From contig NZ_AAEW02000010.1 in the NCBI RefSeq assembly GCF_000167355.1, forward strand, positions 62,001 to 126,000: a stretch of DNA of 64,000 nt. Reading direction: 5' to 3'. Position numbers and translations under genes: made by a program. Source of the DNA: Desulfuromonas acetoxidans DSM 684. GTDB lineage: Bacteria; Desulfobacterota; Desulfuromonadia; Desulfuromonadales; Desulfuromonadaceae. The notes below the pieces were generated by a model that ran no database searches, was not told the DNA's origin, and saw nothing but the letters and a program-made list of their open reading frames with translations. Below are positions 1 to 64,000 of the stretch, piece after piece; position 1 is the stretch's first letter, and each line of letters opens with the position of its first letter.

Positions 1-568
1 GAAAAAACGAGGTCGATATCACACACCAGTTGTAGTCCCTGCCGATGTTCAGAATCAGTTGCAGCGTGATTTTAAGGCATTGGAACCAGAACAAAAATGG
101 GTCACAGACATCACAGAACTCAAGACCGGCGAAGGAAAACTTTATCTGTGTGTTGTCATCGATCTGTTCAGCAAGTTGGTCGTTGGCTGGTCAATGCACC
201 ATCGCCAAGACCGGCAGATGGTGATCCGTGCCGTTGAAATGGCCGTGTGGCAACGTCAAGAAAGTAACCATGTGATTTTGCATTCGGATCGCGGCAGTCA
301 ATTTCGCAGCACGGACTACCAAAGATTCTTGAAGGAGAACGCCTTGGTTTGCTCCATGAGTGCTGTTGGTCATTGTGGAGATAACGCAGCCTGCGAGGGA
401 TTCTTTGGTGTTCTCAAGCGAGAACGCACAAATCGGATGAGATATCCGACAATGGATGCCGCCAAAGCGGATCTATTCAACTATATTGAACGCTTCCATA
501 ATCCACGAATGAGGAAAAGGATTGCTAGACGTGATATGGAGTTTCAGTTGTTTTCAAGCCGTCCGTAG
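1..568 (+). CDS. IS3-family transposase (OrfB, DDE integrase), 5' truncated by window edge
   Basis: Integrase part of an IS3-family transposase. The frame is open from base 2, so the start lies outside the window; the first internal start is a TTG at 59. The DDE core is visible: first Asp in VTDITEL, second in LHSDRGSQF, Glu in [12 protein letters not shown]. The C-terminus ([11 protein letters not shown]) matches the ending usual in one IS3 subgroup, so the gene does not look frameshifted. OrfA would lie to the left. The element probably ends shortly after the stop, near 592, where the next gene remnant begins; that end is inferred, as the left end is not available for comparison. Confidence 0.88.
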
Positions 569-592
569 AAACGGGGTATAACCCGGTTTTCA

Positions 593-734
593 CGATTTAT
601 TGGTAAAATCTGTCGAGAGAGGAAGCTCATACCAACAGATAGTGAACGAATATAACAACCAGCTTGGTTTAGAAGCGCGTGCTTTATTGAAAGCACTTGT
701 AACCCATCGCGACAGGAGTGCAGGTTTATGTTAA
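593..734 (+). pseudogene. 3' remnant of a gene upstream of the HNH nuclease gene
   Basis: An open frame of about 46 codons runs from just after the IS element to a TAA at 732-734. It contains ERGSSYQQIVNEYNNQ followed by LGLEARALLKAL, an amphipathic, protein-like tail. The stop overlaps the ATG of the HNH gene at 728, the spacing of translationally coupled genes. The remnant has no start of its own and abuts the IS, so the parent gene was probably cut by the insertion. In defence loci of the Septu type an ATPase gene sits directly upstream of an HNH gene, so an ATPase tail is a guess from context only. Confidence 0.5.
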
Positions 735-1588
735 AGCTTAAACAACCTGCTTATTCAAGTGAGCAAGCAATTGAAATGTGTCGCCAAGGAATCACAGGCA
801 ATGACAAATTACTGCAAAAAGTGGATAACGACATGCACCTTTTGCAAGCTAGTGCAGTTGGCTATGCCGCGTCAGCCTCTGCAGGAGAACTGTACACTTT
901 ACCTTCGACTCCTAATGGACGGGATTGTGACCCAGTTGTTGTTGAGCAGCTAAAGAAATCGGATCTGTTAAAGCTGTATAGCACTTACTTTGTAAAAGAG
1001 GGTAAACCTGCCCGCGTAATTTATAATGCCTTGATGGCTGCGGCCAACGAGAAATGTCCTTTTTGCGGTGGTATCGGCCGCCCTCGAAACTTAGATCATT
1101 TCCTGCCCAAAGCGCACTACCCACAATTTTCGGTATTGCCGGTCAACTTGGTGCCCTCGTGCAGAGACTGCAACATGGATGGCAAAGGAGAGAACTTTGC
1201 CACTAGTGAAGCAGGACAAGTACTTCAACCATATTTGGATAACGAGCGGTATTTCAACGAGCAATGGATATTTGCTCGATATATAGCAGATACAGGCGGT
1301 GAACCGGGGGGTATTGAGTACTTCGTTCAACCTCCAGAACATTGGGAGGATACCCAAAAACTTCGAGTGAAAAAACACTTTAATGATTTTAATTTAGACT
1401 TGAGGTTCTCAAAAGAGGCTGGCCCAAGGCTGGTTACTTATTTAGCGCAAATTCAAGCTTTGTTGCAAATTCCATTGGAACTTGAGGTGGCAAAAAACAC
1501 CATTTTGCAGCCCGCAATTGATGCTGCCCCCTTTGTGAACCATTGGGAAAGAATCATGTGTTTAGCACTGATGGCAGAGGTGGTCTGA
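728..1588 (+). CDS. HNH endonuclease domain protein
   Basis: A 286-residue protein with a zinc-bound HNH nuclease core in the middle: CPFC at residues 110-113, LDHFLPKA with the catalytic His at about 124, Asn at about 140 (PVNLVPS), and CRDC at 145-148. This arrangement is typical of McrA/PtuB-like HNH proteins. The N-terminal 100 and C-terminal 120 residues are not recognised. The gene overlaps the stop of a truncated upstream remnant and is followed at once by an attC-like site, so it may be an integron cassette gene or a surviving half of a two-gene defence system. The nuclease fold is well supported; the biological role is not. Confidence 0.85.
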   Translation: MLKLKQPAYSSEQAIEMCRQGITGNDKLLQKVDNDMHLLQASAVGYAASASAGELYTLPSTPNGRDCDPVVVEQLKKSDLLKLYSTYFVKEGKPARVIYNALMAAANEKCPFCGGIGRPRNLDHFLPKAHYPQFSVLPVNLVPSCRDCNMDGKGENFATSEAGQVLQPYLDNERYFNEQWIFARYIADTGGEPGGIEYFVQPPEHWEDTQKLRVKKHFNDFNLDLRFSKEAGPRLVTYLAQIQALLQIPLELEVAKNTILQPAIDAAPFVNHWERIMCLALMAEVV

Positions 1589-1601
1589 GTGATAACCTCA
1601 C

Positions 1602-1669
1602 ATAACAAATCGCTGCTGTCGGATAAACTTTCCGCTGCGCTCCAAATTTGCCGCAAAGCGCGGCGTTAT
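1602..1669 (+). other. attC-like integron recombination site
   Basis: A 68-base imperfect palindrome begins ATAACAAA and ends GGCGTTAT. The outer five bases of each end are complementary. Inside, CGCT pairs with AGCG, CGG with CCG, and AAA/TTT with TTT/AAA, leaving unpaired bases on one side as in folded attC sites. The tip CCGCTGCGCTCC resembles the terminal loop of many cassette attC sites. It lies 13 bases after the HNH stop and about 37 bases before the next gene, the usual place for an attC between two cassettes. No integrase gene and no second attC are visible in the window. Confidence 0.75.
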
Positions 1670-1706
1670 AAAGTGATCTGCACATGGAAATGGAGATTAC
1701 AAAGAA

Positions 1707-2101
1707 ATGCCAAGTGCGCTAATCGAAGTCCGGCAACAATATTCAAGAGACGTCGAATTAGGGATTATGGAAGCGGTACATGCTGCGCTTCGTGAGAGCT
1801 TCAAAATTATGCCTCACGATAGAAATATCCGGCTTTTAGTGCATGAGCCTCACCGGTTTGCATGTCCTCCTGATCGTGAAAACCGGAGTTTTATACTCAT
1901 ATCAGTATTGATTGCTTTGCTGGGCGCTCACTTGATGCAAAAAGAAGTCTTTATCAAGCTATCGTGAATAATCTGGAACCGTTCGGAATTCCCAAAAGCC
2001 ACGTAAAAATTATGTTGCGCGAAATTACCGCTGAAAATTGGGGGATTCGTGGTGGGCAGGCCGCCTGTGATGTTGAGCTTGGTTTTAAGGTTGATGTGTG
2101 A
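1707..2101 (+). pseudogene. Tautomerase-family protein, frameshifted
   Basis: The start reads MPSALIEV, with the Pro that acts as N-terminal catalytic base in the 4-oxalocrotonate tautomerase superfamily. The frame runs to RFACPPDRE and then breaks near 1880, giving an unrelated tail that ends at 1967. In the neighbouring frame the protein continues as FYTHISIDCFAGRSLDAK and runs to a TGA at 2099-2101. Restoring one base in the gaaaaccgg stretch would rejoin the halves into a protein of about 131 residues. Either the gene is broken or the base is a sequencing error. It follows an attC-like site, so it is probably a decayed cassette gene. Confidence 0.75.
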
Positions 2102-2370
2102 TGCTCGCTGTGGTGCTTGGTCCTCCATAAATATTTTTTGCTGGTTCTGACTTAATCCGATGATCCTGAGGTCAGGGCAGGAGAATTGATCTTATGGAAA
2201 AATGGATCACGGTGTGTGTTGTTCATACTGGTACATTTCTGACCTGACAAGGCGACGTAAATCGCTGGTAACTTGTCCTTGTAATATGGCAAATCCTTAG
2301 CGAGAGCCTGTTATTCGTTGTGAGAACAAGTTGTCATGGCCGTTGTTTTTTTAACCTTCTGGATATCGCG

Positions 2371-2712
2371 ATGCTAATTTCATCAAAACGAACAGCAACA
2401 CATTATCTCTGGGGTGAGGGCTGTGATGGCTGGCATCTTGCGGCCTCAGAAAAACTCAGTGTCATTCAGGAGTGTGTTCCACGTGGGGCTGCGGAAGTCC
2501 GCCACTTGCACACAAAAGCCGAGCAGTTCTTTTATGTTCTTAAAGGTATTGCTACGCTTGAAGTCGCCGGAGTTGTTCACACGTTGAATGCGAATGAAGG
2601 GTTTCATGTGTTGGCTGGCGTGCCGCATACGTTGAGTAACCAGCACGAGCAAGAGCTTGAGTTTCTGGTGATTTCAACCCCGCCTAGTCATGGGGATCGC
2701 AAGACGGTGTAA
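2371..2712 (+). CDS. Small single-domain cupin protein (paralog 1)
   Basis: A 113-residue cupin. Motif 1 is visible as HLHTKAEQFFYVLKG and motif 2 as NANEGFHVLAGVPHTL, which supply the His/Glu metal ligands and make the single beta-barrel of mannose-6-phosphate-isomerase-like cupins. The frame is open to 2320, but the ATG at 2371 (MLISSKRT) gives the same length and N-terminus as the close paralog at 10268-10609, so it is preferred. The substrate cannot be told from sequence. Confidence 0.8.
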   Translation: MLISSKRTATHYLWGEGCDGWHLAASEKLSVIQECVPRGAAEVRHLHTKAEQFFYVLKGIATLEVAGVVHTLNANEGFHVLAGVPHTLSNQHEQELEFLVISTPPSHGDRKTV

Positions 2713-2819
2713 CTCGGACACCATTGTCGATGTGAAAAGCTGTCCAGGTCTCCCATTTCACACGTGGCAATCAACGATCTGACCTGTCCTGCCCGCTATA
2801 AGGAGCAAGGCACGCGTTA

Positions 2820-3050
2820 CTAGTTCGACTGTTTCTTGTTATCGCTGTAAGCACCGGATGTATGACGGCGATCAACTCTGCCGGGCAGATATGGCGTGTC
2901 TGTCTCGCTTGTCAACTCACCAGCAAAGATCATATCCTTTCTTCTCTCAATGGTTGTTGTGCTTGTCACATCACCCATTTCAATGCTTTCTATCGGGCTT
3001 TTGTCGCGGATCTTCTGAGCGGGATAAATGCTGTTTCTATAAAGCCTCAT
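2820..3050 (-). CDS. Candidate small hypothetical protein
   Basis: A possible 76-residue basic, soluble protein (MRLYRNSIYPAQKIRDK at the start, PGRVDRRHTSGAYS near the end). The composition is protein-like, and the DRR-H-TSGAY type of tail resembles short uncharacterised proteins I associate with related bacteria. That resemblance is from memory only. No clear ribosome-binding site precedes the start, and the opposite strand also has open frames, so it may not be real. Confidence 0.35.
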   Translation of the reverse strand: MRLYRNSIYPAQKIRDKSPIESIEMGDVTSTTTIERRKDMIFAGELTSETDTPYLPGRVDRRHTSGAYSDNKKQSN

Positions 3051-3182
3051 TTCAGCGGACCATCTGGGTTCGCGCACAAAATTTTACTTCCCACGAAACT
3101 GTTTTTTGCCACCTATTTTAACCGCCCACGCTTGTGTTGAGACTATTGCGGCGTTGAATCGTCGCAGACTAAAAGTTTGAGA

Positions 3183-3215
3183 GGCCGGTGCAGCGAGATA
3201 TGTATCGGCCTTTTT
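3183..3215 (+). terminator. Rho-independent terminator candidate
   Basis: GGCCGGTGCA pairs with TGTATCGGCC over ten positions, with two imperfect pairs, and is followed by TTTTT. It stands in the long gap after the first cupin gene and before the REC-DUF4388 gene. Confidence 0.6.
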
Positions 3216-3515
3216 CGATCTGTTGTGCCACGGTCGGACGGGATGGTTGTTGGCCGTCTCTGATGAGGTTGTGACTGCGAGGAGGACAAAACAAATGCTT
3301 TGAAAATTAGTATAACTGTGTTTTACTTATTTTTCTCTATAGTAGACATAAGGAATGTCTCTGATGTGTTATTCCCTGATAAATAGGGTTTTTTGAAAGC
3401 ATAACGCGGTATTGAAAGTGCTGCCGCTGAAGTTTTTTTGAAAATGGGTAGCAATTGCTTTAAACGCCTGTTTTACGATTCTTTTTTCGTCAACTTTAGG
3501 GTGCTGGCTTATCGT

Positions 3516-4595
3516 ATGAAGAAGATTCTTATTCTTGACAAAGACAACGTGACACTGCGTGCCCTGCTTCAGGCATTGCAGCGCTACAGCGATCTTGAAG
3601 TGATCGTTGCCAATGAGCGCAGTGATATCAATCGGGGATTGCAGCAATTGGCCATTGATTTGGTCATTACCGATATTGATGGAACAGAAAGCTGCTGTTT
3701 TGAGCTGATTGAATCAATTAATCGGTATTTTCCCGAGCTGCCGGTCGATGTGCTCAGTGCTCCTCTTTCCCCGGATCTGGAGGCTCGTCTGGCTGAGTTG
3801 CGCATTGCCCGACGATTTACCAAGCCTTTAAAGGCTGATGAAGCCGCTAAAAGAATTCACCAGCAACTGACAAACGGAGCGGTCGGACAGCTCAAGGGCT
3901 TGAGTTTGACATCGGTTTTGCAGTTGATGAATGTCGAACACAAGAATTGTGTGCTGACTGTCGAGACGGACACGGAGCATGGTGAGCTTTTCATTCGCGA
4001 GGGTGAGATTGTTGCGGCCAAAACGGCGACACTGCGTGGCAAGGACGCGGCATACACCATCATCGCTTGGGACAGTGTGCGGATCGGATTTCAGGATAAG
4101 CCTTTCAATGTTGCCCAGGAAATTTCCGAGTCTTTTATGTCTCTGCTTATGGAGGCGCTGCGGTTAAAAGATGAAATGCAGTTGCCACTGGCCAAGCCGC
4201 AGGACACTTCGGGTGATGAAGGGCATTCTTTGGTGCAATCCGGGGCAACGACTCTTCTGGAACAGCAGATTGATTCAGTTCTCGAGCCGTTGCCCGGAGT
4301 TGTCGAATACTGCCTTTACGATCAAGACAGCAACTTGCGCCTGTTCAAATCACGTCGCCAACAGCCAGTCAAAAACCTTCATCCCGGCCATCTTCAGACG
4401 AAAACTGACGACATTGCCCGGCTTCTTCAAGCCGGAAATTTTCAATACATGGTAACCAATGAGGGTCATGGTGTGCGCCATGTCTTTTTTACCTTTGAAG
4501 ATGTTCCCATCACCGTTGGCTTACGGCGTGAGCAGTCGGTCAAAAAGTTCTTGCAGCAATTTAAATCAAAGTTCGATCCCCCGGCACGATTTTAG
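3516..4595 (+). CDS. Response regulator with DUF4388 and C-terminal Roadblock-like region
   Basis: A 359-residue protein counted from MKKILILDKD at 3516; the frame is open to 3438 but the receiver domain starts exactly here. Residues 1-120 form a receiver: acidic pair Asp8/Asp10, phospho-acceptor Asp53 in VITDIDG, and Lys in FTKPLK. Residues about 130-220 match the PatA-type DUF4388 domain (KGLSLTSVLQLMNVE, GELFIREGEIVAA). The C-terminal third begins LLEQQIDSVLEPLPGV and resembles a Roadblock/LC7 module. It heads a row with two further Roadblock-like genes 9 bases and then -8 bases apart, so it probably passes a phosphorylation signal to that complex. The output is unknown. Confidence 0.8.
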   Translation: MKKILILDKDNVTLRALLQALQRYSDLEVIVANERSDINRGLQQLAIDLVITDIDGTESCCFELIESINRYFPELPVDVLSAPLSPDLEARLAELRIARRFTKPLKADEAAKRIHQQLTNGAVGQLKGLSLTSVLQLMNVEHKNCVLTVETDTEHGELFIREGEIVAAKTATLRGKDAAYTIIAWDSVRIGFQDKPFNVAQEISESFMSLLMEALRLKDEMQLPLAKPQDTSGDEGHSLVQSGATTLLEQQIDSVLEPLPGVVEYCLYDQDSNLRLFKSRRQQPVKNLHPGHLQTKTDDIARLLQAGNFQYMVTNEGHGVRHVFFTFEDVPITVGLRREQSVKKFLQQFKSKFDPPARF

Positions 4596-4604
4596 GAGAG
4601 CGCA

Positions 4605-5228
4605 ATGGAGCAGGCAATTGTCACGTTAAAAAAACTTCCAGGCGTTTTAGGGGTTTGTGTTTATGACGCTGACTTGAAGGTGATGATTAATCGTATGCCG
4701 CCTTTTTTGTCGGAGGAGGTCTTGCTTGGCTTAGGTGTGCAGTTGGACGAGGTGATGTCGCTGGCGCGGGAAAAACTGTCTGATGCCAGTGAGATGACGC
4801 TTCATTACGATGAAGTGGCTCTGTTCGTTCATACCTTTGCCGATCAATCCATTCTTGTTTTTGGTGAACCTTCCATGAATGGGCGCATGGTGAGTTATTC
4901 CCTCAACATGCTGAGTAAACCGAAAATCATTGAGGACGGGGGGAGTGACAAGGTTGCCCCGCCGGAAGTTGCACCGCCACAACCGACGGATTTCAGCGGG
5001 GAAATTCCCGAGCTGAAACAGCGGCTGGCAAAAATCATCGGACCGATGGCGGAGATCATTTTCGATGATGCCCTGGATGCCTGGAAACGAGCCGGGGAGG
5101 GCTCGTTTGACAGTCTGCTGGAGATGCTTCGCCATGAGATTGATGATGCGCAGAAATACGAGCGTTATCTGGCTTTGTGTGCGGAAACGGTAGAAAGAAT
5201 ACGCCAGATGGAGCAACCGCGTGGCTAG
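4605..5228 (+). CDS. Roadblock/LC7-like protein with helical C-terminus
   Basis: A 207-residue cytoplasmic protein. The first 105 residues (KKLPGVLGVCVYD, ALFVHTFADQSILVFGE) have the alternating pattern of a Roadblock/LC7 (MglB-like) domain. A Pro-rich linker near residue 125 leads to a helical region (IPELKQRLAKIIGPMAEIIFDDAL). A tail of that type occurs in regulators linked to Roadblock proteins, though I cannot name the family with certainty. It begins 9 bases after the REC-DUF4388 gene and overlaps the next gene by 8 bases, so the three are almost surely co-translated. Confidence 0.65.
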   Translation: MEQAIVTLKKLPGVLGVCVYDADLKVMINRMPPFLSEEVLLGLGVQLDEVMSLAREKLSDASEMTLHYDEVALFVHTFADQSILVFGEPSMNGRMVSYSLNMLSKPKIIEDGGSDKVAPPEVAPPQPTDFSGEIPELKQRLAKIIGPMAEIIFDDALDAWKRAGEGSFDSLLEMLRHEIDDAQKYERYLALCAETVERIRQMEQPRG

Positions 5229-5562
5229 GGTGACCGATTTCATCACGGCGTTGAGTGCTCTGTCCGGTGTTGATGGCTACGTATTGGCCCAGAGCAATGG
5301 ACAGATTCTTTCGCACAATCTCACGGATGCGGTTTCTTACTTGCCCTGGGCAAAAACGCTGATCCAGCGCTGCACATTATTATCCGCCGGCCTTAACAAC
5401 GATCCGTTCAGAGGTGTGTCGTTTCAGTCCGCAGGCCGTTTCATTCATCTTTTTCCGATCCGGCAGTATCACCTTGTCGTACTACAACCCGGTGGCAGTA
5501 CCAACCCGCAGCTTTTCCAGCACATAGAGGCTCTGATTCAAGAGACGGTGGAGCGTGGCTAA
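5221..5562 (+). CDS. Small Roadblock/LC7-like protein
   Basis: A 113-residue protein (DFITALSALSGVDGYVLAQ, FIHLFPIRQYHLVVLQPG) with the size and strand/helix rhythm of a stand-alone Roadblock/LC7 domain. Such proteins usually form dimers that bind small Ras-like GTPases or pair with other Roadblock domains. No MglA-type GTPase gene is present in the window. The GTG start overlaps the end of the preceding gene by 8 bases, indicating translational coupling. Confidence 0.6.
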   Translation: MARVTDFITALSALSGVDGYVLAQSNGQILSHNLTDAVSYLPWAKTLIQRCTLLSAGLNNDPFRGVSFQSAGRFIHLFPIRQYHLVVLQPGGSTNPQLFQHIEALIQETVERG

Positions 5563-5582
5563 ATCCTTCGTGATCAAAGGGG

Positions 5583-6260
5583 ATGATAATGGAGATGACA
5601 ACTGAAAAAACAGGGCGGCTCCCGGCGGTTTTATCGGGTGTAAAAGTTCGTTCCAGCCGCAGGGCAAAGGTGAAAGTCATGCTCGTGATGTGCTCGATGC
5701 TGGCGCTGATGGTCACACCCGGTATTGGCAAAGCGGACACACTGCAGTCGGCTCTTGATCGTAACACCTATCTTTGGGCGCAGCAGTGTCGCGACGAGGT
5801 TGTCAGTCAGTTCGAGTTGTTGCTTACTTCGGGGCGGTTAACCGTCGGCCAGCTTTTTGACACGTTTTACATTCCGATCCCCAATACCAACCCGCAGAAA
5901 TATCGCACCCAGTACGATACTTTGAGTGATGAGATTTTGCGGCCGATCCTCGATAAATATTTGGCAAAAGATCCACATCTGGTGTTTTGCATCGCCGTGG
6001 ACCGCAACGGCTATCTGCCTACGCATAATACGCGCTTTGCCCAGCCTTTGACCGGTGATGCCGAGGTTGACAGCGTGAAAAATCGGACCAAGAGGATTTT
6101 CAATGATCGCACCGGTCTGGCGGCGGCGCGGAATCAGCAGCCCTATCTGTTGCAGCGTTACAGCCGTGATACCGGCGAACAGATGTCCGATCTTTCTATT
6201 CCGATCACCATCAGTAACCGTCATTGGGGTGCCATACGCATTGGCTATAAAACAAACTGA
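5583..6260 (+). CDS. Exported single sensor domain protein, paralog of the next gene
   Basis: A 225-residue protein with an N-terminal membrane or signal segment (about residues 33-55) followed by a periplasmic sensor-like domain. It shares a run of motifs with the next gene: YLPTHNT, NRTKRIFND followed by GLAAARNQ, RDTGEQM, WGAIRIG. These occur in the extracellular domains of some methyl-accepting chemotaxis proteins. It has no HAMP or output domain and stops right after the sensor fold, so it is probably secreted or anchored and acts with its HAMP-bearing neighbour. The start at 5583 follows AAAGGGG; an ATG at 5589 is also possible. Confidence 0.65.
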   Translation: MIMEMTTEKTGRLPAVLSGVKVRSSRRAKVKVMLVMCSMLALMVTPGIGKADTLQSALDRNTYLWAQQCRDEVVSQFELLLTSGRLTVGQLFDTFYIPIPNTNPQKYRTQYDTLSDEILRPILDKYLAKDPHLVFCIAVDRNGYLPTHNTRFAQPLTGDAEVDSVKNRTKRIFNDRTGLAAARNQQPYLLQRYSRDTGEQMSDLSIPITISNRHWGAIRIGYKTN

Positions 6261-6313
6261 AGTGACTTTCTAGAATGAAGATCTACGTTTAATTCAGATA
6301 TCATGGGGGGATC

Positions 6314-7210
6314 ATGTTTAAAAAAATCAGTGTAAAAGTAACCGTTTATGTTAATGTCCTGCTGTTGATCGTCATGGTTGTCGGGGCCTGGTTCATCGTG
6401 AGTCAGCAGAGCCGGCATCTTGAACAGCAATTGCTGGAACGGGGGAAAATAGAAGCTGTTCTCGGCGCACGTTTTACCGGCCGCATTCTCGAAGAAGCCA
6501 TTGATAACGGCGTGTTCAGTGTCAAGGATGCGTTTGACACCGAGTATGAAGAGATCCCCGGATTTGAACCGGCAAAATATCACACCCGATACGATTTTTA
6601 TCTGGATAAGGCGCTTCTGGCCATTGAAGATGAATTTCTTAAGGATGAAAGTGTCGTTTTTGCTGTTGCAGTTGATGTGAATGGTTATCTTCCTACGCAC
6701 AATACCCTGTATCAGCAGCCGATTACCGGTGACGTTGAAAAAGATAAAACCGGAAACCGCACCAAGCGGATTTTTAACGACTCGGTCGGTTTAAGCGCGG
6801 CACAGAACCTCGAAGAGGGTTTTCTCCAGGTTTATGCTCGTGATACCGGTGAGACAATGTGGGACATTTCGGCTCCGATTATTGTGAAAGGGAAGCACTG
6901 GGGTGGTTTCCGCATCGGATTTTCGCTGGCCAAGGTGAACCAGCAGAAAATGGTGCTGCAGCAGTCGCTTATGATCATGTTGATGGCCATTCTGGTGATT
7001 TCCATTGTTGCTGTTGTCGTCACTGTTGGTCGAGCTCTTAAACCTCTTGAAACCCTGACACAGGCAGCATCGGATCTGGCCGACGGCAAGGTGGATGAGG
7101 TCATTACGGCAGAATCGACGGATGAAGTTGGTAAATTGGCCGATGCACTTGAACGGCTGCGGGTCAGTCTGAAAGCGGCAATGGATCGTTTGCGCAAGAA
7201 AAATTCGTAA
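6314..7210 (+). CDS. Membrane sensor with HAMP domain but no output domain
   Basis: A 298-residue protein: TM segment at about residues 9-30, a periplasmic sensor homologous to the previous gene (YLPTHNT, NRTKRIFND followed by SVGLSAAQN, RDTGETMWD), a second TM at about 219-240, then a HAMP domain (ALKPLETLTQAASDLADGK). The protein ends some 15 residues after HAMP with MDRLRKKNS, so no kinase, MCP or GGDEF domain is attached. The HAMP must act through a separate partner, plausibly the Roadblock/DUF4388 proteins encoded just upstream. A hairpin terminator follows at 7239. SD: GGGGGG before the ATG. Confidence 0.75.
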   Translation: MFKKISVKVTVYVNVLLLIVMVVGAWFIVSQQSRHLEQQLLERGKIEAVLGARFTGRILEEAIDNGVFSVKDAFDTEYEEIPGFEPAKYHTRYDFYLDKALLAIEDEFLKDESVVFAVAVDVNGYLPTHNTLYQQPITGDVEKDKTGNRTKRIFNDSVGLSAAQNLEEGFLQVYARDTGETMWDISAPIIVKGKHWGGFRIGFSLAKVNQQKMVLQQSLMIMLMAILVISIVAVVVTVGRALKPLETLTQAASDLADGKVDEVITAESTDEVGKLADALERLRVSLKAAMDRLRKKNS

Positions 7211-7238
7211 CGGTTCAGGGCGATTTTATAAGAAACAG

Positions 7239-7274
7239 GGCCGGTGCATCATGCGATGTGCCGGCCATTTTTTT
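7239..7274 (+). terminator. Rho-independent terminator of the sensor/Roadblock row
   Basis: GGCCGGTGCATC, loop ATGC, GATGTGCCGGCC, then A and a run of seven T. It starts about 28 bases after the HAMP gene stop. Confidence 0.88.
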
Positions 7275-7553
7275 AAAGAAAATTCGGATAAATATCGAAA
7301 TTATCCAGGGCGTCGACGGTTTTGTCCAATGTTGTCGCGGTGTGTCTTTAATGCCCTGCATAACAATACGCCGATGAATTATGAGCAGTACATCAACGGT
7401 CGATCAGCTCTGTTGAATCAATGGGACAAGTCTCTGACGGATGAAGCCACAGGCGTCTAAAAAGGCAAGAAGGACGTTCTGACTTGTTCAATATCCAGCT
7501 AGCGGGCGTGCTCAATAATATAAATAATGCGGCAGGTTGATTGAGAAGTCTCA
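7275..7553. other. Gap between convergent genes, nothing assigned
   Basis: Follows the terminator and precedes the 3' end of the GGDEF-EAL gene. A 69-codon frame (7251-7460) begins inside the terminator stem and shows no recognised domain; it is not called. Confidence 0.5.
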
Positions 7554-9998
7554 CTACACGCGGTCCGGTTTTTTACTCAGGGTCTGCTTCAGATCCAGAT
7601 TACTCCTCAGAAGAGAGGTGAAATCTTCTGCGGGCAAAGGTCGGCTGTAAAGGTAGCCTTGAAGGATATCGCAGTGGCATTTTTCCAGAAAGTCCAGTTG
7701 CTCGACCGTTTCAACCCCCTCCGCGACAGTGGTTAAACCCAGATGATGCGCAATATCGACAATACTGACTGCAACCGCGGCAGAACTGGAATCTTGTGCA
7801 ACGTCACGAATAAAAGAAGCATCAATCTTAAGGCAGTCAACGGGAAAGCGGCGCAGGTAGTTCAGGCTGGAATAGCCGGTGCCAAAATCGTCGAGGCTTA
7901 AAAGGACTCCTCTCTCTTTGAGCGCGATCATGGTTTGGACGGCGCCTTCCGGATCGTCCATGATCATACTTTCGGTGATCTCAAGATCGAGTAGATCGGG
8001 GTGTAATGTTGTTGTCTCTAAAATAGTGTCAACCACGTCGCATAAATTCCCATGACGGAACTGTCGTGATGACAGGTTGACGGCCATCGTGATGGTTGGT
8101 AATTGTTGTTGCTGCCAGCTTATGGCCTGTTGACAGGCTTGCTCCAACACCCAGGTTCCAATTGGAACAATCAAACCGGTCTCTTCGGCCAGTGGAATAA
8201 AGTCAGCAGGCGAGACGAGGCCGCGCAATGGATGTTGCCAGCGGATTAACGCTTCGCAGCCGACAATTTTGCCGCTTTGCAATGAGACTTTGGGCTGATA
8301 GTGAAGTAACAGTTCTCCGCGTTCCAGTGCCTGACGCAAATCTTTTTCAAGCTCAAGAATTTTTACCGCATGTTGATTCATATCACTGGAGTAGAAGGTG
8401 AAATCGCCTTTGTGCCGTTTTGACTGGTACATGGCCAGATCCGCATTACGCAGCAATGTGATGCTGTCATTGCCATCGTTGGGGAACAGGCTGATGCCGA
8501 TACTGGCTGTCACAACAATATGGTGGTTGTCGATATGGCAGGGGGAGCTGATCTCTTTAAGCAGGTCTTGCATTAACGGGATGAGGCTTTCCTCGTTGTT
8601 CAGGTCACCTAAAACCAGGGCAAATTCGTCACCACCGAGACGACTGACGGTATCTGTTGAACGGACGTGTTGACAGAGCCGCTTACCAATCTGACAAAGA
8701 AGTCGATCCCCTTGATCGTGTCCCAGGCTGTCATTGATGACTTGAAAACGGTCAAGGTCGATCAGCAGGACCGCAACAGCATGATGTTGCCGCATGCCCT
8801 CTTCAATGGCGTGGTCTAAACGGTCGAGCAACAGGGTGCGATTGGCCAGGCCCGTAAGCTCATCGTGGGTTGCGAGGTGTTCCAGGCGTTGTTCCGATTG
8901 CAGTTGGATCGCACGACTGTTTTCAAGCCGCTGTGTCATGGTTGTGAAGGTGGCGGACAATTGTTCGATTTCAGCAGGCTGGCAATACTGAGATGGTAAT
9001 TGCCAGGGCTGGTCCTGACCGAAATTGTGGCTGGCTTGTGCCAGAGCTGCTAGGGGCTTGACCAAGGTGTATTGGCCGAAAAACCGTGCCAGTAGTACGC
9101 TGAAGAGGATAACCACCGCCATCACGCTGAGGTTGATTTTCCATTCCAGGTTTGCCGGGGCTAAAATCTGCTGTTCGGGAATACCGGCCCACATAAAGAG
9201 ATAGGGTGTTGTTTGAGAATTGAGGTACATCGGATAAAATGCCAGGCGTTTTACCCGACCATCGGAAGCGACTGCACTCACCAGTCCGGGATCACGGGCC
9301 TGTTGCGCCGCTTGCCAGCTTTCGGCTGCGATGGGTTGGCCAATCGGATGTGTTTCTGAATTTTCAGGGTGGTAAAACAGACGGAGCCCATGATGGTCTG
9401 TCACGGCAATAAAAGAGCCCTGGGGAAGACTTGCGTGTTCAAGTAAATTGGTGAACGATGATACGGCAAGAACGATGGTCAAAACTCCTTTGACCTGATT
9501 ATGGCTGTTGCGCACCGGCAAGGCGAAAGGGAAGGCCGGTTCTGTATCGCCAAGGCGGGTAAAAATAAACTCTCCCGCAGAAAAGGACTTTTTTTGCAGG
9601 GCATCACGAAAGTGTTTGCGGTCAGCGAGGCTGATGGCATTGAATGGGCGTGCGGAGGCAACGACTTGACCACTTTTGTTACAGAGCGTGATGTTGAGCA
9701 AATTCGAACTGTGGCAGATGATCTCATGAAATAACTGTTTGCACGCGGTTGGGTCTTGAGATTGTACGGCCTCTGTCTGTACCAATGTTTTTAATGTCTG
9801 GCGTGCTGCTTTTATTTCCCCTTCCTGATGTTCGACCATGCTGCGGACAAGGATCGTCATCTGATGTTCGGCCTGAACGATGGCGTCACGGCGTTGCTCC
9901 CGTCCCGCATGAATAATTAGAACCAGGGCGGGTAAAACAGCGACGACGGTCAAGACCCCCAGATAGGTACCAATGGACGCGGCGCGGATGCGGAACAT
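7554..9998 (-). CDS. Membrane GGDEF-EAL cyclic-di-GMP enzyme with periplasmic Cache-type sensor
   Basis: An 814-residue protein: TM at residues 13-30, a periplasmic dCache-like sensor to about residue 290, a second TM and HAMP-like linker, GGDEF at about 375-535, EAL at about 550-805. The cyclase signature is intact (SRLGGDEF) with the inhibitory RxxD site (RSTD) five residues before it. The phosphodiesterase signature is also intact (GCEALIRWQHP, DDFGTGYSSLNYL). It may therefore make and break c-di-GMP, the sensed ligand choosing the balance. It is monocistronic and convergent with the preceding row. The start at 9998 precedes a typical signal-anchor, with GGAG upstream. Confidence 0.93.
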   Translation of the reverse strand: MFRIRAASIGTYLGVLTVVAVLPALVLIIHAGREQRRDAIVQAEHQMTILVRSMVEHQEGEIKAARQTLKTLVQTEAVQSQDPTACKQLFHEIICHSSNLLNITLCNKSGQVVASARPFNAISLADRKHFRDALQKKSFSAGEFIFTRLGDTEPAFPFALPVRNSHNQVKGVLTIVLAVSSFTNLLEHASLPQGSFIAVTDHHGLRLFYHPENSETHPIGQPIAAESWQAAQQARDPGLVSAVASDGRVKRLAFYPMYLNSQTTPYLFMWAGIPEQQILAPANLEWKINLSVMAVVILFSVLLARFFGQYTLVKPLAALAQASHNFGQDQPWQLPSQYCQPAEIEQLSATFTTMTQRLENSRAIQLQSEQRLEHLATHDELTGLANRTLLLDRLDHAIEEGMRQHHAVAVLLIDLDRFQVINDSLGHDQGDRLLCQIGKRLCQHVRSTDTVSRLGGDEFALVLGDLNNEESLIPLMQDLLKEISSPCHIDNHHIVVTASIGISLFPNDGNDSITLLRNADLAMYQSKRHKGDFTFYSSDMNQHAVKILELEKDLRQALERGELLLHYQPKVSLQSGKIVGCEALIRWQHPLRGLVSPADFIPLAEETGLIVPIGTWVLEQACQQAISWQQQQLPTITMAVNLSSRQFRHGNLCDVVDTILETTTLHPDLLDLEITESMIMDDPEGAVQTMIALKERGVLLSLDDFGTGYSSLNYLRRFPVDCLKIDASFIRDVAQDSSSAAVAVSIVDIAHHLGLTTVAEGVETVEQLDFLEKCHCDILQGYLYSRPLPAEDFTSLLRSNLDLKQTLSKKPDRV

Positions 9999-10267
9999 GT
10001 TTTTCCCCTTGGAGGAGCAGGCAAAATAAACAACAATTTAATAAAATTAGATAGTTTAATCCTACCTGCTTTTGTTGATTATAAAAGTTATAAGGACGTA
10101 AAAATCTTTTTTTGTGACGATAACTATTTTTGAGGGCCTGCCATTTTCAAACAATGGCGTTATTCTTTTGAGGTACAGATGGACGAAATGGTTTAAACAA
10201 AACGGGTGGCACAAATTTTTTACTATGCCGAAAATGTTCCATTCGTAGAAGCTACAGGGGGAGAAAA

Positions 10268-10609
10268 GTGTCTGTTGTATCAAAACAAACTGCGCAACAT
10301 TATGTCTGGGGTGCCGGTTGCGATGGCTGGCATCTTGCCGCCTCAAAAAACCTCAGTGTTATTCAGGAGCTGGTTCCGAACGGGGCATCAGAGGTGCGCC
10401 ATCTGCATAACAAGGCCGAGCAGTTTTTTTACGTGCTTCATGGCATTGCCACGCTTGAAGTGGCTGGAACGATTCACACGCTGAAAGCCAATGAAGGTTT
10501 TCATGTTCCGGCTGGCGTACCGCATACGTTGAGTAATCAACACGAAGAGGATTTGGAGTTTCTGGTGGTGTCAACGCCGCCGAGTCATGAGGATCGCGAA
10601 AATGCCTAA
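10268..10609 (+). CDS. Small single-domain cupin protein (paralog 2)
   Basis: A 113-residue cupin starting at a GTG (10268) preceded by GGGAGA. It is strongly similar along its whole length to the cupin at 2371-2712: both have WHLAAS, EVRHLH, KAEQFFYVL, GIATLEVAG, NEGFHV and PPSH. Motif 1 (HLHNKAEQFFYVLHG) and motif 2 (NEGFHVPAGVPHTL) carry the expected metal ligands. Expression from its own promoter is likely, as the preceding 260 bases are AT-rich and gene-free. Substrate unknown. Confidence 0.82.
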   Translation: MSVVSKQTAQHYVWGAGCDGWHLAASKNLSVIQELVPNGASEVRHLHNKAEQFFYVLHGIATLEVAGTIHTLKANEGFHVPAGVPHTLSNQHEEDLEFLVVSTPPSHEDRENA

Positions 10610-10674
10610 CGCCTTATTTATCTGTTATTCTATGTTCTGTCGATTTGACCTTGATGTTTTTTTAGGAGAATCCC

Positions 10675-11721
10675 ATGGCACGTCCTATTGATACCGCATG
10701 TCATCGCACCATCCCTTTAAGTACTGATGCCGACTTACGCCGCAGCTACATGGTGGTCAATGAACCTCTGGTCGGCAATGTGCGCTTTGGCCGCTTGCTG
10801 GAAGATCTTGATAAGATGGCTGAAGACACGGCGCTGAATTATGTGTGTCAGACCTATCCGGAGGCACGGGTGGTCACTGCGGCCATTGATGAGATCATGA
10901 TCATGGGGGCGGCGGATGTCAATCGCGATATTGTGCTGCATGCCCGGATTAACCATGTCGGGCGCACCTCGATGGAAGTGGGTATTCGTGTCGAGCACCC
11001 CGGCGACCCCGGTGTGTATATTGCCTCGTGTTTTTTCACCATGGTAGCCCGGTTGGGTGTTGGTGATGACTCGAAGAGCGTGACGATTCCGCCGTTGGAT
11101 TACCATGATGAGCTGGAAAAAAAGCATTATGAAAATGCCATCGCCAGTCGCAAGGATTATCGCAGCCAACAGGATGCTGCCCAGGAACCGCCCAGCCGCG
11201 AAGAGTACGAGTTGCTGACCAAACTGCATAAGGCGCAGGATGAGCCGGGCTTCAAAGGATTGTTGTCCGGTAAGCTGGTGGCGGATTCCTGGGAGCGGAT
11301 GTATCCGGCCAAAGAGAATGTGCCGACGACGATCTTTGGCGGCTATCTGATGCGGCGCGCCTATGAGCTTTCCTCGATCTGCGCCGAGCTGGTGGCGCCC
11401 AACCGGCCGGTGATTGTTGCGGTGAATCGGGTCAATTTCTTTCATCCCGTGCGGCTGGGAGACAAGCTGCACTACACCTGTCGCGTCGTATATACCGGTA
11501 AGACCTCTATTTCGGTGGAAGCCAACATCCGGCGCATCAGCCGGGATCGCACCAGCGAGGCACTGTCCAACTCATGTCTGTTCACCTTTGTTAATGTTGA
11601 TGATCATCTGAATCCGCTGCCGGTGCCGACGATTTATCCCACCACCTATGCGGAAGATGCTCTCTATTTGCAGGCTTACCGGCGCAGCAAAAGTCCGAGA
11701 CGGCATCAGCGTAAAAAATAA
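10675..11721 (+). CDS. Double-hotdog acyl-CoA thioesterase family protein
   Basis: A 348-residue protein with two hotdog-fold repeats. The first covers about residues 20-140 (ARVVTAAIDEIMIMGAAD, LHARINHVGRTSMEVGIRV). The second covers about 205-325 (FGGYLMRRAYELSS, VNRVNFFHPVRLGD, CRVVYTGKTSISVEA). Paired hotdogs of this kind are found in ACOT/BFIT-type acyl-CoA thioesterases, which release CoA from acyl-CoAs in the cytosol. SD AGGAG precedes the ATG. It lies 11 bases upstream of an SDR gene, suggesting a shared role in acyl or hydroxyacyl metabolism; the acyl chain preferred is unknown. Confidence 0.85.
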   Translation: MARPIDTACHRTIPLSTDADLRRSYMVVNEPLVGNVRFGRLLEDLDKMAEDTALNYVCQTYPEARVVTAAIDEIMIMGAADVNRDIVLHARINHVGRTSMEVGIRVEHPGDPGVYIASCFFTMVARLGVGDDSKSVTIPPLDYHDELEKKHYENAIASRKDYRSQQDAAQEPPSREEYELLTKLHKAQDEPGFKGLLSGKLVADSWERMYPAKENVPTTIFGGYLMRRAYELSSICAELVAPNRPVIVAVNRVNFFHPVRLGDKLHYTCRVVYTGKTSISVEANIRRISRDRTSEALSNSCLFTFVNVDDHLNPLPVPTIYPTTYAEDALYLQAYRRSKSPRRHQRKK

Positions 11722-11732
11722 CGGAGATGGGA

Positions 11733-12491
11733 ATGGATCAAGAGAAGATTGCCGTGGTGACCGGTGGGGCTCAGGGCATTGGCCGTGGGATTGTCACAAG
11801 GTTGCGTGACGAGGGCTGGAGCGTTGTTATAGCGGATAATGACGGTCAGGCTGTGGAGGAAGCCGTTGCGGCGTTGGGCGGCTCCGTCATTGGCAAGTTG
11901 GTGGATGTGAGTGATGAGAAGGCGGTTCAACTACTGTTCTCTTGGCTGGAGGCAACTTACGGTCGCCTCGATCTGCTGGTAAACAATGCGGCGGTTGCCA
12001 AAGCCCATGGGACTCCTTTGGAATCCCTGGCGCTGGAAGAATGGCAGCATTTGCTGAATGTGAATCTGACCGGCCCCTTTTTATGCAGTAAATACGCCGC
12101 GCCTCTGTTGCGGCATCCCAGTGGTTCGATTATTCATATTGCCTCAACCCGTGCCGTGCAATCCGAGCCCGATAGTGAAGCGTATGCTGCCAGCAAGGGG
12201 GGAGTGGTTGCTTTAACCCATGCCATGGCACTCAGTCTCGGGCCACAGATCCGGGTGAATTGCATCAGCCCGGGCTGGATTGATGTTTCCGCCCTGAAGA
12301 AAGGTGCTCACGGCATCAGCCAGTCTCTGAGTCGTCAAGACCATGAACAGCATCCGGTGGGGCGGGTCGGCCAGCCACAGGATATTGCCGCCACGGTTTG
12401 TTTTCTCGCTTCAGCTCAGGCTGGCTTTATTACCGGGCAGAACCTGGTCGTTGATGGCGGCATGACGCGCAAGATGATTTATGTAGAATAA
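11733..12491 (+). CDS. Short-chain dehydrogenase/reductase
   Basis: A 252-residue classical SDR. The nucleotide-binding motif TGGAQGIGRG is at residues 10-19, NNAA lies in the fourth strand, and the catalytic Ser and YAASK pair sits in the middle. The end reads ITGQNLVVDGGM, the normal SDR terminus. Such enzymes oxidise or reduce hydroxyl/carbonyl groups with NAD(P)(H); the Asp after the second strand (IADND) favours NAD(H). ATG at 11733 follows GGAGATGGGA; an upstream ATG at 11727 lies within that signal. It is co-directional with the thioesterase gene, 11 bases apart. Confidence 0.9.
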   Translation: MDQEKIAVVTGGAQGIGRGIVTRLRDEGWSVVIADNDGQAVEEAVAALGGSVIGKLVDVSDEKAVQLLFSWLEATYGRLDLLVNNAAVAKAHGTPLESLALEEWQHLLNVNLTGPFLCSKYAAPLLRHPSGSIIHIASTRAVQSEPDSEAYAASKGGVVALTHAMALSLGPQIRVNCISPGWIDVSALKKGAHGISQSLSRQDHEQHPVGRVGQPQDIAATVCFLASAQAGFITGQNLVVDGGMTRKMIYVE

Positions 12492-12710
12492 AATCTGTTG
12501 TTCTGGTGTGCATTTTTTCTATTATATTCTTTGTTTTTAATGGGTTATCAAAATAGTAGACAGCCTGCGCCGCACTCCTTATTATAGGCCTATCCATATG
12601 TTTAGAGCGTAATTCTTACGTCTCTTTGCTGAACCCATTTCCCTTTCCCTGCAATACCTTATCCGGTGCTGAACCGGTAGCATCTCACATCACTTATGGA
12701 GGGTCTCATC

Positions 12711-13208
12711 ATGAATGAGCTGGTCGAACTTGTTGTCAAGGCATTTCTGATCGGTTGTGGCGCGACTGTGGTCATGGATCTCTGGGCGCTGTTTCTGAAA
12801 TCGGTATTTAAGCTTCCTTCACTGAATTATGCCTTTGTCGGCCGTTGGCTTGGCCATATGCCCCAAGGGAAATTCACGCACAACACCATTGTTGAATCCC
12901 CACCTGTTCGCGGGGAACGCCTGATGGGGTGGGGGGCTCATTATGCCATTGGTGTGGCGTTTGCTCTTGTTCTTCTGGTTTTCTGGGGGCTTGACTGGGC
13001 AAAGCATCCGACGTTTTTTCCGGCGATATTCATTGGCGTTGTGACAATTGTTGCCCCATTTTTTTTAATGCAACCCTGCTTTGGATTTGGTGTCGCAGCC
13101 AAGAGATTACCTCGGCCAAATTTTTCCCGTCTGCTCAGCTTGGGGTCGCACAGTGCTTACGGTGTTGGGCTTTATCTGGCGGCGTTATTTTGGGGGAATC
13201 TTCTTTGA
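12711..13208 (+). CDS. DUF2938-family integral membrane protein
   Basis: A 165-residue protein with about four hydrophobic segments, recognisable as DUF2938 from motifs such as ATVVMDLWA, NYAFVGRWLGHMPQG and GWGAHYAIGV. The function of the family is unknown. GGAGGG sits seven bases before the ATG at 12711, so this start is preferred to the upstream in-frame one at 12696. It is apparently transcribed alone. Confidence 0.85.
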   Translation: MNELVELVVKAFLIGCGATVVMDLWALFLKSVFKLPSLNYAFVGRWLGHMPQGKFTHNTIVESPPVRGERLMGWGAHYAIGVAFALVLLVFWGLDWAKHPTFFPAIFIGVVTIVAPFFLMQPCFGFGVAAKRLPRPNFSRLLSLGSHSAYGVGLYLAALFWGNLL

Positions 13209-13371
13209 TTTGAACCGACCCAATCGTTGGTTGGTTAAGGCCTGAGCGTTGCCAGTATGGACACTGGCTTGTTGTTTCACGGCGGTTTGGCTTATGATGG
13301 GCAGGCATAATCCATGTCTCTTTGTCGCATCATGCTGAGAGTGTGAACCGCGGCGTTTCAAAAGGTTTTGT

Positions 13372-14304
13372 ATGCTGGCCATCATCACGATTCTTTTTCC
13401 TGTCTGGGCCATTGTCTGTTCTATTGTGGCCTTTTGCTTTCCACAGCCGTTTGTCCTGCTTAAACCCTCTATCGTACCGTTGTTGACATTCATTATGTTT
13501 TCAATGGGGCTGACACTGACGCCGGCTGATTTCAGGCGTGCTCTGACGCGTCCCAAAGCCATGGGTCTTGGTGTGGCAGTGCAATATATTATGATGCCTG
13601 CGGCGGCCTATTGGCTCTCCCGCCTGCTCGGACTGCCTGGTGATCTGGTGGTTGGCATGGTCCTGGTCGGTAGCGTGGCCGGTGGCACGGCGTCCAATGT
13701 GATCACCTATCTGGCGAAGGGCGATGTGGCTTTGTCCATCACCATGACGTTGTTGTCGACACTGCTTTCCGTGCTGGTGACACCTTATCTGACCTTGCTG
13801 TATGTGGGGCAGACTGTGCCTGTTCCAGCCTCGGCCATGTTGCTCAGCATTGCTAAAATGGTTGTCATTCCCCTGCTGTCCGGACTTTTTATCAACCGAG
13901 TGCTCGGTGAGCGACGTCACCGTATCGAACCCTGGTTGCCTTTTTTGTCCATGGTGGCCATCGTCACAATTATCGCCATTGTCGTTGCCCTGAATCAGGC
14001 CAATCTTACCCAGGTCGGGCCGCTGGTGTTTGTTGCGGTGATCCTCCATAATGGTTTTGGTCTCGGCGTTGGCTACGCTGCAGCACGTCTGGTTGGCTTT
14101 GACGGCAAGATAGCCCGTACCATTGCCATCGAAGTCGGCATGCAGAATTCCGGTTTGGGGGTGGCTCTTGCCAGTCAATATTTTGCGCCGCTTGCAACGT
14201 TACCCGGCGCTGTGTTCAGTATCTGGCACAATATCTCCGGATCTGTTCTGGCCGGTTTGTGGTCGCGTGCTGACAAACAACAAAATGAGGCACAACCTCG
14301 TTGA
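13372..14304 (+). CDS. Bile acid:sodium symporter (BASS) family transporter
   Basis: A 310-residue inner-membrane protein with nine to ten hydrophobic segments. Family motifs are seen in LTFIMFSMGLTLTPADF, GSVAGGTASNVITYLAKG and the EVGMQNSGLGVALA stretch, the last two forming the sodium- and substrate-binding cross-over region of BASS/ASBT proteins. Members carry organic anions (bile acids, pantoate, keto acids) with Na+. The substrate here cannot be read from sequence. It is followed 22 bases later by a cytosine-permease-like gene, so the two may be co-transcribed. Confidence 0.88.
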   Translation: MLAIITILFPVWAIVCSIVAFCFPQPFVLLKPSIVPLLTFIMFSMGLTLTPADFRRALTRPKAMGLGVAVQYIMMPAAAYWLSRLLGLPGDLVVGMVLVGSVAGGTASNVITYLAKGDVALSITMTLLSTLLSVLVTPYLTLLYVGQTVPVPASAMLLSIAKMVVIPLLSGLFINRVLGERRHRIEPWLPFLSMVAIVTIIAIVVALNQANLTQVGPLVFVAVILHNGFGLGVGYAAARLVGFDGKIARTIAIEVGMQNSGLGVALASQYFAPLATLPGAVFSIWHNISGSVLAGLWSRADKQQNEAQPR

Positions 14305-14326
14305 AAGGCGATGTAAACAAACCGTT

Positions 14327-15586
14327 ATGAAAGACTCAGCGGATCAAACGTATAGTGATTTTTCACATCAACCCGTTCCGCGGGATTCCCGGCGCGGGTT
14401 CTGGTCGATGTTGATTGTCATGATGGGGTTTACCTTTTTTTCCGCCAGCATGTGGACCGGCGGGCGGCTGGGTGCCGGGCTGACGGCTGAACGCTTTTTT
14501 CTCGCCGTGTTGGGCGGGAATCTTATCCTTGGTGGTTACACTGGCGCTCTTGCCCACATTGCTGCGACAACCGGCCTGTCAACACACCGACTCGCCCATG
14601 CTTCGTTTGGTGTCAAAGGCTCATGGTTCCCCTCAGCCTTGCTGGGAATCACCCAGGTGGGATGGTTTGGAGTCGGTGTGGTGATGTTTGCTTTGCCGGT
14701 GCAGAAGGTGACAGGAATCAATTTATATCTCTTGATTGCTGTTGGCGGGCTGCTGATGACCACCACAGCCTATTTTGGTATCAAGGCATTGGCCTTGTTA
14801 AGTCTGGTTGCTGTTCCTGCCATTGCCTTGTTAGGGATGTTTTCAGTTGAAGAAGCGGTGCGCAGTACCGGGGGGATGGCGTCCTTGCTGGCCATTACCC
14901 CTGAGCAGCCACTGAGCTTTTCCGTGGCGCTGACTTTGTGTGTCGGCTCATTTATCAGTGGCGGAACTCTGACGGCCGATTTTACCCGCTTTGCCCGCAC
15001 CAGTCGCACGGCGGTGTCGACAACCGTCTTGGCATTTTTTATCGGTAATTCACTGATGTTTGTGTTTGGTGCTGTCGGTGCTGCGCTCTATCAGCAAGCT
15101 GATATTTCCGAAGTGATGTTGCGCCAGGGCTTGATCGTTCCGGCCATGCTGGTGTTGGGCCTGAATATCTGGACAACCAATGACAGTGCCTTGTATGCCT
15201 CGGGGCTGGCGTTCGCTAATATCAGCGGGCTGCCCAAAAAGGCGATGGTGGTGGTCAATGGAACGCTGGGATCTTTGGCCGCCATGCTGTTGTATGAGCA
15301 TTTTGTCGGCTTTCTCACATTGCTGGGCGCCTGCTTGCCACCGATTGGAGCGATCATTATCACCGATTATTTTATGCATGAGAAACAACGCTGGCACGAT
15401 CAGGTGGTATTCGACGCAAGGGTTCGCTTATCTGCTGTTGTGGCGTGGCTGGCAGGCTGTGCTGCTGCACAGTTATTGCCGGGGTTGCCACCGCTCAACG
15501 GATTGTTTGCTGCCGCTCTGGTGTATTTGGCTTTGGAATGCACGCTAGGTCGTTCACGGTCATCCGAAAATTTGACACCACCCTGA
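14327..15586 (+). CDS. Cytosine/purine permease family (CodB-like) transporter
   Basis: Counted from 14327 the protein has 419 residues, the length of E. coli CodB; the frame is open further upstream inside the BASS gene. About twelve TM segments are seen. NCS1-family features include FFSASMWTGGRLGAG in TM1, GGTLTADFTRFARTS in the middle and ANISGLPKKAMV. The neighbouring genes do not encode a cytosine deaminase, so the substrate may be another nucleobase, hydantoin or vitamin. No good Shine-Dalgarno is seen at either ATG (14285 or 14327), so the start is uncertain. Confidence 0.85.
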   Translation: MKDSADQTYSDFSHQPVPRDSRRGFWSMLIVMMGFTFFSASMWTGGRLGAGLTAERFFLAVLGGNLILGGYTGALAHIAATTGLSTHRLAHASFGVKGSWFPSALLGITQVGWFGVGVVMFALPVQKVTGINLYLLIAVGGLLMTTTAYFGIKALALLSLVAVPAIALLGMFSVEEAVRSTGGMASLLAITPEQPLSFSVALTLCVGSFISGGTLTADFTRFARTSRTAVSTTVLAFFIGNSLMFVFGAVGAALYQQADISEVMLRQGLIVPAMLVLGLNIWTTNDSALYASGLAFANISGLPKKAMVVVNGTLGSLAAMLLYEHFVGFLTLLGACLPPIGAIIITDYFMHEKQRWHDQVVFDARVRLSAVVAWLAGCAAAQLLPGLPPLNGLFAAALVYLALECTLGRSRSSENLTPP

Positions 15587-15629
15587 CTATCACTGAAGAA
15601 CAATTGCCCCCCCCATAAGGAGTTTGTCC

Positions 15630-15977
15630 ATGAAAAAGATAGCGCTGTTTGTGTTCAATGGTGAAGCGATGTGTTTTATCCATGTGCTGCTCAATGCTTT
15701 GGATCTGCAGGAGAAAGGCTATGACGCTAAAATCATTGTTGAAGGTGCTGCGGTTAAATTGATCCCGCAATTTATTGAAGAGGGTAGTCCGCTCAAACCT
15801 TTATGGCAGAAATGTTTGCAGGCTGGTGTTGTCGAAGGGGTTTGTAAAGCTTGCTCCGCCAAACTGGGCACGCTGGCCGCAGCCCAAGAGCAAGACCTGA
15901 CCTTGTTGGACGATATGGCTGGTCATCCCGGTATGGCAGGGTACCGCGATCAGGGGTTTGAAATTATCACGTTTTAA
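15630..15977 (+). CDS. DsrE-like small cytoplasmic protein
   Basis: A 115-residue protein (MKKIALFVFNGEAMCFIHVL, IIVEGAAVKLI, CKACSAKLG) that fits the DsrE/DsrF-like fold of small sulfur-relay or uncharacterised proteins. Two Cys (KACSAK region) could be redox- or persulfide-active, but no function is established. AAGGAG lies eight bases before the ATG at 15630, which is preferred over the TTG at 15624. A small membrane-protein gene follows 22 bases later. Confidence 0.7.
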   Translation: MKKIALFVFNGEAMCFIHVLLNALDLQEKGYDAKIIVEGAAVKLIPQFIEEGSPLKPLWQKCLQAGVVEGVCKACSAKLGTLAAAQEQDLTLLDDMAGHPGMAGYRDQGFEIITF

Positions 15978-15999
15978 ACGTGGGAGAGGGGAACCCCAT

Positions 16000-16167
16000 A
16001 TGAAAAAAGTCGTGTGTCATTTCCGTTTTCGTTTCGGTTTGACGTTGGTTCTGTTTGGTCTTGGTTTCGCTTTATATCTCTATGGCGGTCAATGGCTGGC
16101 AGTTGACCGTTGTCTGGATGCCGGTGGGGTATATGATTATGATCAAGGACAGTGTGTCTTTGAGTGA
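16000..16167 (+). CDS. Small single-pass membrane protein
   Basis: A 55-residue protein. One hydrophobic segment (about residues 12-30, LTLVLFGLGFALYLYGG) is followed by a short outer part with two Cys (VDRCLDAGGVYDYDQGQC), which could form a disulfide. The ATG at 16000 has GAGAGGGGA upstream, and the gene lies 22 bases behind the DsrE-like gene. The CLDAGG-Y-Y-D-QC tail resembles short tails seen in many small bacterial membrane proteins, without known function. Confidence 0.65.
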   Translation: MKKVVCHFRFRFGLTLVLFGLGFALYLYGGQWLAVDRCLDAGGVYDYDQGQCVFE

Positions 16168-16200
16168 GGTACGACTATTTCCTGAGCTTGTCATCACTGC

Positions 16201-18066
16201 TTATAGCGAATTGTTTTGTTTTAGATACTGAAGTTTCTCACTGAATGGCGACTCTGGAAACTGATCCATCACTTTTTGGAAGTATTCTGCGGCGGCTTCG
16301 GGAAATCCCATGATGTCGAGTAATCGGCCATACTGATAGAGCGATTTCTCCAGAATCGGATGGGGTGTTGTGCTGTCCTTGCACAAAAGCTCCAGGCACG
16401 TTCCGGCATGTTCAAGTTCATTGTGTTGATTAAAGTAGCCTGCGAGGCGATAAAGGTCCTTTGCCGCAACACCTTTGAGGTAGATACGGTAAAAGTCCAA
16501 GAACGCTGTTGCAGCTTCAGGGAGGCGATTGTCTTTAATCAATAGACTGATAGCTTTGGGATAAAGTTCAGCTCCTTCGTCGGTTGCACTGTATTTACTT
16601 TTAAGCTGTGCCAGGAGCAGTAAAGCCTCCACGTCCTGTGGATTATCTTTCAAAACAAGTCGTAATGAGTCTTCACCCGCCTCCGTATTGATGCCAAGTT
16701 TTTGACCGTGGACGCTGGTACTGCCGATTTCAAGATGGCGTTCTTTGAAGGCGTCTCGGCTCAGCTTGAAAAATGTCGCCAGTCCGATTCCACCTAACAT
16801 GCCACCGATGTGCGTCCAGTGGCCAATCATTGAGGCTTTGCCTGTTAATTGGCCGATCCCACCACTTAAATCGGCTAAAAAAAACAGACCGATAATGACC
16901 AAGGCATTGAGACGAACTTTGAGACTGACCGGTAGAATGAGCGAGAAGATTCCCAGAATGGGGAGGGGGAAAACCATACTTTTAAAGTAACAGCGAACGG
17001 CATAAATACCCATTATTCCGGCGATCGCTCCGGATGCCCCTAAAACGTGTACCGGTGTGTTGAGAAAAACCAGGTGAATGAACAGCGAGACAAACGCCGC
17101 ACTCATTCCCGAGAGTAGATAAAAGGCCAAGTAGCGTTTCCAACCGATTCTCTTTTCAACCACGGTTCCAACGGCCCATAGAAACAACATGTTGCCCCAT
17201 AAATGGGCACCGCTGGCATGAAGAAACATATAGCTGAAAATACTAAATGGCGTATTCCATGCGTTTGGTTTGAGAGGTAAAAACAGCAAGTTATTGACGA
17301 GAAATTCGGGATCTGTATTAATTTCATAGAGATAGAAAATCAGGATATTGACCAGGATCAGGCTGTAGGTTACGACGGCGACATCCTCTTTTCTTTTTTC
17401 ACCGGTGGTGTACATGACCGGCATAAAAGTAATGTGTTCGGCCAGAACTTCAGTGGCAGAGCGGTCCTCCACTGTCGCCTGCATTTTGACGTAAAAAAGA
17501 AAAATCACCGGGAAAAACAGCATGAACAAGCCGATAAAACTGCTGAGAAAAGATTGTAGACAGATAATGCCGACGATAACGGCAAACGCTTTTAAAATGA
17601 ATAGCTGTTCCTGATGCTCATCAAAATAGCTGGCTTCATTGTGGCTTGCCGGGGCGGGGCGGCCCTGCCCTGAAGCGATCTGTTCCTGACGTTGACGGTA
17701 TTTGCTGAACAGGATGCCGCATCTGGCACAACTTTCCTCTGCTTGGCCGGTTGCTCCGCATTTGGGGCAGGTTGTGCCGTGTGTTTCTTCAGGCAGCAGT
17801 TTTTCGGTCTCGTCAGGCGTGTTGTTTTTTTTACAGAGCAGTACGACTTCGCAACGGGCACCTGTTTTATCCAAAACTTCTTTATAGCGCTCAGCGGTTG
17901 CCAGGTCGAGTTCCTTTTTCAGGACCACTTTTTCACCGGAAAACAGTCGGTTTAACATCTGTTCGTCGAATTTTGTCAGCTTGGCCAGATTGTTGCGCAC
18001 TTCATCTTGTTCATAGCCGTAAAGAAGCTTGCCTTGAAAGGTAATGTTGTAAAGAGGGTCCGACAT
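16201..18066 (-). CDS. Rhomboid-family intramembrane serine protease with zinc ribbon and TPR tail
   Basis: A 621-residue protein. Residues 1-90 are a charged domain. Residues 100-116 form a zinc ribbon (CPKC at 100-103, CARC at 113-116). Hydrophobic segments start at about 155, and a rhomboid core spans about 230-435. The core shows HLWGNM near 288, the catalytic serine in GASG (Ser345) and the partner His in HIGGMLGG (His419), so the dyad is complete. Residues 440-620 are TPR-like helices (DVEALLLLAQLKSKY, GFPEAAAEYFQKV). Rhomboids cut transmembrane segments of client proteins; the zinc ribbon and TPRs probably recruit or regulate. Monocistronic, convergent with the small membrane gene. Confidence 0.92.
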   Translation of the reverse strand: MSDPLYNITFQGKLLYGYEQDEVRNNLAKLTKFDEQMLNRLFSGEKVVLKKELDLATAERYKEVLDKTGARCEVVLLCKKNNTPDETEKLLPEETHGTTCPKCGATGQAEESCARCGILFSKYRQRQEQIASGQGRPAPASHNEASYFDEHQEQLFILKAFAVIVGIICLQSFLSSFIGLFMLFFPVIFLFYVKMQATVEDRSATEVLAEHITFMPVMYTTGEKRKEDVAVVTYSLILVNILIFYLYEINTDPEFLVNNLLFLPLKPNAWNTPFSIFSYMFLHASGAHLWGNMLFLWAVGTVVEKRIGWKRYLAFYLLSGMSAAFVSLFIHLVFLNTPVHVLGASGAIAGIMGIYAVRCYFKSMVFPLPILGIFSLILPVSLKVRLNALVIIGLFFLADLSGGIGQLTGKASMIGHWTHIGGMLGGIGLATFFKLSRDAFKERHLEIGSTSVHGQKLGINTEAGEDSLRLVLKDNPQDVEALLLLAQLKSKYSATDEGAELYPKAISLLIKDNRLPEAATAFLDFYRIYLKGVAAKDLYRLAGYFNQHNELEHAGTCLELLCKDSTTPHPILEKSLYQYGRLLDIMGFPEAAAEYFQKVMDQFPESPFSEKLQYLKQNNSL

Positions 18067-18298
18067 TGATTTTTCTCCGCAGGATAAGACTGTTAAGGTA
18101 AGCCTGACGTTATGGACTGTCTGTAGTTTTGAAAAAATATTTTAATATGTAAAATTTATTCTCTTGAATACATTAGCAAATCACCATCTGTCAATTTTTT
18201 TTACACAATTCGACATTTGGTGCAGAATGGATCTGTTCTTTTTTAGTGGGCTTTGATGAGCGAAAAGAATATTCGGATCATGGTGTGGAGAATGCCAA

Positions 18299-18769
18299 AT
18301 GGATTTTTCAGAGATTAATAGCGCGCGTGCTGAGGATATTGCCCGGCTGGCTGTCTGTCTGACCAACGAAATTATTGAGCGTACCGGAATCAATCATTTC
18401 GACGTCGATGTACCAAAAGCTGCTCGCCTGTGTCGGGACTATCTGGAAAACGGTCACTACACTGTGATTGCTGCTTTGGAAGGTGAAGAGGTTGTCGGAT
18501 TTGCAGCGCTGTGTGAAAGTTATTCACTTTATGCGGAAGGGGCGTTTGGCATTGTTCAGGAATTTTATATCCTGCCAGCGTATCGTTCCCAGGGTGTCGG
18601 GCGGCAGTTGATTGAAATGGTGCGGGGTGTGGCTCGGCAAAAGAACTGGACGCGTTTGGAATTATGCACCCCGCCAGTTCCGGAATTTGAGCGGACTGTG
18701 GCATTTTATCGGGACAATGGCTTTGAAATCACCGGTGGCTACAAGATGAAATGTGCTCTGAGTGAATAG
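18299..18769 (+). CDS. GNAT-family N-acetyltransferase
   Basis: A 156-residue GNAT protein. The acetyl-CoA pyrophosphate-binding motif is RSQGVGRQLIE at about residues 99-109, preceded by the beta-4 strand GIVQEFYILPAY. The substrate-binding N-terminal half is family-variable, so the acceptor amine cannot be named. It starts at an ATG after an AT-rich 230-base gap that may hold the promoters for this gene and the divergent rhomboid gene. Confidence 0.88.
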   Translation: MDFSEINSARAEDIARLAVCLTNEIIERTGINHFDVDVPKAARLCRDYLENGHYTVIAALEGEEVVGFAALCESYSLYAEGAFGIVQEFYILPAYRSQGVGRQLIEMVRGVARQKNWTRLELCTPPVPEFERTVAFYRDNGFEITGGYKMKCALSE

Positions 18770-18851
18770 CTATTCCACCATAAAGCAAAAGAGCGTATGA
18801 TTCAGCGGTTGTTTTTCTCTGATAACTTTTCGAATCTGAAGAGTGAACGTT

Positions 18852-19448
18852 ATGACGTTTGATACGTTTTTTCTGTGGCTGGTCACCTTGCTGCCCATTG
18901 TCATCAGTCCCGGTCCGGCCAATATCCTCTTTGCTGCTTCAGGCAGTACATTTGGGGTCAAGGGAACCGTGCCGTTTTGGTTAGGGGCAAACATGACCGG
19001 AATGGTGCAAAGCCTGACGGTCGGTTTTTGTATCGACTATATCGTTTCGGTGTCACCACGCATCCTCGACGGCATCAAGTATGCCGGTGTGTTGTTTCTA
19101 CTTTATCTGGCGGTGAAGTTTTTTAAGATGTCCTGTCGAAAGGGACAGATTCTTAAACCGCTGACATTTAAAGATGGTGTAATTGTCGAGCTATTGAACG
19201 CCAAATTCCTACTGGTTCCCACCATCATGTTTTCCCAGTTTTATACCCCTGGTCCTGGAAGCACACAGCGTGTTGTCGGCCTGGCTGTGGCGCTGCTGCT
19301 GTTGACGTTATCGACCAACATGATCTGGATCGTTGGTGGCAATTCGCTGGCGACTTTGGTTGCCAATGAGCGCCATCAGAAGGCCCAGGGCGTTCTGTTT
19401 GGTTTATTGTTGACGGCTACAGCGATGTGGCTGGGTTGGCAGGGCTGA
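18852..19448 (+). CDS. LysE/RhtB-family amino-acid exporter
   Basis: A 198-residue inner-membrane protein with about six hydrophobic segments. It carries the LysE hallmark ISPGPANILFAASGSTFGVK after the first helix, then LYLAVKFFK. Members export amino acids or derivatives by proton exchange. An upstream GTG (18843) is in frame, but the ATG at 18852 gives a standard N-terminus. Substrate unknown. Confidence 0.85.
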   Translation: MTFDTFFLWLVTLLPIVISPGPANILFAASGSTFGVKGTVPFWLGANMTGMVQSLTVGFCIDYIVSVSPRILDGIKYAGVLFLLYLAVKFFKMSCRKGQILKPLTFKDGVIVELLNAKFLLVPTIMFSQFYTPGPGSTQRVVGLAVALLLLTLSTNMIWIVGGNSLATLVANERHQKAQGVLFGLLLTATAMWLGWQG

Positions 19449-19449
19449 C

Positions 19450-21021
19450 CTAGGCGATCTTGACACAGTTGCGTCCTGCTTCTTTGGCTTCGTAGAGAGC
19501 TTTGTCCGCCAGATTGATCAGTTCCATCCGGTTGATTTTATCCCCTTCCTGCAGACTGGTGATCCCGATACTGACGGTAATATGATCTGCTGTTGCCGAA
19601 TAAGCGTGCTGCACCTGGAGTTTTTCCACCTGAATTCTGATCTTTTCTGCAACCTGAGCTGCGGCGAGGTCGTCGGTTTCCGGGAGCAGGCCGATAAACT
19701 CTTCTCCTCCATAACGTGCGGTACAATCGCGAGGCCGAGTGATGCGTGTTTCAATGGCTCCGGCAACAGCGGTTAACGCGACATCACCCGCCAGATGGCC
19801 ATAATGGTCGTTGTAATCTTTAAAGTGGTCAATATCGATCATCAACACGGCAAGAGGCGTTTTCGAGCGCTGGGCGGCTTTCCACTCTTTTTCATAATAG
19901 TTCATAAATTTTCGTCGGTTGTAGAGGCCGGTTAACGGATCCCGTTCGCTGATTCTCATCAGCTTTTGTTGCGCCAGGTAAAGTTTTCGCCGACTGACAA
20001 ACAGGTAGCATGTCAAAAGGACAATGATGGCCATGGCGACCAGAACAAAACTGGACTGGGTTTTATATTGTGTCCAGATATCGGTAAGGCGGTATTCGGG
20101 GATTCGGTCGAAGGGGGGCAGACGCAAAGTACGCATCAGATTTTCAACCTGATTGTAGTCTGCCGGAGGTGAGAATCCGCAGACACCAAAGGGCAGCTTG
20201 CCGTCAGGAATCCGGTGCATTTGCAGCAAAGCCGAGAGCACGATACTTTGATCTTGCTGCGAAACATGCCGCAACGCAGCAATGGGCCATTCCGGATAAA
20301 GATGCGTGGAAACACGTGCCGGAAAGTCTTTAAATGGTTGTTCGTGGATGATTTTAAATTGGGAAAAAGCGATTGTTCTTTCCTGCACCATCCGCTCCAA
20401 GGTTCCTGCCCTGGCAAACCCCACATCGGCTTCTCCGGTTTGCACCGCTTTAACCACGGTGTCGTGTGGGAGTCCAGTAATGACAAAATGATCCTCCGGG
20501 ATCACCGGATAATGATGGAGATGCAATTCATACTGCTGCATTTGTGCCGCACCGAATGCATGTAAAAAGGGAACCGCTACCCGACACGTACTGATATCGG
20601 CCAGGGTGTTGATCCGGTTGTTGTCTGCTTTGACGAAAATTGTTCCACCAAAACCGGACAGGGGGGTCTGACGTGTGCCGCGAATAACGGTGGCAAGAGG
20701 GGCAGAAAGCCCATAACAGTTGTGGAACCGGATATATTGAGCCGGATTGGTTAACACAAAGTCAATCTGGCTGTTGCTGATGGCTTTTTCCAGCTCGTCT
20801 TTCTTCATGGGCTTGATCACCACATGGTGCAATTCCGGATAGATTTTTTTCAAGTGGTCGGCGAGTACCGCCCAACGTTTGGCCGACGTTGATTTGGGCT
20901 GGAACGACAAAACACCGATTTTGATTTGACTCAATTCTATGGCCAGGGGCTGAAGAGGGCAGAGTGTGACCAGTAACAGGCTGACCGCGAGCATTTTCGT
21001 AAAAAAGGATGCCATCTTCAT
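19450..21021 (-). CDS. Diguanylate cyclase with PhnD-like periplasmic binding domain
   Basis: A 523-residue protein: signal/anchor at residues 6-25, a periplasmic PhnD-like phosphonate/phosphate-type binding domain (IKIGVLSFQPKSTSAKRWAV, FVLTNPAQYIRFH) to about residue 300, one TM at about 325-345, then GGDEF. The active site is GGEEF (ARYGGEEF) with an RxxD inhibitory site (RPRD) five residues before it, so the cyclase should be active and product-controlled. Its ATG overlaps the stop of the upstream substrate-binding gene by one base (TAATG), so the two proteins are made together and probably sense together. Confidence 0.92.
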   Translation of the reverse strand: MKMASFFTKMLAVSLLLVTLCPLQPLAIELSQIKIGVLSFQPKSTSAKRWAVLADHLKKIYPELHHVVIKPMKKDELEKAISNSQIDFVLTNPAQYIRFHNCYGLSAPLATVIRGTRQTPLSGFGGTIFVKADNNRINTLADISTCRVAVPFLHAFGAAQMQQYELHLHHYPVIPEDHFVITGLPHDTVVKAVQTGEADVGFARAGTLERMVQERTIAFSQFKIIHEQPFKDFPARVSTHLYPEWPIAALRHVSQQDQSIVLSALLQMHRIPDGKLPFGVCGFSPPADYNQVENLMRTLRLPPFDRIPEYRLTDIWTQYKTQSSFVLVAMAIIVLLTCYLFVSRRKLYLAQQKLMRISERDPLTGLYNRRKFMNYYEKEWKAAQRSKTPLAVLMIDIDHFKDYNDHYGHLAGDVALTAVAGAIETRITRPRDCTARYGGEEFIGLLPETDDLAAAQVAEKIRIQVEKLQVQHAYSATADHITVSIGITSLQEGDKINRMELINLADKALYEAKEAGRNCVKIA

Positions 21022-21995
21022 TACTCCTGGGGCCCTGGCAGAAAAGAACTGTCAATCAGACGCTCGCAGTTCACGTGTTGAGGGAGAAGTTCTGCCTGCT
21101 GCATTGTACTGATAAGCGTATCAAGAGCTTGATGGCTTTTTTTTGTGTTCGGTGTGAGAAAGCCGATGTTGCATTCCAGGCTGGGGAATTTCACTTTGCG
21201 CAGAACTTCGGCAGTTTGTTGAACGGAAAAACCAAGCAGGGGCGCAATGCGGTGCAGAGTGTCTGGATCGTTTTGAGTCAGCTTGGTTAAAATGTTGAAG
21301 TGGCATTCCAGCAGATGTTGAAGCGCTGGACGAAATGATTCGCACCGATCACTGCGGACAGCGAGAACATCTCTGATGGTATTGGGAATTTGCCGGGAAT
21401 CAAACAGACATGTCGCGTCTTGATCAATCCCTTTCGCCAGAGGGAGGTATGTGAGCAGCGCATCAATGGCTGGTTGTTGCCACAGCTGCCCATGATTGGC
21501 AACAATGCCATAACGCAGGTCGATATCTAATGGGGTTAATTCGGCTTTATCGAGAATGGCGCTCAGAAGCAATTGGCTCAGGGCCGATTGTTCCATGCCG
21601 ATGGTTTTTCCCTTTAATTGCTTAAGGCTGTTGATTTCCGGTCGCGTCAGGAGGATATCTGCGCCGGCAGACACATCAAAGATAAGAACGACTGTCAGGG
21701 GGATCCCTTCCTGACGTAGTTGAAAAACTTCATCAAAGGTCAATGCTGCTGCATCAACTTTGTTTTGCCGCAACAGGGCTGCAGATTCTGAAAGGGATGT
21801 ACTGTGAACCAGAGTGACGAGGGTGGGGTCAAGGAGGTGTTCCTGTTCGCTCAGTGCCAGGGATTCGTAGCCGATCCAGTGATGGACGGCGACTTTTATT
21901 GCAGGGGTAGACGGTTGCCGGGAGTTTAGCGCGAAAACGCAGAGGAGAACCACTACGGATAGTATCCACAAGGATGACTTCGTTGTCATGTTCAT
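21021..21995 (-). CDS. Periplasmic substrate-binding protein (NMT1/SsuA-like), partner of the PhnD-GGDEF protein
   Basis: A 324-residue exported protein with an N-terminal hydrophobic segment (about residues 8-24). The remainder is a type II periplasmic binding fold: IKVAVHHWIGYESLALSEQE at the start, ALTFDEVFQLRQEGIPL, and LKGKTIGMEQSALSQLLL. Such proteins bind alkanesulfonates, pyrimidine precursors or similar for ABC import, but no permease or ATPase gene is nearby. Translational coupling to the PhnD-GGDEF gene points to a sensory rather than uptake role. Confidence 0.82.
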   Translation of the reverse strand: MNMTTKSSLWILSVVVLLCVFALNSRQPSTPAIKVAVHHWIGYESLALSEQEHLLDPTLVTLVHSTSLSESAALLRQNKVDAAALTFDEVFQLRQEGIPLTVVLIFDVSAGADILLTRPEINSLKQLKGKTIGMEQSALSQLLLSAILDKAELTPLDIDLRYGIVANHGQLWQQPAIDALLTYLPLAKGIDQDATCLFDSRQIPNTIRDVLAVRSDRCESFRPALQHLLECHFNILTKLTQNDPDTLHRIAPLLGFSVQQTAEVLRKVKFPSLECNIGFLTPNTKKSHQALDTLISTMQQAELLPQHVNCERLIDSSFLPGPQE

Positions 21996-22117
21996 GGAAT
22001 CTCCTAATAATGGTGCAGGATGTCACTATTATAAACTAATGAGGTCGTATGTCACCAATTAATGTTGTGGTGTGTCCGTGGCATTGGCTTGAAACAACAT
22101 TTAAATTGCTGAAGCAA

Positions 22118-22162
22118 TAAAAAAGCCACAGGCTTCACCGGACGGTGACGGCACTGTGGCTT
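22118..22162 (-). terminator. Terminator of the ferredoxin gene
   Basis: On the minus strand AAGCCACAG pairs with CTGTGGCTT around an inner CACCG/CGGTG stem, followed by a T-rich run. It starts about 27 bases after the ferredoxin stop. Confidence 0.85.
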
Positions 22163-22188
22163 GGGGAAGTTTTCAGTTGTTGTTTGCC

Positions 22189-22371
22189 CTAGTGGGCGTG
22201 CTGATAAATACAATCAACCGGGCAGGCATCCGCACAGGCTCCACAATCGATACATTCCTCTTCATTGATCAGACGTTTGCCGTTGTCTTTGGCTGAGATG
22301 CAGTCAACAGGACATACCGGTTCACATTCGCCGCAAGCTGTGCAATCTTCTTCTAGGATTCTGTAAGACAT
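22189..22371 (-). CDS. 2[4Fe-4S] bacterial-type ferredoxin
   Basis: A 60-residue ferredoxin with two complete cluster motifs: CTACGECEPVCPVDC at residues 10-24 and CIDCGACADACPVDC at residues 40-54. The size and the two C-x2-C-x2-C-x3-C-P motifs are those of clostridial-type low-potential electron carriers. It would shuttle electrons between cytosolic oxidoreductases. Monocistronic, with its own terminator and GAGCTC/GGAG-like signal before the ATG. Confidence 0.95.
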   Translation of the reverse strand: MSYRILEEDCTACGECEPVCPVDCISAKDNGKRLINEEECIDCGACADACPVDCIYQHAH

Positions 22372-22579
22372 CTGTTGAGCTCCTTTCCGATCTGGGGATG
22401 GCGGGGTGAGTTGTGAATAGCAGGCTTTTGTTGGCGCCTGATTCTGGAAGTATGCAAAACATTTTTGTCAATGCAAGCCTGTTGGTTGCTCCCGCCAAAA
22501 AAGAAAGGTCGTAACGTGACTTTATTGATGACCTTTTTTCGCTACTCCAGTAGGTTAAGCGTGGTTTGTTGACATCTGA

Positions 22580-23497
22580 ATGATCTTAGAAACGATAAAA
22601 GGATGGATTGCCTTGGATAGTATTGAATATTTTGATCGACAAAACGGACAGCTTTGTCGCGAAACCGTAATGGGTGACGCTGCGATTAAATGGGCCTATC
22701 AAACCATGAGTGGCCAATGGTGCTCGCAGCTTTTGTTTGGCACGTCTTGGCTTAGTCGTGCTCTGGGCTGGTATTTCGATTCACCGTTGTCCAAAGGTAA
22801 AATTGATTCGGCCATTACCGATCTCAACATTGATGAGAGCGAGTTTGCCGAGCCCAGAGAAACGTTTGCCAGCTTCAATGCTTTTTTTACCCGCAAGCTC
22901 AAAGAGGGGGCCCGCCCTTTTTCAGAGGACCCCGCCCATTTTTTGTGTCCGGCAGATGGTCGTTTGCTGGTTTACGAGGACATCGAGGGTGATAGCCTGG
23001 TTACCGTGAAAGGGGTGGAAGATCGGTTGGATGCTCTGTTTGGCCGACCGATGGCTGAATTTTGCGGAGGCAAAGTCGCCGTGGTGCGCCTGTGCCCGGC
23101 AGATTACCATCGCTATCACTTTCCCTGTGATGCAACGGTGGCGGATTCGGTAGCCATTGCCGGGCAATACCATTCGGTCAATCCCATGGCCCTGAAAGCC
23201 AAGCCGCGGGTTTTCTGTGTCAATAAGCGCTCCTACACGCTGCTGGACAGTGATCGGTTTGGTCGCGTGGCATTCATGGAAGTGGGGGCGTTTGGTGTTG
23301 CCGGGATTCATCAGACCTATCAAGGCAAGAGCGTTGAGCGCATGCAGGAGAAAGGCTACTTTGATTTTGGTGGTTCTACCGTGGTGCTGGTGTTTCTGAA
23401 AGATGCCATTGTTTTTGATGACGATCTGCTGAAAAATAGTGCCGCTGGAATCGAGACGCTGGTCAAAGTTGGCGAGACGATCGGTCACCAACCGTGA
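22580..23497 (+). CDS. psd: Phosphatidylserine decarboxylase proenzyme
   Basis: A 305-residue protein of the long PSD type. The self-cleavage site that yields the pyruvoyl group is FDFGGST near residue 270; the Ser becomes the pyruvoyl N-terminus of the alpha chain. CPADYHRYHFPCDA contains the conserved His region, and RVAFMEVGAFGVAGI precedes the site. It converts phosphatidylserine to phosphatidylethanolamine at the inner membrane. The site is GGST rather than the LGST of E. coli, a known variant in clostridial and chlamydial type enzymes. No phosphatidylserine synthase gene is nearby. Confidence 0.93.
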   Translation: MILETIKGWIALDSIEYFDRQNGQLCRETVMGDAAIKWAYQTMSGQWCSQLLFGTSWLSRALGWYFDSPLSKGKIDSAITDLNIDESEFAEPRETFASFNAFFTRKLKEGARPFSEDPAHFLCPADGRLLVYEDIEGDSLVTVKGVEDRLDALFGRPMAEFCGGKVAVVRLCPADYHRYHFPCDATVADSVAIAGQYHSVNPMALKAKPRVFCVNKRSYTLLDSDRFGRVAFMEVGAFGVAGIHQTYQGKSVERMQEKGYFDFGGSTVVLVFLKDAIVFDDDLLKNSAAGIETLVKVGETIGHQP

Positions 23498-23665
23498 GCA
23501 GGTATTGATGATGCTAACCATCAGGGGCGTTCATCATTTTTGTGGTGAGCGCCCTTGGTGCATTTAAGAGAAGGGGAGCCAAAAAACAGCTCTTGGCGCA
23601 CCTTTTGTCGGTTGACTTTGTTGATCTATCCAGCACCCTTATAGATGAACTGACAAGGAGGGGCT

Positions 23666-24100
23666 ATGGAATGTTTACTGGATCATATTGCGTTGAATGT
23701 TGAAGACGATGACCGGATGCTGGTGTTTTATACGGAGGTTTTAGAGTTACCAAGTGAGCGTTTAACCGCCTATCGTGCCGGGAAGGTGCCGTTTGCCTCG
23801 GTGCGCCTCAATGCCAATACCATCATCGATCTGTTTCCCAAAAAACTGTGGGCCAAGCAACCGGGGCAACAACGTGGGTTGTTGAACCATTTGTGCGTGG
23901 CGGTGAGCAAAAGCCAGTGGCAGGCATTGCATGAGCGTTTGCTGGAACATCAGGTGGAGATTGAAACCGGGCCGGTGCCACGCTGGGGTGCACATGGTCA
24001 AGGGACATCGATCTATTTTCGTGATCCGGAAGGAACTCTGCTTGAAGCGCGCTATTATGAGTCGATGGAGCAGGAGCGCGAGTGTCTGCTCGGCTCGTAA
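23666..24100 (+). CDS. VOC-superfamily (glyoxalase/dioxygenase-like) protein
   Basis: A 144-residue protein with two beta-alpha-beta-beta-beta modules. It begins LLDHIALNVEDDDRMLVFYTEVL and ends IYFRDPEGTLLEARYYE, the first His and last Glu being usual metal ligands of the vicinal-oxygen-chelate fold. It could be a lyase, an isomerase or an antibiotic-binding protein; the sequence does not decide. AAGGAGGGG precedes the ATG. Confidence 0.85.
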   Translation: MECLLDHIALNVEDDDRMLVFYTEVLELPSERLTAYRAGKVPFASVRLNANTIIDLFPKKLWAKQPGQQRGLLNHLCVAVSKSQWQALHERLLEHQVEIETGPVPRWGAHGQGTSIYFRDPEGTLLEARYYESMEQERECLLGS

Positions 24101-24162
24101 TTTTTATGTTGCTTCCGTGGTCGAGCAGGGAAGCGTTGACTCGCTATTGAAGGGAGCGATGA

Positions 24163-24516
24163 ATGAGTGACGGAACGATCGTGGAGAACAAGAGCAGTGA
24201 AAAAACGGCAAAGTTGATCTATATCCTCTACCTGGTGGGGATTGTCCTCGGTATCACAGGGATTATCGGTGTCATCATGGCCTATGTGTATCGTGGCGAT
24301 GCGCCGGTCTGGCTGCGCAGCCATTATGATTTTCAGATTCGCACCTTCTGGATCGGAGCCTTATACATTTTTGTCGGTGGTCTGCTTTCGGCCTTTCTCA
24401 TCGGCTATTTGCTGTTACTGTTTTGGTTGGTCTGGTTGGCTGTGCGCTGTGCGAAAGGCCTCAAAGCCTTGGAAGAACAGCAGGCACCGCCGAATGCCGC
24501 AAGCTGGATCTTCTGA
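24163..24516 (+). CDS. DUF4870-type small membrane protein
   Basis: A 117-residue protein with three hydrophobic segments (about residues 20-42, 65-85 and 88-105). The pattern KLIYILYLVGIVLGITGIIG, then WLRSHYDFQIRTFWI, is characteristic of Tic20/DUF4870-like proteins of unknown function. It lies 62 bases after the VOC gene and may be co-transcribed. GGGAG precedes the ATG. Confidence 0.8.
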   Translation: MSDGTIVENKSSEKTAKLIYILYLVGIVLGITGIIGVIMAYVYRGDAPVWLRSHYDFQIRTFWIGALYIFVGGLLSAFLIGYLLLLFWLVWLAVRCAKGLKALEEQQAPPNAASWIF

Positions 24517-24612
24517 CCAATACAAGAATTTCCCCGCGTACGTTAAAGAAAAACACCTGGTATGCCGATAAACAGGCGAGTGCTCTGTTAATTCTTAATC
24601 AAGGAGTCCGCC

Positions 24613-25167
24613 ATGTCGTCCGTGTCTGCTTCGTCTCTTTCTTTTACGCGCCTTTCCGTTGCTGATTTAACCCCTTTGAATGATTTTGACAGCATCATAA
24701 AGTTTGATGATGCGCTGTCCAATATTCAATTACCTGCCGAGAGAACCAGCGAAGAGATCGCTGCGCAAATCGCCCGCCAGAATGAAATGAAGCTGTTTGC
24801 CGTGTTCCAATCGAACGGTAAAATTGTCGGTAACGTGTTGGAAAACGGCTGGAGCCGTATGGAGAGCAATGCTGATGGCAGGGGGACGGGATCGATCTGG
24901 GACGATATCTCGCAATTCGGCTTAACAGGTCGTGACGCTGCAGAATATTTGACGCAGCGTCTTGCCGACCAGTTGCGCGAGCGTTATCCCGATCTTGAAG
25001 TGCTGTCTTTTGATGCCGCACAGGCACCGACCAGCGGCGACTACCAACATCAGCTGGCCGCCGGCAAAACGTTTTCCGCGCAGATTCCCACTGTGGACGT
25101 TGCCCACCATCAGGCGCAAACCAGTTATGATTTGTTCAGCGCTTTATTTCTTCAGGATGATGCCTGA
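24613..25167 (+). CDS. Hypothetical protein, 184 residues
   Basis: No family recognised. A soluble acidic protein without signal peptide or TM segment; the middle is predicted helical (SEEIAAQIARQNEMKLFAVF, AAEYLTQRLADQLRERYPDLEV). A clear AAGGAG sits seven bases before the ATG and a terminator follows, so the gene is probably real and expressed alone. Confidence 0.7.
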   Translation: MSSVSASSLSFTRLSVADLTPLNDFDSIIKFDDALSNIQLPAERTSEEIAAQIARQNEMKLFAVFQSNGKIVGNVLENGWSRMESNADGRGTGSIWDDISQFGLTGRDAAEYLTQRLADQLRERYPDLEVLSFDAAQAPTSGDYQHQLAAGKTFSAQIPTVDVAHHQAQTSYDLFSALFLQDDA

Positions 25168-25192
25168 TCTCTCTCTTTTCTAACGTTAGTTT

Positions 25193-25233
25193 AAAAAACG
25201 CCGTCTTTGTCATAGCGCAGGACGGTTTTTTTT
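25193..25233 (+). terminator. Rho-independent terminator
   Basis: AAAAAACGCCGTC, 15-base loop, GACGG followed by eight T. It lies 25 bases after the 184-residue hypothetical gene. Confidence 0.75.
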
Positions 25234-25468
25234 GTTTCCACCCCCCCCCCACTTTTCGTTGCGCTTTGCACACGTGGATTATCTCTCAAGTCTCATTTTT
25301 ATTTTCTTTGATATTCAGTGCAAATAAAGCAACAGCTCACCGTATTTTTTTTCACATGAAAGTGAGGCACTTCCATTTAACTTCCTGAAACTTCGGCTAA
25401 ACTAAGTGGATAGGTGTTTGAACGAACATTCGCGCTGGGTGCGACTTACAAAAGTGGGGAGAGAGTTT

Positions 25469-27337
25469 ATGAAAAATTTGTCAATCAGTTTTAAGATCTG
25501 GATTCTGGTGACTGCCGTCACCTTGTTCAGCTTTGTCGTCGGAATCTTTGGCTACAATGCCTTGAACAATGTCGGCAGTCTGGCGGTCGAACAGACCGGA
25601 GCGGTGATGATGGAGGGACATCGTGACAAACTCAAGGCGTTGACCGATGGGATGGCGATCACCTTGGGGGAAGCGATTCAATCTCTGGACAGTAAAGAGG
25701 AGCAGATTGAACACCTTCGCACACTGAATACGCCGGTGGCGTTTTATCCCGATAAGTCCGGCTATTTTATGATCTATACCACCCAAGGGTTGTTGGTCTC
25801 TCTTCCGCCTAAACGGGCACTGGAAGGTAAAGACTTAATCGATCTGAAAGATGAAAATGGCGTTTATATTATCCGCGATCTGGTCAAAGCGGCCAAGTCA
25901 GGTGGTGACTTTAGCGAATATGTCTGGCCGAAACCGGGCAGCGAGGTGTCGCAGCCGAAACTGAGTTATGCCACTTTGATTCCGGGCACCGATTTTCTCG
26001 TCGGCACCGGGATTTATGTCGATGATGTTGATGCGCGTAAAGCTGAGTTGTATGCAGAAATTAATCATACCACCAGTCAGGCCCTGTGGTGGGGGCTTGG
26101 AACCGTTGTGGTCTGTTTTGTCGTGATTATCCTGCCGCTGGTCTTTGTTCTGTTGCGCCAAATTGTGCGTCCTTTGGTGGCTCTTAAAGGGGTGGCCAAC
26201 CAGATTGCCGATGGCGACATGGCTGTTGATATTGACCACAGTTCCGGTGATGAAGTCGGTGAATTGGCGAAATCACTCAAGTTGATGGCCGCCAACCTGA
26301 AACAACATGCCGATCTGGCCGCTGAAATCGCTGAAGGTAATTTTGCCGTTGACGTGCATCTGGCCTCTGAACGGGATCAATTTGGCACCTCTATGAAGGC
26401 CATGGTGCACCAGCTCACTGATTTGATCGCTCAGATTCGTGCCGGCGGCGACCAGATCAGTTCTGCCAGCTCTCAAGTAGCGGACTCCAGTCAGACCCTG
26501 TCGCAGGGGGCAACTGAAACAGCGGCCTCTCTCGAAGAGATCAGCAGTTCCATCAATGAGATGGCCTCACAGACCCGCCATAGCGCCGATAGTGCCAACA
26601 CTGCCAGTCAGTTGTCCAGTGAAGCGAGCAAGGCGGCGGCATCCGGTGGTGAAAAAATGCGCGCTATGGTAGCGGCAATGAATGAGATCAATGACGCTGG
26701 ACAGAATATCAATAAGATTATCAAGACCATTGATGAGATTGCTTTTCAGACCAATCTGTTGGCGCTGAATGCTGCTGTCGAGGCTGCTCGTGCCGGTCAG
26801 CACGGCAAGGGCTTTGCAGTCGTTGCCGAAGAGGTGCGTAACCTGGCGGCGCGCAGTGCCAAGGCGGCCAGTGAAACTGCTGAATTGATCGAGGGGTCAG
26901 TGGCCAAGACCGAGAATGGCACCGAAATGGCCCAACAGACCTCAGCAGCTTTGGAAGAGATTGTTGAAGGCATTACCAAAGTCACGGATCTGGTCGCTGA
27001 AATTGCCGCGGCCAGCAACGAGCAGGCACAAGGCATCTCTCAGATCAACCAGGGGCTGGGGCAGATTGATGAGGGCGTCCAGCAGAATACGGCCACGGCC
27101 GAAGAATCGGCGGCTGCGGCAGAACAGTTAAGTGCTCAGGCCGCGCATCTTAAGCAATTGTTGAGTCGTTTCAAGCTGGCCGGACAGGCTCAGGCCTTTG
27201 TTGAGCCGGCTCCTCAGCCTCAATACCAACCGACAGTGTCGGCTGCCAAGCCATCCTCAACCAGCTCTTCCGGTTGGGGAGGATCTCAGGCTACTGCGCA
27301 AATCAGCCTTGATGATGACGAATTCGGCCGTTTCTAA
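25469..27337 (+). CDS. Methyl-accepting chemotaxis protein with single-Cache sensor
   Basis: A 622-residue chemoreceptor counted from [11 protein letters not shown] at 25469, after GGGGAGAGAG. TM1 is at about residues 8-28 and a periplasmic sCache_2 domain covers about 40-195 ([37 protein letters not shown]). TM2 is near 205-230, then HAMP and a second HAMP-like unit ([13 protein letters not shown]). The kinase-control hairpin has the near-invariant tip [20 protein letters not shown]. Methylation helices flank the tip. The C-terminus (DDDEFGRF) is not the NWETF type, so no CheR tether is evident. sCache_2 receptors often bind small organic acids; the ligand here is unknown. Confidence 0.95.
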
Positions 27338-27338
27338 G

Positions 27339-27378
27339 ATCTGTTTCGCAGCCGGGACAACCCGGCTGCGAAACAGAT
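27339..27378 (+). terminator. Hairpin after the chemoreceptor gene
   Basis: A perfect 18-base-pair stem (ATCTGTTTCGCAGCCGGG and its complement) with an ACAA loop, directly after the MCP stop and followed by a T-rich stretch (TTTGTTCTTTT). Probably a terminator. Confidence 0.8.
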
Positions 27379-27910
27379 GCTTTGTTCTTTTCTCACAGAG
27401 AGTTTATCTTTGCCGTGAATCTCTCCCAGGCTTTTCGTGGGTATTGAAAAAGTCCCCTCCGGGGGGCTTTTCATCGATGCAAGTCGAAAATGCGATTTCC
27501 CTCTTGCTTATAAAATCAAGGATTTGAAAAGCTGTCCTTGATTTTTGTCTTCAGCCTATGGGGTCTACAGGTTGCCTTTCAATAGCCTGCCAGCTCAACG
27601 CCGCTATTGCCGCTATTTTTTTCAACGATAAATACTACGCTCAAATTCTGGGATGTCAGATTCATTTTTGATATCGCAGTTATGATTTTGTTGATGTGGA
27701 AATAGAACGAAATCTCTTTTCTTCCAAAGATGTGAGAATAAATAATATATTGAATTAACAAGGTTTTTTTATTTCTTTGTGTTGATTGAATATCGTCATT
27801 TTTATGTGTAACTTGACTTAGTAGAACATTGTTATTTGATCTTGTTGTTGTTCGGATCGGCCCGTGTTCTGAAAGGGTGACCGAGGCGATGTTTTTACAG
27901 GGAGGGGGCT
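27379..27910. other. AT-rich intergenic region
   Basis: About 530 bases between the chemoreceptor and SulP genes. It holds a second hairpin at about 27451-27473 (AAAAGTCCCC/CGGGGGGCTTTT) and AT-rich DNA from 27650 to 27840 that probably includes the promoter of the SulP gene. No convincing coding frame is seen. Confidence 0.5.
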
Positions 27911-29275
27911 GTGGACGATTCTGCCAAACTTTCACTGGAAAATATTCTACGGAACTGTGTCATTGGTTTTACCGTCAGTTTTATCGCGTTGAGTCTAGGG
28001 GCGGCGTTGGGCATCCTTTCCGGGCGGGGCGCTTTTTCAGGCATGCTGTCCGCTGGTATCATCGCCCTGATCACAGCTTTGTTGGGGGGGACACGGGTAC
28101 AGTGTTCCGGCCCGACCGCGCCGATGAGTGCGGTCAGTGCCGTGGTGGTGGCGTTTGCCTATGAGCGCGTGGCCATGTCCAGTCAGGCGGATCAATTTAT
28201 CAATCTGGTGTTTTTGCTCACCGGGTTGTTGCTGCTGATGATGGCATTGTTGCGACTGGGGCGCTTTATTCGCCTGGTCCCCAATGTGGTGGTGTCCGGG
28301 TTTATGAGCGGCATTGCCCTGCTGATCTGGCAGGATCAACTTTATGTTGTGTTTGGCTGGGGAGACAAGCTGGCTCTGAAAGGCGGCATGGGAGCCAATG
28401 CTGTGGTTGTGGTGGCGACTCTGGTGTTGATTTTTGTTCTGGCGCCGCTGATGCGGCATCTGGTCGGGCGGCGTGCTCGTTTTCTCCCCTCGACCCTGCT
28501 GGCGATTATCCTGGTTTCTGTTGGCTGCGCCTTGTTGTGCCCCGAGGTTGAAAGAGTCCAGATCAACGGTTCCTTCGGTGGTGCGGATTTCTTCGGTTTT
28601 ATCCAGCAACAGTGGCCACGGGATTGGTCTTTGGCCACGCTGAAAGCGGCGTTGCCGTTTTCCATTCAGCTGACATTGTTGTGTTACCTCGACACGCTTC
28701 TAACCTCTTTGGTGGTTGATAAGATGAGTGGTGAAGTAACGCGCCAAAATCAGGAGTTGATGGCGCAGGGCGTTGCCAGTGGCGCTTGCGCACTGGTTGG
28801 CGGAATTCCCGGTGCCCAAGCGACAATCCGTTCGGTACTGATGCTCAAGGAGGAGGCGAATCTACGCCTGGCCGGGATTGTGACCGGGGCCTTTGTTTTG
28901 ATTGAAATGATGCTGTTTCAGGAATGGATCAATTATATTCCCAAGGCAGTGTTTGTCGGTGTGCTGATGAAAGTGGGCTATGATGTGTTTGATTTTATGC
29001 CGCTGCGTTTGTACCTGAAGCAGCTTGTGACCAAGCGTTGGTATCAGTGGAAGGACTTTTTTTCGCGTCGCGATGAGCGGGAGATCTATGTCACCAATCG
29101 CGAAGGATTGATGATCAGCGGCACTGCTGTGGTGACGCTGGTGATGGATCTGAATCTTGCTGTTGGCGGTTTTACTCTGCTGTTTTATCTGCACAACCTT
29201 GTGTTGAACCGGAGCAATCCGATGCGCGACCTGGTGCCGGAGAAAGAAACCGAAGTGTTTTACACCGAGCAGTAG
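27911..29275 (+). CDS. SulP-family permease without STAS domain
   Basis: A 454-residue inner-membrane protein starting at GTG after GGAGGGGG. About ten to twelve hydrophobic segments are seen with SulP motifs: GGTRVQCSGPTAPMSAVSAV near residue 60, RLVPNVVVSGFMSGIALLI, and DTLLTSLVVDKMSG. The usual C-terminal STAS domain is absent, as the chain ends about 40 residues after the last helix. SulP proteins move sulfate, bicarbonate, dicarboxylates or other anions; the substrate is not deducible. It converges on the next signalling operon. Confidence 0.88.
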   Translation: MDDSAKLSLENILRNCVIGFTVSFIALSLGAALGILSGRGAFSGMLSAGIIALITALLGGTRVQCSGPTAPMSAVSAVVVAFAYERVAMSSQADQFINLVFLLTGLLLLMMALLRLGRFIRLVPNVVVSGFMSGIALLIWQDQLYVVFGWGDKLALKGGMGANAVVVVATLVLIFVLAPLMRHLVGRRARFLPSTLLAIILVSVGCALLCPEVERVQINGSFGGADFFGFIQQQWPRDWSLATLKAALPFSIQLTLLCYLDTLLTSLVVDKMSGEVTRQNQELMAQGVASGACALVGGIPGAQATIRSVLMLKEEANLRLAGIVTGAFVLIEMMLFQEWINYIPKAVFVGVLMKVGYDVFDFMPLRLYLKQLVTKRWYQWKDFFSRRDEREIYVTNREGLMISGTAVVTLVMDLNLAVGGFTLLFYLHNLVLNRSNPMRDLVPEKETEVFYTEQ

Positions 29276-29293
29276 TTGTGGCGAAAACCGGCT

Positions 29294-31000
29294 CTATTCT
29301 GCGGGGTCAATGCAGCAGGTATAGTCATGTCCGGCGCCACTGTAGCCGTTGCCGCCACTGTGTTTGGCCACATACATCGCTTTATCTGCGGTGGAAATAA
29401 GGGTGTCGGTATCTTTGCCATCACCGGGAAAGACACTGATGCCGACACTGACCCCCAGCTGATGGGATAACGAGCCGATCTGGATGGGGGTGAGGATGGT
29501 GCGAATCACTTTCTCAGCCAGGGGCACTGCTGCGTTAATGTCAGGCAGGCCGTTGAGGATGATGATAAATTCATCGCCGCCAATACGGGCAACCGTGTCG
29601 TCTCCGCGCAGGGTTTCCTGCAGACGTTTGCTGATCTCCTGCAAGGCGAGATCCCCGAATTCGTGGCCCAATGTGTCGTTGATCGGCTTGAATTTATCCA
29701 GATCAAGGTAGAGCAGCGCAAAAATGCGTCCATGACGTTTTGCATCGTGGAGTGCATGTTGGAGTCGGTCGAAAAACAGGTTGCGATTTGCCAGCCCGGT
29801 CAGCGGGTCGTGATGGGCCAGTTGTTTGAGTTTTGCCTCGGCCTGTTTCAATTCGGTGACGTCATCGAACAGGCAGATCAGCGCGTTCAGGTTGCCCAGA
29901 TCGTCATACATGGGCGCGCCGGAAAAATGTAACGGGATCTCCTGGCCTGATTTACTGGTTGCACAAATTTCAGTATTGCGAATCGACTCGCCGCGAAATA
30001 ACTTTTTGATCCGTTCCGGGCTATTGTGAGCATCCTGATCGCAATCAACTAAAAGCGTTAACGGTTGACCGATGAGTTCCTCTTCGCTAAAGCCAAACAA
30101 ATCCTGTGTCTGAGGGTTGACTTTATGGATGGTCAGGTCGGGACGCAAGACCACCAGGGCTCCCGACATATTATTGATAATATTGTCGACATAATTTTTA
30201 GAAACCGTCGTTCTGCCGAGTTTTTCCGTCATGTTCCAGAAAGCTGCGGCCAACTGGCCGATCTCATCGCTGTTGTTTTCCAGGGCGGGTTTTTTCAGAC
30301 TCAACCCCTGTTCAAACCGCTCAATATTTTCCTGAATGTGTCTCAACGGAGCGACCAGCAGGGCACTTGAAACCTGACTGACCGAAAGGGCAACAATAAA
30401 GAGGACAACCATGAACAGGACTGAAAGCAAGATGATACTGTTCAGGGCGCGATTTTTATGTTGCTCAACTTCAAGCAGCAATGCGTTGTTAAGAGTGGTT
30501 GCCAGAGAGTGTAATTCGTCGCCAAAGTTTCTTTGGGCCTCACTGAATTGTTGGATCTCTGTCTGGCTGGTTGCCGAGAAGATATTGCTGGCAATCTTTG
30601 TATGGAGCTGTTCCGCCATGGCGGAGAGTTGGAGGTAGTCTTTTCTGACCTGTTGTAACTTAGTGAGATCTACTGGGCTGGTTGGATGGGTTTTTGTGAC
30701 CTGAATCAATTGATCCAACGGATTGAGAACGTGGTTGTTCATTTCAGCAGCTTGTTGAGAAAGTTCAACCTCAGCCAGTAGAAAGGCGTCTTCATATTCC
30801 TCTGTTTGTTGCTCAAATTGTTTAAGCGCTTCATTGCCCAGAGTGGTCAGCGGGATGTGGGTGGCTTGCAGATGGGTCAGACGCTTGTATTGATAGATGT
30901 TGACATAGAATCCAACCAGGGTTGCCGCGAAATAACCCATTAAAACAATGGTTACGCACAGCCATACTTTTGCCCGAATACTCCGAAACCAGACGCTCAT
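29294..31000 (-). CDS. Membrane diguanylate cyclase with HAMP and PAS domains
   Basis: A 568-residue protein: TM1 at about residues 11-33, a helical periplasmic region to about 190, TM2 near 190-212, HAMP to about 265, PAS (about 270-390, IHKVNPQTQDLFGFSEEELIG), GGDEF (395-560). The active site is intact (ARIGGDEF) with an RxxD site (RGDD) before it. It is the last gene of a three-gene row: its ATG overlaps the stop of the PstS-like gene by four bases (ATGA), so ligand binding by that protein probably controls the cyclase. Confidence 0.93.
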   Translation of the reverse strand: MSVWFRSIRAKVWLCVTIVLMGYFAATLVGFYVNIYQYKRLTHLQATHIPLTTLGNEALKQFEQQTEEYEDAFLLAEVELSQQAAEMNNHVLNPLDQLIQVTKTHPTSPVDLTKLQQVRKDYLQLSAMAEQLHTKIASNIFSATSQTEIQQFSEAQRNFGDELHSLATTLNNALLLEVEQHKNRALNSIILLSVLFMVVLFIVALSVSQVSSALLVAPLRHIQENIERFEQGLSLKKPALENNSDEIGQLAAAFWNMTEKLGRTTVSKNYVDNIINNMSGALVVLRPDLTIHKVNPQTQDLFGFSEEELIGQPLTLLVDCDQDAHNSPERIKKLFRGESIRNTEICATSKSGQEIPLHFSGAPMYDDLGNLNALICLFDDVTELKQAEAKLKQLAHHDPLTGLANRNLFFDRLQHALHDAKRHGRIFALLYLDLDKFKPINDTLGHEFGDLALQEISKRLQETLRGDDTVARIGGDEFIIILNGLPDINAAVPLAEKVIRTILTPIQIGSLSHQLGVSVGISVFPGDGKDTDTLISTADKAMYVAKHSGGNGYSGAGHDYTCCIDPAE

Positions 31001-31428
31001 GGTGCGATCATCACCTCTTTGATACGAGGGTCGTTGATTGGCGAGAGGATAAACCCGATGGCACCGGAATGTTCTGCAACATAGTCGATGATGTGCTCGT
31101 CAGTGTCAAATTGAGCCGGAAGCATACTGTGCCCTGAGTAGAGTTGCTTGCGCCAATACATGGAGAATTGTCGAGGCGTCTTGTGGACAATCGTTTGGCA
31201 GAATTCATCCATGGCGGATGCTTCAGAGTTGATGGCGAGAGCAACGCGTTCCCCATGCGTCCATTTGCGGGTTTTACCAAGAAAAATACGATTGAGCTCC
31301 GAACGGCTCAGTTGCTGTTGCGGGTTCTGTGCAGACACAACAACTCGCAATGCTGATTCAACCGTCGTTGCATAGACCGGCGGCAGGCTCAGCAATATAA
31401 TCAGAATGGCCAGGATCGCATATCTCAT
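30997..31428 (-). CDS. Small periplasmic PstS-like binding protein
   Basis: A 143-residue protein with a signal peptide (residues 1-20, cleavage after VYA likely). The rest is a short phosphate-binding-like fold: LSRSELNRIFLGKTRKW, INSEASAMDEFCQTIVH, and AEHSGAIGFILSP, which match the ends of PstS proteins while the middle is shortened. It lies between an outer-membrane barrel gene and a diguanylate cyclase gene, overlapping the latter by four bases. A sensory ligand-binding role is therefore more likely than transport. Confidence 0.8.
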   Translation of the reverse strand: MRYAILAILIILLSLPPVYATTVESALRVVVSAQNPQQQLSRSELNRIFLGKTRKWTHGERVALAINSEASAMDEFCQTIVHKTPRQFSMYWRKQLYSGHSMLPAQFDTDEHIIDYVAEHSGAIGFILSPINDPRIKEVMIAP

Positions 31429-32645
31429 CAGAAAACCACCGAAAGTCTGGCCGCAAAATAGCTCCAGTACCGTTTGGGAGCATCATTGATGACACTGAGT
31501 TGCATGGCGCTACCGTCGACATAGTGGTATTCAAACTTCAAATTACACCAGTCATTAATGTCGTAACGCACACCTGCACCGATATCCTTGCGCCAGCCTG
31601 TATAGGGTTCTGCCTGGGGGCGTTCATCGCTGTGCTTGTCATGTTTCATCCGATAAAATTCATCGTAAAGCAGCGAGAATGTCCAGCTTTCAACAGGGTT
31701 ATAACAGACCATGACATACCAGGACTGTGTCGGACCATCCAAAGACGTTGAGCCGAAAATGGTTGTGGTTCTGTCCGTTTCACTGTATTCGCTGGCGATA
31801 AGCCACTGTTCAGCACTGTATTCTGCTGAAAAAACAAAGCGGTTATGTACCAGGGTGCTTCCTGCCGGTTGAGACGAGTCGTTGAGATAAAGGCTTGCCT
31901 TGCTGTGAAAAAGGGTGAAGCTCAGGCGCAGTCCCAAGGGGGTGTTGTAAACCAAAGCACCACCGTACAGATCATCACTTTCACGATCCAGAGATTCATA
32001 GCTGTCAGGGATTAATGGATTCTGTTTGCTGCCCGGCAGTGTGTTATTCCGCTCAATGATGGCCATGGCCGAGTTTACGTTGTTCTGTTCAAGCTGACTT
32101 TCGTCTGGCACGTCTGTTTGTCCGGTGAACAGGTGGTAATCCACATCGCCAAATTTTCCACAGGCAATATTGCCGTACACGCCGACACCGATATAGGCCA
32201 GATTGCTGTCGCGACGGCTTTCGTCATAAATACTTTGCGGCAGAAACACCATCGGCAACAGGAACTGTGAATCACGCACCTCATTGTACAATCCCAAAGG
32301 CATTTTTACTTTACCGGCGCGAACACCGAAAAAATCCAGCGGGTGGTAATCGATAACGCCCCAATCCAGAACAATGCGATTTTCGTTGTAATCACCCAGG
32401 TTACGGTAATATCCCTGAGCACCGATGCGTAACGATTGGAATGGCCGCCAGTTGAGATTGAGCCCAATATCGCTCATCTTGATTGATCCTGAGCGACTGT
32501 GAGCCAGGAAGTTGTTGTTGTGACTGTTGATGTAGCCTTGTGAGGCAAAGCCGTGGAGTTGAATGTTCTCTCCCAAGTCTAATGCATGGGCCATACTGGT
32601 GAACAGAACAAGCACACAGAGGGTGGTGAAAAAAAGACGATGCAT
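31428..32645 (-). CDS. Outer-membrane beta-barrel (porin-like) protein of the PstS-like/cyclase operon
   Basis: Counted from MHRLFFTTLCVLVLFTSMAHA at 32645, 405 residues including a clear signal peptide. The in-frame start at 32753 would place 36 non-signal residues ahead of it and is rejected. The mature chain has alternating aromatic/polar strands, begins with IQLHGFASQGYIN and ends with Phe (SYFAARLSVVF), as barrel proteins do. Its stop abuts the start of the PstS-like gene (one-base overlap), so porin, binding protein and cyclase form one operon: solute entry, binding and c-di-GMP output. Confidence 0.85.
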   Translation of the reverse strand: MHRLFFTTLCVLVLFTSMAHALDLGENIQLHGFASQGYINSHNNNFLAHSRSGSIKMSDIGLNLNWRPFQSLRIGAQGYYRNLGDYNENRIVLDWGVIDYHPLDFFGVRAGKVKMPLGLYNEVRDSQFLLPMVFLPQSIYDESRRDSNLAYIGVGVYGNIACGKFGDVDYHLFTGQTDVPDESQLEQNNVNSAMAIIERNNTLPGSKQNPLIPDSYESLDRESDDLYGGALVYNTPLGLRLSFTLFHSKASLYLNDSSQPAGSTLVHNRFVFSAEYSAEQWLIASEYSETDRTTTIFGSTSLDGPTQSWYVMVCYNPVESWTFSLLYDEFYRMKHDKHSDERPQAEPYTGWRKDIGAGVRYDINDWCNLKFEYHYVDGSAMQLSVINDAPKRYWSYFAARLSVVF

Positions 32646-32865
32646 GTAAAACCCAGGACAGAAATAGGAAAAGTGGCCATCAATTGAAATCGGAAATGCC
32701 GATGAAAATAGCTCTTTCATTTTGCTTTTTCTATTTATTAATGTCAATGTCAAAAATGGCGAGGAGTGGTTTAACGTGGTGTAAGCGAAGGGAAAAGTGA
32801 CGGGGGGATGTGTTCAAAAGTGGGATGAAATTCTGTTTTGTTGGTCTGATGCGCTGCGCTGTGGA

Positions 32866-33708
32866 TTAGTGATCTGCTCGGCGAATGTAAACCAGCCAGT
32901 ACAGCCCACCGACAAAGATACTGCCACCGACAAGATTACCCAAGGTGACAACCAGTAGATTGTCGATCCACATGCTTGACCAGTTCAATGAAGCCATAAC
33001 GGTAGGGTCTGGCTCTATCATGGCCTGAACATTTGGCCATTGTCGGGCAAAAATACCCGCCGGGATGAAGTACATATTGGCAATTGCGTGCTCGAAGCCG
33101 GAAGCGACAAACGCCATAATCGGAAAGAAAATGCCGAGGATTTTACCGCCGATGTCCTGAGCCGCCATGGCCAGCAGGATCGCCAGGCAGACCAGCCAGT
33201 TACATCCCACGGCGCGGAAAAAATAGGCCAGATTATGGGAGCTGTCTGCCACGGGCTGGGAGACTTTGGCAACAGCAATCTTCACTGCGGATACTCCGAT
33301 CGGCCCATCAAGAATCCCCGTTTGTCCGGCAATCATCCAGGCAAGAAACAGCGAACCGGCCAGATTGCCGATATAGACCAGCAGCCAGTTGCGCATCATG
33401 TCTTTCCAGGAGATCTGTCGTTGTAACAAAGAGACACTCATCAGGGTATTGCCGGTCCACAATTCTGAACCGGGAATGATCACCAGCATCAGACCGAGAC
33501 TGAATACCGCCCCCACCGCAAGCTTCTTCATGCCCAGCCAGGCAAAGTCACCTGTGCCAACGACTGTTGCCAGATGTGCGGCAAAACCGATATATGCTCC
33601 CGCCAGAAAGCCGAGAACTAAAAGATCAACAAGGGGACGCTGCGCTTTTTGGGTCCCCCAGGGAACCAGAGCCTGTGCCAAGCCCTGAGGAGGGATGAAA
33701 TTTGCCAT
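32866..33708 (-). CDS. Formate/nitrite transporter (FocA/NirC family)
   Basis: A 280-residue inner-membrane channel with six hydrophobic segments. Family features: PGSELWTGNTLM in the third helix region, GNLAGSLFLAWM, CNWLVCLAILLA and GFEHAIANMYFIPAGIF. FNT proteins are pentameric channels for formate, nitrite, hydrosulfide or similar weak acids. No formate or nitrite enzyme gene is near, so the substrate is open. Monocistronic. Confidence 0.92.
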   Translation of the reverse strand: MANFIPPQGLAQALVPWGTQKAQRPLVDLLVLGFLAGAYIGFAAHLATVVGTGDFAWLGMKKLAVGAVFSLGLMLVIIPGSELWTGNTLMSVSLLQRQISWKDMMRNWLLVYIGNLAGSLFLAWMIAGQTGILDGPIGVSAVKIAVAKVSQPVADSSHNLAYFFRAVGCNWLVCLAILLAMAAQDIGGKILGIFFPIMAFVASGFEHAIANMYFIPAGIFARQWPNVQAMIEPDPTVMASLNWSSMWIDNLLVVTLGNLVGGSIFVGGLYWLVYIRRADH

Positions 33709-34195
33709 GAAAATAATCCTTTCAATCTACATTGAAACCTGAATCAGTGAAGCTACCGGTGGCAGATCGCACAGCTCATTGAGCCGACTGAGCTTTGAAA
33801 AAATCACTACCGGATCTCTGGGGGCGACCCGGATTTTTTCAAACGCATTCAGCCCAAGCACGTGTACGCTCTTATTCACCTTGATCTTACTGATGCGGGT
33901 GAAAGGGAATCATACCTATTTAAGAACAGTGTTGCAATTTTTACCGCCGACACGGGACTGTTGGCATTGTGTTGCGGCCGTGGCAAAGGGTTTCGTTTGT
34001 TTCGTAAATGAAATTAACGGGTTGTTAATTTAATGTTGCCTTTTTTTGTGTGGTGAACGCTGTGTATTAAATGCTTCAACGGCAGCTTGATATTGAAAAA
34101 AAAATGCATAAAAACAATTAAAAATAGAATGGTTTTTGCTGTTGTTTCAAAGAAGGGTCAGCAATGATAACACCTGTCGACGGCTCAAGAGCCTA
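33709..34195. other. Intergenic region, nothing assigned
   Basis: About 490 bases between the FNT gene and the histidine kinase 3' end. It is AT-rich at 34020-34130. A short frame at 33779-34033 has no recognisable domain. The promoter of the FNT gene should lie at 33709-33800. Confidence 0.5.
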
Positions 34196-35491
34196 TCACC
34201 AGAGGAGTGTAAAACGGGCGCCACCAAGCGGCGAGGCTTCCACCTGTACACTTCCGCCGTGCAGGGTGATGACTTGCTTGACGATGGCCAGGCCCAGGCC
34301 GTGACCGCCGGTCTCTTTACTGCGGCTGGAATCCAGACGGACGAACGGCTCGAAGATGCGTTCACGGTCGGCGACGGGAATGCCGGGACCGTCATCATCA
34401 ATATGGATCAGGCAGCGGTCTTCCTGCGTCTCGAGAGTGACGACGATTTGCTTTTCGGCATACTTTCCGGCATTGAGAATCAAATTGCTTACTGCCCGGG
34501 CCATGTCACGCGGTGCGATGCGTGCCCGCATCTTCTGAGCGTCATCGGCAATCAGGCAGATGACCGTTACCTTGGCCAACGCGGGTTTTACCTCCGTCAC
34601 GGTCTGCATCAGCCAGGGGGCCATGAGCTGCTCTTCCCGACGGAGCCCCGGAGCTTCCCGATCAAAGCGGGCATGGGTCAGAAGTTCCGACACCAGTTCG
34701 TCTAATTCATCAACATCCCGGTTGATTTCGTTGAGAAACATGCGTTGATCGGTTTTATTTGCCGGAGCGTGCGCCATTTCCAGAGCAAAGCGAATACGGG
34801 CGATGGGGGTGCGCAACTCATGGGAAACCGCCCGGGTCAGCTCCTTATGGGAGCTGATCAGCTGTTGTATCCGGCCGGCCATGTCGTTAAAGGTGTTGGC
34901 CAGGGGGGCCAGAGCCGAACGTTGCGGCAGTTGCGCCCTGGCACTGAAATCGCCCTGGCCGAAGGCCTGGGCTGCGTTGCAGATGGCGTTCAGCTTTGAC
35001 CAGAACGGCCGTGCCCAGAGTAACGCCATCAGGCCGAAAAGCAGGGTGATGACCGCCCAGGACAAAAGATCGATCTGCACCGACGGGGCAAAATCCTTGA
35101 CCGGACCCATGGCGATCACCGTGTCGGTTTTCGGGATGAGCCGGTAAAACATCTCACCGTTGTCTTTGACGACAATGAGGTGTTTTGTCAACTGTTGCCG
35201 CTCCGCCGTCGTCACGTGCAGATGCCCTGAATCGGTCAGGGCGAGCGGGTAACCGAAGTGGTTTTGCAGCTGTTCTATCCGGCGCTTCTGCTCAGCGGGC
35301 GTGAGTGGCTGGAGCTCGTTCAACAAGAGCTGAAAGGTTCCCCGGGTCAGATCCCGCCAATAGGCGATGTACTCTTCGTGGTAATAGTCTTGCAGCGGTT
35401 TGCCGATCAACAGTGGCTGCATGTACTGCAATCCGACCATGCTGATCATGATAAACAGGAAAAAAGAGAGAAAAATTCGCTTCATCGGCAC
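34196..35491 (-). CDS. Sensor histidine kinase, RstB-like
   Basis: A 431-residue kinase: TM1 at residues 5-25, a periplasmic sensor of about 115 residues, TM2 near 142-160, HAMP, then DHp and ATPase domains. Phospho-acceptor box SHELRTPIARIRF, N-box NLILNAGKYA, G1 DDGPGI, F/G2 EPFVRLD and GGHGLGLAI are all intact. The domain order and sequence resemble RstB of gammaproteobacteria. It lies three bases downstream of its response-regulator gene. By eye this locus is GC-richer than its neighbours. The signal is unknown. Confidence 0.9.
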   Translation of the reverse strand: MPMKRIFLSFFLFIMISMVGLQYMQPLLIGKPLQDYYHEEYIAYWRDLTRGTFQLLLNELQPLTPAEQKRRIEQLQNHFGYPLALTDSGHLHVTTAERQQLTKHLIVVKDNGEMFYRLIPKTDTVIAMGPVKDFAPSVQIDLLSWAVITLLFGLMALLWARPFWSKLNAICNAAQAFGQGDFSARAQLPQRSALAPLANTFNDMAGRIQQLISSHKELTRAVSHELRTPIARIRFALEMAHAPANKTDQRMFLNEINRDVDELDELVSELLTHARFDREAPGLRREEQLMAPWLMQTVTEVKPALAKVTVICLIADDAQKMRARIAPRDMARAVSNLILNAGKYAEKQIVVTLETQEDRCLIHIDDDGPGIPVADRERIFEPFVRLDSSRSKETGGHGLGLAIVKQVITLHGGSVQVEASPLGGARFTLLW

Positions 35492-35494
35492 GCC

Positions 35495-36208
35495 TCAAGC
35501 CTGCAGGGCAAACAGGTAGCCTTGCCCCCAGACTGTTTTGATGCGCTGGGGCCGGTCCGCGTCATCTTCAAGTTTCTTGCGCAGGTGCGAAATCGTCAGA
35601 TCCACCGACCTGTCCAGCCCGTCGTAATCAATTCCTCTCAGTTCGCGGTAAATGGTGGCGCGATCCAGAATTTGTCCGGCATGGCGTGCCAGCAGCCAAA
35701 GCAGATTGAATTCGTTGGTGGTGAGGATGACCGGCTGCTGATTCAGCAGCACGCTTTGCGCGGTGTGATTGATCCGCAATCCGCCGAAGACCAGTTCATT
35801 GATGGGCACCGAGGCGGTGTCTGTCTCAGCGGCGGTTTTCTCCACGCGGCGCAGCAAGGCGCGGATGCGCGCCAGCAGGACCCGGGGCTGTACCGGTTTC
35901 TTGACATAGTCGTCGGCCCCCATTTCCAATCCGGCAACCTGATCCATATCATCTTCAAGGGCCGTCAACATCAGAATAGGGCCGCCGTATCCGGTGCGAA
36001 CCTGTTGGCAGATGGTCAATCCGTCCAGGCCGGGCAACAGCAGATCCAGGACGACCAGGTCCGGCTGCTCGTCGAGAATTCGCGCCGGAGCGCTATCGCC
36101 CCGGCGTTCAATGGTGACGCTGAATCCCTGCTGGGTCAAATAAGAGGTGATCAGGTCCCCAAGCCTCTGGTCATCTTCAACCAGGAAAAGATGTTTTCGC
36201 ATGGTCAT
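35495..36208 (-). CDS. OmpR-family response regulator, RstA-like
   Basis: A 237-residue regulator counted from MTMRKHLFLVEDD at 36208; the longer frame to 36301 adds residues before the receiver with no sense. Receiver: acidic pair in VEDDQ, phospho-Asp in VVLDLLLPGLDG, Lys in YVKKPVQP. The C-terminal winged helix (LTTNEFNLLWLLARHAG, GLDRSVDLTISHLRKKL) binds DNA. It is divergent from an outer-membrane barrel gene, with two sets of phased repeats between them that suit an OmpR-type regulator. Confidence 0.9.
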   Translation of the reverse strand: MTMRKHLFLVEDDQRLGDLITSYLTQQGFSVTIERRGDSAPARILDEQPDLVVLDLLLPGLDGLTICQQVRTGYGGPILMLTALEDDMDQVAGLEMGADDYVKKPVQPRVLLARIRALLRRVEKTAAETDTASVPINELVFGGLRINHTAQSVLLNQQPVILTTNEFNLLWLLARHAGQILDRATIYRELRGIDYDGLDRSVDLTISHLRKKLEDDADRPQRIKTVWGQGYLFALQA

Positions 36209-36377
36209 GTGGTTTGATTTCGTCTGTTGGGGGTTCAGCACGGCCTCGGCGGCGCCGATGGTCTGTGCGTCAATGATAATGAAACTCCTGTCGCTCGACA
36301 AGCCGCAATGTTTTCCCGATGTAAAGACGCCGCAGGTTTGTTCATAACACGAAAGGGCACGGCGCAGTCCGTAGATC

Positions 36378-36403
36378 TTTTGTCTGCATTTGTATGATTT
36401 TGT
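36378..36403 (-). promoter_or_regulatory. Candidate response-regulator operator (triplet facing the RstA-like gene)
   Basis: On the plus strand TTTTGT, ATTTGT and TTTTGT start at 36378, 36388 and 36398, exactly ten bases apart. Read on the minus strand these are ACAAAA/ACAAAT direct repeats on one face of the helix, as bound by OmpR/PhoB-type dimers. About 170 bases upstream of the regulator start. Confidence 0.5.
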
Positions 36404-36447
36404 AGCCTCTGTCGGCCCGAACCGACGGCCGTCGCGGTGGTGACCTT

Positions 36448-36475
36448 ACAAATCCAGACAAATTCATACACAAAT
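36448..36475 (+). promoter_or_regulatory. Candidate response-regulator operator (triplet facing the barrel gene)
   Basis: ACAAAT occurs at 36448, 36458 and 36470 (spacing 10 and 12) upstream of the outer-membrane barrel gene. Orientation is opposite to the triplet at 36378-36403, so each set faces one of the divergent genes. Confidence 0.5.
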
Positions 36476-36588
36476 TCCACAGCTTGAGAGGCCTCTACGG
36501 CGTAACGTTGTGACGTGAAAACACGCGTCGGCAAAAGACGGCGCGTTAAGAACAATCCGACCTCGTCTTGATAAACAAAAGGAGATTG

Positions 36589-37179
36589 ATGATGAAAAAC
36601 ATGACGTATCTGGTCCTGTCGGCTGTCGCGCTCGTTTTCGCGGCAGGTACGGCGTATGCAGGTGGTAGCGGTAACGGTTTCTATGTCGGAGCGGCGGCTG
36701 TCGGTTCCGGAGTTGTGGTCGACAGTGGAGGCAACACGGATAAGCTTGATGGCGATTCAAATTTTTCCGGCGGGATTTATGCCGGTTATAAGCACAGGAT
36801 TTTTAAGGGAATGTTCGTCGCCGGTGAAGCTTTTTACCATGACACGTCTCAGGACGAAACGTTTTCCGACGGCGACAGGCTGGAACTCGATAGCCAATAT
36901 GGCGTGAAGACCCATATCGGCTATGAGTGGGACAGTTGGTCCGTCTACGGAATCCTCGGTGCCGCCGCCCTCGACTATGAGATCACGCAGAATGGTGAGC
37001 AAACATCGGACGATCATTTCCGTGCCTTGTTGGGCGGTGGGGCCAGCTACCAGTACAATGAAAAGATCTCGACCAATCTCGAAGTGACCACCTGCGGCGA
37101 TGAGATCAGCATCGCCGGGGATAAAAACAAAACAATGGGTCTTGTCACTTTACGGCTGGGCGTGAGCTATCATTTTTAA
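36589..37179 (+). CDS. Outer-membrane beta-barrel protein
   Basis: A 196-residue protein starting at 36589 (AAAGGAG upstream), with a signal peptide ending TAYA. The mature part (NGFYVGAAAVGSGVVVDSGG, FVAGEAFYHDT, LVTLRLGVSYHF) has the alternating pattern and terminal Phe of an eight-stranded OmpW/opacity-type barrel. It is divergent from the RstA-like regulator and is a probable target of it, given the phased repeats in between. Function likely protective or structural; no channel specificity can be deduced. Confidence 0.85.
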   Translation: MMKNMTYLVLSAVALVFAAGTAYAGGSGNGFYVGAAAVGSGVVVDSGGNTDKLDGDSNFSGGIYAGYKHRIFKGMFVAGEAFYHDTSQDETFSDGDRLELDSQYGVKTHIGYEWDSWSVYGILGAAALDYEITQNGEQTSDDHFRALLGGGASYQYNEKISTNLEVTTCGDEISIAGDKNKTMGLVTLRLGVSYHF

Positions 37180-37204
37180 CGGGCTGTTGAAAAACAGCCT
37201 GTAA
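37180..37204 (+). repeat. GGCTGTTGAAAAACAGCC hairpin (copy 1)
   Basis: GGCTGTT and AACAGCC pair around a short A-rich loop right after the barrel gene stop. The same 18-base sequence recurs at about 50136-50155 after a different gene. Either a shared terminator-like unit or a dispersed repeat. Confidence 0.6.
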
Positions 37205-37367
37205 GCAAGACGGAAAATCGCCTTTTCGGATTGCCTCGTTGAAAAGCTCCCGGATGGGACTTCTGTCAAGTCGATCAGGTGAACTCGGGGCTGCTTGGCA
37301 CCTACGTCGAAGCAGCCCCGAAAAGGTTGGTTCTGTCGGGATTTCTCCGTGATGATCACGTCCGGGG

Positions 37368-38396
37368 TTATTTTTTTTCAACAAGCTTGTCGGCCAGTGT
37401 GCCAACCGTAATGGCAAACCGGTGCGACCGGTTCCAGCGCAGTAACGCGCGAAAATTATCATACACCAGATAGGTGGGGCCATTCAGACCATCCGGAGCA
37501 ATCAACGAGGCGCGAAGTTCGGATGATGGCAGGGGCGAATCATTGAGTTGCCGAACACCATGCTCTCGCCATTGCGCCAGCGGCAATCGTGTTTTAAGCC
37601 CGATCAGGTTGTGGTTAAGATCTTTCGGAACCGTGACCTGGCGTCCCCAGGTTTGACCCGTCTGCCAATGTGCCTTTTCCAGGTAGTTGGCCATCGAGGC
37701 GAAAATGTCAGGAATTGTCGCCCAAATATCGATGCGACCATCCTTATTACCGTCGATAGCGTAATGATAAAATGACGATGGCATAAATTGGCATTGTCCC
37801 ATCGCGCCCGCCCAGGAACCTTTCATGCGTGCCAGAGAAACATGTCCTTCATCAAGTATTTGCAAGGCTTTCAAAAGCTCTTTACGGAAATAATCACCTC
37901 GGCGTGAATCATAGGCGAGGGTTGCCAGGGCCTGAATAACCGAAAAGTTACCGGAATAAGCACCGTAATGGGTCTCAATTCCCCATAGGGCGATCAGATA
38001 GCGGCGCGGCACGCCGTAGCGTTGTTCAACCCGTGTCAGCCAGGTGGGGTAGCGCTCCAGCATGGTTCGACCATGCTCAATACGAGTGCCATTGATTTTT
38101 CCGGCCATGTAGCGCTGGAGGGTCGCTTTTTTTTCCGGCTGATTGCGATCGTGATGAATCACCTTTTTTTTGGGTTGGCGAATGCCGGATAAGGCGTTGT
38201 CAACCGTTGTGGCTGAAATCCCTGCAGCGATGGCATCCTGTCGCAAAACAGCCAGCCATTCGGTGAACTGATTCGAAGCCGTTGCAGCGCCCAGTGACAT
38301 TGGCCACAATAACAGGACGGCAAGCAAAAGCCACCACTGCAGCGATGGGGGAGATGTCTGTGATGTTTTCAAAGGTTGTTTTGACAGCATAGTCAC
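37368..38396 (-). CDS. Lytic murein transglycosylase (MltB family)
   Basis: A 342-residue exported enzyme with a hydrophobic segment near residues 22-38. The catalytic Glu is in GIETHYGAYSG, followed by family motifs YFRKELLKALQIL, MKGSWAGAMGQCQFMPSSF and DGRIDIW. It cleaves the MurNAc-GlcNAc bond of peptidoglycan with formation of 1,6-anhydro ends. The C-terminus (YLVYDNFRALLRWNRS) is typical of soluble MltB-like enzymes. Monocistronic, divergent from a PP2C gene. Confidence 0.92.
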   Translation of the reverse strand: MTMLSKQPLKTSQTSPPSLQWWLLLAVLLLWPMSLGAATASNQFTEWLAVLRQDAIAAGISATTVDNALSGIRQPKKKVIHHDRNQPEKKATLQRYMAGKINGTRIEHGRTMLERYPTWLTRVEQRYGVPRRYLIALWGIETHYGAYSGNFSVIQALATLAYDSRRGDYFRKELLKALQILDEGHVSLARMKGSWAGAMGQCQFMPSSFYHYAIDGNKDGRIDIWATIPDIFASMANYLEKAHWQTGQTWGRQVTVPKDLNHNLIGLKTRLPLAQWREHGVRQLNDSPLPSSELRASLIAPDGLNGPTYLVYDNFRALLRWNRSHRFAITVGTLADKLVEKK

Positions 38397-38602
38397 TTTT
38401 ATCGCGGGGAATTGTTAGTTGCTGATAACAGTTTCACCTGTTTCTGTAAACCCTTTTAAGTCCCCTGTGCATCAAAAAAAAATATATATAGGGAAATGCA
38501 AATATTTGCAGCCGCAATATCGGAATTATCGATGTGACAAATTTTTAGCGCCTATGTATGATGCTGTTATCTGTTTTTCTTATTTGCGGGTGGCGTTTCA
38601 TC

Positions 38603-39433
38603 GTGAATTTACACATCGACACATTGTGGCACCAAGGTTCAGGCCAATTTAACGAAGATCGGGTTCTTATCGAAGACAACCTGTTCGGGGTGTTTGATGG
38701 TGCCTCCAGTCTGGTCAAAAATCTTTATGATGAAAAAAGCGGGGCCTGGTGGGCGGCGCAGGTCGCGGCTGCGGAGTTTGCCTGCAATGATGATGATCTG
38801 CTGAATCTGGCGCGGCGATCCAACCGTCGGTTACGCGCGGCCATGGAGCAACATGGTGTTGATGTGGCGGATAAGTTACAGCGGTGGAGCACCAGTGCTG
38901 CCGTATTTCGGATGAACGGTGACGACCTCGAATGGGTGCAGACCGGTGATTGCCTGATTATGGCGATTGACCGGGACGGACAGCACCGGTTGCTGACGCC
39001 GTATTATAACCATGATGCGGAGACGTTACTTCAGTGGCAGCAGGAACCCGGAGAAACCGTTGATGATGCGTTGCGTCGTTTGCGGCCGCAGATTGAGCGG
39101 GTACGCCAGCGGATGAATGAAGATTATGGTGTGCTGTGCGGTGACGAGCGGGTGGAATCCTTTCTCCACCATGGTCGGATACGTCATGGTGAGTTCAGCC
39201 ATGTCCTGGCGTTCAGCGATGGCTTGTTTCCCCCGTCTTCGGCTGGTGATGATCCTGATTTTGAGGCCATTGCCGAGCGTTATCTAGAAGATGGCCTCGA
39301 CGGTGTCGGGCGCTGGGTGCGCCAGCAGGAGAAAGCCGACCCGCATTGTCGTCAGTTCCCCCGGTTTAAACCCCACGATGATATGGCCGCCATTGCTGTG
39401 TGTCTGGCTCCCGAATCCGCACGCAAAGCGTGA
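38603..39433 (+). CDS. PP2C-type serine/threonine phosphatase
   Basis: A 276-residue protein if begun at the GTG at 38603 (VNLHIDTLWHQG); the frame is open to 38558, where the added residues look like untranslated leader. PP2C motifs: NEDRVLIEDNLFGVFDGASS near the start (metal-binding Asp in NED and FDG), WVQTGDCLIMAI, LAFSDGLF, and PHDDMAAIAV. It would remove phosphates from Ser/Thr with Mn/Mg. No kinase gene is adjacent. Confidence 0.82.
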   Translation: MNLHIDTLWHQGSGQFNEDRVLIEDNLFGVFDGASSLVKNLYDEKSGAWWAAQVAAAEFACNDDDLLNLARRSNRRLRAAMEQHGVDVADKLQRWSTSAAVFRMNGDDLEWVQTGDCLIMAIDRDGQHRLLTPYYNHDAETLLQWQQEPGETVDDALRRLRPQIERVRQRMNEDYGVLCGDERVESFLHHGRIRHGEFSHVLAFSDGLFPPSSAGDDPDFEAIAERYLEDGLDGVGRWVRQQEKADPHCRQFPRFKPHDDMAAIAVCLAPESARKA

Positions 39434-39476
39434 ATCCTTTCAGCCGATCCATGCTGACACTCCGGCGCTAATGGCT

Positions 39477-40721
39477 TCACTGGTTCAGACGTAAAACCTG
39501 CTCATAAACCTTCTCAATTCTGCAGAAGGTACTTTCCCATTCATAATTGTGAATCACGTTCTGCACCACTTGTGGTGGACTGAGGGTCGGATTGTTTTCG
39601 ATTGCTGTCAGTTGAGCTGTAATTTTATCCTGCAGTCTCTCGATGAAATCCTCTTCGCTATCGGGGTGAGGATGGTCGATAGTTTCCATTTCGGGCAATT
39701 CAACACGTTGCAGCCAATCGCAGGTCAGTGGACCAAAAACCTCTTTGATCCCTGGCAGATTGGTCGTGACCACCCGGCAACCACAGGCCAGGGCTTCAAG
39801 GACCACCAGTGGCACCCCTTCAAAAAAGGACGGCAGAATAAACAGGTGGCTCTTTTTAAGAATCTCAGCCAGTTGATCGGGTTTGAGACTGCCATGCAGG
39901 GTAACGCTGTTGCCGAGTTGCCGGGCCAGGGCGATGATCTCGTTTTTCTCCTCCCCTTTACTGTCACCGATCAGGTGAAAATGCCACCTTTTCTGTTTGA
40001 GGCGTTGCAGGGCTTTGATGAGCCAGGGAACGCCTTTGGCGCGACTGAGTTTGCCGACATAGACGATCTGAGTGGGATCGGTTGGCTTTTGGTCTGTTTG
40101 CGGGGCTTGGAACAGAGCGCTGTTAAACCCGGCACCGACAACGTGAATCCGTTGCTGATCGATTTCATACTCTTGGCTGATCTGTTCTTTTTGCCCTTCA
40201 TTTAACGCACAGATTGCATCAACCTGACGACAGCCGTAGAGCACTTGAGGCTGTAAATGGCAGCAGGTGTGAAACTGGCGGAGATCGGAACCGTGGCAAC
40301 TGGCAACCATGGGGATCTCCGGGAAGCGTTGTCGCGCCAGCGAGGTGAGTAACCACAGGTGATGTGCGTGGATGATGTCGGGTTGCCAGCGTTGGATCGC
40401 TGAACGCAGTCGCGCGTCAAAGCAGGCTTCATAGCGGGCCAGATCCTCTGCAGTGAGATCACAGAACCGGGCGCTGGGGTAAGGCATCACATCGCTCATG
40501 CCGACCACCTGAAAGTCCGTGTCCTGTCCAAAACGAACCAGTTCCGGTTCAGCGTTGCAGGGCAGGTGTCCGCAGTGGTCGGCAAAGTGAAAATCGTTGG
40601 GAACTCCGGCCAGCAGGAAATTGTCATGCCCTTGAAGACGGGCATGCTCCATGATGGCCTGTAAATACATTCCGCTTCCGGTCGAAGCGGGAATCTGGCT
40701 GAGGATATGGAGTATTTTCAC
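39477..40721 (-). CDS. Family 4 glycosyltransferase
   Basis: A 414-residue GT-B enzyme. The N-terminal half starts LHILSQIPASTGSGMYLQ. The C-terminal nucleotide-sugar half has IVYVGKLSRAKGVPWLI and the GT4 EX7E region SFFEGVPLVVLEALACG. It transfers a sugar from a nucleotide donor to a lipid or polysaccharide acceptor in the cytosol. Single gene, no polysaccharide cluster around it. Confidence 0.88.
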   Translation of the reverse strand: MKILHILSQIPASTGSGMYLQAIMEHARLQGHDNFLLAGVPNDFHFADHCGHLPCNAEPELVRFGQDTDFQVVGMSDVMPYPSARFCDLTAEDLARYEACFDARLRSAIQRWQPDIIHAHHLWLLTSLARQRFPEIPMVASCHGSDLRQFHTCCHLQPQVLYGCRQVDAICALNEGQKEQISQEYEIDQQRIHVVGAGFNSALFQAPQTDQKPTDPTQIVYVGKLSRAKGVPWLIKALQRLKQKRWHFHLIGDSKGEEKNEIIALARQLGNSVTLHGSLKPDQLAEILKKSHLFILPSFFEGVPLVVLEALACGCRVVTTNLPGIKEVFGPLTCDWLQRVELPEMETIDHPHPDSEEDFIERLQDKITAQLTAIENNPTLSPPQVVQNVIHNYEWESTFCRIEKVYEQVLRLNQ

Positions 40722-41004
40722 GTCTGCAGCGTCCTGATGGTGAAATAATGGGTGTCTAATTTTTTACAGATTAGCATTTTCAATGCTGCTCGGCAAAGTG
40801 ATTACGTTTACCTTTGAATGTTTGTTGAATAGACAGTCTGTATTTTTTAGCCGGGTTTGATCCGTCTCGTTCTAACGTCCAATTTTAAACTTCTTTCGAC
40901 TTTTTATCCCGATCTAACAAATGGCGCGCATAAACAGTCAGTCGGCGTGGTGAGAGTGTGGGCACGATGACTATTGTCTTCGATTTGACTGAATGGAGGA
41001 TGCG

Positions 41005-41706
41005 ATGACGGGAAATACTGCTGAAGAATTGGGATTTACAGGTGAATTGCCAACGGTTGGATTGGCGGATTTACTCCAGATGCAAAACCAGAATGGATTT
41101 TCTGGAGCCCTTTCCATTCAACAGGGCGAGCACAAGGGCGCGATCTATTTTCATCAAGGCGATGTGGTTCATGCTGAGTATGGTCGTTGGCGCGGTCTGA
41201 AAGCGGTGTACATCATGTTGGGTCGTGACAAGGGACGTTTTTCTTGCCAAATGGGCCTTGAGCCACCCCGTCAGACGATTGATGTGACGATGAACCACCT
41301 GCTGCTTGAGGGCCATCGCTGGCTGGATGAGCTGACGGATAAACAGCGTGAAGCGCTGTTTTATGACGCACCGCAAGAGCGCAAAGTGAATCGGCTGGTT
41401 AAAAAATTATTGCCGATTCAGGGCGTTGAATATGCGGTGTTGTTCGATGAAAACGGCCAGCCCCATGAAGATGAGACCAATGCCGGTTTGCGCATGTCTG
41501 CCCAGGGCGATCTGATGCGTAATAACGGGGTTGAATTGGGGCGAATTCTCGGATTAGGCGAGCTGCGCAGTGGCATGTTCAGTGGTCGTGGTGGACATAT
41601 GCTGTTGCTGATCTCCAATCTCAAGGCTTTGCTGGTCAGTATCAGTGGCAAAAAAAAACCTCAGTCTGTTGAAGCGGCTGTTCGCAAAACTCTTATGGAT
41701 CATTAA
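41005..41706 (+). CDS. DUF4388 domain protein
   Basis: A 233-residue protein starting at the ATG at 41005, six bases after GGAGG; the ATG at 40993 lies ahead of this signal. Residues about 10-120 are a PatA-type DUF4388 domain (LPTVGLADLLQMQNQNGFSG, GAIYFHQGDVVHAEYG). The C-terminal half is a second alpha/beta unit (YAVLFDENGQPHEDE, GHMLLLISNLKALLVSI) that may be Roadblock-like. It precedes the Roadblock-PstS-OmpA gene by 11 bases, repeating the DUF4388/Roadblock pairing found at 3.5-5.6 kb. Confidence 0.78.
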   Translation: MTGNTAEELGFTGELPTVGLADLLQMQNQNGFSGALSIQQGEHKGAIYFHQGDVVHAEYGRWRGLKAVYIMLGRDKGRFSCQMGLEPPRQTIDVTMNHLLLEGHRWLDELTDKQREALFYDAPQERKVNRLVKKLLPIQGVEYAVLFDENGQPHEDETNAGLRMSAQGDLMRNNGVELGRILGLGELRSGMFSGRGGHMLLLISNLKALLVSISGKKKPQSVEAAVRKTLMDH

Positions 41707-41717
41707 ACGGAACTCTT

Positions 41718-43607
41718 ATGGCAGAGCAAACCAGTAAGACAGAGGGGCACAGCACCCCAGCTGATGTGGTCCAGAGACTCCTGAAGACCGCCGGTGTCAG
41801 TGGGGTGGTGTTATGTAGTCGTGATGGCGAGGTGGTGGGCCACGAATTACCGCATAACTTTACCCACAAAGATATGACGCGTCTGGGCAAGGTGATGAAC
41901 CAGAGTCGCAGCGGGGTGGTGGCTTCGCTGGGTAAAGTGGAGACCGGCGATTTCCGCTACGCCGACCATCGGGTGCTGATCTACTATTTTTCCAAAGGGG
42001 AAGTGCTGCTTCTTTGTGAGCCGGATGTTAAACCGGAGGTGACACGACAGGCGGTATTAGAGCAGAAAGATGCGTTTGATACGTTGATGACCGGTGTCTT
42101 GAGTCAGCAGCGTAAAGAGAGCGCTGAGCCGCAAGCACCTGAACGGGCTTTTTCTGAGACGGCTGTTGAGCAAAAACAGAAACGCTGGCCGATGATGGTT
42201 GCTGTGACGGCGATTCTGTTAATAGGTGTGGCTTTCGGTTACTGGTGGAATATCACGACGTCACTGCCATCTGCCGTCGCTGTGGAAACAGCCACGCAGA
42301 ACACGGTCGCGTCTGTTCAGGATGTGTCGACCCTGGAACCGCGCACCATTCTTGGTTTGCATGGTTCCAACACCATCGGAGCGAAATTAGCACCAGAACT
42401 GGCAAAAAAATATCTGCGCAAACTCGGAGCGAATCGTATCTGGATGAAACCCGGCGCCGAGCACGATGAGCAGGATATCTTTGGTCTCATCGATGGTGTC
42501 GACCTGTTGAAGATTGCTATTCAGGCGCATGGTTCCAGTACCTCGTTTAAAGGCCTTGATGCGGAGCTGTGTGATATCGGCATGGCATCACGGCGAATCA
42601 AAGATAAAGAAGTGGTGATGCTCGAACGGTTTGGCGATATGCGCCAGGCTGCGTCTGAGCATGTATTGGCGATGGATGGTATCGCCGTCATTGTCAATCC
42701 CGCCAACACCATCTCCGAGTTGAGTATGGCCCAGCTCGCGGGGCTGTTTTCTGGGCAGATCACCGACTGGGGCCAGATTCCTGCCAGCGGCTTGACCGGC
42801 CCAGTTGCTGTCTTTGCCCGCGATGAAAAATCGGGCACCTGGGACACGTTTAAAAATATGATCCTCAAACCGCGTAAACTCAGTTTGGCAGAGCAGGCCA
42901 CCCGTATTGAGGACAGTCGTATTCTCACCGCGCAAGTGGCGAAAAATTCACAAGGGATTGGTTTTATCGGCCTGCCTTATATTAAACCGGCCAAGGCGAT
43001 TTCGGTTTCAGAACAGGGGGCAGCCGGTGTGTATCCGACACCCTTTACTGTGGCCACGGAAGATTATCCTCTGGCACGGCGTCTCTATCTGTATTCACCA
43101 GCGTTACCGAACAATGACCACACCCGGGACTTTATCGAGTTTGCCCTGAGTGATTTAGGCCAACAGGTGGTTAACGAGGTTGGCTTTATCAAATTGACCG
43201 TTGAGGAACATGAGTTCACACTGCCGCAAACAGCTCCTGCCGACTATCTGGCTGCAACTCAGGGCGCAAAGCGTCTTTCGGTCACCTACCGCTTTAAAAG
43301 TGGTAGCACCGAACTGGATAATCGCGCTTTACGCGATTTGGATCGTCTGGTGGATTTCATGCATCAAGGGCGCAACCGCTATCGTCCGTTGATGTTGTTC
43401 GGTTTTGCCGACAATATTGGTGAAAACGATGTCAATCAGGTGCTGTCTGAGAAACGGACGCGTAAAGTTTCCACAGCTTTACAGAGCCGTGGACTCAATG
43501 CCAAAGTTGTGATGGGGCTTGGCGAGGCTATGCCTGTTGCCGACAACGCCACTTCAGCAGGGCGTGAAAAGAATCGCCGGGTTGAAGTGTGGATCAGCGA
43601 GCCCTGA
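41718..43607 (+). CDS. Roadblock / TM / PstS-like / OmpA fusion protein
   Basis: A 629-residue protein with an unusual order of domains. Residues 15-125 look like a cytosolic Roadblock/LC7 domain (LLKTAGVSGVVLCSRDGEVV, VLIYYFSKGEVLLL). One TM segment covers residues 157-177. Residues about 208-490 form a periplasmic PstS-like phosphate-binding fold (LGLHGSNTIGAKL, MDGIAVIVNPAN, FARDEKSGTWDTFKN, SQGIGFIGLPYI). Residues about 515-629 are an OmpA-type peptidoglycan-binding domain (RFKSGSTELDNRALRDLDRL, NQVLSEKRTRKVSTAL). It would link a cell-wall-anchored ligand sensor to a cytosolic Roadblock platform. Co-transcribed with the DUF4388 gene; a terminator follows. Confidence 0.85.
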   Translation: MAEQTSKTEGHSTPADVVQRLLKTAGVSGVVLCSRDGEVVGHELPHNFTHKDMTRLGKVMNQSRSGVVASLGKVETGDFRYADHRVLIYYFSKGEVLLLCEPDVKPEVTRQAVLEQKDAFDTLMTGVLSQQRKESAEPQAPERAFSETAVEQKQKRWPMMVAVTAILLIGVAFGYWWNITTSLPSAVAVETATQNTVASVQDVSTLEPRTILGLHGSNTIGAKLAPELAKKYLRKLGANRIWMKPGAEHDEQDIFGLIDGVDLLKIAIQAHGSSTSFKGLDAELCDIGMASRRIKDKEVVMLERFGDMRQAASEHVLAMDGIAVIVNPANTISELSMAQLAGLFSGQITDWGQIPASGLTGPVAVFARDEKSGTWDTFKNMILKPRKLSLAEQATRIEDSRILTAQVAKNSQGIGFIGLPYIKPAKAISVSEQGAAGVYPTPFTVATEDYPLARRLYLYSPALPNNDHTRDFIEFALSDLGQQVVNEVGFIKLTVEEHEFTLPQTAPADYLAATQGAKRLSVTYRFKSGSTELDNRALRDLDRLVDFMHQGRNRYRPLMLFGFADNIGENDVNQVLSEKRTRKVSTALQSRGLNAKVVMGLGEAMPVADNATSAGREKNRRVEVWISEP

Positions 43608-43668
43608 TCCTCTGCATGGAGCCATAATTTCGAAAGGCGTTGTTAAACCGCTTTTCGGGGAAATGTTT

Positions 43669-43703
43669 AAAGAGACGGGCACCTGCCTGTCTCTTTTTTT
43701 ATG
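43669..43703 (+). terminator. Rho-independent terminator
   Basis: AAAGAGACGGGCA pairs with TGCCTGTCTCTTT across a CC loop and runs into a T tract. Ends the DUF4388/fusion operon. Confidence 0.9.
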
Positions 43704-43897
43704 AGCAGTCGATCTGTAAGTCACTAGAATAATGGATGATTAATCGTGGATGAGGCCATATTTCTTATTTTTTATTATTTTATAGTTATTAGAAGGGTGT
43801 ATTGTGTCTTTTAGACAAAATCTGTACTGACTCTCAATGTCCGATAAAACAATGGGTATGAGATACCTGGATTTAAAAGGATCAAGGAGTGGTGGTA

Positions 43898-46800
43898 ATG
43901 GGGAAACAGACGCATAAACACAAACGATTTCGTCCCACCATTCGTTTGACTGTTGTGACGATTTTTGTGTTGGCAACGGTTCTTACGGCCGCTCTGGCTG
44001 TGGGTTTGCAGTATTATTTCAGCCGTAGCATGGCAACCAGAACAGCGATCAACCGTTTTGACGGTTTGGCCGTTGGTGCCGGAGAGTTTGTCAAAGCGAT
44101 CGACAGACAGGCCACTCAGGCGACCCGATTGCTGGCCAGTTACCCCGGACTGGTCAAAGATCAATGGATTCGGCCCCAGGTGCGCAGTTTGTTTGCCGAG
44201 TTTATGGCGGCCAATCCAATGTTTTACTCGATTTATCTGGGGTTTGATAACAATGACTTCTATGAATTGATCAACCTTAACAGCAACCCTATTGTCCGTC
44301 GGCAACTCCACGCGTTGCCCGAAGATCGGTGGGTGGTGATTACAGTGCGGCGCGATGGTTCCGAGCGAATCAAGAGCTATGCCTATCTCGACTGGGAGTT
44401 TCAATTGCGCTCCCGGCGCAGTGTCCCCAGCGATTATAACGCCATCAGCCGCCCCTGGTTTGTTCAAGCCGGGGCGGATCATGTCAATAAAACCGCACCG
44501 TACCTGTTTCAGATTCTACAGGCGCCGGGGCAAACTTATTCAATGCGTCTTAAAGGTGGTGGGGCGGTTGTTGCGGTTGATATCTCTTTGAGTTCACTCT
44601 CCGGCTATCTGGCCGGACAACGCATTGATGGTGCTGGAGATATCTACCTGTATCAAAAAAGTGGCGAGGTGATTGCCTCTGACCTTGGGGCGGATCGCCG
44701 CGCAAGACTGCCCCACGTCGAGCCTTTGGCGTTATCGGAAAGCGAGCAGGCTCTTGTTGCCGCTTCAGGCACGCTTAAGGTCTCCAATGAAACCAACTGG
44801 GCGCCGATCGACTTTGCCGTTTCCGGGCAGCCGAATGGCTACAGTGTCGATTATTTGAGCCTTATTTCGCAACTGACTGGTCTATCGTTTGAATATGTCA
44901 ACGGTTTTAGCTGGCTGGAACTGGTTGAGCGGTTTCGTAACCAGGAGATTGATGTGTTGCAGTCCCTCTTCCGCACCGAGCAAACGCAACACTTGGGACT
45001 TTTTTCAGACCCCTACCTCTCCTTGCCGTACTCCCTGGTGACCTTACCCGATCATGCGCCGGTGACTCATATCCGCCAGATGGAAGGCAAAACACTGGCC
45101 ATTCCTCGGGGCTGGTCGATCATTGATGTCATTGAGACGAATTTTCCGCGCATCACGGTTAAGGAAGTCGCCACCAGTCGCGAGGCGCTTGAAGCGGTCA
45201 GCCGAAAAAAGGCAGATGCCGGATTGGATTTTGGCGAAATTCTTCATCATATCGCCCGGCACTATTTTTATACTCAATTGCAATATCATGACGCGGTTCA
45301 GTTTGATCCGGTCGCCTTTCCCCACGAACTCCATCTGGCTGTTTCTGCCGATAAAGCTGGCTTGTTGTCGATTCTCAATAAAGCGATTTCTGCTGTGAGC
45401 GATGCTCAAAAACAGGCTTTGGCCGCCAAGTGGTTTGACGATCAGCCACGCCAGAGACAGGGGGTTGTTCCTTATGAACAACTGGTGACTCTGGCCGGGC
45501 ACCCCCACAAACAACGTCGTTTAAACCAATTTATCATCAACGGTGAACAGGTGTTTATTTATGTGACTCCGTTTGCTCAGGTGCACCGGGCGGATGAGTA
45601 TCTGGCGATAGTTATGCCGGTGGATGCTGTGCTACAGCCGGCGTTGGAGAGAGTCACATGGTCAATTCTTTTCACGGTTGTGTTGCTGCTGGTGCTGTTA
45701 CCGACACCGTGGATTTTTGCCTCCCCCATTGTGTCACCAATTAAAGACCTGGCAAAAGAAAATGAGAAAATTCGTCTGCGCCGCTATGACCAATTGCGCA
45801 TTCCCGACAGTCATATCAAGGAAATTCACGATCTCGGTGTGTCGATGAAAATTATGGCCGCTTCAATTCGTGATTATGAAATTAAACAAAAAGCGTTGAT
45901 GGATGCGTTTATTCAATTGATCGCCCAAGCCATTGACGATAAATCTCCCTATACCGGCGGGCATTGTAAGCGAGTGCCCGAGCTGGCGTTTATGCTGGCA
46001 GAACAGGCTGAGCAGAGTAGATTGCCTTCTTTTGCCGATTTCAGCTTTGAAAGCGACGAGCAATGGCGTGAATTTCGTGTTGGTGCCTGGCTGCACGATT
46101 GCGGGAAAATTACCACCCCGGAACATATCGTTGATAAAGGCACCAAGCTGGAAATGATCTACAATCGCATCCATGAAATCCGTACCCGATTTGAGGTGCT
46201 GTGGCGTGATGCTGAGATTCGCTATTGGCAACAGTGCCAACAGAACCCTGACCAACAAGCCCTGTATCGTAAAGAGAGGGACGCTGCCCACAAACAATTG
46301 CAGGATGACTTTGTCTTTGTCGCCGGTATGAATGTTGGTGGGGAATTTCTTGATGAACAAAAAACACAGCGTTTGCAACAACTCGCCAGCGTAACCTGGA
46401 CACGTCATTTTAGCGACCGATTGGGCCTGTCACCGGTGGAAGAGCTACGGCTGCACGGTAAGGAAACTCCGCTGCCGTGTGAGGAGCCGCTTCTGGCCGA
46501 TAAGCCTGAACATGTGATTTCCCGAGATCATGCGGTGCATTACGATTCCCATCTTGGCATTCGTATGGAAATTCCTGAACACAAAGCCAACCACGGCGAG
46601 CTGTATAATCTGCTCGTTGAGCGAGGCACATTGACCACAGAAGATCGCTTCAGGATTAACGAACATATTATCAGCACGATTCGCATGCTGGAGGCATTGC
46701 CATTTCCTCAAGATCTGGCGCGTGTGCCTCGCTATGCTTCGACCCATCATGAAACGATGCGTGGTGATGGCTATCCTCGTCGCCTTGCTGGTAGCGAGCT

Positions 46801-47062
46801 GTCCATTCCCGAACGGATCATGGCACTGGCCGATATCTTTGAAGCCCTCACCGCATCGGACCGCCCTTATCACAAGGCCAAGCCCGTCAGTGTTGCCATC
46901 GATATTCTTTACAGCATGGTGGAACAGGAGCATGTTGACCGCCAAGTCTTTGAGCTGTTCCTGACCAGTGGCGTGTATCTGGAGTATGCCCGTCGCTTTT
47001 TGCCGTCGGAGCAGATCGATGATGTTGATATCCGCAGGTATCTATCGTCTTCAGATGCTTAA
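43898..47062 (+). CDS. Membrane HD-GYP phosphodiesterase with periplasmic sensor and SBP domain
   Basis: A 1054-residue protein starting at ATG 43898, eight bases after AAGGAG. TM1 is at about residues 17-38. A Cache-like region covers about 45-250, and a family-3 solute-binding domain (LKVSNETNWAPIDFAVSG to LAAKWFDDQ) about 290-520. TM2 lies near 590-610, then HAMP, then HD-GYP from about 670. Metal and motif residues are present: WLHDCGK, EHIISTI, HHETMRGDGYP and RIMALADIFEALTA. Some 150 extra residues separate HDCGK from the later core (DHAVHYDSH), longer than usual. It should degrade c-di-GMP in response to a small solute. Monocistronic, terminated at 47089. Confidence 0.92.
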   Translation: MGKQTHKHKRFRPTIRLTVVTIFVLATVLTAALAVGLQYYFSRSMATRTAINRFDGLAVGAGEFVKAIDRQATQATRLLASYPGLVKDQWIRPQVRSLFAEFMAANPMFYSIYLGFDNNDFYELINLNSNPIVRRQLHALPEDRWVVITVRRDGSERIKSYAYLDWEFQLRSRRSVPSDYNAISRPWFVQAGADHVNKTAPYLFQILQAPGQTYSMRLKGGGAVVAVDISLSSLSGYLAGQRIDGAGDIYLYQKSGEVIASDLGADRRARLPHVEPLALSESEQALVAASGTLKVSNETNWAPIDFAVSGQPNGYSVDYLSLISQLTGLSFEYVNGFSWLELVERFRNQEIDVLQSLFRTEQTQHLGLFSDPYLSLPYSLVTLPDHAPVTHIRQMEGKTLAIPRGWSIIDVIETNFPRITVKEVATSREALEAVSRKKADAGLDFGEILHHIARHYFYTQLQYHDAVQFDPVAFPHELHLAVSADKAGLLSILNKAISAVSDAQKQALAAKWFDDQPRQRQGVVPYEQLVTLAGHPHKQRRLNQFIINGEQVFIYVTPFAQVHRADEYLAIVMPVDAVLQPALERVTWSILFTVVLLLVLLPTPWIFASPIVSPIKDLAKENEKIRLRRYDQLRIPDSHIKEIHDLGVSMKIMAASIRDYEIKQKALMDAFIQLIAQAIDDKSPYTGGHCKRVPELAFMLAEQAEQSRLPSFADFSFESDEQWREFRVGAWLHDCGKITTPEHIVDKGTKLEMIYNRIHEIRTRFEVLWRDAEIRYWQQCQQNPDQQALYRKERDAAHKQLQDDFVFVAGMNVGGEFLDEQKTQRLQQLASVTWTRHFSDRLGLSPVEELRLHGKETPLPCEEPLLADKPEHVISRDHAVHYDSHLGIRMEIPEHKANHGELYNLLVERGTLTTEDRFRINEHIISTIRMLEALPFPQDLARVPRYASTHHETMRGDGYPRRLAGSELSIPERIMALADIFEALTASDRPYHKAKPVSVAIDILYSMVEQEHVDRQVFELFLTSGVYLEYARRFLPSEQIDDVDIRRYLSSSDA

Positions 47063-47088
47063 TTAAAAGGAATCGGCTGGTAGAAGTG

Positions 47089-47133
47089 ACAAACAAAAAG
47101 GAGATCCGTGATGGCGATCTCCTTTTTGTTTGT
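47089..47133. terminator. Bidirectional terminator between HD-GYP and cytochrome genes
   Basis: ACAAACAAAAAGGAGATC pairs perfectly over 18 bases with GATCTCCTTTTTGTTTGT around a 9-base loop. A runs and T runs flank both sides, so it can end both convergent genes. Confidence 0.92.
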
Positions 47134-47175
47134 ATGTTATCTGTGTTCCCCTGAACCAGGAGAGATGATGGCCTA

Positions 47176-47604
47176 TCAGCCAAAGCGCGATTCGTAGACG
47201 CCTCCGGTTCCGTAAGCGTAACGGTATAGAAAATCGTTGATATCCTGGAGTTGTTTTTTCGTCAAAGAATCCCAGGAACCGTTTTTGGCACATTCAGGAT
47301 AACGTCGAATAAAAACATTATCCCATCCTTGTTGTGTTTTAGATTCGACATAAAGAAAGTTGGCACCCACATCATTGCCACGATGATGGCAATTCATACA
47401 ATTCTTTTTAAACTCTTTATTGCCGTCTTGCCACCACAGTGCTTGGTCGCCGAGAGGTCTTAGACCGAGGGCTGCATTGATCTCCGCATATTTGCAATGT
47501 TTCTTCTCCGGGGCAGCAGTTGGACATTCTTGCGCCTGGGCGAGAAAAGGCACTGCGAAGAGCATAATAGCCAAGAGAATAATGCTCCATGTTCTTTTTG
47601 TCAT
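47176..47604 (-). CDS. Small periplasmic monohaem cytochrome c
   Basis: A 142-residue protein from MTKRTWSII at 47604; GGAGG lies just upstream, inside the longer frame to 47619. Signal peptide to about residue 24 (AQA). One haem-binding motif CMNCHH is at about residue 69. The rest has the helical pattern of a class I-like cytochrome (WDSLTKKQLQDINDFLYRYAYG near the end). It probably transfers electrons in the periplasm. Two further Cys near the mature N-terminus and one in YPECAKNG may form a disulfide. No partner oxidoreductase gene is adjacent. Confidence 0.85.
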   Translation of the reverse strand: MTKRTWSIILLAIMLFAVPFLAQAQECPTAAPEKKHCKYAEINAALGLRPLGDQALWWQDGNKEFKKNCMNCHHRGNDVGANFLYVESKTQQGWDNVFIRRYPECAKNGSWDSLTKKQLQDINDFLYRYAYGTGGVYESRFG

Positions 47605-48107
47605 CAAGCGGTCCTCCATTTGTCTGATTGTGAGAGTACGTAAATAATTCAGAAGGCGTTGGGGGGGGCTTACACTGGGGGGATCGATCTCTTCTGATGT
47701 ATTACGTTTCTCAATTGTGTCGTTTCCGTAGCTGGGGGTTAAGTGAATCCACGGGGTTGATCGTTAATTTTTTATGTACTACCGGACAATTAGCAGAGAA
47801 AGAGAGTTCATTTTATTCTCTTTACACCTTATGTCGTTTAGAAGACATAGTCAAATAAAACTATTTTGAAAAATGGATGTATCGGATTTGCCGATGTTAA
47901 CCTGGTTCGCCAAACAACGGCGTCACGATTTATTTCGATCACGGTGAGGACGACGTTTTTTCGTTGGATGGCAACTCCGCAAAGCGTTGGAGGGTTCTTC
48001 ACTTGGGGACGTAACAGCCAGAGTGCTGCCATTGTCGTGGCCAGCTTTCTGCTGCTCCAATCGGATTTGACCCGCTAAGGTGCATCCGGGGGGGGGATTG
48101 AAAAGTT
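47605..48107. other. Intergenic region upstream of the cytochrome gene
   Basis: About 500 bases. The AT-rich part at 47760-47870 may hold the cytochrome promoter. A 70-codon frame on the plus strand (47866-48078) ends close to the next terminator but has no recognised domain and no clear ribosome-binding site. Nothing else is seen. Confidence 0.5.
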
Positions 48108-48142
48108 AAAAAGCCTGAAAACTTGATGTTTTCAGGCTTTTT
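48108..48142. terminator. Terminator of the porin gene
   Basis: AAAAAGCCTGAAAAC pairs perfectly with GTTTTCAGGCTTTTT around a five-base loop. Symmetric runs of A and T let it work in both directions; the porin gene ends 141 bases to its right. Confidence 0.9.
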
Positions 48143-48282
48143 GAATTCTTGCTGCCGAAGGCCAGATTTAACCCGGCAACGGCGGAAGACTCAAATACAG
48201 CCCTGAATGTTCCTGAACTGCATAGATTCTTTTTTGTCATTGTGTGAACAGTTGTCTTTCCTTGTCCATCGTGTCAGCAGAA

Positions 48283-49605
48283 TTAAAAATAGTAACCGAC
48301 GTTGATGTTGAACTTGGTCTGCCAGTCAGCGTCTTTTTCCCCTGCGGCAAACGGATTGTTTTTGCCCCCGATATAGATGGCGTTATTACCCATAATGACG
48401 TCGAAGTAGGCGTAGATGTCACCGGCGGTGACCATGCAGCCCAAGGTGTTTATCTGCGAATCTTCAAAGCCGCTCTCTTTTTTGACCAAACGGCTGTAGT
48501 CGTTGTAGAACTTCAAATTATTGATCGGCCCCCATTCAACCGGAATGCTGTAGCTCAAATCGGCAACGATGATCGTGCCTTCAGCAGCCACTTCGTAGGC
48601 ATCGTTGAACGCACCGATATAAACGATATCATCATCGACGCCTTTAGGGTTTTCAGGATTGTTATCGTACTCAATCACTTCAAGCTTCAGTCCCCATGGT
48701 CCATAGTTACCGTTCAAGTGGATGGCACCAGCCCAGTGCTCCCCCATATCTTCGGTAATGGTGTTGTAGAGGCCACCGTACTGGCCGGAAATGCCCAGTT
48801 CTGTCTGTCCAAGATCACCATGATTGAAGGTATAAGTCAGGCGCGCATTAAACTGGTTGGTTTCTTCATTGGCGGCCAAATCATTGCTCGACACGGTGAG
48901 CACATCGTATGAGTAGCGCTCGAGTTTCGATGAACTGCCCATCTCTTCATTTTTATAGAAAGCCAACTGCAGGTCCCAGGGGCCGTTTTTATGCAGAATT
49001 TTCAAACCCAGATCATAATCGGTGCCATAGCCGGTAAAGTAGGGGATTCCATACCAGAAATTGTTGGCAGCTTCCGGCATGATGCCGAATGGCACCATAC
49101 TGATGCCCAACTGCGCTTCGGTCTTGTTGGTGACCTGATAAGCGAGGTATCCGAACTCAATAAAGTTATAGTCGCGGTACCAACGATAGCGGGCATTATA
49201 GCTTAGTTTGCCATACGACCCTTTGACACCAAGGCGAAACAGGTTGAAGTCGGCGTTGCCCCATTTCTCTTTGCTTTGGTCGTTGAAGTCGTTAAAGCAG
49301 TAACCGAAGCGCAATGCGCCATTGAATTCCGGGCCATGACGTCTGATTGCTTCGACGACATTTTCGACCACAGTCGCGGTCGTGACGGTGTCTTCAGCTT
49401 GGGGTTGAAGGGACCGTTCCTCTTCAGAGATGGGGGAAGTGGTCTCGTTAAGGAGCATTTGCTCCAGTTGTGCCATGCGCTGTTTTAGCGCGTTAAGTTC
49501 GTCGAGAACCGTTTGCTGATGATCGCTGGCAGCAAACAGTGGCGTGGCGAAAAGTAGTGCGAGGAACAACGTTGCCGGAGCGATGGTGCGGACGTATTGT
49601 GACAT
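48283..49605 (-). CDS. Outer-membrane porin with coiled-coil N-terminus
   Basis: A 440-residue porin starting at MSQYVRTIAP (49605). Signal peptide to about residue 25 (LFA). A coiled-coil stretch typical of trimeric porins follows (VLDELNALKQRMAQLEQMLL), then barrel strands and a terminal Phe (NINVGYYF). It resembles OprO/OprP-like or generic anion porins; specificity is not evident. Its terminator is at 48108-48142. Confidence 0.88.
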   Translation of the reverse strand: MSQYVRTIAPATLFLALLFATPLFAASDHQQTVLDELNALKQRMAQLEQMLLNETTSPISEEERSLQPQAEDTVTTATVVENVVEAIRRHGPEFNGALRFGYCFNDFNDQSKEKWGNADFNLFRLGVKGSYGKLSYNARYRWYRDYNFIEFGYLAYQVTNKTEAQLGISMVPFGIMPEAANNFWYGIPYFTGYGTDYDLGLKILHKNGPWDLQLAFYKNEEMGSSSKLERYSYDVLTVSSNDLAANEETNQFNARLTYTFNHGDLGQTELGISGQYGGLYNTITEDMGEHWAGAIHLNGNYGPWGLKLEVIEYDNNPENPKGVDDDIVYIGAFNDAYEVAAEGTIIVADLSYSIPVEWGPINNLKFYNDYSRLVKKESGFEDSQINTLGCMVTAGDIYAYFDVIMGNNAIYIGGKNNPFAAGEKDADWQTKFNINVGYYF

Positions 49606-49762
49606 TGATTCATTCCTTTTCCAGGGCTCTGTCAAACATGATGGTACTCCGTTGCGGTGTATCCTGAACTGGAACGATCACACAACGGATACACCGCTTG
49701 ACGGTTAATTCTTTCACCACCGAAAGAGAGAGAGTTACCCCGTTGGGGTGGCGAGTACTGGG

Positions 49763-50122
49763 TTATTTCAAAAACTCATAAGCAATGTTGGCCAACGCAT
49801 CAGGATCGATATAGCGATCCTCAAGGTAGTATTTCGGTCTTTGATGATCCGGAATAATTGCTCCATACGTTGAGAAAAATTCATCTCTTCTTTCGTGATG
49901 TGACAGTAAGTTGAGTAATTTCCCAAAGCACTCCCAGGTGGAAAAATTGTTCTGTTTGAATTGATAATCGTCATCGTCAAAGCAACATTTCCACAATGAC
50001 CCTTGGCCACATTTGCACAGCGCTTGCGTAGAGCTCGGGTTGTTTCGATAGCCGACAATGGTAGAGCCATGCCAGCATTCGCCCAGTATTTCTGTTAGGA
50101 ACTTGTCTCTTTCAGTGTTCAT
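49763..50122 (-). CDS. Hypothetical protein with Cys-rich motif
   Basis: A 119-residue soluble protein (start MNTERDKFLTEIL). ALCKCGQGSLWKCC near residue 38 could bind a metal. The stretch NFSTWECFGKLLN and the ending DPDALANIAYEFLK recur in small phage-like or orphan proteins of many bacteria, without known function. It follows grdA copy 1 after a hairpin but is probably a separate transcription unit. Confidence 0.6.
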   Translation of the reverse strand: MNTERDKFLTEILGECWHGSTIVGYRNNPSSTQALCKCGQGSLWKCCFDDDDYQFKQNNFSTWECFGKLLNLLSHHERRDEFFSTYGAIIPDHQRPKYYLEDRYIDPDALANIAYEFLK

Positions 50123-50133
50123 CGTTGCCTCCA

Positions 50134-50156
50134 TAGGCTGTTTTTCAACAGCCTGT
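50134..50156 (-). repeat. GGCTGTTGAAAAACAGCC hairpin (copy 2), probable terminator of the ackA-trxA-grdA operon
   Basis: On the minus strand AGGCTGTTGAAAAACAGCCT directly follows the grdA stop; the eight-base arms are fully complementary. The same core sequence lies at 37180-37204. Confidence 0.65.
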
Positions 50157-50629
50157 TAGAGATACTTGCAGTACTGAGTTCTGATCTCAGTCATCTCTTC
50201 GACGATGCTATCGACATCAAGCACCATCTCCATCATCTCGATCTGATCGCTGTAAACCTCTTCAGGGACAGCAGCTTTAAATTCCGGCTCAACTACGTGG
50301 TAGACTTTGAGTCCCAACGGGACCCCTGCCAATGAACCTGCGAATGTCGGATCTCCATTAGATACGGTCTCAGCAGCGAGTCCTGCGGACTCCGCTTCAG
50401 CCGCGCCGACGAGAACGATGATGTTTTCACCACCAAACTCTTCGGTCATGGATTTCACGCGATTCTGGTTTTCCAGGTCCATGGCTCCAGCAGCCGTTCA
50501 GACGAAGCATTCCGTGGAGGAAAAGACTACGTCTGCGCCTGTGTTTTTGAGACATTCGACCACCGCAGGGGCGGGGATGCCGTCTCGGTCACCGATGATG
50601 ATGACCTTCTTGCCGTCAAACATGTTCAT
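50156..50629 (-). CDS. grdA: Glycine/betaine reductase selenoprotein A (copy 1), with in-frame UGA (Sec)
   Basis: A 157-residue protein if the TGA at 50498-50500 (codon 44) is read as selenocysteine. Redox motif: CFVU at residues 41-44, followed by [11 protein letters not shown], the signature of GrdA. Without UGA decoding a false 108-residue frame starts at Met50. Protein A carries the carboxymethyl group from protein B to protein C as a selenoether and is recycled by thioredoxin. The start ATGAAC at 50629 follows GAACG; an ATG at 50623 (MFDGKK) is equally possible. Follows trxA by 18 bases in an ackA-trxA-grdA operon. Nearly identical to copy 2 at 62298-62771. Confidence 0.95.
50483..50500 (-). 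promoter_or_regulatory. UGA(Sec) codon and candidate bSECIS hairpin in grdA copy 1
   Basis: The UGA (50498-50500) is followed after two bases by GGCT-GCTGG-AGCC, a short stem with guanines in the loop. It is smaller than the fdhF-type element, so the assignment is tentative. Confidence 0.45.
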
Positions 50630-50647
50630 CAGGCACGTTCCTTTCTT

Positions 50648-50965
50648 TTAGATATTTTTTACAATCATTGCGGCGATACTCGCCTTGGTCGCGTCGTCCT
50701 TGACGACCTCTTCCATTTTCTCCCCGTTTTTGTAGAGGACGACGGTGGGGAGACCGAGAACCCGTTGGCCAATCGCGAGGCGACGAGCCTTCGAGGTGTT
50801 CAATTTGGTGAATTTGACCTGTTCGCCGTATTGCTCTTCAAGCGCTTCAATGTCGGGGAGCAGAGCTTTACAGGGCTCGCAGCCGTCACCGAAGTAATCC
50901 ACAAGAACAAAACCATTGGCGTCCAAAACTTCTTGCTGAAACGTATCTTTGTCGACAACTAACAT
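50648..50965 (-). CDS. trxA: Thioredoxin of the reductase system (copy 1)
   Basis: A 105-residue thioredoxin with active site GCEPCK at about residues 28-33 and cis-Pro in [11 protein letters not shown]. The GCxPC variant is typical of thioredoxins encoded in grd operons, which reduce the oxidised selenoprotein A and differ from the common WCGPC form. It lies between ackA and grdA. It differs from copy 2 by one residue (Asn instead of Asp in LDANGFV). Confidence 0.93.
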
Positions 50966-50980
50966 GGGTCATAAGCTCCT

Positions 50981-52276
50981 TTATGCAGTGAGACGTTGAC
51001 TTTGCACGACCTCCTCGCTTTCTGTGTCGTTGCTGGAGAACGTGTACGGAAAGGTCAAATGGTCGCTATAGGTTCCTTCGAGAATGCCAACGACATCCTC
51101 GGTGAAAACAAGTTCTTCATCGGTGGGGATGACAAAGACTTTGATCTTGGATTGGGCTGTGCTGATGAGGGTCTCACCGCTTTTTGTGAACGTTTTCTTG
51201 TTCTTTTCGATGTCCAGCTCAATTCCCAATGATTCGAGGCCTTCGAGGGCTTTTTGGCGAATCAGGCTGGCATTTTCGCCGACGCCGGCGGTGAAGACGA
51301 TGGCATCAACCCGACCAAGTGCCGCAAGGTAGGCACCGACCTGTTTTTTCAGGCGATAGCTTTCGATCTCCAAGGCCAGTTGACATCGCTCGTCGCCAGC
51401 CTCGGCCCAGTCGATGACATCACGGCGATCTGTGTATTTGCCGGTAATGCCGAGTAATCCGGATTTTTTGTTGAGGATACTGTCGATGGATTTGGCGCTG
51501 TGGCCTTCCTGCTCCATAATGAAGGCGGGAATCGCTGGATCAATATCACCACAGCGGGTGCCCATGACGGCACCTTCAAGCGGGGTTAATCCCATGGTGG
51601 TATCGACAGAAATACCACTTTGGATGGCGCAGTGAGAAACACCGTTGCCGATATGCATTGTGATGAGATTGCAATCTTTTTGGGGTTTGCCCAGTAATAC
51701 GGCCGCCCGTTTGGAGACATAGAGATGGCTCGTGCCATGAAAACCATAGCGGCGGACACCGTGTTTTTCGTACCACTCGTATGGAACCGGGTAGAGATAG
51801 GCCTTTTCAGGCATACTTTGGTGAAATGCGGTATCAAAAATCGCCACATGAGGAGCATTCGGTAAAATAACCTGGGCGGCTTCAATTCCGGAAATATTCG
51901 CCGGGTTGTGCAATGGAGCCAGGTGTTGAACCTCTTTGATCCCCTCGATGACTTTGTCGTTGATAAGAACCGAACACGTGAATTTTTCACCGCCATGAAC
52001 AACGCGATGACCAACGGCGGAAATCTGACTCATATCCGTTACCACCCCATGGGTCGCATGGGTGAGGGTCTTGACTATCAGATGAATGGCCGTTTCGTGA
52101 GTAGGGCAGTCGTATTTTTTACGATAGTTTTCCCGTCCGGGAACCTCGTGGACGATGAAGGAGTCTCCTATGGTGACTCTTTCGACAACGCCTTTGGCGA
52201 TGACAGTTTTCTTGTCCCAGTTGTAAAGCTGATACTTGAGGGAGGAACTGCCGCAGTTCAAAGCTAGGATTTTCAT
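50981..52276 (-). CDS. ackA: Acetate kinase
   Basis: A 431-residue acetate kinase. Family signatures: MKILALNCGSSSLKYQLY at the N-terminus, GHRVVHGGEKF, AIFDTAFHQSMP, the phosphate-binding MGLTPLEGAVMGTRCGDID region, and FTAGVGENA. It converts acetyl phosphate plus ADP to acetate and ATP in the cytosol. Acetyl phosphate is the product of the GrdCD complex, so its place ahead of trxA-grdA makes it the energy-conserving step of betaine/glycine reduction. The chain is about 25 residues longer than common AckA at the C-terminus. Confidence 0.95.
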   Translation of the reverse strand: MKILALNCGSSSLKYQLYNWDKKTVIAKGVVERVTIGDSFIVHEVPGRENYRKKYDCPTHETAIHLIVKTLTHATHGVVTDMSQISAVGHRVVHGGEKFTCSVLINDKVIEGIKEVQHLAPLHNPANISGIEAAQVILPNAPHVAIFDTAFHQSMPEKAYLYPVPYEWYEKHGVRRYGFHGTSHLYVSKRAAVLLGKPQKDCNLITMHIGNGVSHCAIQSGISVDTTMGLTPLEGAVMGTRCGDIDPAIPAFIMEQEGHSAKSIDSILNKKSGLLGITGKYTDRRDVIDWAEAGDERCQLALEIESYRLKKQVGAYLAALGRVDAIVFTAGVGENASLIRQKALEGLESLGIELDIEKNKKTFTKSGETLISTAQSKIKVFVIPTDEELVFTEDVVGILEGTYSDHLTFPYTFSSNDTESEEVVQSQRLTA

Positions 52277-52351
52277 GTGATCAATTCTCCTCGATCTTAT
52301 TAAGCAAGAGTGGTAATACCCTGATGCTAAAAGTTATCTGCATCACGATGG

Positions 52352-54280
52352 TCAGGCACAAAATCGGTTTTCCGGTAATTTCCAGGCAACGCGTTCGTCA
52401 CCACGGCGGATGGTGTATTGCCGTTCGTCAAAATGGTCGAGCAGGGCTTTTGTTTGCTTTCTGGCGCTGCCGAGAATGTCGCGAAATTCGGCGAGTGTCA
52501 GGGCGCTGTGGTCTGCAAAGTGTTGTTGCAGCGCCAGCAGACTTTTTTGGTAAATCTCTTGATGAAAGATCGTTTCTTCGTTGAGACGTACGAGAACGCC
52601 GGTTCCCAAAAGGTAAGCCAGATATTCTTCTGCCTCAGTTATGGGGAAGTTCAGGTTGTCGAGCACTTCGGACCAAATTGGGGTTTGGGTTCCTGCACTG
52701 ATGTATATCTCGACGATCTGCTGAATTTTCTGACGCTGATTTTCAGTGGGTGTAGGCGAGAATCCGGCATTCTTAATCCATTCTCCGATCTGTTCGAGTT
52801 TTGCCGTTTCTGAAAGGGTATTGAGTAATTGGTCAAAGCCCTTGAGCGCAAGCTTGGCAGGGAGAACACTTTTGAGCGTTGCTCGTGGAATCCCCGGCAA
52901 CAATGGATTGTTCTGATGATAGTTGTAGACTTCTTTGGCTAGACGGATCTGCCAGGAGCGTTCCGTTTCGTACGACAGCCATTGATTGCCGAGCAATGTC
53001 ACCTTTTTTTCCTGCTGTAATGTCTCCAGTAGCTCCGTTACGCGTTCCCTGCCAAGGCCTGAGACTGTTTCAAGCTCTTTTTGCTTCATGGGGCCCAAAG
53101 AGGTAACTTTTTGAAACAGAAACGCTTTTTCTCCCGATTCAAGCTCGGCCAAAGCTTCAATGATTTCTTCGCGAAAACGACGGTGTTTGACAGGCTTGGC
53201 ATCAAGTACTTTGCCTCCACCTATTGTGGTCATCGGGGAATAGGAGCGGATGATGAAACGGTCTTCGCGGTGGGCCACCAGGGGACGCTCCAGATGAATC
53301 TGGGCGACGACGCTCTCTCCGGGCTTAAGTTCATCGCGATCAAGCAGGGCGACCAGGCCAACGACCCGTGCTGTCCCCAGGTAGACATGTACCGGGGCAC
53401 GAAATTTAAGGGGCCGCGAGGCGCTTTCCAGCAATGACAGGCGTACATCGATACGTTGCGTCTGCTCAAAGACGCCTGGTGAACAGATCACCGAACCGCG
53501 CTCCAGCTTGGATCGGTCAAGACCCGCAAGGTTGAGGGCAACGCGTTGTCCCGCAAACGCTTTGTCAACTCTTTGGCCATGCACCTGAACTTCACGGACA
53601 CGGATAGTGTCGCCGGCAGGAAGAGCATCGACACTGTCTCCAGCGTGAATCTCACCTGAAAGTAAGGTGCCGGTAATCACAGTGCCGAATCCATCGACGG
53701 TAAAGTGACGATCTACCGGCAGGCGCAACAGGCCGTCGCAGTTTTTTGCAGGTAACTCTTCAATGGTTTTCTGAATGGTGTGGCGCAGTGCGTCAATTCC
53801 TGATCCGCTGACAGAGGAGACGCGGCGAATGGGAGACTTGTGTAAAAATGTGCCTCTGACTTTTTCGCGAATCTCTTCCTCGACAAGCTCGATCCAATCT
53901 TCCTCAGCCAGATCACACTTGTTCAAAACGATAATGCCGCGGCGAATTTGTAACAATTCGAGTATCTCAAGATGTTCATGGGTCTGCGGCATCATCCCTT
54001 CCATGACGTCGATAACCAGCAACACCAGGTCGATACCGCCAATGCCAGCCAACATGTTGCTGATAAAACGTTCATGGCCGGGAACATCTACGACACCGGC
54101 GACTTGGCCGTTGGGTAAGGTAAAAGGGGCAAAGCCGAGGGTGATGGAGATCCCTCGTTTTTTTTCTTCCTGAAGACGGTCTGTCTCTGAACCGGTGAGA
54201 GCATGAATCAACGCGGTTTTCCCATGATCTACATGGCCGGCAGTCCCGATGATGGCGTGACGATCTTTGGATGCGTTCAT
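52352..54280 (-). CDS. selB: Selenocysteine-specific elongation factor SelB
   Basis: A 642-residue protein. GTPase motifs: GTAGHVDHGKTAL (P-loop), DVPGHERF (G3) and NKCDLAEE (G4). EF-Tu-like domains II/III/IV follow, then C-terminal winged helices that bind the bSECIS RNA (LAEFRDILGSARKQTKALLDHFDE near the end). It delivers Sec-tRNA to UGA codons with a SECIS hairpin. It lies about 180 bases downstream of tRNA-Sec and 75 bases upstream of ackA, the right place to serve the Sec codons of grdA and the protein-B gene in this region. Confidence 0.96.
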   Translation of the reverse strand: MNASKDRHAIIGTAGHVDHGKTALIHALTGSETDRLQEEKKRGISITLGFAPFTLPNGQVAGVVDVPGHERFISNMLAGIGGIDLVLLVIDVMEGMMPQTHEHLEILELLQIRRGIIVLNKCDLAEEDWIELVEEEIREKVRGTFLHKSPIRRVSSVSGSGIDALRHTIQKTIEELPAKNCDGLLRLPVDRHFTVDGFGTVITGTLLSGEIHAGDSVDALPAGDTIRVREVQVHGQRVDKAFAGQRVALNLAGLDRSKLERGSVICSPGVFEQTQRIDVRLSLLESASRPLKFRAPVHVYLGTARVVGLVALLDRDELKPGESVVAQIHLERPLVAHREDRFIIRSYSPMTTIGGGKVLDAKPVKHRRFREEIIEALAELESGEKAFLFQKVTSLGPMKQKELETVSGLGRERVTELLETLQQEKKVTLLGNQWLSYETERSWQIRLAKEVYNYHQNNPLLPGIPRATLKSVLPAKLALKGFDQLLNTLSETAKLEQIGEWIKNAGFSPTPTENQRQKIQQIVEIYISAGTQTPIWSEVLDNLNFPITEAEEYLAYLLGTGVLVRLNEETIFHQEIYQKSLLALQQHFADHSALTLAEFRDILGSARKQTKALLDHFDERQYTIRRGDERVAWKLPENRFCA

Positions 54281-54457
54281 GGGCAGAGTCCGTTTCTAGC
54301 CTCTTGGCTCTGTGGCGGTTGTATGTTCCGTTGAGGGATGAACATAAACAGGATATGACGCGTGTAATCTCTTTTGATCATGGTCATCCCTTTGCTCGGT
54401 TGGTGTGGTTGTAACCACCGCCATTTCTCTCAATACGCGATTTCTTTCCACTGATAT

Positions 54458-54553
54458 TGGCGGGAGTAGATGGGAATCGAACCCACCGGGGATGGGATGC
54501 ACCCCCCATCGGCTTTGAAGGCCGTGAGCGCCACCAGGTTACTAGCTACTCCC
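54458..54553 (-). tRNA. selC: tRNA-Sec (anticodon UCA)
   Basis: A 96-base gene including an encoded CCA (54458-54460). Acceptor stem of eight pairs, GGGAGTAG with CTACTCCC, longer than the usual seven, as in tRNA-Sec. The anticodon arm CGGC-CTTCAAA-GCCG gives anticodon UCA, which reads UGA. A long variable arm (GATGGGGGG-TGCA-TCCCATC type) and a T arm GGTGGGTTCGATTCCCATC follow. Size and shape fit bacterial tRNA-Sec. It precedes selB on the same strand. Confidence 0.96.
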
Positions 54554-54900
54554 TCATGCGTTGCTTTCTTACGTTTTTTTCACGCCACTGATCGTCTGAA
54601 TGTCCTTGAGATCATGGCTGCTTGTTGAAGATTAAAGATAGCAAGGGGGGTGCCAATGCCATTTCACAGGTATAAGTATTGATAATAATAGGAGAAATGA
54701 TATTTGACGTAGTGATGGATCGGGAGGTAAAGGGTATAGCCTGCGCTATGACAAAGAAGATGTGATGGAGGCATAGTTCCATGAAAACAGTATGTTAGCG
54801 CGTTATAGGACACGCTATAGATCATAGTGTTTTCTATGGCGTTTTCCTGGCGTCGACCGCTTGGTATGGTTTCAATGGAGAATAGCTGTGTCGCAGAGAC
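54554..54900. other. Region between tRNA-Sec and the transporter terminator
   Basis: About 350 bases upstream of tRNA-Sec, on the minus strand. It should hold the promoter for selC-selB; no strong consensus is obvious. A short imperfect inverted repeat built on CTATAG/CTATGG lies near 54800-54840. No gene is seen. Confidence 0.45.
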
Positions 54901-54940
54901 AAAAAAAGCGCCTCCACGACAGGTCGTGATGGCGCTTTTT
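54901..54940. terminator. Terminator after the BCCT transporter gene
   Basis: AAAAAGCGCC pairs with GGCGCTTTTT, and CACGAC with GTCGTG inside, separated by a small bulge. Runs of A and T on both sides. It lies 47 bases after the transporter stop and probably marks the end of the reductase operon. Confidence 0.85.
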
Positions 54941-54986
54941 CTGATTACGATAGCATTGAACCCTTGAGGGCTTGAAGCCGCTTTTC

Positions 54987-56534
54987 TTAGGGTTCAGTCA
55001 CCTTTTTAGGGGAAGGAACGTGTAGTTCTCTAACCCTCTCATCAACAGGAAGTTTCTCTTCTTTGAGTGCTTTCAACAGTGACACACAGGCTGCGAGCAT
55101 GATGAGTATAAAAGGGAATGCGGCAGCCACCGAAATTGTCTGCAGCGGTTTTAACCCTCCGGCAAGCAATAGTACGGCTGCCAGCGCAGATTGAACCAGT
55201 CCCCAGAAAATTTTCTTTTGGTTTGAGGGGTTCAGGTCTCCACCACTGGTAAACATACCCAGAACAAACGTGGCAGAGTTAGCCGAAGTAATGAAAAAGG
55301 TGCAGAGCAAAACGATGGCGACCATCGACAGTATCCAGCCCAGCGGATACTTTGCCATGACAACAAACAGGGCAGATTCAGGAGCGCCGGCCAGTCTGGC
55401 CAGTTGCTCCAGTCCCAGTGAGTCCATCAAATTCAGGCCAAGAGTTCCGAATACGGCAAACCACAGAAATGATGCCATCGCTGGAGCGACCGTCACACCG
55501 ATAATGAACTCCCGGATGGTGCGTCCTTTGGAAATGCGTGCGATAAATGAACCGACAAAGGGAGCCCAGGCGATCCACCATGCCCAATAAAAAACGGTCC
55601 AACCGTTGACCCAGGAATTGTCGCCATAGGCTTTGATATTAAAACTGCCTTGAATGAAAGTGCTGATATAGCCGCCAAATCCCGAAAACAACGCGTTAAG
55701 AATCTTAACCTTCGGACCGACCAAAAAGGCCAGGATGATAAAGGTTGCAGCTAAAAACAGGTTGATATCACCAAGGACTTTAATCCCTTTGTTTACACCA
55801 CTGACAGCAGTCCAGATGAAAATAACGGTAACGACCGCAATAATGATCAGGGCAACCGTGTTGTTTTCAGGGATTTTGAACAGTGAATTAAATCCACTGT
55901 TAATCTGTAGCGTGCCCAGACCCAGCGAGGTGGCGACTCCGGCCACTGTTGCGAAAACAGCCAAAGTATCGACAGTTTTACCGATAGGACCACGAACTCC
56001 CTTTTCACCAATTAACGGCAGGAAAAGACTGCTGATCAGGCCAGGTGCACCTTTTCTAAACTGAAAATAGGCCAGTGCCAGACCGATAATGCTGTAGTTG
56101 GCCCAAGGGTGGAAGCCCCAGTGTTTAAACGATGCTCTCATGGCAAACGCTGCTGCTTCGGGAGAGCCGGGCTTCAGTCCCGGCGGGGCAGCCAGGTGGG
56201 AAATTGGCTCGGCAACTCCCCAGAATACCAGGCCGATTCCCATGCCGGCGCCAAAGAGCATGGCAAACCAGGAAGAGGTGCTGAATTCCGGTTTTGAGTC
56301 ATCGGCTCCCAATTTGATCGAGCCGTATTTACTGAAGGCCAGCATCATGGCAAAGACCACGAAAATAAACATGGAGGCCAGATAGGCCCAGCCGAAGTTG
56401 TTTGTTAAAAAGGCGAGCAGGTTATTGCCGAATGCTGAAAAATGTTCCTGTGCTGCGATACCCCACGCAAGAATCACTACGACAATTCCTACGGAAGCAT
56501 AAAATACTGTATTATCTTTTTTTCCATCAGCCAT
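54987..56534 (-). CDS. BCCT-family transporter, probable glycine betaine importer
   Basis: A 515-residue protein with about twelve TM segments. The glycine-rich substrate/sodium loop GMGIGLVFWGVAEPI is seen at about residues 97-111. The aromatic box region FYWAWWIAWAPFVGSFIARIS (about 316-336) forms the quaternary-amine cage in BetP-like carriers. BCCT proteins import betaine, choline, carnitine or DMSP. As the last gene of the reductase operon, 147 bases after the protein-B gene, it most probably brings in the reductase substrate, which argues for betaine. GGAG precedes the ATG. Confidence 0.92.
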   Translation of the reverse strand: MADGKKDNTVFYASVGIVVVILAWGIAAQEHFSAFGNNLLAFLTNNFGWAYLASMFIFVVFAMMLAFSKYGSIKLGADDSKPEFSTSSWFAMLFGAGMGIGLVFWGVAEPISHLAAPPGLKPGSPEAAAFAMRASFKHWGFHPWANYSIIGLALAYFQFRKGAPGLISSLFLPLIGEKGVRGPIGKTVDTLAVFATVAGVATSLGLGTLQINSGFNSLFKIPENNTVALIIIAVVTVIFIWTAVSGVNKGIKVLGDINLFLAATFIILAFLVGPKVKILNALFSGFGGYISTFIQGSFNIKAYGDNSWVNGWTVFYWAWWIAWAPFVGSFIARISKGRTIREFIIGVTVAPAMASFLWFAVFGTLGLNLMDSLGLEQLARLAGAPESALFVVMAKYPLGWILSMVAIVLLCTFFITSANSATFVLGMFTSGGDLNPSNQKKIFWGLVQSALAAVLLLAGGLKPLQTISVAAAFPFILIMLAACVSLLKALKEEKLPVDERVRELHVPSPKKVTEP

Positions 56535-56616
56535 CTTAAACTCCTGACTTCCCGGCGTTCAGATGCCGGAAGGGTTATTTTATGGTGGTGCATGGAACGT
56601 GAAGCTCTTTGGGCAG

Positions 56617-56661
56617 ATGCCCGATCCAGTGGCATTGGTACACCACCGAATCGGGCATCTT
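56617..56661. other. Intercistronic hairpin between protein-B and transporter genes
   Basis: AGATGCCCGAT pairs with ATCGGGCATCT over 11 bases, with an imperfect inner CAGTGG/CCAC stem. No T run follows on the minus strand, so it may stabilise or attenuate the operon mRNA rather than end it. Confidence 0.65.
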
Positions 56662-56680
56662 TGACGGTTGACTGCTGTTT

Positions 56681-57994
56681 TTAGATTTTGACTTTAAAAA
56701 CAGTTTGCTCTTCGATGTCTTGCGCCAGAGCGTCCAGAGCTACCTCAACCCGGTGACGGCGCAGTTTTAACTGCTCTTCCTGCGAAGTCGCAGGATCACC
56801 GAGAGGATAGGGGATAGAGATTGTCGGAACGATTTTGTTGGCGCCAACGGACTTGGCGACCGGGATCAGGTTACATAGGATAACAACCGGGAAACCTGCT
56901 TTTTCTACTTCTTTGACCATCGTTGCACCGCAACGAGTACAGGTACCTCAAGTGGAGACCATCAGGACAGCATCGACCTGGGCCTCCTTCATGTGGACAA
57001 CAATTTCCTGAGCCATGCGGCGTGCCTCGGCTTCGGTCGTTCCTGTTCCAACGGTTGAGTAGAAGTCTTTGTAGAGTTCGCCGATCTTGCCCTCTTTTTC
57101 AAAAGCGCGCATTACATCGACCGGCATGATGACGTTGGGATCGGCATCGGCCGCCGCCGGGTCAAAACCGGCATGGATGGTTTTAAACACGCCGGACTCC
57201 AGGCGATCCATACCGCTGATATCATACTTACCCCAGCGGGTTGCCGAAGCAGATTGAATCTTGTCCGGGTTATCGACGGGCACAATGCCGCCCGTGTTCA
57301 TCAGGGCAATGCGTGCTTTGGACAGATCAGTAACCGGCTTGGCAATTTCAACCCGGTCCGATTTAGGAATGGGCAGTTCGGTCTGGTAGTTTTCGCCACT
57401 GAGCTTCTTTTGCAACATTTCAACTGCGCGAATGGCGGCTGGGCGAGCTTCTTCAGGCCAGAACTGATGACGAATTCCGCGAGGGAAAAACTCTTCAGCT
57501 GCGGCACGCAGCATGGTTTCACCAGCGAGCAGCTTGTCGCCGATATTGGCCATTTTTTTAATGTCTTTACGCATCTTGGCCGCAATGTGGCCACCCTCAG
57601 CGATGTAGAGTTCTTTTTTGAACATCAGTACACCGGGGTTCTCCACATGCATGGAACTGACGGTTTCAACACCGAATTTCTCTTTGACAGCGCGGCAGAT
57701 GAAACCGCAGGCACTGCCGTAACGACCGGCCTGAAATGCCGGACCGGCGAAGAAGATATCGAACTCGATCCCTTCCAAGCCTTCGAGAATGCGTTTTACC
57801 GCTTCTTCCTGATTGGAACCGATAAAGTTATCACCACAGATGACGGTGTGAGTAACTTCGGCATTTTTGAGCTGCTTGTCGAGTTCCAGAGCGGGACCGA
57901 CAAGACCTTCACGGATTTCCGGTTCGAAATCGGCTTCTGTTTCGCCACCGACACCAGCAAAAAACTGGTTAATGTACAGAACTGCTTTTTTCAT
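56681..57994 (-). CDS. grdH: Substrate-specific protein B selenoprotein subunit (betaine/glycine reductase), in-frame UGA
   Basis: A 437-residue protein when the TGA at 56948-56950 (codon 349) is read as Sec; an ORF call would split it into 348- and 79-residue pieces. The motif MVSTUGTCTRCGATMVKEVE is that of GrdB/GrdF/GrdH. Protein B binds the substrate amine as a Schiff base on the pyruvoyl subunit, and its Sec helps transfer the carboxymethyl group to protein A. Which of glycine (GrdB), sarcosine (GrdF) or betaine (GrdH) it serves is inferred: the adjoining BCCT transporter favours betaine. AGGAAAAGCT precedes the ATG. Its subunit partner is encoded 36 bases upstream. Confidence 0.9.
56921..56950 (-). 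promoter_or_regulatory. UGA(Sec) codon and bSECIS-type hairpin in the protein-B gene
   Basis: The UGA at 56948-56950 is followed 12 bases later by CGTTGC-GGT-GCAACG, a perfect six-pair stem with GG in the loop. Spacing and loop guanines fit a bacterial SECIS recognised by SelB. Confidence 0.75.
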
Positions 57995-58030
57995 AGCTTT
58001 TCCTCCATGGGGTGAAAAAGGGGGAGTTAT

Positions 58031-59359
58031 TTAAAATTCCGTCATGGTTTTTGGAGACCAGCCAGAGACTTGATCACCGCAGAACATGGCGTTGTTTTCC
58101 ATGATGATGGAGCCGTCCTCTTTTACGGAAGAACCGAGGATCTCATCGCCACTCCAACCACCGGAGAGGCCATCTCTGGACAACGCTTCCAGTTCGCCGA
58201 TGACACGCTCCATGGCGGGCAGACGGATCAGCTGGGAGACGTTGCCGCAGGAAACAATGGCGTTGGCTTTTTCGTCCAGAGCGACCAGCGGCTGGCTCTG
58301 GCCGTCGCGACCGGTACACTCGTTGGTGACACCGACGGTTTTGACTCCGGCATCTTCCAGAGCGACAAAGCAGGCGATGAAGTCGGCATCGGGGTTGCCA
58401 TAGCCTTCTTCCGCCAGGATCGCGCCATCAGCACCCAGAGATTTGGCGATCTGGGCGACGTACAGGGCAGAACGCTCTTTTTGCTCCAGGGAAACGTTGA
58501 GGTTGGACATGATGACGCCGAGGAAGTTGACGCTTTTGCCGTGCTCTTTGTAGAGCTCTTTGATGGTCGGGTTGTTCTGGAAATCATAGGTTGACCATTT
58601 GGATGAGCAGGGCATAAACGAACCGGAGATCAACGCACCGTCAATGATCTCGTTGGGATGCATCAGGGTCGGCAGGTAGTTGTTCATATCCCAGCCGTAG
58701 ACCAGATCGTTGTAGCCGTCTTCTTCCATCTGGGATTGACCCTGCAACACATAAACCACGGAGGGCAGAGCGTTGACTTCGGCGCTACGTTTGGTGATGG
58801 CATCCAGTTCGTATTCTTCAATGTCGTCCGGTTGCAGCTCTTTGACCGCGTTGCCGAGATACTCGGCCAAACGGTGCGCTCCCCAACGTAATGCCCGGTT
58901 TTTCTTTTGTTGCTCATGGCGCTCAAATTCCTCATCGGTGTCGGCAACCAGGCAGATATTGATCAAGCCGGAGAACAGGCTGTATTTGGCGCCTTCGCCG
59001 GACATGTCGATGAGGCCATCGCCGAAGCTGCCCCAGTGCTCGCCAACTGCCAGCACGCTGCAGCCTTTCAGAGCATGGGTGCGGCCTTCGCCGACAGGGT
59101 GGACTTCGCCGGTGACGCCGGGGAATAGGGGGTGGTCTGCATTGACACGGCAGCGAGGCTCAATGGCTTCTTTGACCGGAACAATGCGAATGCTCTCACC
59201 TGGTTTGGCGATCTCGATATCGCACGTGGTGATATGCTCATCTTCTTTGATGTAATCGATAGCCGCTTGCTTATCGATGATCAAAGTACCGTTGGAAAAC
59301 GATGTCTCTGTGCCGAAGCACACATCCTTTACATGGAAATTACCAATTTCTAGTTTCAC
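58031..59359 (-). CDS. grdI: Substrate-specific protein B proprotein (pyruvoyl subunits)
   Basis: A 442-residue GrdE/GrdG/GrdI-type proprotein counted from the GTG at 59359 (VKLEIGNFHVKDV), nine bases after GAGGAG; the ATG at 59377 lies ahead of that signal. Family motifs: GRTHALKGCSVLAVGEHWG, YVLQGQSQMEEDGYNDLVYG, AEEGYGNPDADF and TNECTGRDGQSQPLV. The family is cut at an internal Cys to give two subunits, one with an N-terminal pyruvoyl group. The Cys in GSFMPCSSK (about residue 251) lies at the expected halfway point, an inference from position. Precedes the protein-B selenoprotein gene by 36 bases. Confidence 0.88.
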   Translation of the reverse strand: MKLEIGNFHVKDVCFGTETSFSNGTLIIDKQAAIDYIKEDEHITTCDIEIAKPGESIRIVPVKEAIEPRCRVNADHPLFPGVTGEVHPVGEGRTHALKGCSVLAVGEHWGSFGDGLIDMSGEGAKYSLFSGLINICLVADTDEEFERHEQQKKNRALRWGAHRLAEYLGNAVKELQPDDIEEYELDAITKRSAEVNALPSVVYVLQGQSQMEEDGYNDLVYGWDMNNYLPTLMHPNEIIDGALISGSFMPCSSKWSTYDFQNNPTIKELYKEHGKSVNFLGVIMSNLNVSLEQKERSALYVAQIAKSLGADGAILAEEGYGNPDADFIACFVALEDAGVKTVGVTNECTGRDGQSQPLVALDEKANAIVSCGNVSQLIRLPAMERVIGELEALSRDGLSGGWSGDEILGSSVKEDGSIIMENNAMFCGDQVSGWSPKTMTEF

Positions 59360-59418
59360 TTTTCGGGCTCCTCTCATAGTTTTGGTCTGACGAAAAACGA
59401 TTCAGTGGGGCGTATGTT

Positions 59419-60591
59419 CTAAGCGCCCATCAGTCCTTTTTCCTGCAGAATCGCTTTGGCCTGTTCCACCTTCTGGTCGTTGACGAGAACGATAGGTCCG
59501 GTGCATCCCATGCCACTTTCGCCGTATATCCCGGCACTCCAAAGAACCTGCACCGCATCATCAAGGTCCATGATGTCAATGCCCGAAATCGAGCTGGTGA
59601 CGATCTCTTTGGGGGGAGCCGCGACCTCTGTTACCGGTTCACTGTTCTTCTTACTGTCTTTGTCCAAGCTGTCCAAAATGGCATCAAGCTTTGCCGCTTT
59701 TGCTTGGGAAAATTCCTGTTTGCAGATCTCGGCCAGACCGCCAAGAGCCAGGCTGGCCCCATAGCGGATGGCATTAGCGACCACGGGAATCCCTGAGGCT
59801 CTCGACAGGATCAGAATGTTGCGCTGATACCCTTCGCCGATGCCGGGACCGTAACCACTGCCGAGGGCCTCATAGCTGCCCCCTGTGGTGTATGACGAGA
59901 ACGTTTTCATCAGGATGTTTCCGGTCAACGAATCGGTCACCATGACGTCCACGGTTCCGGTGAGCAGGTCGTTGCCCCGCATCACCGCACCGCCGTCGGA
60001 ACGCATGGATTCCGAAAAACGCACTGGATAACCGTTGCTGTCGAGCTCTTTCAATGCACGCTCGACCTGGCGAGCCCCATCGACATTCAGAATGCCGACG
60101 CTGGGTTCTTTGATGCCGATTGCCTTGGCGGCAATGATGCCGTTGAGGGCATTTTTAACCATCGCCTTGGCGCGATGTGCCGAGGTGGTACCGGTGGTGG
60201 TTGCCAGCAGCATCTCCTTGCCCGTACCGGGCGTGACCACCCGGCCTACGGTGGAAACACCGATGGGGAAGTTGTAATGCATGGTGACGCACGCTTGCAG
60301 GTAGCCGGAATCGAGTAGCTCATCCATTTTGGCGTGAGCCGCTTCCTCCGAATCGACCTCGACCACCTGTAGATCCGTGTCTGTCTGAGGGCCGATGAGA
60401 ACCACTTCAAAGTTTGCCGCATCGCGTGCGGCAAGTTCGGCACCCCGAACCAGGTTATCGACACCATGTTCGCTGCCTAAAGTTGTGAGTCCCACCTTGA
60501 CTTTGGCGCCAAACTGTCCTGATTCGATGGCTTCGGCGAGGTTAAGAAACGTTTTGCCGATCAGTTGTTTTATTGCTGTATTTTCACTCAT
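59419..60591 (-). CDS. grdD: Glycine/betaine reductase complex protein C, alpha subunit
   Basis: A 390-residue GrdD. It resembles phosphate acyltransferases (PlsX-like): KVKVGLTTLGSEHGVDNLVRG, GTGKEMLLATTTGTTSAH, GGAVMRGNDLLTGTVDVMVTD. The C-terminal IYGESGMGCTGPIVLVND holds the Cys conserved in GrdD, which carries the acetyl thioester in protein C. With GrdC it turns the carboxymethyl group from selenoprotein A into acetyl phosphate. GGGGGTGG precedes the ATG, 11 bases after grdC. Confidence 0.94.
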   Translation of the reverse strand: MSENTAIKQLIGKTFLNLAEAIESGQFGAKVKVGLTTLGSEHGVDNLVRGAELAARDAANFEVVLIGPQTDTDLQVVEVDSEEAAHAKMDELLDSGYLQACVTMHYNFPIGVSTVGRVVTPGTGKEMLLATTTGTTSAHRAKAMVKNALNGIIAAKAIGIKEPSVGILNVDGARQVERALKELDSNGYPVRFSESMRSDGGAVMRGNDLLTGTVDVMVTDSLTGNILMKTFSSYTTGGSYEALGSGYGPGIGEGYQRNILILSRASGIPVVANAIRYGASLALGGLAEICKQEFSQAKAAKLDAILDSLDKDSKKNSEPVTEVAAPPKEIVTSSISGIDIMDLDDAVQVLWSAGIYGESGMGCTGPIVLVNDQKVEQAKAILQEKGLMGA

Positions 60592-60602
60592 GATCCACCC
60601 CC

Positions 60603-62141
60603 TTATTCGCTCAGTAGATGGGAGGCAAAATCTTTCATGGTTTCGGCAATCAAGTTCTTGATTTCATCTTGGGAAACGGCCTGTTGGTCGGAGGCAACCT
60701 GGCCGCTGTTTCTTTCGACGATGATAGAGACACCATCAAAAAGGTTGGTCATGCGGCCCAGGAACAGGCTGCCTTTACCGATGATCATGGTGCGGTTCAG
60801 CTCACCGGTGGTCAGATCCTCACGGGCAAATCCAAGGTAGGGAACGCCTGAGGGAATATGACCCTGAGTCGGTGCCCAGCCGGGCATACCGTTTTTTTGA
60901 ACGAAACCTAACAGCTCGGTGCGCTCCAGCTCCTGGCGCTTGACAGCGAGGGCGGCAATCATCTTGTAATTCGCCTCGGGCACATCACCTGCGCCAGCCG
61001 GCTTGGTGACATCGGGGTTCTGCATTTCAACGGAGTACTTGTCGATGTCGGTGATTTTCAAACCAGCTTTGTCGAGGGGAGCCGTGACCAGTGCAGTAAT
61101 GACCGCCTGGGGGGAAGAACCGGTGCCGACGGTGTGACGACCGACCAGGTCGGTGCGCAGAACAGGGCTGACACCATCGTTGGCGCTGATCAGAACGGCG
61201 AAGCCACCCAGAACATCTTCAAGGACGGGGATCCCTTTTTTGACGTGATCCTTGCCGTTCATTCCGAGTTTGGCGGTGGCGCCACCTGCGACGACAGCGA
61301 CATTACTGTAGATCCCACTTTTGACCAAAGCTGCTGCTTCAACCAGGGCATGCAAAGGAGCAGCACAGAAACCACGGGTATCGGACCCGGTCGCATTGAC
61401 CGCGCCGCACATCTCAGCGATTGATTTCGCGAAGTTACCGCCACCACGCTGGTTCATGTCGCCGCAGGCTTCTTCTGAACATTCGATGACGTACTCAATG
61501 GTGTCCTTTTCAATACCGGAGTTCTCCATCAAGTGACTCAGGGCCAGCGCGCCGGATGCTTTAACCACCAGGTTCTCGTAGATCACGTGGGCGGACAGGT
61601 TCAGGTCGATGTCATGTGCTTTTTTTACACAGCCAACCAGTTGACCCTGGTGATAGATCGCTTCCGCGTGTTCTGCAGTGATGGCGTGTTCGATATTCTT
61701 CAGCTCGACACCTGCACCAAGTTTCTCGACGTCACCGGTAAGCAGGGGATGTTGAGAAATCTTCTCAGTGACGGCGGCAACAAAGTCTTTGCTCAGTTGA
61801 ACGAGGTCGAAGCCATCGGCAATTTTGAGCAGAGCGATAAATTCGTCTTGCGGTAAAATTTCACCGTACTTGCCGGCTCGGGTGGCGTTGGCGATACCAT
61901 TGGCGTACCAGGGCGTTTCGATGGCCCTGAGATCGTCGGGCGTGATGTTCCCGATGTAGGCTTGGTTTGGTGCATAGCTGACAACTTCTTCGTAGCTACG
62001 GATCGAAGCTGAGATGTTTTTGAGATATTCGGAATCCGGATTGATCTGTTTTTCCGACGTCTGGGTTGTCCCGTTGTGGAGGATCATATCCGGGGTGTGA
62101 ACAAGTACATAGCTGGCATGTTTCAATACTGCATTGTCCAT
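60603..62141 (-). CDS. grdC: Glycine/betaine reductase complex protein C, beta subunit
   Basis: A 512-residue GrdC from the ATG at 62141 (MDNAVLKHASYVLV), four bases after AGAGGTGAG; a GTG within that signal at 62150 is in frame but unlikely. It has a thiolase/KAS-III-like fold: ADGFDLVQLSKDFVAAVTEK, YVIECSEEACGDMNQRGG with the probable acetyl-accepting Cys, CGAVNATGSDTRGFCAAPLHA, and HTVGTGSSPQAVITAL. Works with GrdD to release acetyl phosphate. A 14-pair hairpin in the 150-base gap before it may adjust its level relative to grdA. Confidence 0.94.
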   Translation of the reverse strand: MDNAVLKHASYVLVHTPDMILHNGTTQTSEKQINPDSEYLKNISASIRSYEEVVSYAPNQAYIGNITPDDLRAIETPWYANGIANATRAGKYGEILPQDEFIALLKIADGFDLVQLSKDFVAAVTEKISQHPLLTGDVEKLGAGVELKNIEHAITAEHAEAIYHQGQLVGCVKKAHDIDLNLSAHVIYENLVVKASGALALSHLMENSGIEKDTIEYVIECSEEACGDMNQRGGGNFAKSIAEMCGAVNATGSDTRGFCAAPLHALVEAAALVKSGIYSNVAVVAGGATAKLGMNGKDHVKKGIPVLEDVLGGFAVLISANDGVSPVLRTDLVGRHTVGTGSSPQAVITALVTAPLDKAGLKITDIDKYSVEMQNPDVTKPAGAGDVPEANYKMIAALAVKRQELERTELLGFVQKNGMPGWAPTQGHIPSGVPYLGFAREDLTTGELNRTMIIGKGSLFLGRMTNLFDGVSIIVERNSGQVASDQQAVSQDEIKNLIAETMKDFASHLLSE

Positions 62142-62240
62142 AAAACTCACCTCTAGGTTCGTAATTTGGTTGTAGATTCAATTCTTGCTTCGTGAGCGCG
62201 ACCACCAAGGTATCGCTCTTCAGAATTCTCCAACCGGTTA

Positions 62241-62278
62241 AACAAAGGGTGGGCCAATGGTTCAGCCCACCCTTTGTT
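62241..62278. promoter_or_regulatory. Strong intercistronic hairpin between grdA copy 2 and grdC
   Basis: AACAAAGGGTGGGC and GCCCACCCTTTGTT pair perfectly over 14 bases with a ten-base loop. It starts about 20 bases after the grdA stop on the minus strand. T content after it is low, so partial termination or mRNA processing is likelier than a full stop. Confidence 0.75.
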
Positions 62279-62297
62279 GTTCCGGCTTTATCGAGTT

Positions 62298-62771
62298 CTA
62301 GAGATACTTGCAGTACTGAGTTCTGATCTCAGTCATCTCTTCGACGATGCTATCGACATCAAGCACCATCTCCATCATCTCGATCTGATCGCTGTAAACC
62401 TCTTCAGGGACAGCAGCTTTAAATTCCGGCTCAACTACGTGGTAGACTTTGAGTCCCAACGGGACCCCTGCCAATGAACCTGCGAATGTCGGATCTCCAT
62501 TAGATACGGTCTCAGCAGCGAGTCCTGCGGACTCCGCTTCAGCCGCGCCGACGAGAACGATGATGTTTTCACCACCAAACTCCTCGGTCATGGATTTCAC
62601 GCGATTCTGGTTTTCCAGGTCCATGGCTCCAGCAGCCGTTCAGACGAAGCATTCCGTGGAGGAAAAGACTACGTCTGCGCCTGTGTTTTTGAGACATTCG
62701 ACCACCGCAGGGGCGGGGATACCGTCTCGGTCACCGATGATGATGACCTTTTTGCCGTCAAACATGTTCAT
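62298..62771 (-). CDS. grdA: Selenoprotein A (copy 2), with in-frame UGA (Sec)
   Basis: A 157-residue protein with UGA at 62640-62642 as Sec44 in CFVU, identical in protein sequence to copy 1; the DNA differs at three silent positions and ends in TAG instead of TAA. It lies in the main operon trxB-trxA-grdA-grdC-grdD, so it is the copy most directly tied to proteins B and C. Starts at ATG 62771, with an alternative at 62765. Confidence 0.95.
62625..62642 (-). promoter_or_regulatory. UGA(Sec) codon and candidate bSECIS hairpin in grdA copy 2
   Basis: Same sequence as in copy 1: UGA, two bases, then GGCT-GCTGG-AGCC. Tentative because the stem is only four pairs. Confidence 0.45.
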
Positions 62772-62789
62772 CAGGCACGTTCCTTTCTT

Positions 62790-63107
62790 TTAGATATTTT
62801 TTACAATCATTGCGGCGATACTCGCCTTGGTCGCGTCGTCCTTGACGACCTCTTCCATTTTCTCCCCGTTTTTGTAGAGGACGACGGTGGGGAGACCGAG
62901 AACCCGTTGGCCAATCGCGAGGCGACGAGCCTTCGAGGTGTTCAATTTGGTGAATTTGACCTGTTCGCCGTATTGCTCTTCAAGCGCTTCAATGTCGGGG
63001 AGCAGAGCTTTACAGGGCTCGCAGCCGTCACCGAAGTAATCCACAAGAACAAAACCATCGGCGTCCAAAACTTCTTGCTGAAACGTATCTTTGTCGACAA
63101 CTAACAT
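62790..63107 (-). CDS. trxA: Thioredoxin of the reductase system (copy 2)
   Basis: A 105-residue thioredoxin, GCEPCK active site, one residue different from copy 1 (Asp in LDADGFV). It is placed 15 bases after trxB and 18 bases before grdA, giving a complete electron path NADPH, TrxB, TrxA, selenoprotein A. Confidence 0.93.
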
Positions 63108-63122
63108 GGGTCATAAGCTCCT

Positions 63123-64000
63123 TTATGCAGTGGCATATTGCTGATCAATTTCGGGCATCAGTTCTTCAAAAACATTCTCGATATACTTGTCCGCCTGCAC
63201 TGCAGCAATGGAACCATCAGCCGTTGCTGTGACCATTTGACGCAGTGATTTAACGCGGATGTCGCCGGCGGCAAAAACACCGGGAATGTTGGTTTGCATA
63301 TTGTCGTTGGTGATGATGTAACCGGACTCGTCCATATCGACGATGCCCTTGTACATGTCACTGGTAGGTAAAAAGCCGATAAAGACAAAGATGCCGAAAG
63401 TGCCATCGTCTTCGTCGGCGAAGTGCTCGCTCAGCTCACCGGTCACCTTGTTCTTAAACACAACGGACTCGACGATGCCGTCGCCTTTAATCTCTTCAAC
63501 CGTTGTGTCGAGCAGGAATTCGAGATTGTCGATGTTGCGTGCTTTATCAACGATGGATTGCGCTGCGCGGAATGCGTCACGCCGGTGGACCAGGGTGACT
63601 TTGCGAGCGAACTTGGTGAGATACATGGCTTCTTCAATGGCTGATTCACCGCCACCGATGACAAACACCTCAAAACCGGTAAAGAAATCTGCATCGCATG
63701 TGGCGCAGTAAGAAACGCCTTTTCCGGTCAATCGAGCTTCGCCCGGACAACCGATTTTTCGTGGTTGAGCACCGTTGGCGATGATGACTGCTTTGGCACG
63801 GTATGTTCCTGAGGCACTGTTGATCACTTTTACCGGGCCGCTGAAGTCGACGCTGACGATGTTTTCTTTCTTACGTTCAGCTCCAAAACCATCGGATTGG
63901 GCGACCAGCTTTTCAATCAGACCGGGACCGGTTGAACCAGCGTCTGAGGCGGGATAGTTTGCCACTTCATGGGTAATGGCAATCTGGCCACCGGGCTTGT
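63123..64000 (-). CDS. trxB: Thioredoxin reductase, 5' end beyond the window
   Basis: At least 292 residues of a flavoprotein reductase; the frame is open to the right edge (GGQIAITHEVANYPAS is the normal region about 40 residues in). The redox motif is YCATCDADFF. The NADPH-binding motif is VIGGGESAIEEAMYL, and the FAD-binding end is GVFAAGDIRVKSLRQMVTAT. It reduces TrxA and so drives the reductase system. Its last codons fall within the trxA-grdA direct repeat. First gene of the operon visible here; the promoter is outside the window. Confidence 0.95.
   Translation of the reverse strand, partial: KPGGQIAITHEVANYPASDAGSTGPGLIEKLVAQSDGFGAERKKENIVSVDFSGPVKVINSASGTYRAKAVIIANGAQPRKIGCPGEARLTGKGVSYCATCDADFFTGFEVFVIGGGESAIEEAMYLTKFARKVTLVHRRDAFRAAQSIVDKARNIDNLEFLLDTTVEEIKGDGIVESVVFKNKVTGELSEHFADEDDGTFGIFVFIGFLPTSDMYKGIVDMDESGYIITNDNMQTNIPGVFAAGDIRVKSLRQMVTATADGSIAAVQADKYIENVFEELMPEIDQQYATA

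Follow-up and report, generated by a model that had tools for sequence, protein, structure and literature searches.

Little is known of how Roadblock/GTPase polarity systems and the PATAN regulators of type IV pili obtain signals from the cell exterior. Within the window (the whole stretch of DNA that was analysed, 64 kb), one open reading frame appears to carry both a cytosolic Roadblock domain and an envelope ectodomain, and it adjoins a gene of the PATAN type. A wall-anchored receptor with such a cytosolic end and such a neighbour would be a concrete candidate for the missing input. The questions raised by this locus are whether the parts of the protein are what they seem, whether the neighbouring gene belongs with it, and what the assembly may sense and transmit.

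Domain organization and topology of the fusion protein

The features of the locus are collected in Table 1; residues are numbered on the 629-residue fusion protein unless stated otherwise. Beyond the N-terminal part, which is treated below, Pfam detected PBP_like_2 over residues 265-479 (E = 2.6e-25) and OmpA (PF00691) over residues 525-620 (E = 6.5e-16; 58.9 bits against a cut-off of 27.2). The hydropathy scan revealed a single hydrophobic segment, at residues 159-177, and the basic sequence EQKQKRWP just ahead of it places the Roadblock domain inside and the PstS-like and OmpA-like domains outside. Domain order and topology are thus established computationally. The first-pass annotation had proposed a Roadblock domain, a transmembrane helix, a phosphate-binding-like domain and an OmpA-type anchor in one polypeptide, an architecture that Pfam, AlphaFold2 (AF2), Foldseek, VIA-align and hydropathy bear out.

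Table 1. Features of the fusion gene and its partner gene (coordinates are positions within the 64-kb window).
Feature	Position	Strand	Basis
DUF4388 (PATAN-type) partner gene, 237 aa	40993..41706	+	ORF list; Pfam
DUF4388 domain of partner, partner residues 16-114	41038..41334	+	Pfam
Probable second Roadblock-like domain, partner residues 130-237	41380..41703	+	Low-confidence AF2, Foldseek, VIA-align, PDB profile
Roadblock-TM-PstS-OmpA fusion gene, 629 aa	41718..43607	+	Single ORF, ATG to stop
Roadblock/LC7 domain, residues 14-134, cytosolic	41757..42119	+	Pfam, AF2, Foldseek, VIA-align, orthologue matches
Transmembrane helix, residues 159-177, basic N side	42192..42248	+	Hydropathy scan
PstS-like periplasmic binding domain, residues 208-497	42339..43208	+	Pfam, NCBIfam TIGR02136, PDB sequence matches, conservation
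OmpA-like peptidoglycan-binding domain, residues 525-620	43290..43577	+	Pfam, conservation (D565, R580)
Terminator-like hairpin and T tail, after the two-gene unit	43669..43696	+	Consensus scan

Three other readings of the gene were considered and set aside. A fusion created by a frameshift or by assembly is ruled out, since congeners keep the same reading frame on single contigs. An internal start at the two methionines of residues 159-160, which would yield a separate exported PstS-OmpA protein, is not backed by conservation: the methionine pair is not kept in three relatives (L005, L006 and L041). Finally, a mobile or phage origin is unsupported, as a search of a viral collection found no relative.

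The N-terminal part adopts a predicted Roadblock fold

The Robl_LC7 profile (PF03259) matched residues 16-80 of the fusion protein with an E-value of 0.0016 and 18.6 bits, below the cut-off of 23, and it matched all six members of the orthologue set A1 at E <= 0.05 (best 2.5e-4). In a six-frame search with this profile, scores above the cut-off were obtained for the orthologous stretches in G002 (24.5 bits) and G008 (23.5 bits), and scores below it for those in G000 (21.7 bits) and G001 (21.2 bits). A profile search of PDB sequences with the Roadblock part found just two chains, both of Roadblock proteins (E = 0.18 and 0.21), and when a 7-row Roadblock alignment was compared by hhalign with one of MglB-like proteins, the probability was no more than 2.3 per cent. 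Because the hhalign profile comparisons failed, the assignment rests on the fold together with the weak Pfam matches.

The AF2 model of residues 1-135, computed with four sequences, had a mean pLDDT of 76.2 and a pTM of 0.68, and its secondary structure follows the Roadblock order: helix, two strands, helix, three strands, helix. Foldseek searched against the PDB yielded 93 matches at E <= 0.001, the best being MglB (E = 1.0e-5), and the best 50 of the 93 are, by title, Roadblock proteins or complexes with Roadblock-type domains. VIA-align gave Z-scores of 12.7 to 10.7 among the 50 matches listed, with an rmsd of 3.1 over 111 residues. The first-pass annotation had staked its Roadblock reading on similarity within residues 15-125 by profile or by predicted fold, and the modelled fold provides that similarity, to MglB and to other Roadblock structures. 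The N-terminal part is hence a Roadblock domain that is marginal by sequence and clear by predicted fold.

Comparison with two congeners revealed an identity of 93 and 94 per cent for the Roadblock part versus 93 and 95 per cent for the PstS part. Changes fell mostly on third codon positions (30/39 and 46/56), and the linkers around the helix decreased in identity to as little as 59 per cent in one of the two congeners.

A putative wall-anchored oxyanion-binding ectodomain

The PstS-like domain matched TIGR02136 with an E-value of 6.2e-49; its 166.8 bits fall below the NCBIfam cut-off of 206.6, which makes it a PstS relative outside the curated subfamily. Its best PDB sequence matches are solved phosphate-binding proteins, with 4jwo at the top (E = 1.7e-25). 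The anion-binding loops GSNT (216-219) and GSST (272-275), together with R368 and S372-G373-T374, are kept and align with 4q8r and 4jwo, the latter of which is without the arginine; in PstS proteins these residues bind the anion. The loop patterns GS-T, GSS/GSG and R..SGT are conserved in the A1 set and in 78 to 81 of the 81 alignment rows, with R368 and T374 in 80/81 rows each and S372 and G373 in 81/81. Two histidines beside two of the anion loops are specific to the family, H215 in 80/81 rows and H271 in 78/81, although H215 is located within the search motif and the conservation of HGSNTIG (HGSNTIGA) is inflated because the loci were picked with patterns that include it.

In the OmpA-like domain, D565 and R580 are each kept in 80 of the 81 rows; we take these to be the residues that bind diaminopimelate and thereby the wall. 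The joint conservation of these residues and of the anion loops therefore points to a wall-anchored oxyanion receptor, and since the PstS loops are kept, phosphate is a plausible ligand of the predicted binding domain. Pfam scanning of seven window proteins found no ABC transporter parts among them.

The DUF4388 partner gene and its C-terminal half

The upstream gene stops 11 bases short of the fusion gene, and its product matched DUF4388 (PF14332) over partner residues 16-114 with an E-value of 2.9e-19 and 69.7 bits against a cut-off of 25, in agreement with the DUF4388 partner claimed at first. We assume that DUF4388 is the PATAN domain, an identity for which a control match of the profile in Synechococcus is the one piece of help. 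The partner may in fact start at an in-frame ATG at 41005, since GGAGG is found five bases ahead of this codon. Downstream of the fusion gene, positions 43669-43696 can form a terminator-like hairpin of 12 pairs; the scan that detected it found 7 terminator-like sites, as against 3.9 +/- 1.9 in shuffled sequences, and found no promoter-like site upstream of the gene pair.

The C-terminal half of the partner (partner residues 130-237) is probably a second Roadblock domain. The AF2 model of the partner is poor (mean pLDDT 48.9); used in Foldseek, it gave Roadblock proteins as the best rows, with a best E-value of 1.2e-3. VIA-align of residues 130-237 produced a Z-score of 9.4 to Roadblock, with profilins close behind at up to 8.0, and the profile of this half found the Robl_LC7 protein 7f8m as its best match among PDB sequences (E = 0.019). 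Pfam yielded no Roadblock match in the partner at E <= 1, and hhalign probabilities were 5.4 per cent against MglB-like proteins and 4.0 per cent against the Roadblock domain of the receptor. A protein in the genome G016 (locus L148) combines DUF4388 with a clear Roadblock domain (E = 9.3e-10) in one chain and aligns with the window partner, which makes a second Roadblock domain in the latter plausible.

Conservation of the gene pair

Among 136 genomes of the order, surveyed for the PstS-OmpA half at E <= 1e-60, eight carried it, five of them in the genus of the window, where 10 genomes (G000-G009) were covered. At the same threshold the PstS-OmpA half is rare across the phylum (5/297 genomes). 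In seven of the eight order loci, a DUF4388 gene stands immediately upstream, so that conservation of the pair is likewise established computationally. One of these DUF4388 genes (L042, from the metagenome-assembled genome (MAG) G426) is split into two overlapping frames at 3613-4276, reflecting a frameshift or an assembly error. The eighth locus (L043, G417) encodes a weakly similar N-terminus for which the Pfam Roadblock match is absent, and no DUF4388 gene was found on its 6.7-kb contig. The nearest named relative is the MAG Desulfuromonas sp. BM513 (L041), the locus of which matches that of congener G001.

The pair is all that L034 (G096) and L042 have in common with the window neighbourhood, besides one match in L034 to an unrelated window ORF. 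Three other genes were considered as members of the unit. They occur in all four congener loci L035-L038 and are absent from L034 and L042; because they are not common to these two, we left them out. The first, at 38558-39433 upstream and on the same strand, encodes a PP2C-type phosphatase and is kept in L035-L038. A glycosyltransferase gene on the opposite strand lies between it and the pair. The third, downstream at 43889-47062, encodes a 1057-residue protein that unites SBP_bac_3 with an HD-GYP-type HD_5 domain, and it is found beside the pair in L035-L038.

A PstS-OmpA family with different N-terminal modules

A family scan with a six-row alignment as query, covering one genome per species, found 129 relatives of the PstS-OmpA half, of which 80 were kept. 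By their titles, these belong to Desulfobacterota, Acidobacteria, Verrucomicrobia, Fibrobacteria, Ignavibacteriae, Nitrospiraceae, Sulfurovum and Gammaproteobacteria. The number of residues ahead of the core is below 100 in 55/80 loci and at least 100 in the other 25, where ORF starts were set at the first ATG, GTG or TTG and are possibly too long in some loci (L056, L098). A subset of 19 loci, picked for long or unusual N-termini, was searched with Pfam.

The most frequent module identified in this way is DUF4388 itself. Eight loci (L045, L046, L047, L048, L050, L054, L064 and L093) encode DUF4388 and the PstS-OmpA half in one chain, each with a DUF4388 match above the Pfam cut-off, an observation made computationally. 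In seven of the eight, a receiver match precedes DUF4388, above the cut-off in L047, L048 and L093 and below it in L046, L050, L054 and L064; all seven receiver-like domains are without the phospho-acceptor aspartate. That DUF4388 is in other organisms fused to this very ectodomain provides the strongest argument that the receptor and the partner of the window act together.

Further modules were of several kinds. A protein kinase precedes the core in two of the 80 loci (L067 and L074). The kinase of L067, from a Verrucomicrobium, keeps the HRD and DFG motifs; in L074 and in L152 (G297, from the phylum survey), both Geobacter-type fusions, HRG replaces HRD, which makes them probable pseudokinases. 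An Ignavibacteriae MAG protein (L065:5404-7275) has a weak TIR_2 match, below the cut-off (E = 0.0084), ahead of the helix and the core. Three survey loci (L151, L153 and L154) have paired N-terminal cysteines ahead of the membrane helix and PstS-OmpA; reading these, and those of L060, as zinc-ribbon-like is based on the cysteine pairs only. In L044, a carboxypeptidase-regulatory-like stretch follows the helix and is therefore probably outside. By hydropathy, a membrane segment separates module and core in most module-bearing relatives; that of L074 stays under the threshold.

By sequence comparison, then, the PstS-OmpA half represents a family of wide occurrence, and some members carry other signalling modules at the N-terminus. 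The first-pass annotation had recognized the architecture and the DUF4388 partner correctly; the exchangeable-module family and the probable second Roadblock domain of the partner had escaped it.

A model of the receptor and its alternatives

We propose that the fusion protein would act as a single-pass inner-membrane receptor anchored in peptidoglycan. Outside, the OmpA-like domain would grip the wall and the PstS-like domain would bind phosphate or an oxyanion resembling it; on the cytosolic side, the Roadblock domain would serve as a platform for docking and dimerization. Binding of the ligand, or strain in the wall, might rearrange the ectodomain and, through the helix, the Roadblock domain. 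The soluble partner would be the PATAN (DUF4388) protein, whose own probable Roadblock domain could pair with that of the receptor, and the complex would probably regulate either a small GTPase or the type IV pilus motor. Taken as a whole, this model, in which a receptor fixed to the wall has outputs that can be exchanged and works here through a Roadblock/PATAN complex, seems to us evenly poised between right and wrong.

The ectodomain might instead be a passive tether, in which the OmpA-like and PstS-like parts hold the Roadblock/PATAN complex at a defined site on the wall as a landmark and sense no ligand. This reading, which we consider rather unlikely, draws on the wall anchor itself, on the presence of MotB among the weak NCBIfam and PDB matches of the fusion protein, and on the many relatives with short N-termini (55/80) that are seemingly exported without a cytosolic module. 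However, the anion-binding residues, needless in a pure spacer, are kept nearly everywhere, and the PstS part is conserved equally with the Roadblock part. Another variant leaves the proposed receptor mechanism intact and changes only what is sensed, to a wall fragment or to arsenate, sulfate or molybdate. The family-specific histidines H215 and H271 and the PstS score under the NCBIfam cut-off would fit such a ligand, whereas the closest solved structures are those of phosphate-binding proteins and the R..SGT loop has been retained, so we judge a departure from phosphate to be improbable. That the protein serves mainly in periplasmic phosphate capture or in the envelope, with a Roadblock domain that merely dimerizes and transmits no signal, is very unlikely: the short N-termini do indicate that an exported form is common, but where relatives have another module in place of Roadblock it is one of signalling (DUF4388, receiver-like, kinase), and a DUF4388 gene has been retained next to the fusion gene as its dedicated partner.

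Relation to known systems

NCBI has already named the PstS-OmpA core automatically, and Roadblock, PATAN and OmpA are themselves established families. A Pseudoalteromonas sp. THAF3 protein named 'Phosphate ABC transporter substrate-binding/OmpA family protein' has PstS-like and OmpA-like domains in the same order as the fusion protein, with 41.5 per cent identity over its residues 159-626; the match begins at the membrane segment and leaves the Roadblock part uncovered. Residues 1-135 are predicted to fold like MglB and other Roadblock/LC7 proteins. MglB, however, is a free soluble GAP, whereas the Roadblock domain of the fusion protein is tied to a membrane helix with an envelope ectodomain beyond it and has marginal sequence similarity. 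MotB-type stators combine a transmembrane helix with an OmpA-like wall anchor, and thus share with the fusion protein an inner-membrane anchor and a wall-binding OmpA-like domain; they are not known to have a PstS domain or a Roadblock domain.

The Synechocystis PATAN regulators of type IV pili contain the DUF4388 domain that is also present in the window partner, and their combination of a receiver with DUF4388 recurs, receiver-like, on PstS-OmpA in 7/80 loci. Unlike these response regulators, the seven fusions are without the phospho-acceptor aspartate and continue into an envelope ectodomain. The Streptomyces conservons, as described in PMC4316618, resemble the window system in placing a Roadblock protein between a sensor and a GTPase; they differ from the window protein in consisting of separate genes, with a histidine-kinase sensor and without a PstS-OmpA ectodomain.

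Searching the open-access literature, with subscription journals outside its scope, we found no paper on such a combination or on a modular receptor family of this kind. We tentatively suggest, with somewhat less than even confidence, that the PstS-OmpA ectodomain may define a superfamily, so far undescribed, of phosphate-like receptors that are anchored to the wall and have repeatedly acquired one or another cytosolic output (Roadblock, PATAN, pseudo-receiver plus PATAN, Ser/Thr kinase or pseudokinase, possibly TIR, and a zinc-ribbon-like module), and that the version encoded in the window may be the first envelope receptor to act on a Roadblock/PATAN complex and, by way of this complex, on a Ras-like GTPase or on the pilus motor. 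The family might deserve a name of its own. Domain swaps inside the cell on a shared outside part suggest a little-noticed modular kind of receptor, and because nature has already placed a range of modules on this ectodomain, ligand and signalling mechanism can be tested across hosts.

Possible links to small GTPases and type IV pili

Two publications bear on the output. One describes binding of PATAN domains to the pilus motor PilB in Synechocystis (PMC10519157); the other places PATAN genes near some MglA groups and recounts an earlier study that had MglB near PATAN (PMC4316618). In the window itself, no relatives of MglA, MglB or PilQ were found with queries that, as a control, recover their own loci, and none were found in the flanks of 80 related loci. 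As none of these lies nearby, an output in polarity or motility is something we infer, and the link of the receptor to MglA or to type IV pili would be drawn from the partners and the literature. The first-pass annotation had recommended a search of the genome for an MglA-type partner: although no such gene was found in the window or the 80 flanks, the genome of the window contains a gene for an Arf/Ras-like, MglA-like GTPase (L039:4843-5430) adjoining a Roadblock (MglB-like) gene. The genes for PilO, PilP and a secretin are also present in this genome (L040), and the same contig stretch encodes a second small Roadblock-type protein (L040:5824-6183).
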